From an uncultured Bacteroidota bacterium (GTDB lineage: Bacteria; Bacteroidota; Bacteroidia; Chitinophagales; Chitinophagaceae): a stretch of 33,656 bases of DNA. Of the stretch, positions 1 through 33,656 are shown one piece after another; position 1 is the stretch's first letter; every line of letters begins with the position of its first letter. The DNA is taken from positions 1-33,656 of the forward strand of contig CAIWBA010000180.1 in NCBI GenBank assembly GCA_903910765.1, read 5' to 3'. The translations under genes were made by a program, and so were the position numbers. Below the pieces are notes generated by a model. It was not told the origin of the DNA. It did no database searches and worked only from the letters and a program-made list of their open reading frames with translations.

Positions 1-210
1 CATTAATAAGTTAATTTCTAATCAATTTTTATTAATTATATAAATTATTAATGTATAATAGATTGTCATATATATAATTAATAGTTTAATTTAAAATTCA
101 TCACTTAATTTAATAAATATTAGGATTAATTTAAATTAATAATTCATATTTGAATCATAATAAATAAAATACAATAATATATTAATAAAATATTGAATAT
201 TTAAGTTTTT
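1..210. other. AT-rich non-coding spacer
   Basis: This stretch is almost entirely A and T, with only scattered G or C, and no open reading frame of useful length on either strand. I see no tRNA, repeat array or clear promoter in it. It lies downstream of dapD (which is read away from it) and of whatever gene precedes the window. It may be a plain intergenic spacer or the tail of a longer one cut by the window edge. Confidence 0.6.
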
Positions 211-272
211 TATCCTTTGGGGGAAGGATAATCGGGGTGGTCGGGATTCGTTCTGGTCGCCCCAAATTTTTT
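211..272 (+). terminator. Two adjacent hairpins, the second terminator-like
   Basis: The first hairpin has perfect 7-bp arms (TATCCTT 211-217, AAGGATA 224-230) around a TGGGGG loop. The second pairs 234-242 (GGGGTGGTC) with 255-263 (GGTCGCCCC), nine pairs including G-T wobbles, and is followed by AAATTTTTT (264-272). The T-run is on the plus strand, so the second hairpin fits termination of a plus-strand transcript entering from the left. It could also protect the dapD transcript 3' end arriving from the right. The GC-rich block stands out sharply from its AT-rich surroundings. Confidence 0.5.
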
Positions 273-287
273 AACAAACAGCTACCT

Positions 288-1100
288 TTAAACCGCTACA
301 TTAAAATCACGTAAGGCATCATTTAAGCTTGTTTTTAGATCGGTACTTGGCTTTCTTTGACCAATGATTAATGCACAGCTAACTTGGTAATCGCCTGCTG
401 GAAATGTTTTACGATAGGAGCCTGGTATTACTACGCTCCTAGCTGGAACACGGCCCTTATATTCAATTGGGTTTGCACCACTTACATCAATAATTTTAGT
501 GCTTTGGGTTAATACCACATTCGCACCTAATACCACTTCTTTTTCTAAATGCACGCCTTCTACCACAATACATCTGCTGCCAATAAAGCAGCCATCTTCA
601 ATGATAACTGGACTTGCTTGCAAAGGTTCTAAAACGCCGCCAATACCTACACCGCCACTTAAATGCACGCCTTTACCAATCTGCGCACAACTTCCAACAG
701 TTGCCCAGGTGTCCACCATCGTTCCTTCATCTACAAAAGCGCCAATATTCACATAGCTTGGCATTAAAACCACATTTTTCGCCAAATAAGCACCATATCT
801 TGCAACTGCATGTGGAACAGCCCTAACGCCTAATGCAGCATAATTAGATTTAAGTAACATTTTATCATGAAACTCAAATGGGGCTAATTCCCAAGTTTGC
901 ATGGGTTGTATAGCGAAGTACATTAGAATGGCTTGTTTTACCCATTCATTCACCACCCAAGTATCTCCTTGCGGCTCCGCTACTCTTAAGCGGCCCTTAT
1001 CTACTTCTTCAATCACTAATTTTATCGCATTACTGTATGCTTCTTGTTTCAATAAACTACGATCATTCCAAACCTCATTAATGGTTTCTTTGATTTCCAT
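288..1100 (-). CDS. dapD: 2,3,4,5-tetrahydropyridine-2,6-dicarboxylate N-succinyltransferase (DapD)
   Basis: Predicted 270-residue cytoplasmic enzyme of the succinylase branch of lysine/meso-diaminopimelate synthesis, transferring succinyl from succinyl-CoA to tetrahydrodipicolinate. The middle of the protein shows the irregular hexapeptide pattern of a left-handed beta-helix acyltransferase (for example NIGAFVDEGTMVDTWATVGS, then GVGIGGVLEPLQASPVIIED and CFIGSRCIVVEGV), and the length is normal for DapD. I place the start at the ATG at 1100 (MEIKETINEVW), because the longer frame begins only at a TTG three codons upstream. A TAnnTTTG box lies at 1117-1124, about 17 bases before that ATG. The gene is monocistronic here. 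dapB, another enzyme of the same pathway, is 26 kb away in the window. Identification is by motif recognition and is secure. Confidence 0.95.
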   Translation of the reverse strand: MEIKETINEVWNDRSLLKQEAYSNAIKLVIEEVDKGRLRVAEPQGDTWVVNEWVKQAILMYFAIQPMQTWELAPFEFHDKMLLKSNYAALGVRAVPHAVARYGAYLAKNVVLMPSYVNIGAFVDEGTMVDTWATVGSCAQIGKGVHLSGGVGIGGVLEPLQASPVIIEDGCFIGSRCIVVEGVHLEKEVVLGANVVLTQSTKIIDVSGANPIEYKGRVPARSVVIPGSYRKTFPAGDYQVSCALIIGQRKPSTDLKTSLNDALRDFNVAV

Positions 1101-1116
1101 GATTTTCAAATTTTAA

Positions 1117-1124
1117 CAAAAGTA
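1117..1124 (-). promoter_or_regulatory. -7 promoter box of dapD
   Basis: The minus strand reads TACTTTTG, an exact match to the Bacteroidota -7 consensus TAnnTTTG. Transcription would start near 1111, giving a leader of roughly ten bases before the ATG at 1100. I did not find a clear -33 TTTG. Confidence 0.5.
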
Positions 1125-1205
1125 CATGCTAGCCATCTATTTTAATAAGTTTGTTTTACACATTAAAGAATAACTTTTTATTATTGGGATTGTTTAAATT
1201 GCAGC

Positions 1206-1778
1206 ATGTTTCAAAACCATGCTGATATTAAAGCGGGCTTGTCTATCCTTGAAAATGGGGGCATACTATTGTATCCTACTGATACAGTTTGGGGGATTGG
1301 TTGTGATGCTACCAATGAAACAGCTGTTAGTAAAATTTTCGACTTAAAAAATCGCATTGAAAGTAAAGCAATGATTGTTTTATTGGAAGATGAAACTGCG
1401 CTATTGAATTATGTGGAAGATCATTCATTTCAAATTTTTGATTACATAAAAGGCATACACAAACCAACGACCGTAATTTATCCTAAGGCGAAAAATTTAG
1501 CATCCAATTTAATAGGGGAGGATGGTTCTGTGGCGATTCGTATTTGCAAGGATCCTTTTTGTAAAACTTTAATTAAAGAATTTGGAAAGCCTATTGTAAG
1601 TACATCCGCTAATATATCAGGTTATCCAACACCTATGTGTTTCAATGACATTTCATTAGAAATTATCGAAGGGGTGGATTATGTAGTGAAATACAAGCAG
1701 GATGACAATGAAATAAAACAACCCTCTGCCATTGTCAAATGGGATGCTGATGGGAACCTTATTATTATTCGTGCATAG
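1206..1778 (+). CDS. L-threonylcarbamoyladenylate synthase (TsaC/YrdC/Sua5 family)
   Basis: A 190-residue YrdC-domain protein. The family makes threonylcarbamoyl-AMP from threonine, bicarbonate and ATP, the first step of the t6A37 modification of ANN-decoding tRNAs. Visible signatures are the N-terminal YPTDTVWGIGCDA motif (about residues 23-35) and PIVSTSANISGYPT near residues 129-142, which line the nucleotide/threonine pocket. The length fits the short TsaC/YrdC form without the Sua5 C-terminal domain. It opens a co-directional run of five genes that includes two other tRNA enzymes (cca and miaA), with a 39-bp gap to the glycosyltransferase. The ATG at 1206 is directly preceded by an AT-rich stretch without a Shine-Dalgarno sequence, normal for Bacteroidota. 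Confidence 0.92.
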   Translation: MFQNHADIKAGLSILENGGILLYPTDTVWGIGCDATNETAVSKIFDLKNRIESKAMIVLLEDETALLNYVEDHSFQIFDYIKGIHKPTTVIYPKAKNLASNLIGEDGSVAIRICKDPFCKTLIKEFGKPIVSTSANISGYPTPMCFNDISLEIIEGVDYVVKYKQDDNEIKQPSAIVKWDADGNLIIIRA

Positions 1779-1817
1779 TTGTCTGCTAGAATAGGATTAT
1801 TTAATTAAATTCACTTC

Positions 1818-2822
1818 ATGAAAAAAATATTGGTGATTCAAACTGCTTTTATTGGTGATGTTGTATTAGCAACATCTTTGATAGAAAACTTGCATCAACA
1901 ATTCCCTGCGTCTAAGATTGATATTTTGGTTAGAAAAGGCAACGAATCTTTGTTTCATGCGCATCCCTTTTTAAATCAAGTGCTTGTTTGGGATAAAAAA
2001 AATAACAAATACCATAACTGGGTGGCCCTGCTTTTTAAAATTAGATCCTGCAAATATGATGTAGTGATTAACGCACAAAGATTCGCGGCAACTGGCGCAT
2101 GGACAGCATTGTCAAATGCAAAAATTAAAATAGGCTTTGATAAAAATCCATTTTCCTTTTTATTTACACATGCGGTGGTGCACCAATTTTCAGAAAAGGG
2201 ACAACATGAAATTGATCGAAACCATCAGTTGTTAAGTTCCTTGTTTGAATCCAAAGTGGAGATGCCTAAATTATATCCCACTGAATCAGATGAAATGGCT
2301 GTCATTCATTACCAACAATCACCCTATTTGTGTATCGCGCCGGCATCGGTTTGGTTTACAAAACAATTTTCATTAGAAAAATGGGTAGACTTAATTAATG
2401 CATTACCGTTCAAGGGCTCAATTTATTTAATCGGTGGGCCAGGGGATAAATTGTTGTGTGATCAAATTTTACAAAAAATAAATCGCAAGTCAGTAGTGAA
2501 TTTAGCAGGCCGATTAAGTTTTTTAGCTTCTGCGGCTTTACAAAAAAAAGCAGTACTTAATTATGTGAACGATTCCGCACCCATGCATTTTGCATCTGCG
2601 GTGAACGCGCCTGTAGTAGCTGTTTATTGTTCTACCTTACCTAATTTCGGATTTGGGCCATTGTCTGAGCATTCATTCATTGTTCAAACCAATGAGGCGC
2701 TTACTTGCCGTCCTTGTGGGATTCATGGTAAAAAACAATGTCCCTTAAAACATTTCGATTGCGCCAAAACAATAAAAATGGACCAATTAATAGCCCCATT
2801 GTTACAAGTGGAACAACATTAG
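1818..2822 (+). CDS. Glycosyltransferase family 9 (ADP-heptose:LPS heptosyltransferase-like)
   Basis: A 334-residue GT-B fold protein of family GT9, which adds heptose or a related sugar to the lipopolysaccharide core at the cytoplasmic face of the inner membrane. Evidence: the N-terminal ILVIQTAFIGDVVLATSLIE acceptor-domain motif, the mid-protein CIAPASVWFTKQ and YLIGGPGD segments of the nucleotide-sugar domain, and the C-terminal VNLAGRLSF and NDSAPMHFASAVNAPVVAVY stretches that are hallmarks of RfaF/WaaF-like enzymes. Three cysteines near the C-terminus (CRPCGIHGKKQC) occur in many members. The exact donor and acceptor cannot be read from sequence. It sits between tsaC and cca with short gaps, so co-transcription is likely. 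kdsA elsewhere in the window supports a Kdo-containing LPS. Confidence 0.88.
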   Translation: MKKILVIQTAFIGDVVLATSLIENLHQQFPASKIDILVRKGNESLFHAHPFLNQVLVWDKKNNKYHNWVALLFKIRSCKYDVVINAQRFAATGAWTALSNAKIKIGFDKNPFSFLFTHAVVHQFSEKGQHEIDRNHQLLSSLFESKVEMPKLYPTESDEMAVIHYQQSPYLCIAPASVWFTKQFSLEKWVDLINALPFKGSIYLIGGPGDKLLCDQILQKINRKSVVNLAGRLSFLASAALQKKAVLNYVNDSAPMHFASAVNAPVVAVYCSTLPNFGFGPLSEHSFIVQTNEALTCRPCGIHGKKQCPLKHFDCAKTIKMDQLIAPLLQVEQH

Positions 2823-2830
2823 TACTTTTG
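2823..2830 (+). promoter_or_regulatory. -7 promoter box immediately before cca
   Basis: TACTTTTG matches TAnnTTTG exactly and ends five bases before the cca ATG at 2836. A TTG at 2799-2801 lies 21 bases upstream, at the spacing expected for the -33 element. Transcription would therefore begin at or next to the start codon, so the cca message from this promoter may be leaderless. The box overlaps the end of the preceding gene's spacer, giving cca its own promoter inside the gene run. Confidence 0.55.
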
Positions 2831-2835
2831 CATCC

Positions 2836-4254
2836 ATGGCCATCCATTTTACAGACAAAGAAATAGCCCTTTTTAAGGTGATTGCTAAAGCAGCAGCAAC
2901 CTTAAATACGCAAGCATTTGCGGTGGGTGGATTTGTACGTGATAAAATTTTAGATCGGCCCACCAAGGATATTGATATTGTTTGTTTGGGTGATGGCATG
3001 CAATTGGCGAATGAAGTAGCCAAGCAATTTAATCCCAAGCCTCCAGTGGCACTTTTTAAAACATTTGGTACCGCACAAATTAAGTTTCCGGAGGTGGAAG
3101 TTGAATTTGTAGGAGCACGTAAGGAAAGTTATTCAAGGGATAGTCGAAAGCCAAGTGTGACTGTGGGTACTATTGAAGATGATCAAAATAGAAGAGATTT
3201 TACAATAAATGCTTTAGCTATTGATATCAGTGATGCAAATTTTGGCAACTTAGTGGATCCATTTGAAGGGATGTTACATATTGCACAAAAAATAATTAAA
3301 ACGCCTTTAGCACCGGAACAAACTTTTGATGATGATCCGCTTCGCATGATGCGCGCGATTCGATTTGCTACGCAATTAAATTTTACGATCACGGAGGAAA
3401 CATTTGCCGCAATTAAAAAAATGGCAGATCGTATCACGATAGTTTCACAAGAAAGAATTACGGATGAGCTACAAAAAATAATGAACACGCCAGTACCATC
3501 CAAGGGTTGGTACTTATTAAAAGAAGCCGGGTTATTACAATTTATTTTTCCGCAATTTTTACAATTGGAAGGCGCCGAAACATTGGATGGTATTGGACAT
3601 AAAGATAATTTTTCTCATACCCTGCAAGTGTTGGATAATGTAGCGGCCAATTCGAATGATATCTGGTTAAGATGGGCAGCCGTATTGCATGATATCGCAA
3701 AACCAAGAACTAAAAAATTTGAGAAAGGATTTGGTTGGACCTTTCATGGTCATGAAGTGGTGGGCGCGCGAATGGTACCCAAAATTTTCACGCAATTAAA
3801 ATTGCCATTAAATGAACACATGAAAATGGTTCAAAAATTAGTGGCTTTGCATTTGCGTCCCATTTCATTAACGAAAGATAATGTAACAGATAGTGCCATT
3901 CGACGATTGTTATTTGATGCTGGAGATGATATTGAAAATTTGATGGTTTTATGTTCTGCTGACATAACCAGTAAGAATCAAGTAAAGGTGCGGCGCTATT
4001 TACAAGGTTTTGAATTTGTAAAACAAAGATTGGTGGCGGTGGAGGAAAAAGACAAAGTGCGCAATTGGCAACCACCCATTTCTGGAGAAATTATTATGGA
4101 ATTATTCAACATTGCGCCATCCCGTGAAGTGGGTGTGATTAAAGATGCCATAAGGGAAGCAATACTTGATGGTCTTATCTCCAATGAGTATGAAGCAGCC
4201 TATGCTTTCATGCTTCAACAAGCCGAAAAAATTGGCTTAAAACCAAGTAAATAA
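2836..4254 (+). CDS. cca: CCA tRNA nucleotidyltransferase with HD domain
   Basis: A 472-residue class II CCA-adding enzyme that completes or repairs the CCA 3' end of tRNAs using CTP and ATP. The head domain shows AVGGFVRDKILDRPTKDIDI (about residues 28-47) with the GG-VRD flexible loop and the DxD metal-binding pair. An ERITDELQKIM segment and neck helices follow, and then an HD phosphohydrolase domain with HKDNFSHTLQVL, AAVLHDIAKPRTKKF and HLRPISL. The HD extension suggests added phosphatase or phosphodiesterase activity, as in the E. coli enzyme, but this is inference. The length is usual for Bacteroidota members, which are sometimes labelled polynucleotide adenylyltransferase. The ATG at 2836 sits directly after its promoter box. 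Confidence 0.93.
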   Translation: MAIHFTDKEIALFKVIAKAAATLNTQAFAVGGFVRDKILDRPTKDIDIVCLGDGMQLANEVAKQFNPKPPVALFKTFGTAQIKFPEVEVEFVGARKESYSRDSRKPSVTVGTIEDDQNRRDFTINALAIDISDANFGNLVDPFEGMLHIAQKIIKTPLAPEQTFDDDPLRMMRAIRFATQLNFTITEETFAAIKKMADRITIVSQERITDELQKIMNTPVPSKGWYLLKEAGLLQFIFPQFLQLEGAETLDGIGHKDNFSHTLQVLDNVAANSNDIWLRWAAVLHDIAKPRTKKFEKGFGWTFHGHEVVGARMVPKIFTQLKLPLNEHMKMVQKLVALHLRPISLTKDNVTDSAIRRLLFDAGDDIENLMVLCSADITSKNQVKVRRYLQGFEFVKQRLVAVEEKDKVRNWQPPISGEIIMELFNIAPSREVGVIKDAIREAILDGLISNEYEAAYAFMLQQAEKIGLKPSK

Positions 4255-4285
4255 TTAAATGATTTAGTTGTCTAAAATCATTTAA
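4255..4285 (+). repeat. 11-bp inverted repeat downstream of cca
   Basis: TTAAATGATTT (4255-4265) and AAATCATTTAA (4275-4285) form a perfect 11-bp stem with a nine-base loop right after the cca stop codon. No T-run follows, so it is at best a weak terminator. An mRNA-stabilising 3' hairpin is an equally good reading. Confidence 0.4.
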
Positions 4286-4329
4286 ATCAAGCTAATAAAT
4301 AGTATTTTAGCAGTTCTAAAAAAAGTGAT

Positions 4330-4959
4330 ATGGCATTTTTGAAATTTAGGGTTTATTGGGAGGAGGATGATGCGATATATAGAGATGTAATAGTGAAACA
4401 TACCCAAAATTTTACAGCATTAAATAATATCATTTTAAAAGCGTTTGAGTTTGATCAAAAACATGATGCTACTTTTTTTAGAAGCAATGATATTTGGAAA
4501 AGAGGACGTGAAATTAGTAAGGCCGTTTATGAGAAAGAATATATCGCACCGCCTTTATTAATGGAGGAAACAACCATTGGTTCAGAAATTATTGATACCA
4601 ACCAGCATTTTATTTATTTATACGATTTTGTAAAGTCTTGGACATTTTTAATTGAATTAATTCAAGTGATTAAAAATGCAGATGCAGATATGACCTTAGA
4701 ATATCCCATCGTATCAAGAACAGAAGGAGTTGGGCCTATGCAATATGGTACAAAGGGGTTGTTGGGTAAAACCTTCGCTGATATTGAAGAAAAGTATGAT
4801 TTATCTGAAGCCCAAGAAGGCTTTGGGGAGGAAGGAGAAGATGCAGAAGATGGAGAACATGATAAAGAAGAGGAGGATGATAAAGAAGAAGATGATAGTG
4901 CAGAAGATTCCGATAGCAATGCAGAAGGGGGTGAATTTTTTGATGGAGAAGCATTTTAG
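4330..4959 (+). CDS. pRiA4b ORF-3-like protein with acidic C-terminal tail
   Basis: A 209-residue protein whose first 160 residues resemble the plasmid pRiA4b ORF-3 / IS1096 TnpR-like family: an N-terminal FLKFRVYWEEDDAIYRDVIV beta-rich segment, FTALNNIILKAFEFDQKHDA, an aromatic FRSNDIWKRGREIS stretch and YLYDFVKSWTFLIEL. Its biochemical function is not established to my knowledge. From about residue 163 the sequence turns almost entirely Asp/Glu with Lys, Ser and Gly, an acidic low-complexity tail of some 45 residues ending in FFDGEAF. No transposase or other mobile-element gene is nearby, so the family name does not mean it is mobile here. It lies between cca and miaA on the same strand with 75-80 bp gaps, possibly in the same transcription unit. 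Confidence 0.72.
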   Translation: MAFLKFRVYWEEDDAIYRDVIVKHTQNFTALNNIILKAFEFDQKHDATFFRSNDIWKRGREISKAVYEKEYIAPPLLMEETTIGSEIIDTNQHFIYLYDFVKSWTFLIELIQVIKNADADMTLEYPIVSRTEGVGPMQYGTKGLLGKTFADIEEKYDLSEAQEGFGEEGEDAEDGEHDKEEEDDKEEDDSAEDSDSNAEGGEFFDGEAF

Positions 4960-5041
4960 TACATCAATTATTTAATACATCATTTTTTCTTGCTATTGAA
5001 TAGCATGTAATTTGTTTATTTCATTTTTCAAATAAAATTTC

Positions 5042-5929
5042 TTGTCTAATAATACCGTATATATCATTGTGGGTCCGACTGCAGTTGGCAAAACCAGTTT
5101 TGCAATTTCATTGGCGCAACATTTAAAAACTGAAATAATTTCTGCAGATGCAAGACAATGTTATGCGGAATTAAATATAGGCGTTGCACGACCCAGTTTG
5201 GATGAGTTGTCCCATGTTCCGCATCATTTTATCGCCAGTCATTCTGTGAATGAAACGGTCAATGCCCAGGTTTTTGAAAATTATGCATTAGCAAAAGCAA
5301 ACGAATTATTTAAAACACATCATTCGGTGGTCATGGTAGGTGGCACAGGTTTGTACATTAAAGCTTTTTGTGAAGGGTTAGATTTGATACCAGCCATTGA
5401 TCCTGCCATCAGGGAGGACATTATCAAACAATACGAAAAGCTAGGATTACGATGGTTGCAAAAGGAAGTTTCCGTAAAGGATCCCATGTATTGGGCCAAA
5501 GGGGAGCAGCAAAATCCCCAAAGATTAATGCGCGCATTGGAAGTGATGCTTGGGACTGGCGCTTCTATTGTAAGTTTTCAAATTAAAAACAAAATCACGC
5601 GTCCATTTAACATTGTAAAAGTGGGGCTTGAATTAACCAGGGAGCAATTGTATGAGCGCATTAACCAACGAGTAATAAGCATGGTTGAAAACGGTTTGGA
5701 AACCGAGGTGCGAAACTTGCTTCCACAGAATCACTTAAATGCCTTGCAAACAGTAGGTTATAGCGAATGGGTCCCTTATTTTGAAGGCAGTTTATCTAAG
5801 GATAAAGTCATTGAAAATATCCAACAAAATACTAGACATTATGCTAAAAGGCAAATGACTTGGTTTAAAAAAGACCCCGATATTACCTGGTATTCACCCA
5901 ATGAAGTAACCGTCGCTAAAATCGTTTAG
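5042..5929 (+). CDS. miaA: tRNA dimethylallyltransferase (MiaA)
   Basis: A 295-residue prenyltransferase that transfers dimethylallyl from DMAPP to N6 of A37 in tRNAs reading UNN codons, the precursor of ms2i6A. The P-loop IIVGPTAVGKTSF is at residues 8-20, followed by EIISADARQCYAELNIGVARP, whose Asp belongs to the catalytic loop, and VGGTGLYIKAF. The C-terminal half carries LQTVGYSEWVPYFEG and TRHYAKRQMTWFKKD, the usual tRNA-binding end. The start must be the TTG at 5042: an in-frame TAA lies three codons upstream and the first in-frame ATG falls far after the P-loop. Most homologues I recall read DSRQ where this one has DARQ, a mild variation that should not affect the aspartate. Confidence 0.93.
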   Translation: MSNNTVYIIVGPTAVGKTSFAISLAQHLKTEIISADARQCYAELNIGVARPSLDELSHVPHHFIASHSVNETVNAQVFENYALAKANELFKTHHSVVMVGGTGLYIKAFCEGLDLIPAIDPAIREDIIKQYEKLGLRWLQKEVSVKDPMYWAKGEQQNPQRLMRALEVMLGTGASIVSFQIKNKITRPFNIVKVGLELTREQLYERINQRVISMVENGLETEVRNLLPQNHLNALQTVGYSEWVPYFEGSLSKDKVIENIQQNTRHYAKRQMTWFKKDPDITWYSPNEVTVAKIV

Positions 5930-5952
5930 TCGCCGATATTGTAAAATATTTA

Positions 5953-5968
5953 TTAAATACGTATTTAA
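5953..5968. repeat. Perfect 16-bp palindrome upstream of the M16 operon
   Basis: TTAAATAC/GTATTTAA reads the same on both strands with no spacer. It lies 24 bp after the miaA stop and about 150 bp before the first M16 gene. The half-site recurs in the palindrome at 31871-31892. It could be an operator or simply AT-rich chance symmetry. The remainder of this 187-bp spacer holds no gene or RNA I can recognise. Confidence 0.35.
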
Positions 5969-6116
5969 AAAATAAAAATACTATTTTAATTGGCTAATTT
6001 CAATAGTATATAATTCGTGTAGTTTTTTAGCAATTAAATGCAAATTTCAGCACAACCAATCCTTTTTTAAAAAAATATTAATTATAAATCAACAATCAAT
6101 CATCAAATATAAAATT

Positions 6117-7448
6117 ATGCAACTAAGAATTTTAATGGCAGTGATCGGTATTTCTTCATTGTCGATGGCAAATGCACAAACGCATGCCATACAATTTGAA
6201 AAATACACTTTGCCCAACGGACTAAAAGTTATTTTACATGAGGATCATTCTGCACCGGTGGTCGCAGTTACGGCCCTTTATCATGTAGGTTCAAAAAACG
6301 AGGATACTGCGCGTACTGGTTTTGCGCATTTCTTTGAACATTTATTATTTGAAGGATCTGAAAATATCAAACGCGGCGAGTTTGATAAATATATCACCAA
6401 TGCGGGTGGTGCATTAAATGCGAACACTTCACAGGATCGTACTTTTTATTATGAGTTATTGCCTTCCAATCAAGTGGATTTGGGTTTGTGGTTAGAAAGT
6501 GAGCGTATGATGCATGCAAAAATTGAACAAGTTGGGGTGAATACACAACGCGAAGTGGTGAAAGAGGAAAAAAGACAAAGAATGGACAACCGACCTTATG
6601 GTTCCTTTTTAAATGAAGTATTAAAACGCGCTTTTAAGGTACACCCGTATCAATGGTCTCCAATAGGAAGTATGGATCATTTAAATGCGGCTAAATTGGA
6701 CGAGTTCATTAACTTCTATAAAACATTTTATGTTCCTAACAATTGCGTGTTATCCATCGCAGGCGATTTTAATAAAGCAGATGTAAAAAATAAAATTGAA
6801 GCTTATTTTGGGCCAATTAAAAAAGGCGCGAATGTAATACCAAGACCTACTATTAAGGAGCCAGCCTTGGGCGGTGAAGTAAGAGATGTGATCCAAGACA
6901 ATATTCAATTACCAGGCGTGTTTCAGGCCTACAGAGCGCCTAAGCAAGGTGGGGATGAGTATTATGCATTCAATGTATTATCTACTATTTTGTCTGGGGG
7001 TGAATCATCTAGAATGAATAAAACATTGGTTGATAAAAAGCAACAAGCTGTGGCTGCACAATCTGCACCATTTTTTAATGAGGATGAAGGATTGTTCATC
7101 ACATTAGCTATTGCAAACATGGGTGTTAAAATTGAAGCATTGGAGTTAAGTATGGATAGCATTGTTAATGACTTGAAAACAGACTTGGTGGGGGAGAGAG
7201 AATTTCAAAAAGTAAAGAACCAAATCACCACACAAATAGTTACGAGTAATGGAACAATGGCAGGTATCGCTGAAAGCTTAGCCAATAATGAAGTATATTT
7301 TGGAGATGCTAATTTAATTAATACTGAATTGGAGAAATACAACAAAGTAACTAGACAGGATGTATTAAATGTGGCAAAAAAATATTTAAACAAGGACAAT
7401 CGTGTTGTTCTTTATTATGTACCAAAAGAAAAACCCACTACTAAGTAA
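6117..7448 (+). CDS. Secreted M16 family zinc metallopeptidase (catalytic subunit)
   Basis: A 443-residue M16 (pitrilysin/processing-peptidase-like) protein with an N-terminal signal peptide (about residues 1-20, ending ANA-Q), so periplasmic or envelope-bound. The inverted zinc motif HFFEH is at residues 71-75, with the downstream glutamate in VVKEEKRQRMDNRPYG near residue 150, so the active site looks intact. The C-terminal M16 half follows (PGVFQAYRAPKQGGDEYYAF, ILSGGESSRMNKTLV). M16 proteins of this size usually act as a pair, with a catalytic and a non-catalytic subunit enclosing small unfolded peptides. The next gene, 33 bp downstream, is exactly such a partner without the zinc motif. 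The substrate is unknown; peptide clean-up in the periplasm is an inference. Confidence 0.92.
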   Translation: MQLRILMAVIGISSLSMANAQTHAIQFEKYTLPNGLKVILHEDHSAPVVAVTALYHVGSKNEDTARTGFAHFFEHLLFEGSENIKRGEFDKYITNAGGALNANTSQDRTFYYELLPSNQVDLGLWLESERMMHAKIEQVGVNTQREVVKEEKRQRMDNRPYGSFLNEVLKRAFKVHPYQWSPIGSMDHLNAAKLDEFINFYKTFYVPNNCVLSIAGDFNKADVKNKIEAYFGPIKKGANVIPRPTIKEPALGGEVRDVIQDNIQLPGVFQAYRAPKQGGDEYYAFNVLSTILSGGESSRMNKTLVDKKQQAVAAQSAPFFNEDEGLFITLAIANMGVKIEALELSMDSIVNDLKTDLVGEREFQKVKNQITTQIVTSNGTMAGIAESLANNEVYFGDANLINTELEKYNKVTRQDVLNVAKKYLNKDNRVVLYYVPKEKPTTK

Positions 7449-7481
7449 TTGCGCAATTGAATTGCAATAAAAAATAATTTT

Positions 7482-9548
7482 ATGAAAAAAAATATATACA
7501 TCGCTTTATTCATGTTGCCCTTATGTTCAATGGCACAAACTATAGATCGTACAAAAGCACCATTGCCAGGCAAAGCACCATTAATACAAATTGGTAACCC
7601 AGTTAAATTCACTTTAACCAATGGGTTGCAAGTATTTGTTGTTAAAAATACAAAATTGCCAAGAGTGACTGCTTCTTTGGCATTTGATTATGATGGTTTT
7701 GCAGAAGGGGATAAAGCGGGCGTTGCTGAAATGGCAGGTCAGTTATTGAAAAGAGGTACGACTACTAAATCAAAAGCCAAATTAGATGAGGCAGTAGAAT
7801 TTTTAGGTGGAAGTATGTCTACCTCAAGTCAGTCTGCAACTGTTAGCTCACTTAAAACTAATTTTCCTTCCTTAATGTCCTTAATGGCGGAGGTGGTACT
7901 TCATCCTGCATTGGCTACTGATGAATTGGAGAAAATTCGCAAGCAAACCTTGTCTGGAATTGAATCAAGCAAGGATGATGCGAATGCAATTTCTGGTAAT
8001 GTAGTGAAGAAGTTAGTATATGGTGCATCACATCCTTATGGAGAAATGATGACCACTAAAACAGTGAATAGCATTACGATGAATGATGTCAAGTCATTTT
8101 TAAGTACTTATTGGAAACCCAATATGGCGTATTTGGTTTTTGTAGGTGATATAGAACCGGCAACAGCAAAAGCCTTGGCAGAAAAAAGTTTTGGATCATG
8201 GGCGAAGGGAACTGCAACAAAACAAAATTTTGCGAAACCTGCATTGCCTAAGCAAACCTATGTTGCTGTAATTGATCGACCTGCAAGTGTGCAAAGTGTA
8301 GTAACTATTGCAACTACGGTTGATTTACTTCCTGGGTCATCTAATGTGATTGCAGGATCAGTCATGAATAATATATTAGGGGGTGGTTTTTCAGGACGCT
8401 TGTTCGCCAATCTAAGGGAAAAGCATGCATTTACTTATGGTGCTTATTCCTCATTGAATCCAAGTCGTCAAGTGGGTATATTTGAAGCGTCAGCATCGGT
8501 TCGAAATGAAAAAACAGATAGCTCAGTACAAGAATTGTTGCGTGAAATTAATATTATCCTAAATGATAAAGTGGGTGATGCTGAATTAAGTAGAATGAAA
8601 AATTATCTTGCTGGTGGTTTTGCACGTTCCTTAGAAAATCCAGGAACGATAGCTGGGTTTGCTTTAAAAATTGCACAAAACAATTTGCCTGCAGATTACT
8701 ATCAAAAATATTTAACCAATTTAGCGGCTGTTGATGCGCAAAAAGTGCAGGATGCTGCAAAAGCATTATTGAACACTGCGAAGATGCATATTGTGATTGT
8801 TGGAAATGCAAAACAAATAGCAAAAGGTCTTGAAAAATACGGCCCAGTAAAATATTTTGATATTGAAGGAAATGAAATTGCGCCACCTACGGATACAAAA
8901 GCAGATGTATCTATAACACCACAAGTGGTGATGACTAAGGCAATTGCTGCGATTGGATCAGCTGAAGCATTAGCAAAAGTTACGGATGTGGCATTAAATG
9001 GTACAGCAAACATTATGGGGCAATCATTAAATATGTCCCAAAAAATTGTTATCCCAGGTAATTCAGTTACCACCATGTCAATGGGTGGCATGGCTTTAAT
9101 GAAGCAAGCAGTTGTGGATGGTAAATATTCGGTAAGCCAACAAGGCCAAGAAGCACCTATTACAGATGATGTGAAGGAGGGATTGGATGAGTCGGCAAGC
9201 ATTGCGCCTGAGCAATTATATTTGACGAAAGGGTATGGCTTAAAAGTGGTTGGTGTAGAAAAAGTAAATGGCAAGGATGCTATTGATGTTGAAGTAACAA
9301 CACCTTCTAAAAAAGTATCACACCGTTTTTATGATGCAACAACTTATTTATTAGTTAAAACTGCTAAATCAGAAGAAGTACCTGGACGTGGAACAGTGAC
9401 CCAACAACAATTTTACAACGCCTATCAAACAGTCAATGGTATTCAGTTGGCGTCTGAAATGATCATTGATATGGGTGCAATGAAAATTAATGTGAAGTAC
9501 ACGGACATTAAAGTGAATCAAGGATTAAAGACAAGCGATTTAAAATAG
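7482..9548 (+). CDS. M16 family pseudopeptidase with extra C-terminal domain
   Basis: A 688-residue protein with a signal peptide (MKKNIYIALFMLPLCSMAQ) and two M16-type halves up to about residue 460. The HxxEH zinc motif is absent: the equivalent helix reads GVAEMAGQLLKRGT. The second half keeps the arginine/tyrosine substrate-clamp region LREKHAFTYGAYSS. It is therefore probably the non-catalytic subunit that partners the preceding M16 gene. Residues from about 475 to 688 form an added domain with beta-rich segments (DVALNGTANIMGQSLNMSQ, KKVSHRFYDATTYLLVK, QFYNAYQTVNGIQLASEMII) that resemble the LolA/LppX lipoprotein-carrier-like fold seen in Bacteroidota periplasmic proteins. That resemblance is by eye only. 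The operon ends 33 bp later in a strong terminator. Confidence 0.88.
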   Translation: MKKNIYIALFMLPLCSMAQTIDRTKAPLPGKAPLIQIGNPVKFTLTNGLQVFVVKNTKLPRVTASLAFDYDGFAEGDKAGVAEMAGQLLKRGTTTKSKAKLDEAVEFLGGSMSTSSQSATVSSLKTNFPSLMSLMAEVVLHPALATDELEKIRKQTLSGIESSKDDANAISGNVVKKLVYGASHPYGEMMTTKTVNSITMNDVKSFLSTYWKPNMAYLVFVGDIEPATAKALAEKSFGSWAKGTATKQNFAKPALPKQTYVAVIDRPASVQSVVTIATTVDLLPGSSNVIAGSVMNNILGGGFSGRLFANLREKHAFTYGAYSSLNPSRQVGIFEASASVRNEKTDSSVQELLREINIILNDKVGDAELSRMKNYLAGGFARSLENPGTIAGFALKIAQNNLPADYYQKYLTNLAAVDAQKVQDAAKALLNTAKMHIVIVGNAKQIAKGLEKYGPVKYFDIEGNEIAPPTDTKADVSITPQVVMTKAIAAIGSAEALAKVTDVALNGTANIMGQSLNMSQKIVIPGNSVTTMSMGGMALMKQAVVDGKYSVSQQGQEAPITDDVKEGLDESASIAPEQLYLTKGYGLKVVGVEKVNGKDAIDVEVTTPSKKVSHRFYDATTYLLVKTAKSEEVPGRGTVTQQQFYNAYQTVNGIQLASEMIIDMGAMKINVKYTDIKVNQGLKTSDLK

Positions 9549-9581
9549 TCGCTTCCTAGAATAGGACCTGCTTAAAGGTTG

Positions 9582-9622
9582 AAAAAAAGATCCGCCCCGA
9601 TTATCGGGGCGGATCTTTTTTT
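9582..9622. terminator. Strong bidirectional intrinsic terminator
   Basis: Arms 9582-9601 and 9603-9622 are perfectly complementary over 20 bp around a minimal loop: an A-run, then GATCCGCCCCGAT paired with ATCGGGGCGGATC, then a T-run. It has the same form on both strands, as expected between the convergent M16 operon (+) and the FadL-like gene (-). The CCCCGAT/ATCGGGG core recurs in the terminator at 21343. Confidence 0.92.
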
Positions 9623-9683
9623 ATGTGTTACCATTACAATTATAATCCAACAATATTCGTTGAATTTATTTGTGGTAAATGAG

Positions 9684-11180
9684 TTAGAATCTTATACCGT
9701 AACCAATATTAAACATTAAATGATTGCCTTTGTAATCGGCGTAGTAACTACTTTTCTCAGTTAAGCGATAAGGGAAAATGGCATCTTTCACCATGGTGTT
9801 CATAATGGTAAGGTCAATAAAATGCTTTTCAGTTCTATAACCAATACCACCGCTTATAACAAACTGGGAAGCTTTTAAGCCAGCATCTTTGTAAGGGGAA
9901 CCATAGTAGGCAGTTCCAGCTCGAGCCATCCAATTGCCATTTAATTTTACTTCTGAACCAATTCTTATATTGATATTATTTTTATAGGTATTTTTTATTA
10001 CATAGTTAAGATCATTGTAATAGCTGACTACATCTTGGTTATTGTCATTGGAATAAAAGCGCGTACCTGCATATTTTACCCATTCTATATCTGCACTAAT
10101 AAAACCAAGCGGCTGTGTAGGCTTACTCGGATTTGCAAAAAAGTAGCTTGAACTTACAATTGCCTTAGCAGGTGTTGCCATGGTGTAGTCGTAACTTGCT
10201 GGATAAAAATTATTTCTAAAGTTGTTGATTAAATCAGAGGAGCTTAGTCCATTAGGTAATGCATTGCTGTACATTTCAGCACTTATTGCATCTCTAAAGC
10301 TGATCAATTGTGGGGTATGATAGGTAAATCCAAAACGTAAAAAAGGCTCGGCTTTATAAATCAAACCAAACTTAGCACCCAAACCAAAGCCTTTGGAACT
10401 ACTTTCTTCGTAAAAATCAAAATAACCAGTTTCGCCAAAATAATTGGTCTTACTAAAGTTGATCATGGGCATGGTTAAACTAGCACCTAAGTATAATTTA
10501 TCTTCAATATTTCCGCCCCAGCCAAATGCAAGTTCATTATAACCACCTTTGGTAATAACATCATTTTTTTGATTCAATGCACCAATTGGAATCGTCGTTC
10601 TATAATCTGTTATAAAACCATTCGCATCATAAATAGGATTCACTAATTTAGATTGTATTGCTAGGGAACTACCGTAAATAAAATTTTGTTGTGCATCCGT
10701 TAAACTAGCTTGATTATCATATAGCTGATCGGCAAATTTCTCGGTAAAACTGGAATAGGTATTTTTGCCTGCAAGTCCATAGTGGTTATTGTAGTCTGCA
10801 ATTTGCGTATAGGAAATTGCAAATGCGGTACTGCTCCAATTATTTTTTTTACGACCATCAGCTAAAACAATTCCTAAGTTGCCTAGGTTTAAATTGTTGG
10901 AGGATACGGATGTATTGGTTTTGAAATAATCAAGGCTATTTGTTTTATTAGAGAATTTTGAGGTCACCAAAAACTCAGATGATTTATAAAATCCCAAGCC
11001 AGCTGGGTTTATATGCGTGGATGACATATCTCCACCTAAGGAACCCATGGCACCGCCCAATGCATTGCTTCTTGGGGTACCATGTGGGGCAAACCAGGAA
11101 AACTTTAATACATCATCAGGATCTTGCGCCATTGCATTTAAACTGAATCCTAATAAACTAAAGAGTAATATTTTTTTCAT
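9684..11180 (-). CDS. Outer-membrane protein, OmpP1/FadL/TodX-like
   Basis: A 498-residue protein with signal peptide MKKILLFSLLGFSLNAMAQ, predicted to form an outer-membrane beta-barrel. After the signal it shows the hallmark FadL-family start: GTPRSNALGGAMGSLGGDMS followed by STHINPAGLGFY, where the NPAG motif is characteristic. The remainder is alternating aromatic/polar strands with a C-terminal strand ending in an aromatic residue (YGIGYGIRF). FadL relatives transport hydrophobic compounds such as long-chain fatty acids; the Bacteroidota branch is poorly characterised and the substrate cannot be inferred. It lies 77 bp downstream of a lipoprotein gene on the same strand and converges on the terminator at 9582-9622. 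Confidence 0.82.
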   Translation of the reverse strand: MKKILLFSLLGFSLNAMAQDPDDVLKFSWFAPHGTPRSNALGGAMGSLGGDMSSTHINPAGLGFYKSSEFLVTSKFSNKTNSLDYFKTNTSVSSNNLNLGNLGIVLADGRKKNNWSSTAFAISYTQIADYNNHYGLAGKNTYSSFTEKFADQLYDNQASLTDAQQNFIYGSSLAIQSKLVNPIYDANGFITDYRTTIPIGALNQKNDVITKGGYNELAFGWGGNIEDKLYLGASLTMPMINFSKTNYFGETGYFDFYEESSSKGFGLGAKFGLIYKAEPFLRFGFTYHTPQLISFRDAISAEMYSNALPNGLSSSDLINNFRNNFYPASYDYTMATPAKAIVSSSYFFANPSKPTQPLGFISADIEWVKYAGTRFYSNDNNQDVVSYYNDLNYVIKNTYKNNINIRIGSEVKLNGNWMARAGTAYYGSPYKDAGLKASQFVISGGIGYRTEKHFIDLTIMNTMVKDAIFPYRLTEKSSYYADYKGNHLMFNIGYGIRF

Positions 11181-11207
11181 AATAGTTTGTTACTTTTTTG
11201 TAAACGA

Positions 11208-11235
11208 GTTTAAATAATATTTAGATCATTTAAAC
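11208..11235. repeat. Inverted repeat between the lipoprotein and FadL-like genes
   Basis: GTTTAAAT (11208-11215) and ATTTAAAC (11228-11235) form an 8-bp stem with a twelve-base loop in the 77-bp gap. No T-run follows on the minus strand, so it may be a processing or stability element rather than a terminator. The whole arm is A/T-rich and chance is possible. Confidence 0.3.
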
Positions 11236-11257
11236 CAGCATTTATTTTTTTGCGTGA

Positions 11258-12427
11258 TTAATTGCCGCCGCCACCTTTTGATCTTCCGCCGCCAATAAAT
11301 CCACCACCTCCAGAAGAGCTAGGCGTTGAACTACTTCCTGATGAAGCAGGCGCTGTATAGCTAGGGCTTGAGCTATTTCGGTTAGGTGTGCTATTTTGAT
11401 AAGAGTTGCTAGAATTATTTGGTGCTGAATAATTTTTTGAAGAATTATTAAAGCTAGCTGCTCTTGCACTTGAACTTGCAGTCATTACTCTTTTTACTAA
11501 ACTACCAAATGAACTTGCACTTGGTTGTGTTGCATTGCTATTGCTATAGTTGTTGCTGCTATTTAATCTTGAAAAGCCTGCACCTGCATTATTACTCGAA
11601 GCTGAATTACTGTTTACACTTCTAAAACTAGCTGGTGTATTTGATCTAGCACCCATACTTCCATTACTATTTGAATTCGCGTAATTTCCATTTTCTCTCA
11701 CATCACCCACTTTTCTAAATTGTCCAATATTTTTCATATATGGATTCAAGTTGGTGCGATTAGGTTGCACAGGCACACGTTTGTCGTAATTATTTACATT
11801 CATCGGGATACCACCACCATAACCGCCACCGTAGATGCCACCATATTGGTAGTAATTTCCGTAAGGATTCCACATGCCAGCATAGTAGGGGTTCCATCCA
11901 CCGTAACCGAATCCACCGTAACCAAATCCACCGTACCCAAAACCGCCATAACCAAATCCGCCGAATCCGCCATAGGCGAAATCGTTGAATCCAAATCCAT
12001 AGCCAAATGAGCTATATGGATAATAACCACCCCAACCCATCATGTAAGATGGTCCAAATGGACTATACCAGGAGGAACCATAATAGCCACTATACCAACT
12101 ATTCCATCCCATGTAGGAAGGATAAAAAGAATTATTAAAACGAGGATCATTCCAATATCCCCAATCATCAATGCTACTCCATCTGTTTCTATTCGCTACC
12201 TTTAATCTTAGATATCGGTCGTCCTGATAGTTTTGATAATCTTGATAAGTTTCCTCCTCAGCTTGTGCTACCACTTGCTCAGCGGGTTTGCTTGGCGTAT
12301 AATATAAATCGTCGGTTGCAACAGTAGTTGTTTGTTGCAAACTAGTGCAACTCGTTACAAAAAAACTAATCGCTACTATACCAACGGCAAGTAGTTTGAA
12401 ACTGGGGGTAGTGTTTTTTGTGTTCAT
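11258..12427 (-). CDS. Gly/Tyr/Asn/Ser-rich putative lipoprotein
   Basis: A 389-residue protein of unknown function. The N-terminus is a lipoprotein signal (MNTKNTTPSFKLLAVGIVAI, then SFFVTSC) with the acylated cysteine at residue 27. A short linker with YYTPSKPAEQ and acidic/Tyr-rich YQDYQNYQDDRYLRLKV follows, then a Tyr/Trp/Gly-rich central region (WYSGYYGSSWYSPFGPSY) with at least four copies of GYGGF, and a Ser/Asn-rich second half ending in a Gly-rich basic tail (GGGFIGGGRSKGGGGN). I chose the ATG at 12427; the longer frame from 12472 would put 15 residues before the signal and overlap the promoter region. A surface-exposed adhesive or matrix-like role is a guess from composition only. 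It shares a divergent spacer with proS. Confidence 0.75.
   Translation of the reverse strand: MNTKNTTPSFKLLAVGIVAISFFVTSCTSLQQTTTVATDDLYYTPSKPAEQVVAQAEEETYQDYQNYQDDRYLRLKVANRNRWSSIDDWGYWNDPRFNNSFYPSYMGWNSWYSGYYGSSWYSPFGPSYMMGWGGYYPYSSFGYGFGFNDFAYGGFGGFGYGGFGYGGFGYGGFGYGGWNPYYAGMWNPYGNYYQYGGIYGGGYGGGIPMNVNNYDKRVPVQPNRTNLNPYMKNIGQFRKVGDVRENGNYANSNSNGSMGARSNTPASFRSVNSNSASSNNAGAGFSRLNSSNNYSNSNATQPSASSFGSLVKRVMTASSSARAASFNNSSKNYSAPNNSSNSYQNSTPNRNSSSPSYTAPASSGSSSTPSSSGGGGFIGGGRSKGGGGN
11898..11957 (-). repeat. Four tandem 15-bp repeats encoding GYGGF units
   Basis: On the plus strand the unit CCACCGTAACCGAAT is repeated four times with small changes (11898, 11913, 11928, 11943), and degenerate half-copies follow. 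Read on the coding strand each unit gives Phe-Gly-Tyr-Gly-Gly. The repeat stays in frame, and such short tandem arrays are prone to length change by slippage. Confidence 0.85.
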
Positions 12428-12467
12428 TTTGGTACTTTTTAGGTTTTTATATGCCCCTGATTTAGCA

Positions 12468-12475
12468 TACATTTG
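12468..12475 (+). promoter_or_regulatory. -7 promoter box, candidate for proS
   Basis: TACATTTG matches TAnnTTTG exactly, 87 bases before the proS ATG. It would give a leader of about 80 bases. No other exact match lies between it and proS on the plus strand. Confidence 0.4.
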
Positions 12476-12481
12476 CTAGTA

Positions 12482-12489
12482 TAAAGGTA
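12482..12489 (-). promoter_or_regulatory. -7-like promoter box of the Gly-rich lipoprotein
   Basis: The minus strand reads TACCTTTA, one mismatch from TAnnTTTG, about 55 bases before the chosen ATG at 12427. If correct, transcription starts near 12475 and the upstream in-frame ATG at 12472 would be at the very 5' end of the message. That leaves the downstream ATG as the likelier start because the lipoprotein signal follows it. Confidence 0.3.
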
Positions 12490-12562
12490 GTGAAGTTTGA
12501 AATATAGAGCGTTTTTCGTACATCATTTGTTTTTATATAAATTGTTAATATTTTTTTAAGAA

Positions 12563-14041
12563 ATGGCAAAGGAATTAACCACACGGGCACAGGATTATTC
12601 ACAATGGTATAACGATCTTGTTTTAAAGGGATCGTTAGCGGATTATAGCGCCGTAAGAGGCTGCATGGTCATTAAACCCTATGGTTACGCCCTATGGGAA
12701 AACATGCAAGCGGCTTTAGATAAGATGTTTAAAGATACGGGCCATGAAAATGCCTACTTCCCCTTATTTGTCCCAAAATCCTTGTTTGAAGCGGAGGAAA
12801 AAAATGCAGAAGGTTTTGCAAAAGAGTGTGCCATTGTTACCCATTATCGTTTAAAAACGGATCCGAATAACAAAGGAAAATTAATGGTGGATCCAGAGGC
12901 AAAATTAGAAGAGGAATTAATTGTACGTCCAACCAGTGAAGCAATCATTTGGAATACGTATAAAACTTGGATTCAATCCTACAGAGATTTACCAATTTTG
13001 GTCAACCAATGGGCGAATGTAGTCAGATGGGAAATGCGCACAAGATTGTTTTTAAGAACTGCTGAATTTTTATGGCAGGAAGGTCACACAGCACATGCAA
13101 CCAAAGACGAAGCGATTGCAGAAACGGTTAAAATGTTAGATGTGTATGCTGACTTTGCAGAAAATTGGATGGCCATGCCGGTGATCAAAGGCGTGAAAAC
13201 TGAAAGTGAAAGATTTGCTGGTGCAGAAGATACTTATTGCATTGAAGCATTAATGCAGGATGGTAAAGCTTTGCAAGCAGGTACCTCACACTTTTTAGGT
13301 CAAAATTTTGCAAAGGCATTTGATGTAAAGTTTAGTGATAAAAATAATACACAAGAATATGTTTGGGCCACAAGTTGGGGCGTGAGTACCCGACTCATTG
13401 GTGGATTAGTGATGACCCATAGTGATGATGAAGGGTTGGTATTACCTCCAAGAATTGCACCTGTGCAAGTGGTCATCGTACCTATATTTAAAGGAGACGA
13501 ACAAAAAGCAATGATTGATGAAAAGATGGCGGTGGTTGTAGCCTCTTTTAAAGCAGCGGGCATCAGAGTTAAATATGATAATACAGATAACAATCGACCA
13601 GGTTGGAAATTTGCGGAGTATGAATTAAAAGGGGTGCCAATTCGTATTGCGGTAGGCCCAAGAGATTTGGAAAACAACCAAGTTGAATTAGCACGTCGCG
13701 ATACTAAGGAAAAAACAGCCATTTCATTGGATGGATTAACCGAAACAGTGGCAGCTTTATTATTAGAGATACAATCCAACTTATTACAACGCGCAACCAA
13801 ATATCGTGACGATCATATTACATCAGTAGATACCTGGGATGAATTTGTAAATGTATTAGATAATAAAACTGGTTTTGTTTTAGCGCATTGGGATGGGACT
13901 GCAGAAACGGAGGAAAAAATTAAAGATCAAACCAAAGCAACCATTCGTTGTATACCATTAGATAATCCATTAGAAGAAGGTAAGTGTATACGCACTGGTA
14001 ATCCTTCCAAGCAACGCGTTTTATTCGCGCGCGCTTATTAA
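12563..14041 (+). CDS. proS: Prolyl-tRNA synthetase, archaeal/eukaryotic-like type
   Basis: A 492-residue class II aminoacyl-tRNA synthetase that charges tRNA-Pro. It lacks the editing insertion of the E. coli-type enzyme and matches the shorter type 3 ProS used by Bacteroidota. Evidence: N-terminal [20 protein letters not shown], class II motif 2 region [17 protein letters not shown] and [34 protein letters not shown], then motif 3 [17 protein letters not shown]. The anticodon-binding domain includes [20 protein letters not shown], and the family's C-terminal domain closes with [20 protein letters not shown]. truB follows after 16 bp on the same strand. Confidence 0.96.
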
Positions 14042-14057
14042 GCACTAAGAATATTCA

Positions 14058-14792
14058 ATGCGACAAAAAGCCATTCCCGAAGTTTTAATGCCATTTCTTG
14101 ACGGCAAGTTGTTGCTCATTGATAAGCCACTTCAGTGGACTTCGTTTGATATCGTTAATAAAATTCGCTACTTAATTCGGGTAAAAAAAGTGGGACATGC
14201 AGGTACCTTAGATCCTTTAGCTACGGGCTTATTAATCGTATGTACTGGAAAGTTTACCAAACAAATAAACGAATACCAAGGTTTACCAAAGGAGTATATG
14301 GGTACATTGGTTTTAGGTGCAACTACTGCTTCCTATGATTTAGAAACGGCCCCTGAAAATTTTAAATCCATTGACCATTTGACGGAGCTTGAAATAACCA
14401 ATGCAACAATTCCGTTTATTGGCGAAATTTTACAAATGCCACCACAGCACTCAGCAATCAAAAAAGAGGGCATGCGTTTGTATGAATCTGCGCGAAAAGG
14501 AATTGAAGTAAAGGTGGATCCGCGAAAAGTAAATATTATTAGTTTTGAAATTACTAAAATCCATTTACCCAATATTGATTTTAAAGTAGTTTGTTCAACG
14601 GGTACTTATATTCGAAGCTTAGTGAAAGATTTTGGAGAAGCATTAGGTGTTGGTGCTTACATGAGTGCATTGAGAAGAACAAAAATTGGTGATTTTAATA
14701 TTGAAGAAGCCATTCAATGGGAGGATTTGAAAAAAGAAATTGATGGCTTATTGGCAAGTCAAGTGGAGATGGATGCTGCGTCTAATGCATAA
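14058..14792 (+). CDS. truB: tRNA pseudouridine(55) synthase (TruB)
   Basis: A 244-residue enzyme that converts U55 in the T-loop of tRNAs to pseudouridine. The catalytic segment [18 protein letters not shown] is at residues 44-61 with catalytic Asp52. [18 protein letters not shown] precedes it, and [17 protein letters not shown] and [18 protein letters not shown] follow. It is shorter than E. coli TruB and lacks a PUA domain, as usual for this phylum. The ATG at 14058 is 16 bp after proS; an alternative ATG at 14088 ([12 protein letters not shown]) would remove ten non-conserved residues and fits the family N-terminus about as well. It converges with tamL across 12 bp with no visible terminator. 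Confidence 0.94.
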
Positions 14793-14804
14793 AAAATGCA
14801 CAAG

Positions 14805-17183
14805 TTAAAAAGGTAAGCCAATACCAAATTGCCAAGCATAGTTATTTACACTACTGCCATTCTGTTTTACTTCTGTCCATTTTATATTATTGATATCCAG
14901 CCAACCTTGATTGTGTGATCTTGTAGGGTCTTTCATTTTTAGGGCGTAATCAATTCTAATAATAAAATAATTAAAATCGAGTCGCAGGCCTGTTCCCATA
15001 GCTATTGCTAGGTCCTGATATAATCTGCTCAATTTAAAACCTGCCATCGGGTCTTCCTTGGTATCTCTTGAATTCCAAATATTACCAATATCTGTAAATA
15101 CAGCGGAACCAATTTTATAGGAACCCCATTGAAATAATGGGAATCGATATTCTAGGTTTGCCTCCAATTGGAGATCGCCAAATCGATCAAAGCTTTGACT
15201 TTTAGCACTGGTGTCATAAAAGTTGGAGCTACCTAAACCCAATTGGCGAAGTCCCCATGCACGCATACTATAAGGCCCTCCTGCAGTGAATTGTTTGAAG
15301 AAGGGGAGTTGCCCGCTCAATGTTTTATTGTTGCTGTAATTATTACCCCAGCCACCCATGATTCTCCAAGCAAGCTCTGTGTAATCGTATTTATATACCT
15401 TTCTTACTTCCGTCTCTAATTTAAAATAGCGGTAAATATTTGATTTTAAATCGGTCAATCCTAAAATGCCACCTGCTTCTTCAATACCAATTCTGAAATA
15501 AGTATTTTGGCGGGGATTTTTTATGGTACTTCCTTGATAGATATAATTTAATGTTTGGCTAATCACATTGCCTTCGTTAAATGAGGATCTTAAAAATGGA
15601 TTAAGTATTAATAAACTATCTAGTTTTGAAAATTTATTGATTTGATAAAATTCAATATTTAAAGGTTTGTAAATCCAAGTGCCAGTAGTGGCAAACTTAT
15701 TTTTTTTCCATTCATAACCCCAACTGGTGGTGAATGATTTTAATTGGTAGTAATTTAATCGATCTATATACGCACTGTTTAAAGAAAAATTAGTTCTAAT
15801 ATTGTTTGCGTTGCTACTTTTCTGTGGTGTAAATGGTAAGATTAAGGATGGGAAACTATAGGTATGTCCTACATTCCAAAGTAAGGTTTGTGTTAAATTA
15901 TTATTGCTATTTCCAACATTCAATTCAATACCCAATCTTAAATTGGTAATGGAGGGTATTGATTTTTTTGCCACATTTCTATCCCGGTAGGTAAAGTTGG
16001 TGGAAAGCCCTAGTAAATTACCCGCAGTCAACTGCGATGTATTTCTGCTTCCTTCCACATCAAAGCTATAGCTGCGGCGTAAGGCTGGCAATAAAAAATA
16101 ATGCAGGTATACACTGTCTTGTTTAATTGTAGTTCGTCCGTCAATTTGTTGCCAGGCACCTAGCCCGCTAAAGTTATTAAGGGTTTGGTAGTATAAGTTT
16201 TCATTAAATAAGTCGCCTTTTTTTATAAAGCTTTGTTGTTCAAATAAGTTTGATTTATAATTTCGCTTTTTAAAAGAATGAACAATGCCATTTTTATATT
16301 CTGAAAATGGCGGAGGTGATAATAATAGGCTGTCTGGGTTGTCGGTTAATTTCAAATCACTATAAAATAGTTGTCGCCCAACATGATATTGTTTAACCAC
16401 AGAAGGATTGGCATTTCTGAGCTGTATACTCACTTTCCAGCTCGGATTTTTTTCCTTCATCATGGCTGCGTTGGTCACTTGATTTATTTGTGCAAGTGGG
16501 TCAAGGTTTAATTGCATCAAGCTTTGATCAATCGTGTCTATTTCGGCAAAAATCTTTTCTTTGGTAAAATTAAAATAACCTTGCGATCTGAATAGGGTCA
16601 CTAATCGGTCTAATTCATTATTTATGTTTTCATTTGAAAATGCCTGTCCTTTTTTCAAATAGGATTGACTTAAATGATTGGTCGCAATTTGTTGTAATTT
16701 TTTATCAGTAAGTTGATAGGTAATACTATCTAGTAATGTTTTTTTATTTAATTGCACTAGCATCGTGATCCGAGTTCTCCATTCGTTGTTAATGGTATCT
16801 GTTTTTATGATGGGTGTAAATTCAGATTGGTTGTATCCTTTACTCGCCAAATAGGCGTGCATGTATTGAATGGTCCTTGGAAGTCGTTCCGGTTGAAAAT
16901 TGATGGGTTGTAACACGGTATTGAAAACACCAAATTGCCTAATCTTTTTTACTTTTAAGCTATCATCCCAATAATTGCCTAATTCATTCACTAATTGCTG
17001 TTGCATTGCCTTGTTATCAGCCCCTTTGACGATTATTTTATTCTCAAATACAAAGGAAACCTGCTTTGGATAGTCGTGCACAAGCGCATTTTTAACATCT
17101 GCACAGGCCGTAAATAAAAATAAAAGGGCAACAAGATAAAATCTTGAAAAGAAACTGATATTTTTAAGCCTCAGAAACAACAT
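14805..17183 (-). CDS. tamL: BamA/TamA-family outer-membrane lipoprotein (TamL-like)
   Basis: A 792-residue Omp85-superfamily protein. The N-terminus is a lipoprotein signal (RFYLVALLFLFTAC) with cysteine 27, which is the feature separating Bacteroidota TamL from TamA. POTRA-like segments follow (IIVKGADNKAMQQQLVNELG; YLKKGQAFSNENINNELDRL; FIKKGDLFNENLYYQTLNNF). A barrel with typical FQINKFSKLDSLL, QLPFFKQFTAGGPYSMRAWG and YRFPLFQWGSYKIGSAVFTD motifs ends in WQFGIGLPF. I moved the start from an open frame beginning at 17429 to the ATG at 17183, because the extension overlaps the divergent methyltransferase gene and lacks family character. TamL works with TamB in envelope assembly, but no tamB is adjacent here. 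The promoter box at 17208-17215 lies inside the neighbouring gene. Confidence 0.88.
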   Translation of the reverse strand: MLFLRLKNISFFSRFYLVALLFLFTACADVKNALVHDYPKQVSFVFENKIIVKGADNKAMQQQLVNELGNYWDDSLKVKKIRQFGVFNTVLQPINFQPERLPRTIQYMHAYLASKGYNQSEFTPIIKTDTINNEWRTRITMLVQLNKKTLLDSITYQLTDKKLQQIATNHLSQSYLKKGQAFSNENINNELDRLVTLFRSQGYFNFTKEKIFAEIDTIDQSLMQLNLDPLAQINQVTNAAMMKEKNPSWKVSIQLRNANPSVVKQYHVGRQLFYSDLKLTDNPDSLLLSPPPFSEYKNGIVHSFKKRNYKSNLFEQQSFIKKGDLFNENLYYQTLNNFSGLGAWQQIDGRTTIKQDSVYLHYFLLPALRRSYSFDVEGSRNTSQLTAGNLLGLSTNFTYRDRNVAKKSIPSITNLRLGIELNVGNSNNNLTQTLLWNVGHTYSFPSLILPFTPQKSSNANNIRTNFSLNSAYIDRLNYYQLKSFTTSWGYEWKKNKFATTGTWIYKPLNIEFYQINKFSKLDSLLILNPFLRSSFNEGNVISQTLNYIYQGSTIKNPRQNTYFRIGIEEAGGILGLTDLKSNIYRYFKLETEVRKVYKYDYTELAWRIMGGWGNNYSNNKTLSGQLPFFKQFTAGGPYSMRAWGLRQLGLGSSNFYDTSAKSQSFDRFGDLQLEANLEYRFPLFQWGSYKIGSAVFTDIGNIWNSRDTKEDPMAGFKLSRLYQDLAIAMGTGLRLDFNYFIIRIDYALKMKDPTRSHNQGWLDINNIKWTEVKQNGSSVNNYAWQFGIGLPF

Positions 17184-17190
17184 AATACAG

Positions 17191-17913
17191 ATGAATAATA
17201 ATGAGCTCAAATATATCCAATCTTTTGCCCATAAAAAACATTGGGACCAAGAATCTGTATTTATTGTAGAAGGACCAAAATTAGTGAAGGAGTTATTGGA
17301 AAGTAATTGGACCATTGAAAAAATATATGCAAGTTCTGAGTGGCTAAAAGCACAGGAACCAATAGGCGTGCCTACGGAGGTGGTGGATGAAATTATATTA
17401 GAACGTATCAGCCAATTCAAAACCGCCAATCAGGTACTTGCATTGGTAAAGAAAAAAGTCGCCAATACGCCACTTCAATTTGACAAGGAATTCACCCTAG
17501 TTTTAGATGGTATTCAAGATCCTGGAAATTTTGGCGCGATTATTAGAACAGCAGATTGGTTTGGCGTTAAGCAAATCATGGTGTCTGAGGATAATGCAGG
17601 TTTATACAATCCAAAAGTCATACAGAGTACCATGGGTAGTTTTTTGAGGGTCCAGGTGTCGCAATGTAATCTAGAAGCGGTATTGTCTAATAGTAAGTTA
17701 CCTATATATGGCGCTGTTTTATCAGGTGCGCCGCTAACAAGAACAAAAATGCAGGCCCCTTGTTTTTTAGTCATTGGAAATGAATCAAAAGGAATACGAA
17801 CAAATTTACTACCCTATATTTCACATCCAGTGACTATTCCAAGTTTTGGCGCAGCGGAATCATTAAATGCTGCGGTGGCTACCGGTATTTTATTGTCTAG
17901 TTGGCGGGCTTAA
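17191..17913 (+). CDS. TrmH/SpoU-family RNA 2'-O-methyltransferase
   Basis: A 240-residue SPOUT methyltransferase using S-adenosylmethionine to methylate a ribose 2'-OH in rRNA or tRNA; the exact target cannot be read. An N-terminal substrate-binding domain (FAHKKHWDQESVFIVEGPKL) is followed by the SPOUT knot with the three family motifs: LDGIQDPGNFGAIIRTADWF, FLVIGNESKGIR and IPSFGAAESLNAAVATGILL. It starts 7 bp from the divergent tamL ATG, so each gene's promoter must lie in the other gene or very close to it. At the 3' end its TAA (17911-17913) overlaps the stop codon of the convergent permease gene. Confidence 0.92.
   Translation: MNNNELKYIQSFAHKKHWDQESVFIVEGPKLVKELLESNWTIEKIYASSEWLKAQEPIGVPTEVVDEIILERISQFKTANQVLALVKKKVANTPLQFDKEFTLVLDGIQDPGNFGAIIRTADWFGVKQIMVSEDNAGLYNPKVIQSTMGSFLRVQVSQCNLEAVLSNSKLPIYGAVLSGAPLTRTKMQAPCFLVIGNESKGIRTNLLPYISHPVTIPSFGAAESLNAAVATGILLSSWRA
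17208..17215 (-). promoter_or_regulatory. -7 promoter box of tamL, inside the trmH-like gene
   Basis: The minus strand reads TATATTTG, an exact TAnnTTTG match, placed 25 bases before the tamL ATG at 17183 and within codons 6-9 of the divergent methyltransferase gene. Its position supports the short tamL start. Confidence 0.45.
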
Positions 17914-19103
17914 TCAAATCGAATTGCTGCTGCTGGTGAAATCCTTTTTATCCAAAGTGTAGGCAGTAAAAAAGAAATATAACTTATCAAAGCGGTTCCA
18001 AATAGTAGTATTACAATTTGAGATGGAACTATTTTTATGGGCAATGTTTTGATGAAATAGGCGGTTTCATCTAGTTGTATCCAGCCAAAATATTGTTGTA
18101 ATAAGGATAACCCCAATCCTAAAATACTTCCTAAAATAATACCTGACCAGCAAATAATGCTTGCTTGATAAATAAATACTTGTCTAATAAAGCCATTGCT
18201 GGCACCCATGGCAGTAAGCGTGCCAATCATCGAAACCCTTTCTAGCATTAAAATAAACAAACAGGTGATTAAATTCACAATGGCTATAATTAGCATGATG
18301 GTTATCGCCACATTTCGATTAATGGTTTGTACGCCAATCCAGTCAAATATTTGTGGATAGTAATTGGGAATTGTGGTGGAAACCCAGTTGTGGGGTAGTT
18401 GCGCTTGAATGATATCTTTTTGTGCATCAATAAATTCCGCATCCTTTAAGGTTACCGTATATCCATCTACCTCAGTAAAATTATTTCTTAATTGTTGTAA
18501 TGATTTAATATCAATCATTACATATTGCTGATCATAATCCTGCATGCCTGAATGATAAAATCCAACTACTTTGAATTTGCGTTGTTGCACATTAGTGCCG
18601 TTTAAAAAGTATAGTTTAATATTTTCATTCAATGGGATGTTTAATTTTTTTGCAATGCCATCTGAGATAATTATTTCCTTCATTAAGCTATCCTTTGAAG
18701 GTGTTAATTTTTCGCCTTCTACTAAAAATGGAATAGGGTCATTCGCATTTACCCCAAGCGCAACAATCCCTTCGATATCTTGTTTAAAGGAGATAACAGT
18801 AGATTGTGAAACGAAAGGAGTAATGGACTGTATTTTTTGGTTACTTGCTTTTAGTAGGCCATTAACAATGCTATCATTTTTTTGAAGGGGACTTCCATTG
18901 ACTGATTCAATTCGAATATGTCCCCAAAATGAAAATACCTTATTTGAAATACTTTGTTGAAATCCATTGACCAAGGATAAGGTTAAAATAATAGCTGCCA
19001 CACTAATTGCTGTTGCAATGATGGAAAGCTTAACAATAATACTTGTATAGCTTTTCTTTTGATGAAAACTTATTTTTTTTGCAATATCAAAGGCGGTAGA
19101 CAA
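17910..19103 (-). CDS. ABC transporter permease, LolC/LolE-MacB type
   Basis: A 397-residue FtsX/MacB-type permease: one N-terminal membrane segment (SIIATAISVAAIILTLSLV), a large periplasmic domain, and three C-terminal segments (VAITIMLIIAIVNLITCLFI; ASIICWSGIILGSILGLGLS; IVILLFGTALISYISFLLPT). The layout matches the LolC/E proteins that extract lipoproteins from the inner membrane with a LolD ATPase, but no ATPase gene is nearby. I prefer the TTG at 19103 (STAFDIAKKISFHQKKSY) over the TTG at 19121: homologues I recall start close to TAF-IA, and the upstream TTG is part of a -7 promoter box. The stop codon overlaps the end of the convergent methyltransferase gene. Confidence 0.85.
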   Translation of the reverse strand: MSTAFDIAKKISFHQKKSYTSIIVKLSIIATAISVAAIILTLSLVNGFQQSISNKVFSFWGHIRIESVNGSPLQKNDSIVNGLLKASNQKIQSITPFVSQSTVISFKQDIEGIVALGVNANDPIPFLVEGEKLTPSKDSLMKEIIISDGIAKKLNIPLNENIKLYFLNGTNVQQRKFKVVGFYHSGMQDYDQQYVMIDIKSLQQLRNNFTEVDGYTVTLKDAEFIDAQKDIIQAQLPHNWVSTTIPNYYPQIFDWIGVQTINRNVAITIMLIIAIVNLITCLFILMLERVSMIGTLTAMGASNGFIRQVFIYQASIICWSGIILGSILGLGLSLLQQYFGWIQLDETAYFIKTLPIKIVPSQIVILLFGTALISYISFLLPTLWIKRISPAAAIRFD

Positions 19104-19120
19104 GTGGCTAATTTTTACCA

Positions 19121-19165
19121 AATCTAGTTTTTTATTCTTAAAAATAATGAATAAAGAACTAGATT
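19121..19165. promoter_or_regulatory. 45-bp inverted repeat forming a symmetric divergent promoter
   Basis: Arms AATCTAGTTTTTTATTC (19121-19137) and GAATAAAGAACTAGATT (19149-19165) are complementary over 17 positions with one G-T type mismatch, around an 11-base spacer. On the minus strand the outer arm creates TAGATTTG (19126-19119), an exact -7 box for the permease gene. On the plus strand the mirror position reads TAGATTCG (19160-19167), one mismatch from consensus, for the T9SS plug gene. It may be a shared operator or simply paired promoters. Confidence 0.55.
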
Positions 19166-19190
19166 CGTGTTAGACAAAATGAATTCATTC

Positions 19191-20465
19191 ATGAGTAAGC
19201 AATTGCTTATTTTATTGGGGTTTTTGATAGGGTTGCAAGCCAATGCGGCAATTGTAATCAACCCTGATAAAGTGTATGATAGCAGTATCAAAACCATTCG
19301 GGTACATCCTATGGGCAATGCCCTTGCCATACCAGTTATTTCATTAACTGAGATGAATCCACTTGAAATTAGCTTTGATGATTTAAAGGCCAAGTATCAG
19401 AATTATTATTATTCTGTAGAATTGATGAATGCCGATTGGCGTTCGGCCAATTTAAGTCCATTTGATTATTTACAGGGGTTTAATCAAAATAGGATAACGC
19501 AATATTCAATATCTTCAATAGCAATCCAATCTTATTATCATTATAAGTTTACTTTTCCCAACACAAATTGTCGTCCAACAAAATCAGGAAATTACATCAT
19601 CAAAGTGTATAAGGATGCAAATCCACAACAAGTTATTTTTACGCGCCGATTTTTTGTTGTAGATGATCAAGTTTCAATTTTATCTTCTATTCAAGAGCCC
19701 TTTGATGGCAATATTTCAAAAACGCATCAAAAAGTACAATTGTCTGTAGAAACAAAAAAACTTTCTTTTTTTCAGCCAGATCAAATACAAGTTCATGTCA
19801 TTCAAAATTATCGTTATAATGATGCGCTTCTTATAAGCACCCCAAGTTTTGTTAGAGGAAGTATGCTTGAATATAACAGCGAAAGAGATTTGATTTTTCC
19901 ATCAGGAAAGGAATCAAGATGGCTTGACTTACAAAGCTTTCGTTTAAAGTCGGATCGGATTGTCAATTTTGATGCGACCTCGAATGGTACCATTGTTAAT
20001 GTGAAGCCGGACTTTTCAAGAGCAACGACTCCTTATTTTAATTTCAAAGATTTAAATGGTCAATTCTTAATTTCAAATTCAGAGTCCATAGATAGCGAAA
20101 ACCAAAATGATTATGCGACCATCGTATTTACGTATGTTCCGCCTAATGGATTGCCATTATTGGGAGAAAATTTATATTTATCGGGGGAGCTTACCAACAA
20201 TGTTTTAGATGCAGCTGCAGAGATGAAATTTAATCCTGTTACAAGGGTTTACCAAAAAACATTGTTACTAAAACAAGGATACTATAGTTATTCCTACATT
20301 TTAAGGGATAAGGATAAACCAGATCCGATGCTTGATTTTAACGAAACAGAAGGGGATCATTGGGAAACTGAAAATGCCTATTCCATTTTTATTTATTATC
20401 GTCCCCCAGGTGCCAGACATGACCATTTAATTGGCTTTACAACGGTACATTCCAATCAATATTAG
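19191..20465 (+). CDS. Type IX secretion system plug protein (DUF5103 family)
   Basis: A 424-residue exported protein with signal peptide MSKQLLILLGFLIGLQANA, matching the DUF5103/T9SS plug family. In Flavobacterium johnsoniae the Plug protein closes the periplasmic end of the SprA translocon channel. Family features visible are NPLEISFDDLKAKYQNYYYS, NADWRSANLSPFDYLQGFNQ, YYHYKFTFPN, the RFFVVDDQVSI segment, and a second half with YATIVFTYVPPNGLPLLGEN, YLSGELTN, a YSYSYILRD strand and a C-terminal IFIYYRPPGARHDHLIGF. The ATG at 19191 gives the best signal peptide; the ATG at 19179 and GTG at 19167 in the same frame are less suitable. It implies the organism has a type IX secretion system, though no other T9SS gene is in the window. 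Confidence 0.85.
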   Translation: MSKQLLILLGFLIGLQANAAIVINPDKVYDSSIKTIRVHPMGNALAIPVISLTEMNPLEISFDDLKAKYQNYYYSVELMNADWRSANLSPFDYLQGFNQNRITQYSISSIAIQSYYHYKFTFPNTNCRPTKSGNYIIKVYKDANPQQVIFTRRFFVVDDQVSILSSIQEPFDGNISKTHQKVQLSVETKKLSFFQPDQIQVHVIQNYRYNDALLISTPSFVRGSMLEYNSERDLIFPSGKESRWLDLQSFRLKSDRIVNFDATSNGTIVNVKPDFSRATTPYFNFKDLNGQFLISNSESIDSENQNDYATIVFTYVPPNGLPLLGENLYLSGELTNNVLDAAAEMKFNPVTRVYQKTLLLKQGYYSYSYILRDKDKPDPMLDFNETEGDHWETENAYSIFIYYRPPGARHDHLIGFTTVHSNQY

Positions 20466-20504
20466 GTAGTTATAGGTGTACTTTTTTAATCAATTCATTT
20501 GTCC

Positions 20505-20512
20505 TACATTTG
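20505..20512 (+). promoter_or_regulatory. -7 promoter box of the SRP RNA gene
   Basis: TACATTTG matches TAnnTTTG exactly and ends four bases before the predicted RNA 5' end (GGCAGG at 20517). The spacing suits an RNA whose 5' end is the transcription start. Confidence 0.6.
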
Positions 20513-20516
20513 CACC

Positions 20517-20610
20517 GGCAGGTCTTACACGACCAGCTCCTGCTGAACTTCCCCAGGGTAGGAATACAGCAAGGATAGGCGGTTGAGCGGTGTGATGTGA
20601 GTAGCCTGCC
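20517..20610 (+). ncRNA. ffs: Small bacterial signal recognition particle RNA (4.5S)
   Basis: A 94-base RNA with complementary ends GGCAGG (20517-20522) and CCTGCC (20605-20610). The SRP apical domain follows the expected order: CTTACACGACCAGCTCCTGC, then the CCCAGGGTAGGAA asymmetric-loop/GGAA-tetraloop region and ACAGCAAGGATAGGCGG returning along the helix. The GGAA-type tetraloop and AGCA loop bind the Ffh M-domain. A short T-run (20613-20617) follows and may end transcription. The reading frame that crosses this region on the plus strand is only an upstream extension of the transaldolase frame and is not coding here. Confidence 0.93.
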
Positions 20611-20650
20611 ACTTTTTAACTTTTGGGAAACCAAATTAAATAAATCAAAT

Positions 20651-21301
20651 ATGAAATTCTTTATTGACACTGGTAATTTAGCGCAGATTAAAGAAGCAAA
20701 TGAATTGGGCATATTGGATGGTGTAACTACAAATCCATCTTTAATGGCGCAAGTGGGCGTAAAAGGGGAAGCTGCGATTGCTGCGCATTACAAAGCAATT
20801 TGTGATATCGTGGACGGAGATATTAGTGCGGAAGTATTATCAACTGATTTTGCTACTATGGTGGAAGAAGGAAAAAAATTAGCAGCAATTCATCCAAATA
20901 TTGTGGTTAAAGTGCCCATGATAAAAGATGGTATTAAAGCAATCAAATGGTTTAGTGATAATGGCATTCGTACCAATTGTACATTGATATTTTCAGCGGG
21001 TCAAGCTATTTTAGCTGCCAAAGCGGGTGCTACTTATGTTTCCCCATTTATTGGTCGTATTGATGATAGCAGTTGGGATGGCATGGAATTGATTGGTCAA
21101 ATCAGACATATTTTTGATGTACAAGGTTTTCAAACACAAATATTAGCGGCTTCTATCAGAAATGCTTTACATATTGTTAAGGCAGCAGAAGCGGGCGCTG
21201 ATGTTTGTACTTGCCCATTAGATTCAATTTTAGGATTATTAAAACATCCTTTAACCGATATAGGCTTAGCGAAATTTTTGGAAGATGCTAAGAAGATGTA
21301 G
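20651..21301 (+). CDS. Transaldolase, TalC/MipB (fructose-6-phosphate aldolase-like) type
   Basis: A 216-residue small-type transaldolase/fructose-6-phosphate aldolase (TIM barrel, class I aldolase) of the pentose phosphate pathway. It starts with MKFFIDTGNLAQIKEANELG and contains GVTTNPSLM, NIVVKVPM, TNCTLIFSAGQAILAAKAGA, YVSPFIGRIDD and AASIRNALHIVKAAEAGADV. The Schiff-base lysine is in VKVPM. I chose the ATG at 20651 because the open frame continuing upstream to GTG 20597 runs into the SRP RNA. A near-consensus promoter (TAACTTTTG, one base too long) lies at 20617-20625. Subfamily members divide into transaldolases and true F6P aldolases; the exact activity is not decidable by eye. Confidence 0.92.
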   Translation: MKFFIDTGNLAQIKEANELGILDGVTTNPSLMAQVGVKGEAAIAAHYKAICDIVDGDISAEVLSTDFATMVEEGKKLAAIHPNIVVKVPMIKDGIKAIKWFSDNGIRTNCTLIFSAGQAILAAKAGATYVSPFIGRIDDSSWDGMELIGQIRHIFDVQGFQTQILAASIRNALHIVKAAEAGADVCTCPLDSILGLLKHPLTDIGLAKFLEDAKKM

Positions 21302-21342
21302 TTTTTAATTTTGTTTAAAATTAAAAAATAGAAAGATTAAAA

Positions 21343-21370
21343 AAAACGCCCCGATAAATCGGGGCGTTTT
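21343..21370. terminator. Bidirectional intrinsic terminator
   Basis: AAAACGCCCCGAT (21343-21355) pairs perfectly with ATCGGGGCGTTTT (21358-21370) around two bases. It is flanked by an A-run on the left and T's on the right, so it works in either direction between the convergent transaldolase and oxidoreductase genes. It shares the CCCCGAT/ATCGGGG core with the terminator at 9582-9622. Confidence 0.9.
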
Positions 21371-21456
21371 ATATTTAATGAGTTGCTTTTTTAATAAATA
21401 GTTTACTGATGTTTCAGCGCTTCTCATTTGGAGAGCGGCGATAAATAAGGGTGCAT

Positions 21457-22494
21457 TTAAAGTGCGATTATCTTTTTTTCTGCGAAACTTTTTCTGGCCG
21501 TTTCTAAAACGCGTATAATATCAGCACCATGCTTTGCCGAAGTAGGCACAGGTGCATTATGTTTGATAGCTGCTGCCATCAATGTATAAAACTGTCCATA
21601 GTCGCCTGCTAAACTTGGAATTATTTGGGTACTGGTTTCGCCGTTGTTATCTGTACTTAATGTGCCCCATTTATTTTCAGGTTCTACACCCCAATTGGGG
21701 CCGGTTGGAATTTTATTTGCTAATAATTCATCCTCTTGTATGTCCGCTCTGTATTTGATGAAGCAACCTTTTGATCCATAAATTTTATAAGCAGGAAGTT
21801 GTTGCATATACACCATGCCACTTGTTAATAAAATACGATGGGTGGGGTAGTATAAAAGCAAAGTAAAATAATCATCTACTAGCGATACTTTTCTGATGAT
21901 GCGTAAGTCGGCAAATATATGTGTCGGCATACCAGATAATAATAAAGCTTGGTCTACTAAATGGGGACCTAAATCAAATAATACACCTGCCCCAGGGGTT
22001 GGTAATTCCTTATGTACTTTAGGACTTAAGGTGGTTCTGTATCTTTCAAAAGATATTTGTATGTCTAAAAATTCGCCAATCGCATCTTCTTTAATTAACT
22101 TTTGGATGGTTAAAAAATCAGCATCATATCGGCGATTATGATATACTGCCAATTTTAAATTTAATTTTTGTGCTAATGCATCTAATTCTTCCGCTTCTGC
22201 AACAGTCACTGTGAACGCTTTTTCAGTAACTACATGTTTCCCTGCCAATAAAGCACGTTTGGTATATTCGTAATGCGTATCATTGGGACTATTAACAATC
22301 ACCAAATGTATATTTGAGTCATTTAATATTTCTTCATAGGAATCAAATGATTTTGTATTTGGATATCTTGCTTGAATATTTTTTTGACTTCGTTCCCAAC
22401 TTCCCACTAAATTAAAATTGGGGTTCAAATCAATAAAAGGCGCGTGAAATACGCGGCCACTCATACCATAGGAAACTAATGCTGTATTTATCAT
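21457..22494 (-). CDS. Gfo/Idh/MocA family NAD(P)-dependent oxidoreductase
   Basis: A 345-residue dehydrogenase with an N-terminal Rossmann fold (NTALVSYGMSGRVFHAPFID) and a C-terminal alpha/beta substrate domain. The family lysine motif usually reads EKP; here it is GKHVVTEKAFTVTVAEAEEL with EKA near residues 95-97. Later segments include HNRRYDADFLTIQKLI and LFDLGPHLVDQALLL, which carry the catalytic-region residues of this family. Substrates are usually sugars, inositols or related polyols; none can be assigned here. It resembles YhhX-like members. A terminator-type hairpin separates it from aconitase upstream, so it is probably transcribed on its own. Confidence 0.88.
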   Translation of the reverse strand: MINTALVSYGMSGRVFHAPFIDLNPNFNLVGSWERSQKNIQARYPNTKSFDSYEEILNDSNIHLVIVNSPNDTHYEYTKRALLAGKHVVTEKAFTVTVAEAEELDALAQKLNLKLAVYHNRRYDADFLTIQKLIKEDAIGEFLDIQISFERYRTTLSPKVHKELPTPGAGVLFDLGPHLVDQALLLSGMPTHIFADLRIIRKVSLVDDYFTLLLYYPTHRILLTSGMVYMQQLPAYKIYGSKGCFIKYRADIQEDELLANKIPTGPNWGVEPENKWGTLSTDNNGETSTQIIPSLAGDYGQFYTLMAAAIKHNAPVPTSAKHGADIIRVLETARKSFAEKKIIAL

Positions 22495-22529
22495 ACCTAA
22501 ATTTAAGAAAATTTGTGATCACTGGCATA

Positions 22530-22540
22530 TTGTATTTAAA
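22530..22540. repeat. TTGTATTTAAA half-site
   Basis: This 11-mer is identical to one arm of the perfect palindrome at 31871-31892. It sits in the spacer between the oxidoreductase start and the hairpin at 22545. With a single arm and AT-rich composition, chance is a real possibility. Confidence 0.25.
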
Positions 22541-22544
22541 TAAA

Positions 22545-22574
22545 AAACCCGCCCTGATAAATCGGGACGGGTTT
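22545..22574 (-). terminator. Intrinsic terminator of the aconitase gene
   Basis: AAACCCGCCCTGAT (22545-22558) pairs with ATCGGGACGGGTTT (22561-22574) with one internal C-A mismatch and one wobble. On the minus strand it is followed by a T-run, so it ends aconitase transcription before the downstream oxidoreductase gene. The core resembles the terminators at 9582 and 21343. Confidence 0.8.
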
Positions 22575-22630
22575 CGGAAACCATTATAATGTATAGTGGA
22601 TCCTAGTTGTAATGTAAAAGTAGCAATTTT

Positions 22631-24898
22631 TTATTTGCCTACTTGTTTTCTGATAATATTTAATGCACCACCTGCTTTAAACCACTCAATTTGTTGTTGG
22701 TTGTAAGTATGGTTTGCTTTGATGGTGTCTACAGAGCCATCTTTATGTGTTAACACTAAAGTTAAAGGCGTTCCTGGCGCAAAACTCGTTAAACCAGTTA
22801 CATCAATGCTGTCATCTTCTTGAATTTTATCATAATCTGCTTTCTCTGCAAAAGTCAAAGCCAACATACCTTGTTTTTTCAAGTTGGTTTCATGTATACG
22901 CGCAAATGATTTAGTCAAAACTACACGAACACCTAAATGTCTTGGTTCCATGGCAGCGTGTTCGCGAGAACTTCCTTCTCCGTAGTTCTCATCACCCACC
23001 ACGATTGTTCCTACACCAGCTGCTTTATAAGCTCTTTGTGTATTTGGCACGGTATTGTAATTGCCATTGATTTGACTTTTTACGTTGTCCGTTTTTTCAT
23101 TGAAGAAATTAATAGCACCAATTAATAAGTTGTTGGAAATATTATCTAAGTGACCGCGGAACTTTAACCATGGACCTGCCATAGAAATATGATCCGTTGT
23201 ACATTTTCCTTTTGCCTTTATTAATAAACGTAATGATTTTAAATCTATTCCTTCCCATGCTGCAAAAGGATCTAGTAATTGTAAACGCTTCGAGGTAGGA
23301 TCTACTGCAACTATAACATTTGAACCATCTTCGGCAGGTGCTTGGAAACCAGCATCTTCCACTGCGAAACCTTTCACTGGTAATTCATTCCCAGTAGGCG
23401 CATCTAATTTAACTTGTTCGCCTTTGTCATTGGTTAAGGTATCTGTTAGCGGATTAAATGCTAGATCACCTGCAATGGCTAATGCAGTAATTAATTCAGG
23501 GGAACCCACAAATGCATAGGTATTTGGATTTCCATCCGCACGTTTTGCAAAGTTTCTATTGAAAGAATGTACAATGGTATTTTTTTCTTTTTTCTCTGCA
23601 CCTACACGCTCCCACATTCCAATACAAGGGCCACATGCATTTGCAAAAACTTTCGCACCAATTTTACTGAATACATCTAAAAAGCCATCTCTTTCAATCG
23701 TATATCTTACTTGCTCAGAACCTGGCGTAATCATATATTCTGCCTTCATGGTTAATCCTTTTTCAGAAACCTGTTTTGCCAAACTTACGGCACGACTAAT
23801 ATCTTCATAAGAGGAGTTGGTACAGCTTCCAATCAAACCAACTTCAATTTTTGTAGGCCAACCATTTGCCGCAGCCGCTTCTTTCATTTTTGAAATAGGC
23901 GTCGCTAAATCTGGCGTGAATGGACCATTCAAATGTGGTTCTAATGTATTCAAATCAATTTCAATCACTTGATCAAAATATTTTTCTGGAGAAGCATATA
24001 CTTCAGGATCCGCTGTTAAATGTGCAGCAACCGTATCTGCTAATGCAGCAACATCTGCACGGCCTGTGGAGCTCAAATAACGACTCATGCTTGCATCGTA
24101 ACCAAAGGTAGAAGTGGTCGCACCAATTTCTGCACCCATATTACAAATAGTTCCTTTACCTGTACAACTCATGCTAGTCGCGCCTTCACCAAAATATTCT
24201 ACAATGGCACCAGTTCCGCCTTTTACAGTTAGGATACCAGCTACTTTTAAAATCACATCCTTAGGCGCAGTCCATCCACTTAACTTTCCTGTTAATTTGA
24301 TACCAATTAGTTTAGGCCATTTTAATTCCCATGGTAAACCTGCCATTACATCACAAGCATCAGCACCACCCACACCAATCGCAATCATACCTAAGCCACC
24401 TGCATTCACTGTATGTGAATCGGTACCAATCATTAAGCCACCTGGGAAAGCATAGTTCTCTAAAACAACTTGGTGAATAATTCCAGCACCAGGTTTCCAA
24501 AAACCCAAACCATATTTATTTGAAACAGAAGCAAGGAAATCATATACTTCTTTACTTTCTGTTGTAGCTACTTGTAAATCTTGTTTTGCTTCAACTTTTG
24601 CTGAAATTAAGTGATCACAATGCACTGTACTTGGAACAGCAACCTTAGGACGACCCGCTTGCATAAATTGTAACAATGCCATTTGCGCAGTTGCATCTTG
24701 CATCGCAACACGATCTGGACCAAAATCTACATAAGAACCACCTCTTTCAAAATTTTCTAATTTTTGATCACCATGCAAATGAGCGAACAATATCTTTTCA
24801 GATAAGGTCAACGGACGATTTAATAATTTTCGAGCCGCTGCTACTTTTGCAGGCATTGCAGCATACAAATTTTTGATCATTTCAATATCAAAAGCCAT
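22631..24898 (-). CDS. Aconitate hydratase, mitochondrial type
   Basis: A 755-residue 4Fe-4S enzyme of the TCA cycle that interconverts citrate and isocitrate. The three cluster ligands are visible: Cys359 in [12 protein letters not shown] and Cys422/Cys425 in [12 protein letters not shown]. Other family blocks are [50 protein letters not shown] and, in the swivel domain, [20 protein letters not shown]. The length and motif spacing fit the mitochondrial-like aconitase common in Bacteroidota rather than AcnB. I placed the start at the ATG at 24898 ([15 protein letters not shown]); the frame continues 28 codons upstream but overlaps the promoter and has no family similarity. Confidence 0.95.
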
Positions 24899-24927
24899 GG
24901 TACTTAGTTTTGTGGTTAAAATTGGGG

Positions 24928-24935
24928 CAAAGGTA
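24928..24935 (-). promoter_or_regulatory. -7 promoter box of aconitase
   Basis: The minus strand reads TACCTTTG, an exact TAnnTTTG match, 30 bases before the ATG at 24898. It falls inside the longer open frame and so supports the shorter start. The same octamer precedes kdsA. Confidence 0.5.
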
Positions 24936-25021
24936 AGCCAAATTTGCACCCGGTTAAAGCAAAAAATACACTTTATGTCCACTTTTTTTTATAGATTGCA
25001 TATAGAATAGTCGCTTTTTAT

Positions 25022-25243
25022 ATGCAAAAAGTCAAGGATTTTTTTGAAATACATGCTTTTGGGGTTTGCACCGCCATTGGTGAAAGATTGGGCATTGCGA
25101 CCACTAAAATTAGAATGTGGTTTATCTACATTTCATTTCTGACTTTCGGTTCGCCCGTTATTATTTATATGATATTGGCTTTTTGGAGAAGTATTAGAAA
25201 ATACATTCTATTAGGGAAAAGAAATCCCATGAAATACTTTTAG
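25022..25243 (+). CDS. Small PspC-domain membrane protein
   Basis: A 73-residue protein that is essentially one PspC domain: an N-terminal soluble part (VKDFFEIHAFGVCTAIGERL), GIATTKIRMWFIYISFLTFG, a hydrophobic segment PVIIYMILAFW, and a basic C-terminal tail (RSIRKYILLGKRNPMKYF). PspC domains in proteobacteria sense membrane stress and activate the phage-shock response; the role of free-standing PspC proteins in Bacteroidota is unclear and no pspA/B is nearby. The gene sits alone between the divergent aconitase gene and the convergent kdsA gene, only 6 bp from the kdsA stop codon. Confidence 0.8.
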   Translation: MQKVKDFFEIHAFGVCTAIGERLGIATTKIRMWFIYISFLTFGSPVIIYMILAFWRSIRKYILLGKRNPMKYF

Positions 25244-25249
25244 CTGTTG

Positions 25250-26074
25250 CTAAATAACCGCCTTTCTCAACTTTACCAATTTTTCTAATAATGGCGCAAG
25301 CTTATCTAAGGGTAACATATTAGCACCATCACTTTTTGCTTGGGCTGGATTCGGATGCGTTTCAATAAATAATCCATGCGCGCCTGTAGCAATTGCTGCT
25401 TTGGCAATTGTCTCAATTAATTGTGGGTTGCCACCTGTAACGCCACTTGTTTGATTAGGTTGTTGTAATGAATGCGTACAATCCATAATCACGGGCACGC
25501 CATTTTCGGCCATCGCAGGAATATTTCTGTAATCAACCACTAAGTCCTGATAGCCAAATGTGTTTCCTCTTTCTGTCAACATTATTTTTTCGTTGCCTGC
25601 TAATTTTATTTTATCAACTGCGAATTTCATAGATGCGCCACTTAAAAATTGTCCTTTTTTTACATTTACAATTTTACCTGTTTGTGCAGCTGCTATTAAT
25701 AAGTCGGTTTGTCTACATAAAAAAGCTGGAATCTGTAATATGTCAATATATTGTGCTGCAATCGCTGCTTCCTCATGCGCATGAATATCAGAAGTAGTAG
25801 GCACTTGAAATTTAGCACCCACTTTTTTAATTAATTCCATTCCAGTATCATCTCCAATACCTGTAAATGAATTGGCGCTAGTTCGGTTTGCTTTTCGGTA
25901 GCTCGCTTTAAAAACATAAGGAATACCTAAATTTTTACAAAGCGTACTTACTTTTTCTCCAATTTCCATTACAATGTCTTCGTTTTCAACAACGCAAGGA
26001 CCTGCGATTAAAAAAAAGTTGTTTGCATCGTAGCTTTGAGATTTAAATAAATCTTGTAAATAATTAGGCATCAT
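25250..26074 (-). CDS. kdsA: 3-deoxy-8-phosphooctulonate (Kdo-8-P) synthase
   Basis: A 274-residue TIM-barrel enzyme condensing phosphoenolpyruvate with arabinose-5-phosphate to Kdo-8-phosphate for LPS inner core. Motifs: IAGPCVVENEDIVMEI, FKASYRKANRTSANSFTGIG, VPTTSDIHAHEEAAIA, DILQIPAFLCRQTDLLIAAA, and FIETHPNPAQAKSDGANMLP. The cysteine in IAGPC (residue 27) is a metal ligand in metal-dependent KdsA enzymes, where E. coli KdsA has asparagine; metal dependence is therefore inferred. Two consecutive ATGs (26074 and 26071) are equally possible starts. A promoter box lies at 26095-26102. The gene supports a Gram-negative organism with Kdo-containing LPS, consistent with the GT9 gene. Confidence 0.95.
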   Translation of the reverse strand: MMPNYLQDLFKSQSYDANNFFLIAGPCVVENEDIVMEIGEKVSTLCKNLGIPYVFKASYRKANRTSANSFTGIGDDTGMELIKKVGAKFQVPTTSDIHAHEEAAIAAQYIDILQIPAFLCRQTDLLIAAAQTGKIVNVKKGQFLSGASMKFAVDKIKLAGNEKIMLTERGNTFGYQDLVVDYRNIPAMAENGVPVIMDCTHSLQQPNQTSGVTGGNPQLIETIAKAAIATGAHGLFIETHPNPAQAKSDGANMLPLDKLAPLLEKLVKLRKAVI

Positions 26075-26094
26075 ATAATTCAGCTTTGTGGAAT

Positions 26095-26102
26095 CAAAGG
26101 TA
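26095..26102 (-). promoter_or_regulatory. -7 promoter box of kdsA
   Basis: The minus strand reads TACCTTTG, an exact TAnnTTTG match about 21 bases before the ATG. It is identical to the aconitase box. Confidence 0.5.
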
Positions 26103-26175
26103 AGTTATTTACGCAATCTAGTGGCAGTATAGTCAATGATGGTTAGATAGGTATTAATAATGGTATTGTAAATAG

Positions 26176-26934
26176 CTAGAAACGTATGCCGATTGTAACA
26201 CCAAGTCCCCTAATTCCAGCCCATGGTCCTTCTGTGTCTGTGACGATGCCATTCGACGTGGTACTGGTGGTTAAATTAAATGGGGTGGTTTTGGTTTGAT
26301 CAATGGTCTTTTTTAATTCGGTTAAGGCTAGGGCAGGTGTGCCATTGGGTGCAACAAAAATTAATTTCCCATTAGAGGTTCCATAATGGCCGCCAATAAT
26401 CCAGAGGTCCAATACCAATTTTGTTAATAATTGAAATTGCATTCCAGTGTATACTCCATAACTGGTTGATCGAATAGTGCCATCTAATTGTGCATGCATG
26501 GGTATCGCAGGTAAGGTGACATTTGGAACTGGGGATGCAGGTGTGTAAGTATAGTCTAAAGGGACAGTTAAATCAAAGGTGGCCATTCTTGCGTAAGGGG
26601 CTAAATAGAGTCCAGACATTTTTGATATGCCTAAATAAAAACGAGCTTCTGCAGTTATCGCTGAATTTCCAATTTGGAAATTATCAAAATCAATGGCTGG
26701 GTTTTGAATAAATTGTTTTGCTAATTCCTTTAAAGGTAATTTTTGTTTGTTCATTTTACGATAGCTCAAGGATACCGACATGAAACGAGATAAACTTCGT
26801 TCAAAAGTTAGGTTAAAATTATTTAAAGCGTCACTGGATAAATTAGTTTTTAAAATATTTTGCCCCCCAATTAAACTTTGCGCTTTTGCAAATGAGCAAA
26901 CGCTAAGTAATAGTATGAAAAATAATTTTTTCAT
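26176..26934 (-). CDS. Putative outer-membrane beta-barrel protein (DUF3575-like)
   Basis: A 252-residue exported protein with signal peptide MKKLFFILLLSVCSFAKA. The body has alternating hydrophobic strands typical of a small outer-membrane barrel (NNFNLTFERSLSRFMSVSLS, AITAEARFYLGISKMSGLYL, YARMATFDLTVPLDY) and ends in GLGVTIGIRF, an aromatic-terminal strand that fits BAM recognition. The start LKTNLSSDALNNFNLTFER resembles DUF3575-type proteins of Bacteroidota. Its function is unknown. It is transcribed in the same direction as the Rrf2 regulator 48 bp upstream, so it could be in that operon or regulated by it. Confidence 0.7.
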   Translation of the reverse strand: MKKLFFILLLSVCSFAKAQSLIGGQNILKTNLSSDALNNFNLTFERSLSRFMSVSLSYRKMNKQKLPLKELAKQFIQNPAIDFDNFQIGNSAITAEARFYLGISKMSGLYLAPYARMATFDLTVPLDYTYTPASPVPNVTLPAIPMHAQLDGTIRSTSYGVYTGMQFQLLTKLVLDLWIIGGHYGTSNGKLIFVAPNGTPALALTELKKTIDQTKTTPFNLTTSTTSNGIVTDTEGPWAGIRGLGVTIGIRF

Positions 26935-26982
26935 GATTTGTTATATTTTGATTGGAGTGAATTGAAAATAATTTGAATTCAT

Positions 26983-27396
26983 TTACTTTTTATAATTCAA
27001 ATCAGCGACGGTTCTTTTATCCAAGATGGCTAAAGTGTTATCGCGAACTTCAATCATTACTTTGTTGATGCCGCATTTTTTTTCATTACAGTCGGCACAT
27101 TTTTCATAAAAATTCAAACTTACACAAGGCAATAATGCAATCGGGCCTTCAATAATTCTAAAGATGCTTGATAACTTAATCTTAGATGGGGCTATCGCGA
27201 AAAAATAACCACCATTTTTTCCTTTTTTACTTTCTAAAAAACCAGCTTTGCGTAGTTCCAATAAAATACTTTCTAAAAACTTCAATGGTATATTTTTCTC
27301 TTGTGCTATTTCAGCAATCAAAATAGGGGTATCCGATTTTTTCCCTGCCATATAGGAGAGCGCTTGAAGTGCATATTGGGTTTTTTTAGATAACAT
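26983..27396 (-). CDS. Rrf2-family transcriptional regulator with a four-cysteine cluster
   Basis: A 137-residue winged-helix regulator of the Rrf2 family. The N-terminus MLSKKTQYALQALSYMAGKK and helix-turn-helix PILIAEIAQEKNIPLKFLES are followed by the wing KKGKNGGYFFAIAP. The C-terminal part carries Cys91, Cys100, Cys103 and Cys108 in LPCVSLNFYEKCADCNEKKC, a pattern that in relatives (IscR, NsrR, RsrR) binds an Fe-S cluster sensing redox or NO. It is therefore a candidate Fe-S sensor, but the specific signal is not known. An imperfect palindrome at 27408-27431 just upstream of the ATG is a likely autoregulatory site. dapB is 42 bp upstream in the same direction. Confidence 0.9.
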   Translation of the reverse strand: MLSKKTQYALQALSYMAGKKSDTPILIAEIAQEKNIPLKFLESILLELRKAGFLESKKGKNGGYFFAIAPSKIKLSSIFRIIEGPIALLPCVSLNFYEKCADCNEKKCGINKVMIEVRDNTLAILDKRTVADLNYKK

Positions 27397-27407
27397 TCTT
27401 TTGACGT

Positions 27408-27431
27408 TTAATTTTGTTACAACTAAATTAA
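27408..27431. promoter_or_regulatory. Operator-like palindrome before the Rrf2 gene
   Basis: TTAATTTTGTT-AC-AACTAAATTAA: two 11-base arms around a 2-base centre with one mismatched pair, lying 12 to 35 bases before the Rrf2 ATG. The size and symmetry resemble known Rrf2-family operators. The minus-strand TAATTTAG inside it is one mismatch from the -7 consensus, so bound regulator would cover the promoter. It could alternatively be the hairpin that ends the dapB message. Confidence 0.45.
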
Positions 27432-27438
27432 GCTGTTG

Positions 27439-28155
27439 TTATAGCCCTAAAACATCTTTCATCGTAAAGATACCCTTTTTTTCAAATGCAAATTCAGCGG
27501 CCAACACTGCACCACTTGCAAATCCAATACGGGTGTGTGCGGTATGTATAATTTCAATATCATCAATTTCGGAGCTGTATTTGACTATATGTGTTCCAGG
27601 GGCTGGATCAATTCTTTCTGATTGAATGACCAATTCATTTGAATTTGCAGAAGCAGCGTTTACCCATTTATTTTTCCTACCCAAATTAGCCAAAATTTGT
27701 TCTGCAAGGGAAATAGCGGTTCCACTTGGAGCATCTTTTTTTTCCGTATGATGCACTTCAGTCATTGAAACATCATAGCTATTATAAGGTTCCATTAATT
27801 GTGCCAATTGCTTATTCAATTCAAAAAACAAATTAACACCAATACTATAGTTACTTGAGTAAATTAAAGTACCACTTTTTGCTTCACATAAATTTTTAAT
27901 CTCATCCCATTGGTGCAACCATCCTGTTGATCCACTAACCACTGGCACACCCCAAGTCACACATTTTTTTACATTTTCAAATGCGCTATGTGGTCCAGTA
28001 AATTCAATAGCAACATCTGCTTTTTGTATAGCTGCTTCCGTAAAATCTTGGTTATTTTGAATGTCTATTTTTAGGACAATTTCATGTCCTTTGTTTACAG
28101 CAATGGATTCGATTGCCTTACCCATTTTACCATACCCAATTAATGCAATTTTCAT
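27439..28155 (-). CDS. dapB: 4-hydroxy-tetrahydrodipicolinate reductase (DapB)
   Basis: A 238-residue NAD(P)H-dependent enzyme of diaminopimelate/lysine synthesis. The Rossmann motif IALIGYGKMGKAIESIA is at residues 3-19. EFTGPHSAFENVKKC and PVVSGSTGW follow, then the catalytic/substrate stretch EVHHTEKKDAPSGTAISLAE at 133-152. It is shorter than E. coli DapB (273), as usual in this phylum. It lies 10 bp after the DUF5683 gene in the parA-parB-DUF5683-dapB order, an arrangement I recall as conserved in many Bacteroidota. It acts one step before dapD, which is at the far end of the window. Confidence 0.95.
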   Translation of the reverse strand: MKIALIGYGKMGKAIESIAVNKGHEIVLKIDIQNNQDFTEAAIQKADVAIEFTGPHSAFENVKKCVTWGVPVVSGSTGWLHQWDEIKNLCEAKSGTLIYSSNYSIGVNLFFELNKQLAQLMEPYNSYDVSMTEVHHTEKKDAPSGTAISLAEQILANLGRKNKWVNAASANSNELVIQSERIDPAPGTHIVKYSSEIDDIEIIHTAHTRIGFASGAVLAAEFAFEKKGIFTMKDVLGL

Positions 28156-28165
28156 GTCAATAAAT

Positions 28166-28747
28166 TTATCTTGAATGGTTGTTATTAAAGTGAAACTGAA
28201 GGGCTAGCCCTGCTTGTTTGAATTGCGGTTGATAGGTGGGTTGTAACTTAAAGCTTAAATCATTATTGATATCAAATTCCTTTAAGTGTCCAGAGACTGT
28301 TGCGTCAATTACATTAATCCCCCAGGTCAATAAAAACCACATTATGGAATAGTCTCTATCCTTGCGAAATATATTTCGATAACTCTGCAGAGAGGAAGCA
28401 CTTAAATTTTTTAAAAGCGGATCAATTTTTGCGACATCCGACGCATCACCTGCAGCCTCTTTGAATTTAGCTTCGTAGGCAAACTTTGTTTTCTTATACA
28501 TGTCGTTATTGTAGATATAAGTGGCTGTTGGTATCGCAATGACGCCATATACTAAAGGTATTTTCCAGTATTGTTTGTTATAGGCTTGTCCCCATCCTGG
28601 AATTAAAGCAGACCGCTTAGTTGCTGTGCTTGGAATATGTTTTCGGATGACAACGCTGCTGTCTTTATTTATAACTTTGGTGCTGTCTTGGCTCCAAGCA
28701 TTTAGCACTAGGATTAAAAGCAATGTAAAAGTAAATAATAGCCGCAT
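28166..28747 (-). CDS. DUF5683 domain protein
   Basis: A 193-residue exported or membrane-anchored protein of unknown function. A signal-like start (MRLLFTFTLLLILVLNAWS) is followed by a polar linker, and then the DUF5683 core: TKRSALIPGWGQAYNKQYWK, a hydrophobic PLVYGVIAIPTATYIYNN and, later, a RKDRDYSIMWFLLTWGINVI segment that could be a further membrane helix. The C-terminal 40 residues contain amphipathic strands (SFKLQPTYQPQFKQAGLALQ). The gene lies 31 bp after parB and 10 bp before dapB, so it is in the par operon. The conserved location suggests a link to envelope or chromosome processes, but no function is established. Confidence 0.8.
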   Translation of the reverse strand: MRLLFTFTLLLILVLNAWSQDSTKVINKDSSVVIRKHIPSTATKRSALIPGWGQAYNKQYWKIPLVYGVIAIPTATYIYNNDMYKKTKFAYEAKFKEAAGDASDVAKIDPLLKNLSASSLQSYRNIFRKDRDYSIMWFLLTWGINVIDATVSGHLKEFDINNDLSFKLQPTYQPQFKQAGLALQFHFNNNHSR

Positions 28748-28778
28748 CCTATTAAAATTCCTTGTTATAAAAGTGAGT

Positions 28779-29702
28779 CTAGCTAATGCTTAATTGCATT
28801 GCTTCTAATATTTTATTTAATCCATTTAAGTCGGCATATTCAACGGTGATTTTACCGCTACCATTTTTTTGATGTTGTAGTTGGACTTTTGTTGACAGAT
28901 GGCTACTTAATTTATCTTCTAATTTTTTATAAACAGGGGATAGTTGACTTTTCGCACCAGTATTACTTGGTGTGCTCATTTTCCCAGCTTGCGTTACTTT
29001 TCTTATCAATTCCTCCGCTTGTCTAACGGTTAATCCTTTTTCAACTATTTCTTTAAATAAGAAAAGTTGTTTATCTACTTCCTTGCCAATTAAAAGTTTA
29101 GCCAAACTAATACTTAAACTACCATTGCGCAAAGCGGCTTGAATGTTTGGGGGTAATTCAAGTAATCGAATATAGTTGGAAACCGTAGATCGGTCTTTAC
29201 CCATTCTTTCTGCTACGTTCTCTTGGGTGTAATTTAGTTCATGCATCATCCGTTGGTAGCTTAATGCAATTTCTATTTCATTAAGATCAACTCTTTGTAA
29301 ATTTTCAAGTAAAGCAAGTTCTAATAGTTCTTTATCATTACCATGTCTGATATAAGCCGGTAAATCATTAATCCCTGCTAATTTTGCAGCGCGAAAACGA
29401 CGTTCCCCTGCAATTAATTGGTATTTACCATTGGCAAGTTGTGCCAAAGTAATGGGTTGAATTAAATCATGAATTTGTATCGAATTTGCTAATTCTTGTA
29501 AAGCAGTTATGTCAAAATCCTTTCTTGGATTTTTAGGATTCACTTGAATGTCTGTAAGTAAAATACGGTTACTTGCTACCGTTTTTTCAATGGTCGCAGC
29601 AGGAATTTTTCCGGCAGGATTTTTATAATCCGAATCAATATTTTGTAATAAAGAGCGAAGCCCTTTTCCAATTAATTCTTTATTGGGTGTACTCTTACTC
29701 AT
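28779..29702 (-). CDS. parB: Chromosome-partitioning protein ParB
   Basis: A 307-residue DNA-binding CTPase that loads on parS sites and spreads along the chromosome. The N-terminal KELIGKGLRSLLQNI is the ParA-interaction segment. ParB/Srx motifs follow: QVNPKNPRKDFD, SIQIHDLIQPI and, at about 99-102, GERR within QLIAGERRFRAAKLAG, the CTP-binding box. The helix-turn-helix spans TQENVAERMGKDRSTVSNYI (about 159-178), and the C-terminal dimer domain ends in NGLNKILEAMQLSIS. It starts two bases after the parA stop codon, so translational coupling is likely. I did not see a recognisable parS nearby. Confidence 0.95.
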   Translation of the reverse strand: MSKSTPNKELIGKGLRSLLQNIDSDYKNPAGKIPAATIEKTVASNRILLTDIQVNPKNPRKDFDITALQELANSIQIHDLIQPITLAQLANGKYQLIAGERRFRAAKLAGINDLPAYIRHGNDKELLELALLENLQRVDLNEIEIALSYQRMMHELNYTQENVAERMGKDRSTVSNYIRLLELPPNIQAALRNGSLSISLAKLLIGKEVDKQLFLFKEIVEKGLTVRQAEELIRKVTQAGKMSTPSNTGAKSQLSPVYKKLEDKLSSHLSTKVQLQHQKNGSGKITVEYADLNGLNKILEAMQLSIS

Positions 29703-29704
29703 AG

Positions 29705-30505
29705 TTAATCAATTATACGCTCGGCATTACTCATATTGGTCATGCCATTTTTTTGTAAAATTTCTTTGGCTAGGTTTAAATAATTTACAGTGCCTTTACT
29801 TTCAGCATCATACAAAATAACAGGTTTGCCTACGCTTGGGGCTTCACTTAATCTTGTATTGCGATGAATAATGGTTGAAAATACCATTTCATCAAAATGC
29901 TTACGTACTTCACTGACTACTTGGTTACTTAATCTTAAACGTCCATCATACATCGTCATTAAAATTCCTTCAATTTGTAATTCAGGATTTAATCTGCTTT
30001 GAACAATTTTGATGGTATTTAAAAGTTTTCCTAATCCTTCTAATGCAAAAAATTCGCATTGAACAGGAACAATCACACTATCGGAAGCGACTAACGCATT
30101 TACCGTAATTAATCCCAAAGAGGGTAAACAATCAATAATGATGAAATCATATTGGTCATTAATTTCATTGATCAAGCCTTTTAAAACATTTTCTCTATTC
30201 GGCAAGTTGACTAATTCAATTTCAGCACCCACTAAATCAATATGAGAAGGTATTAAATCCAAATGAGGTATTTCAGTTTTTAATACAATGTCCTTTAATG
30301 GGGTATTGTTAATCATGCCATCATATAAGCTGGTCGTGATATTATGCAAATCAAAGCCAACCCCCGTAGTGCTGTTTGCCTGTGGGTCAGCGTCAATTAA
30401 CAGTGTTCTGTATTCCAAAACTGCCAAGCTAGCTGCAATGTTAATGGCTGAGGTTGTTTTACCTACCCCTCCTTTTTGATTTGCAATTCCTATGATTCGA
30501 GCCAT
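29705..30505 (-). CDS. parA: Chromosome-partitioning ATPase ParA (Soj)
   Basis: A 266-residue deviant Walker ATPase that positions chromosome origins together with Par[18 protein letters not shown] (residues 8-24) is the deviant Walker A motif with the signature first lysine. [14 protein letters not shown] carries the A' motif, and [14 protein letters not shown] the Walker B region. The open frame begins nine codons further upstream (30532), but I chose the ATG at 30505 ([13 protein letters not shown]), which is the family's normal start and sits about 25 bases from the promoter box at 30530-30537; the longer start would lie inside that box. parB follows immediately. Confidence 0.95.
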
Positions 30506-30529
30506 ATAATAGTTATCCTTAATTTCAAT

Positions 30530-30537
30530 CAAAAATA
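30530..30537 (-). promoter_or_regulatory. -7 promoter box of the parA operon
   Basis: The minus strand reads TATTTTTG, an exact TAnnTTTG match 25 bases upstream of the parA ATG at 30505. It would drive parA-parB-DUF5683-dapB. Confidence 0.5.
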
Positions 30538-30617
30538 AGGCATAAATGGTAACTTTTTGGGATTAAATATGTTATAAATGGGGCATTATGGCCTAATTTT
30601 ACCCATTAATTTATTCT

Positions 30618-31853
30618 ATGAGGAATCCTGTTTTTATTTTTGTTCTGTTATCAGTATTAATTCTGGTTGATTTCTATATTTTTTATGTTTTGAGGACCGT
30701 TTTTCAGGGCTTTTCGATGACGGCCAAAACAACTGCAGGGATATTTTATTGGGCTTTGTGTATGCTTAGTTTGGGGTCCTTTTTGCTTTTCCCCTATATC
30801 ACCAATCCTTATTTCAAGCAATATTTTTTTTCAATCGGGGTGGGTTGGGTACTGACGCAGTTTTTCATGGTCACTTTTTTTGTGGTAGATGATTTAAGAA
30901 GAGGCGCATTTTGGACCATCGGACAAATTTCTTCAGCGGCGGGTGCAAAATTCATGAACACGGAGAATGGTATTCCGCGTTCTACTTTTTTAAGTTGGCT
31001 GGGTGTTGGTCTGTCATCTACTTTATTTTTTTCTTTGTTGTATGGATTTGGTAATAAGTACAATTATAAGTTGATTAAAAAAAAGGTAGTGATTCCTAAT
31101 TTGCCCATCGCATTTAAAGGATTTAAAATAATTCATATCAGTGATATTCATAGTGGTAGTTTAAAGGAAATAGCGGCAGTAAAAAAGGGGGTGCAAATGA
31201 TACAAAATCAACAACCGGACCTTGTATTATTTACGGGCGACTTAGTGAATGATCGCGCCGATGAAATGGGACCTTGGATGCCTGTTTTTAGTGAAATTAA
31301 TGCACCGCATGGTGTTTTTAGCACCCTAGGAAACCATGATTATGGAGATTATGTGAAATGGGATAGTCAAGAAGCTAAAATTCAAAATTTGGAAGCGCTA
31401 AAAAAAGTACATGCAAATATGGGTTGGCGCTTGTTGATGAATGAAAATGTAAAAATTGAAAAGGCAGGGTCATTTTTGCAGTTAGTCGGCATTGAAAATT
31501 GGGGTGCAAAAGCAAGATTTCCTAAATATGGCAAAATGGAATTGGCAATGCAAGGCGTGAAAGCTGAGTTGCCCATCATTTTAATGAGCCATGATCCAAG
31601 CCATTGGGAAGCAGAAGTGATTCCAAAATATCCACAAATCAATTTAACCTTATCGGGTCATACACATGGTATGCAATTTGGTTTGGAAAATCCCTATTTT
31701 AAATGGAGCCCTGTGCAATGGGTGTATAAGCAGTGGGCAGGATTATATCAAACGGAGCAACAGCAATTATATGTCAATAGGGGATTTGGATTTTTAGGAT
31801 ACCCTGGTCGCGTGGGTATAATGCCTGAGATAACTTTGTTAGAATTGATGTAA
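30618..31853 (+). CDS. Membrane-anchored calcineurin-like metallophosphoesterase
   Basis: A 411-residue protein with a membrane N-terminus and a YkuE/YaeI-like phosphoesterase domain. About four hydrophobic segments precede residue 145 (VFIFVLLSVLILVDFYIFYV; IFYWALCMLSLGSFLLF; FSIGVGWVLTQFFMVTFFVV; LGVGLSSTLFFSLLYGF). The metal-binding motifs are complete: HISDIHSGS (Asp176, His178), FTGDLVNDRAD, LGNHDYGDY (238-241), MSHDPSHW and SGHTHGMQFG (347-350). The domain probably faces the cytoplasm or periplasm and hydrolyses a phosphoester; YaeI-type relatives act on lipid precursors, but the substrate here is unknown. It is divergent from parA across 112 bp, and the region just before the ATG has a weak promoter match (TAATTTTA). 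Confidence 0.9.
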   Translation: MRNPVFIFVLLSVLILVDFYIFYVLRTVFQGFSMTAKTTAGIFYWALCMLSLGSFLLFPYITNPYFKQYFFSIGVGWVLTQFFMVTFFVVDDLRRGAFWTIGQISSAAGAKFMNTENGIPRSTFLSWLGVGLSSTLFFSLLYGFGNKYNYKLIKKKVVIPNLPIAFKGFKIIHISDIHSGSLKEIAAVKKGVQMIQNQQPDLVLFTGDLVNDRADEMGPWMPVFSEINAPHGVFSTLGNHDYGDYVKWDSQEAKIQNLEALKKVHANMGWRLLMNENVKIEKAGSFLQLVGIENWGAKARFPKYGKMELAMQGVKAELPIILMSHDPSHWEAEVIPKYPQINLTLSGHTHGMQFGLENPYFKWSPVQWVYKQWAGLYQTEQQQLYVNRGFGFLGYPGRVGIMPEITLLELM

Positions 31854-31870
31854 TTTTGTAATGTGTTTAT

Positions 31871-31892
31871 TTTAAATACAATTGTATTTAAA
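31871..31892. repeat. Perfect 22-bp palindrome between phosphoesterase and barrel gene
   Basis: TTTAAATACAA is followed directly by its reverse complement TTGTATTTAAA. It begins 18 bp after the phosphoesterase stop and ends 27 bp before the barrel gene ATG. No T-run follows, so it is not a standard terminator. A dimeric regulator site is the main alternative. Related half-sites are at 5953-5968 and 22530-22540. Confidence 0.5.
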
Positions 31893-31919
31893 CTTGAATA
31901 ACATTTCAAATACTTTTTT

Positions 31920-32522
31920 ATGAAAAAATTGTTCATTCTCCTTTTTGTTTTTTTAGCAGTACAATTAAATGCGCAACAAAAATTTGGATTAGGATTAAAA
32001 GTGGGACAAAATTTTTCCAAAGTAAATAATGTTGCAGTGGATCATAATTCTGCATCCTATCATGCAGGGGTTACTATGCAAATTGGTTTATCTAAAGGGT
32101 TTAGTATTGCACCAGAAGTTTTATTATCACAAACAAAATTGGAAGCCAGTCCAACGCAAGCTGAATTACTCATCAATCCAAGTTTTAAGCCGGAGACTTA
32201 TCACTTAAATTATTTGAGCATCCCTATCTTATTACAATACAATGTGGTAAAAAGCTTTTTAATTCAAGCGGGGCCGCAATATGGCATATTATTAGATCAA
32301 AGTAAAGATGGTAAGGAAAATGCGCGTATCGCTTTTTCATCTGGCGAATTTTCTATGGTGGGTGGTGCTAAATTAAATTTAGGCGGATTCTTCCTTTATG
32401 GCAGATACGTTATTGGGATGAATAATATTGGATCATCCACACAATTACTTAATAATTTAAAAGACCAATCCACTTGGAAAACAAGACAATGGCAATTGGG
32501 CGTTGGAATAAATTTATTTTAA
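31920..32522 (+). CDS. PorT-like outer-membrane beta-barrel protein
   Basis: A 200-residue exported protein with signal peptide MKKLFILLFVFLAVQLNAQ and the start of the porin-family/outer-membrane beta-barrel domain seen in PorT-like Bacteroidota proteins: KFGLGLKVGQNFSKVNN, ASYHAGVTMQIGLSKGFSIA, PEVLLSQTKLEA, LNYLSIPILLQYNVVKSFLI and QAGPQYGILLD. It ends in RQWQLGVGINLF, an aromatic-terminal strand. Members are numerous in this phylum and mostly uncharacterised; a specific PorT/SprT secretion role cannot be claimed. The stop codon overlaps the 3' end of the convergent DUF4954 gene by nine bases. Confidence 0.82.
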   Translation: MKKLFILLFVFLAVQLNAQQKFGLGLKVGQNFSKVNNVAVDHNSASYHAGVTMQIGLSKGFSIAPEVLLSQTKLEASPTQAELLINPSFKPETYHLNYLSIPILLQYNVVKSFLIQAGPQYGILLDQSKDGKENARIAFSSGEFSMVGGAKLNLGGFFLYGRYVIGMNNIGSSTQLLNNLKDQSTWKTRQWQLGVGINLF

Positions 32523-33656
32523 TTTTAGTCGTTGCTTAAGCGAATAAATATTTTCGGTTATTTTATTTAGTTCGATTTGTTGGGCGTTAATAAAACTATT
32601 ATCGTCTAGTTTGCCTATGACCATATTCATTTCATCGTCGTTTAAGTAAACCATTTTTCTAAATTCGTTGCTATAATCCTTGGCTCTAGTAGCTTTAATT
32701 CTGTCTGTAATGTCTTTTTTTATCTCTAAATATGTAGCTAGCCAAATACTCAATTGTTTTAGACTTAAACTATTTATTTTTTTGTTGGTTGCTTGTTCTA
32801 ATATAGCTAATGCGTGCTTGTTTTTACGAAGTACATATTTTTCAGACTCGTTGGCGTAAAATTCATGCACTTGATCCCAATCAGTTAGTTTTTCATTTTT
32901 AATTTGATTTAATAAAAGGTCAACCTGTTTTTGCGGCATTAGTTGTCCGCCAACACTTATCCATTTTAAATCATATGCATTTAGATTTATATTTTTAACC
33001 GCATTGGCAAGTGTGTTATTTTTTTGTTTGCTTAAAAGCTCAACTAATGCTTCAATTCCATATATGAATAGCATATTATTGAACATTTTATATGCATCGT
33101 AGCACTTGATTAGTCTTGTTTTTCTTTTGCTGTTTTCTATATTATCTACAAAAATAGTTAGCGCGTCAATTTCTTTTTTTGTTTTGGTATTTAAAATTGA
33201 ATCACCTATTTTTTGTAATTGATCCTGTGTAATATTTATATCTTTTTTTTCCTTAATTAATAATGCTTTTGCAACACTTATGGCAATTATTCTTAACGCG
33301 GTTACTATTTCATTTATGGTATCTGGCGCCAAGTAGTCGTATTCATAAATCGGACTTTTTTTGATGCGTTTATCTCTATCTTCATATTTTTTAGCATTTC
33401 TTGCAAGTGCATAAAAATTATATAATAACCAATAGCCTGGCATAATGATAAGTTCGTCTTTTTCTGGGTCATTGCTAATTAGTGAGAATGGAAAAGGAAC
33501 ATTTAATTCAAAATTATAATCACCCTTATTTAATAATGAAAAACTTGCAAATTGCGAGTTATGTTTAATGCTAACACATAAGCCTGGCCAAAAGCCACGA
33601 CCCATAATCACTTCACCATCGGCACCTCGACTATTGTGATTCGAGCCAATGGTAGC
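32514..33656 (-). CDS. DUF4954 family protein, C-terminal part (5' end outside window)
   Basis: The reading frame on the minus strand is open to the window edge, so the 380 residues seen are the C-terminal portion of a longer protein. The frame contains SNHNSRGADGEVIMGRGFWP and LCVSIKHNSQFASFSLLNKG, then NVPFPFSLISNDPEKDELII and MPGYWLLYNFYALARNAKKY, a block I recognise from DUF4954 proteins of Bacteroidota, which begin with a left-handed beta-helix like that of acyltransferases. After about residue 120 the visible part is mainly alpha-helical, ending in LKQRLKLK. The function is unknown. The apparent start at 33611 is not the true one, because conserved sequence continues upstream of it to the edge. 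Confidence 0.85.
   Translation of the reverse strand, partial: ATIGSNHNSRGADGEVIMGRGFWPGLCVSIKHNSQFASFSLLNKGDYNFELNVPFPFSLISNDPEKDELIIMPGYWLLYNFYALARNAKKYEDRDKRIKKSPIYEYDYLAPDTINEIVTALRIIAISVAKALLIKEKKDINITQDQLQKIGDSILNTKTKKEIDALTIFVDNIENSKRKTRLIKCYDAYKMFNNMLFIYGIEALVELLSKQKNNTLANAVKNINLNAYDLKWISVGGQLMPQKQVDLLLNQIKNEKLTDWDQVHEFYANESEKYVLRKNKHALAILEQATNKKINSLSLKQLSIWLATYLEIKKDITDRIKATRAKDYSNEFRKMVYLNDDEMNMVIGKLDDNSFINAQQIELNKITENIYSLKQRLKLK

What the first reader, a model, noticed from the sequence alone, without database searches (positions are those of the whole stretch)
19121..19165. Symmetric palindromic promoter between a LolC/E-like permease and the T9SS plug gene
The two 17-base arms match with a single G-T type difference, and each outer arm carries a -7-like box (TAGATTTG leftward, exact; TAGATTCG rightward, one mismatch). 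A palindrome that is itself two back-to-back promoters ties expression of a lipoprotein-export permease to a type IX secretion component. It could bind a dimeric regulator that controls both. It also decides the permease start codon, because the upstream TTG is part of the box.
Basis: partly seen in the sequence, partly recalled or inferred. Interest (0 to 1): 0.5.

Follow-up and report, generated by a model that had tools for sequence, protein, structure and literature searches.

The report
Back-to-back promoters, not an operator
Between two oppositely facing genes of a freshwater bacterium lie two outward-facing promoter-like boxes that its relatives share, whereas the eye-catching palindrome around them occurs only in its few closest relatives and is probably not a regulator's docking site.

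Summary
The palindrome is real: arms 19121-19137 and 19149-19165, 16 of 17 matched, 11-nt loop. So are the two outward -7-like boxes (TAGATTTG 19126-19119 on -, TAGATTCG 19160-19167 on +).

Relatives (Sediminibacterium-type freshwater Chitinophagaceae) separate the two. The box pair is conserved: 48 of 49 near-clade loci carry both boxes 32-34 nt apart (33 in 40). The palindrome is not: 6 of those 48 have at least 15 of 17 arm matches, the other 42 have 7-12. Arms of one species match no better than arms from different species (10.45 versus 10.55 of 19). The arm does not recur in the genome as an operator would. Outward box pairs are common in divergent spacers here: 36 of 90, about 3 in composition shuffles.

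Best reading: two overlapping sigma-A-type promoters, back to back, driving a LolC/E/F-like permease and the type IX secretion plug gene. The palindrome arose in one small lineage because both promoters share a -7 box and an A-rich tract. The start-codon remark holds: the permease most likely starts at conserved TTG 19103. Shared expression is untested. Ordinary; interest low.

The parts
19119..19167 (.). 49-bp divergent promoter element, outer edge of one -7 box to outer edge of the other
   Evidence: Identical in the window, G004, G016, G026 and L075, one change in L076, while third codon positions of the flanking genes differ by 27-31%; box spacing 32-34 nt in the 48 near-clade loci that have both boxes
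19119..19126 (-). Leftward -7-like box TAGATTTG (permease promoter); predicted start of transcription about 19114 (inferred)
   Evidence: TAGNTTTG in 47 of 48 near and 29 of 35 far loci, 14-24 nt before the permease TTG
19160..19167 (+). Rightward -7-like box TAGATTCG (plug promoter); predicted start of transcription about 19172 (inferred)
   Evidence: TAGWTTCG is the only TANNTTYG within 75 nt of the left box in 48 of 48 near-clade loci; the TTCG ending also occurs in the SRP RNA promoter of relatives (TACCTTCG, 6 of 29 loci)
19121..19137 (.). Left palindrome arm: most of the left box plus T-rich tract (A-rich on the permease strand)
   Evidence: box and T-tract largely conserved through the near clade, inner end not
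19138..19148 (.). 11-nt loop
19149..19165 (.). Right palindrome arm: A-rich tract plus most of the right box
   Evidence: arm match of 16 of 17 only in L002, L074, L075, L077, L078 and 15 of 17 in L076, among 48 near-clade loci
17910..19103 (-). LolC/E/F-like ABC permease gene (MacB_PCD + FtsX domains), probable start codon TTG at 19103-19101
   Evidence: in-frame TTG within a codon of this position in 80 of 84 loci, position checked
19191..20465 (+). Type IX secretion plug gene, probable start codon ATG at 19191 (MSKQLLIL...) rather than ATG 19179 or GTG 19167
   Evidence: NF052315 379.7 bits over cut-off 100, PDB 6h3j chain C 'Plug'; two relatives (L077, which is G026, and L076) have an in-frame TAA just after the first ATG; position checked

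Best explanation
The spacer holds two overlapping sigma-A-type (Bacteroidota) promoters placed back to back. Each has a -7-like box (TAGATTTG leftward, TAGATTCG rightward) preceded by an A-rich tract, and each gives a short leader (about 11 nt to the permease TTG, about 19 nt to the plug ATG, if transcription starts 4-5 nt after the box). The permease and the plug gene are transcribed outward from them. The palindrome is not itself the functional unit: it appears because both promoters are the same kind of module, and in one small lineage a few substitutions made the two modules nearly identical. Shown: boxes, spacing, conservation, gene identities, lack of arm conservation. Inferred: that the boxes are used, the start sites, sigma-A as the factor, and that two polymerases with start sites about 58 bp apart hinder each other.
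For: Both boxes in 48 of 49 near-clade loci at a spacing of 33 nt (40), 32 (5) or 34 (3). Left box TAGNTTTG in 76 of 83 loci of near and far clades, 14-24 nt before the TTG start. Arms do not co-vary: within-species match 10.45 of 19, cross-species 10.55; outside the boxes 4.10 versus 4.22 of 11. The SRP RNA just downstream gives an independent yardstick: its promoter reads TACATTTG, and TACCTTCG in 6 of 29 loci, so the TTCG form is probably used in this genus; TA[ACT].TTCG is also commoner on the sense strand upstream of genes (22 against 10 over three samples). Outward box pairs occur in 36 of 90 divergent spacers, against shuffle means of 0.8, 1.0 and 0.8. In G014, where the plug gene is missing, the left box and T-tract persist without the right arm.
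Against: No transcription start data. Both boxes have G at the third position, which F. johnsoniae promoters avoid (PMC6847099, passages) and which is not enriched upstream of genes here (TAG.TTTR 28 sense, 38 antisense; TAG.TTCG 6 and 5; TAHHTTTR 286 and 204). No TTG or TTTG -33 element is visible in the spacer. Within the small lineage the whole 49 bp, arms included, is unchanged in five genomes, and the window's left arm fits its own right arm better than all left arms but the L076 one.
Confidence: 0.85

Rival explanations
1. The palindrome is an operator: a dimeric regulator binds both arms and controls both genes.
For: 16 of 17 symmetry is unlikely from shuffling the middle (45 of 200,000). 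The 49 bp is unchanged in five genomes whose third codon positions differ from the window's by 27-31%. The four differences from the next lineage (L079/L080) all sit at positions that are symmetric in the window and not in L079; two of them look derived, by eye.
Against: Arms are lost outside six genomes although genes, order and boxes stay; no coupling of arms across 31 distinct spacers; the arm with up to 3 mismatches has 66 hits in the genome, its own two arms included, against 107 for the reversed control, and the three best other hits all lie inside open frames of 551 aa or more. Other stretches are just as unchanged against G004, among them 30483-30646, which covers another divergent spacer.
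Confidence: 0.07
2. A single bidirectional control element: the fixed 32-34 nt spacing makes polymerase binding in the two directions mutually exclusive, so the two promoters compete and balance permease against plug. This is an addition to the best explanation rather than an alternative to it.
For: Box spacing held within one base of 33 in 48 loci while the stretch from left box to TTG varies from 14 to 22 nt in the near clade; predicted start sites about 58 bp apart would make polymerase footprints overlap (inference); competition is documented at E. coli bidirectional promoters (PMC12825309, abstract and passages).
Against: Fixed spacing also follows from each promoter's own upstream elements lying in the shared middle. 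In far relatives the plug side carries other box forms at other distances (read by eye). No expression data.
Confidence: 0.25
3. The plug-side box is an ECF sigma site (CGT-type), part of a type IX secretion regulon as seen in F. psychrophilum motif SM6.
For: The right box is followed by T in 48 of 48 near-clade loci, so TTCGT is invariant there, and SM6 with its CGT box lies upstream of gldN and porU in F. psychrophilum (PMC9723704, section 15).
Against: No TAG-type box in 25 upstream regions of sprA, porU and gldK from 10 genomes; a weak test, since starts were chosen mechanically, one region was 4 nt and one 59 nt long, and sprA follows closely behind another gene. TAG-type boxes also stand before unrelated genes (names by eye). 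No ECF-like -35 element was seen by eye at the usual distance.
Confidence: 0.06

Closest known systems
Sigma-A (sigma-ABfr) promoters of Bacteroidota, -7 box TAnnTTTG
   Same: TA and TTTG (left) or TTCG (right) at a fitting distance from the start codons; AT-rich stretch upstream as reported for F. johnsoniae (PMC6847099, passages)
   Different: G at the third position of both boxes, C for T in the right box, no visible -33 TTTG
Prokaryotic bidirectional promoters (E. coli, PMC12825309, abstract and passages)
   Same: Pseudo-symmetric DNA driving divergent mRNAs; simultaneous polymerase binding probably hindered (inference here)
   Different: Predicted start sites about 58 bp apart instead of 10, 18 or 23 bp; no shared -10 element
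Palindromic operators of dimeric regulators in divergent spacers (general knowledge, recalled)
   Same: Inverted repeat between divergent genes
   Different: Arms not conserved, not recurrent, and coincident with the promoter boxes

Membership tests
Sigma-A type Bacteroidota promoter | -7 box TAnnTTTG | tested here: met
   Left box TAGATTTG exact; right box TAGATTCG has one change, a form also found at the SRP RNA promoter of 6 of 29 loci
Sigma-A type Bacteroidota promoter | No G at the two middle positions (TAHHTTTG, F. johnsoniae) | tested here: not met
   G at the third position in both boxes and in all 76 left boxes found; rule from PMC6847099 passages, may not hold in this family
Sigma-A type Bacteroidota promoter | -33 element TTTG or TTG | tested here: not met
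   None upstream of either box within the 49 bp, read by eye; reported as much less evident even in F. johnsoniae
Sigma-A type Bacteroidota promoter | Transcription starts 4-5 nt after the box | not testable with these tools
   No RNA data held
Dimeric-regulator operator | Both arms conserved in relatives with the same gene order | tested here: not met
   At least 15 of 17 matched in 6 of 48 near-clade loci, 7-12 of 17 in the other 42
Dimeric-regulator operator | Arms change together | tested here: not met
   Within-species 10.45, cross-species 10.55 of 19, permutation fraction 0.74 over 31 distinct spacers
Dimeric-regulator operator | Site recurs in the genome | tested here: not met
   66 hits, own arms included, against 107 for the reversed control, up to 3 mismatches; a single-target regulator would not need to recur
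E. coli-type bidirectional promoter | Divergent start sites about 10, 18 or 23 bp apart | tested here: inconclusive
   About 58 bp predicted from box positions, but the real starts are unknown
Type IX secretion plug protein (NF052315) | Score over the curated cut-off | tested here: met
   379.7 bits, cut-off 100; PF17116 142.4 bits, cut-off 23.9
LolC/LolE permease (TIGR02212) | Score over the curated cut-off | tested here: not met
   171.9 bits, cut-off 362.45; nearest solved chains by sequence are LolF, E 5e-25: LolC/E/F-like only

The most novel reading that the evidence does not exclude
The pair of TAG-type boxes at a fixed 32-34 nt spacing is a deliberate bidirectional control unit: polymerase binding one way excludes the other, so lipoprotein-export permease and type IX secretion plug are held in a set ratio. 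In one lineage the near-perfect symmetry would balance the two directions most evenly. It would be a Bacteroidota version of the bidirectional promoter with widely separated start sites.
Probability: 0.12. Interest if true: 0.4.

Novelty: new member of a known kind. Interest (0 to 1): 0.15.

Why it matters
Mainly as a caution and a calibration. A striking palindrome in a divergent spacer can be two copies of the same promoter module rather than a regulator site, and a few dozen related spacers are enough to tell. The nearby SRP RNA promoter indicates which -7 variants (TTTG and TTCG) this genus uses. If competition between the two promoters were shown, it would link envelope lipoprotein export to type IX secretion in a simple way.

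Tried and rejected
Operator reading: rejected on arm conservation, lack of coupling and lack of recurrence.

Type IX secretion regulon sharing the box: looked upstream of sprA, porU and gldK in 10 genomes; 0 of 25 upstream regions hold a TAG-type box. Five of the 30 listed loci were left out because the gene is cut by a contig end: sprA of G000 and G004, porU of G000, G006 and G025. Starts were chosen mechanically.

TAG-type box as a special class: at first its G looked unusual. Outside this locus, 15 sense-strand TAG.TTYG sites lie in free upstream regions of three samples (5 of 6 in G000, 6 of 11 in G009/G034/G015, 4 of 5 in G017; the rest are this locus). Two of these genes (a YigZ/IMPACT-like one and a small exported-looking one, names by eye) show the box with similar flanking sequence in two genomes each, so I take it as a minority form of the ordinary box.

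Terminator: no terminator-like site in 18900-19400; with starts outside the boxes the palindrome would not be transcribed from them (inference). E. coli-type sigma-70 sites in that stretch: 3 found, 2.4 expected.

Gene pairing beyond the genus: in 0 of 11 order-level loci fetched was the permease found near the plug gene, so no wider spacer comparison was made.

Papers: a search for Sediminibacterium, promoter and transcription start together found none; searches gave listings without a paper on such a promoter in this family among those listed.

Full report
What is there. The window is contig C180 of a 2.5-Mb, incomplete genome. Records of the same genus carry titles such as Sediminibacterium sp. 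and Chitinophagia or Chitinophagaceae bacterium: contig lengths tie G009:C30 to JAGOAO010000002.1 (194,890 bases) and G004:C279 to RFZW01000037.1 (15,675 bases). The finding lies in the spacer between a LolC/E/F-like permease on the - strand (MacB_PCD and FtsX domains; lolCE model 171.9 bits, below its cut-off of 362.45; LolF chains in the PDB at 5e-25) and the type IX secretion plug gene on the + strand (NF052315, 379.7 bits over 100; PDB 6h3j chain C).

Observation. The palindrome 19121-19137 / 19149-19165 is confirmed with 16 of 17 matches and an 11-nt loop. The outer boxes are TAGATTTG (19126-19119, - strand) and TAGATTCG (19160-19167, + strand). With boxes fixed, 45 of 200,000 shuffles of the middle reach the symmetry. 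In 413 kb of this genome there are 9 inverted repeats of this quality, against 0, 1 and 0 in shuffled copies, and 2 of the 9, this one included, lie in free upstream regions.

Comparison across the genus. The plug gene was found in 44 of 60 genomes searched, own genome included. In 30 of 30 loci the permease lies divergently beside it. The two sets share genomes. In 11 loci from other families of the order no permease match lies in the 5-6.5 kb fetched. Of 49 near-clade loci (window, L074-L120, L048), 48 hold both boxes, separated by 33 nt in 40, 32 in 5 and 34 in 3. The left box is TAGNTTTG in 47 of 48 near loci and 29 of 35 far loci, 14 to 24 nt before the permease TTG. Of the 7 misses, 4 (L077, L128, L147, L148) had no TTG called, so the box was not sought, and 3 (L133, L153, L060) have no TANNTTTG there. 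The right box is TAGWTTCG in 48 of 48 near loci, always followed by T. In far relatives the plug side carries other forms, such as TAAGTTTA, at other distances (read by eye).

The palindrome does not follow the boxes. In the window's register, 16 of 17 arm positions match in five loci (L002, L074, L075, L077, L078), 15 in L076, and 7-12 in the other 42 of 48. Left and right arms from one species match 10.45 of 19 on average, arms from different species 10.55; outside the boxes 4.10 and 4.22 of 11; permuted pairings reach the observed mean in 74% and 81% of cases. Evidence on the other side: the window's left arm fits its own right arm better than every other left arm but that of L076; the 49-bp element is unchanged in the window, G004, G016, G026 and L075 while third codon positions differ by 27-31%; and the four differences from the L079/L080 lineage all fall where the window is symmetric and L079 is not. 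Such constancy is not special, though: against G004 there are 40 runs of 49 or more identical bases in the stretch compared, this one included, and one of them, 30483-30646, covers another divergent spacer.

No sign of an operator family. The arm pattern with up to 3 mismatches has 66 hits in the genome, its own two arms included, against 107 for the reversed control. The three next-best hits lie in open frames of 636, 1005 and 551 aa.

Are they promoters? Outward TANNTTYR pairs occur in 36 of 90 divergent spacers of 40-140 bp (9 of 23, 18 of 40, 9 of 27) against shuffle means of 0.8, 1.0 and 0.8; the shuffles keep base composition only, gene starts were called mechanically, and this locus is among the 36. 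An independent yardstick stands next door: the small SRP RNA (RF04183, 20509-20615) is preceded by TACATTTG at 20505-20512, and in the 29 of 84 loci where a pattern caught it the box reads TACATTTG 16 times, TACCTTCG 6, TACTTTTG 4 and others 3. TTCG is therefore probably a used form. A third-position G is not found in those 29, is not enriched upstream of genes (TAG.TTTR 28 sense and 38 antisense over three samples, TAG.TTCG 6 and 5, TAHHTTTR 286 and 204), and is reported as almost absent in F. johnsoniae (PMC6847099, passages). Yet TAG-type boxes also stand before unrelated genes, for two of them with similar flanking sequence in two genomes (names by eye), so I read it as a minority form.

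Start codons. The permease start is most likely TTG 19103-19101; an in-frame TTG within a codon of the aligned position is found in 80 of 84 loci (the other four are L077 with a run of N, and by eye L128 and L147, misaligned, and L148 with CTG). For the plug gene, ATG 19191 is the better start than ATG 19179, because L076 and L077 (G026) have an in-frame TAA just after the first ATG.

A natural deletion. G014 (94% complete, 6% contamination) has no plug gene by two searches but has SprA. Its spacer keeps the left box and T-tract and then runs into the SRP RNA promoter. The left promoter thus stands without the right arm there, unless the junction is an assembly error.

Mechanism. Taking a start 4-5 nt after each box (PMC6847099), transcripts would begin near 19114 (leftward) and 19172 (rightward), about 58 bp apart, with leaders of about 11 and 19 nt. 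Two polymerases would probably overlap in the middle (inference). Competition of this kind is described for E. coli bidirectional promoters, whose start sites commonly lie 10, 18 or 23 bp apart (PMC12825309, abstract and passages). The fixed spacing fits competition but also fits two promoters whose upstream elements share the middle.

Verdict. Ordinary divergent sigma-A-type promoters with a lineage-limited palindrome.

Noticed in passing
window 20505-20615: Small SRP RNA gene (RF04183) between plug and a transaldolase-like gene (name by eye), with its own -7 box TACATTTG; the spacer 20466-20620 is nearly unchanged in five relatives (150-155 of 155). It serves as a yardstick for -7 box variants in the genus.
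   Followed up: yes
L048 (G014:C8): A genome with SprA but no plug gene found: the plug gene appears removed, joining the permease promoter to the SRP RNA promoter. Could be gene loss or an assembly error.
   Followed up: partly
window 19101-19103 and 80 of 84 loci: The permease keeps a TTG start codon across the loci compared, which may hold its translation low.
   Followed up: partly
left boxes of 76 loci; sites in G000, G009, G015, G034, G017 stretches: A -7-like box with G at the third position (TAGNTTTG) is invariant at the permease where found and also stands before other genes, though not enriched upstream of genes in general and reported as nearly absent in F. johnsoniae.
   Followed up: partly
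L248-L254, upstream of porU: In 7 of 7 porU upstream regions read (3 more were cut by contig ends) TAATTTTA ends 4 nt before the ATG, after a GTTANNAAAA-like stretch (by eye). In G009 and G004, among others, porU lies divergently beside a GldK-family gene.
   Followed up: no
G000:C16 33212-33267 (in L185): Inverted repeat with arms of 17 (16 matched) and a 22-nt loop upstream of a gene, ATGTGTATATTTTACAC..., which could be a regulator site.
   Followed up: no
window 9582-9622: Perfect 20-bp inverted repeat with 1-nt loop and A/T runs at both ends, perhaps a two-way terminator.
   Followed up: no
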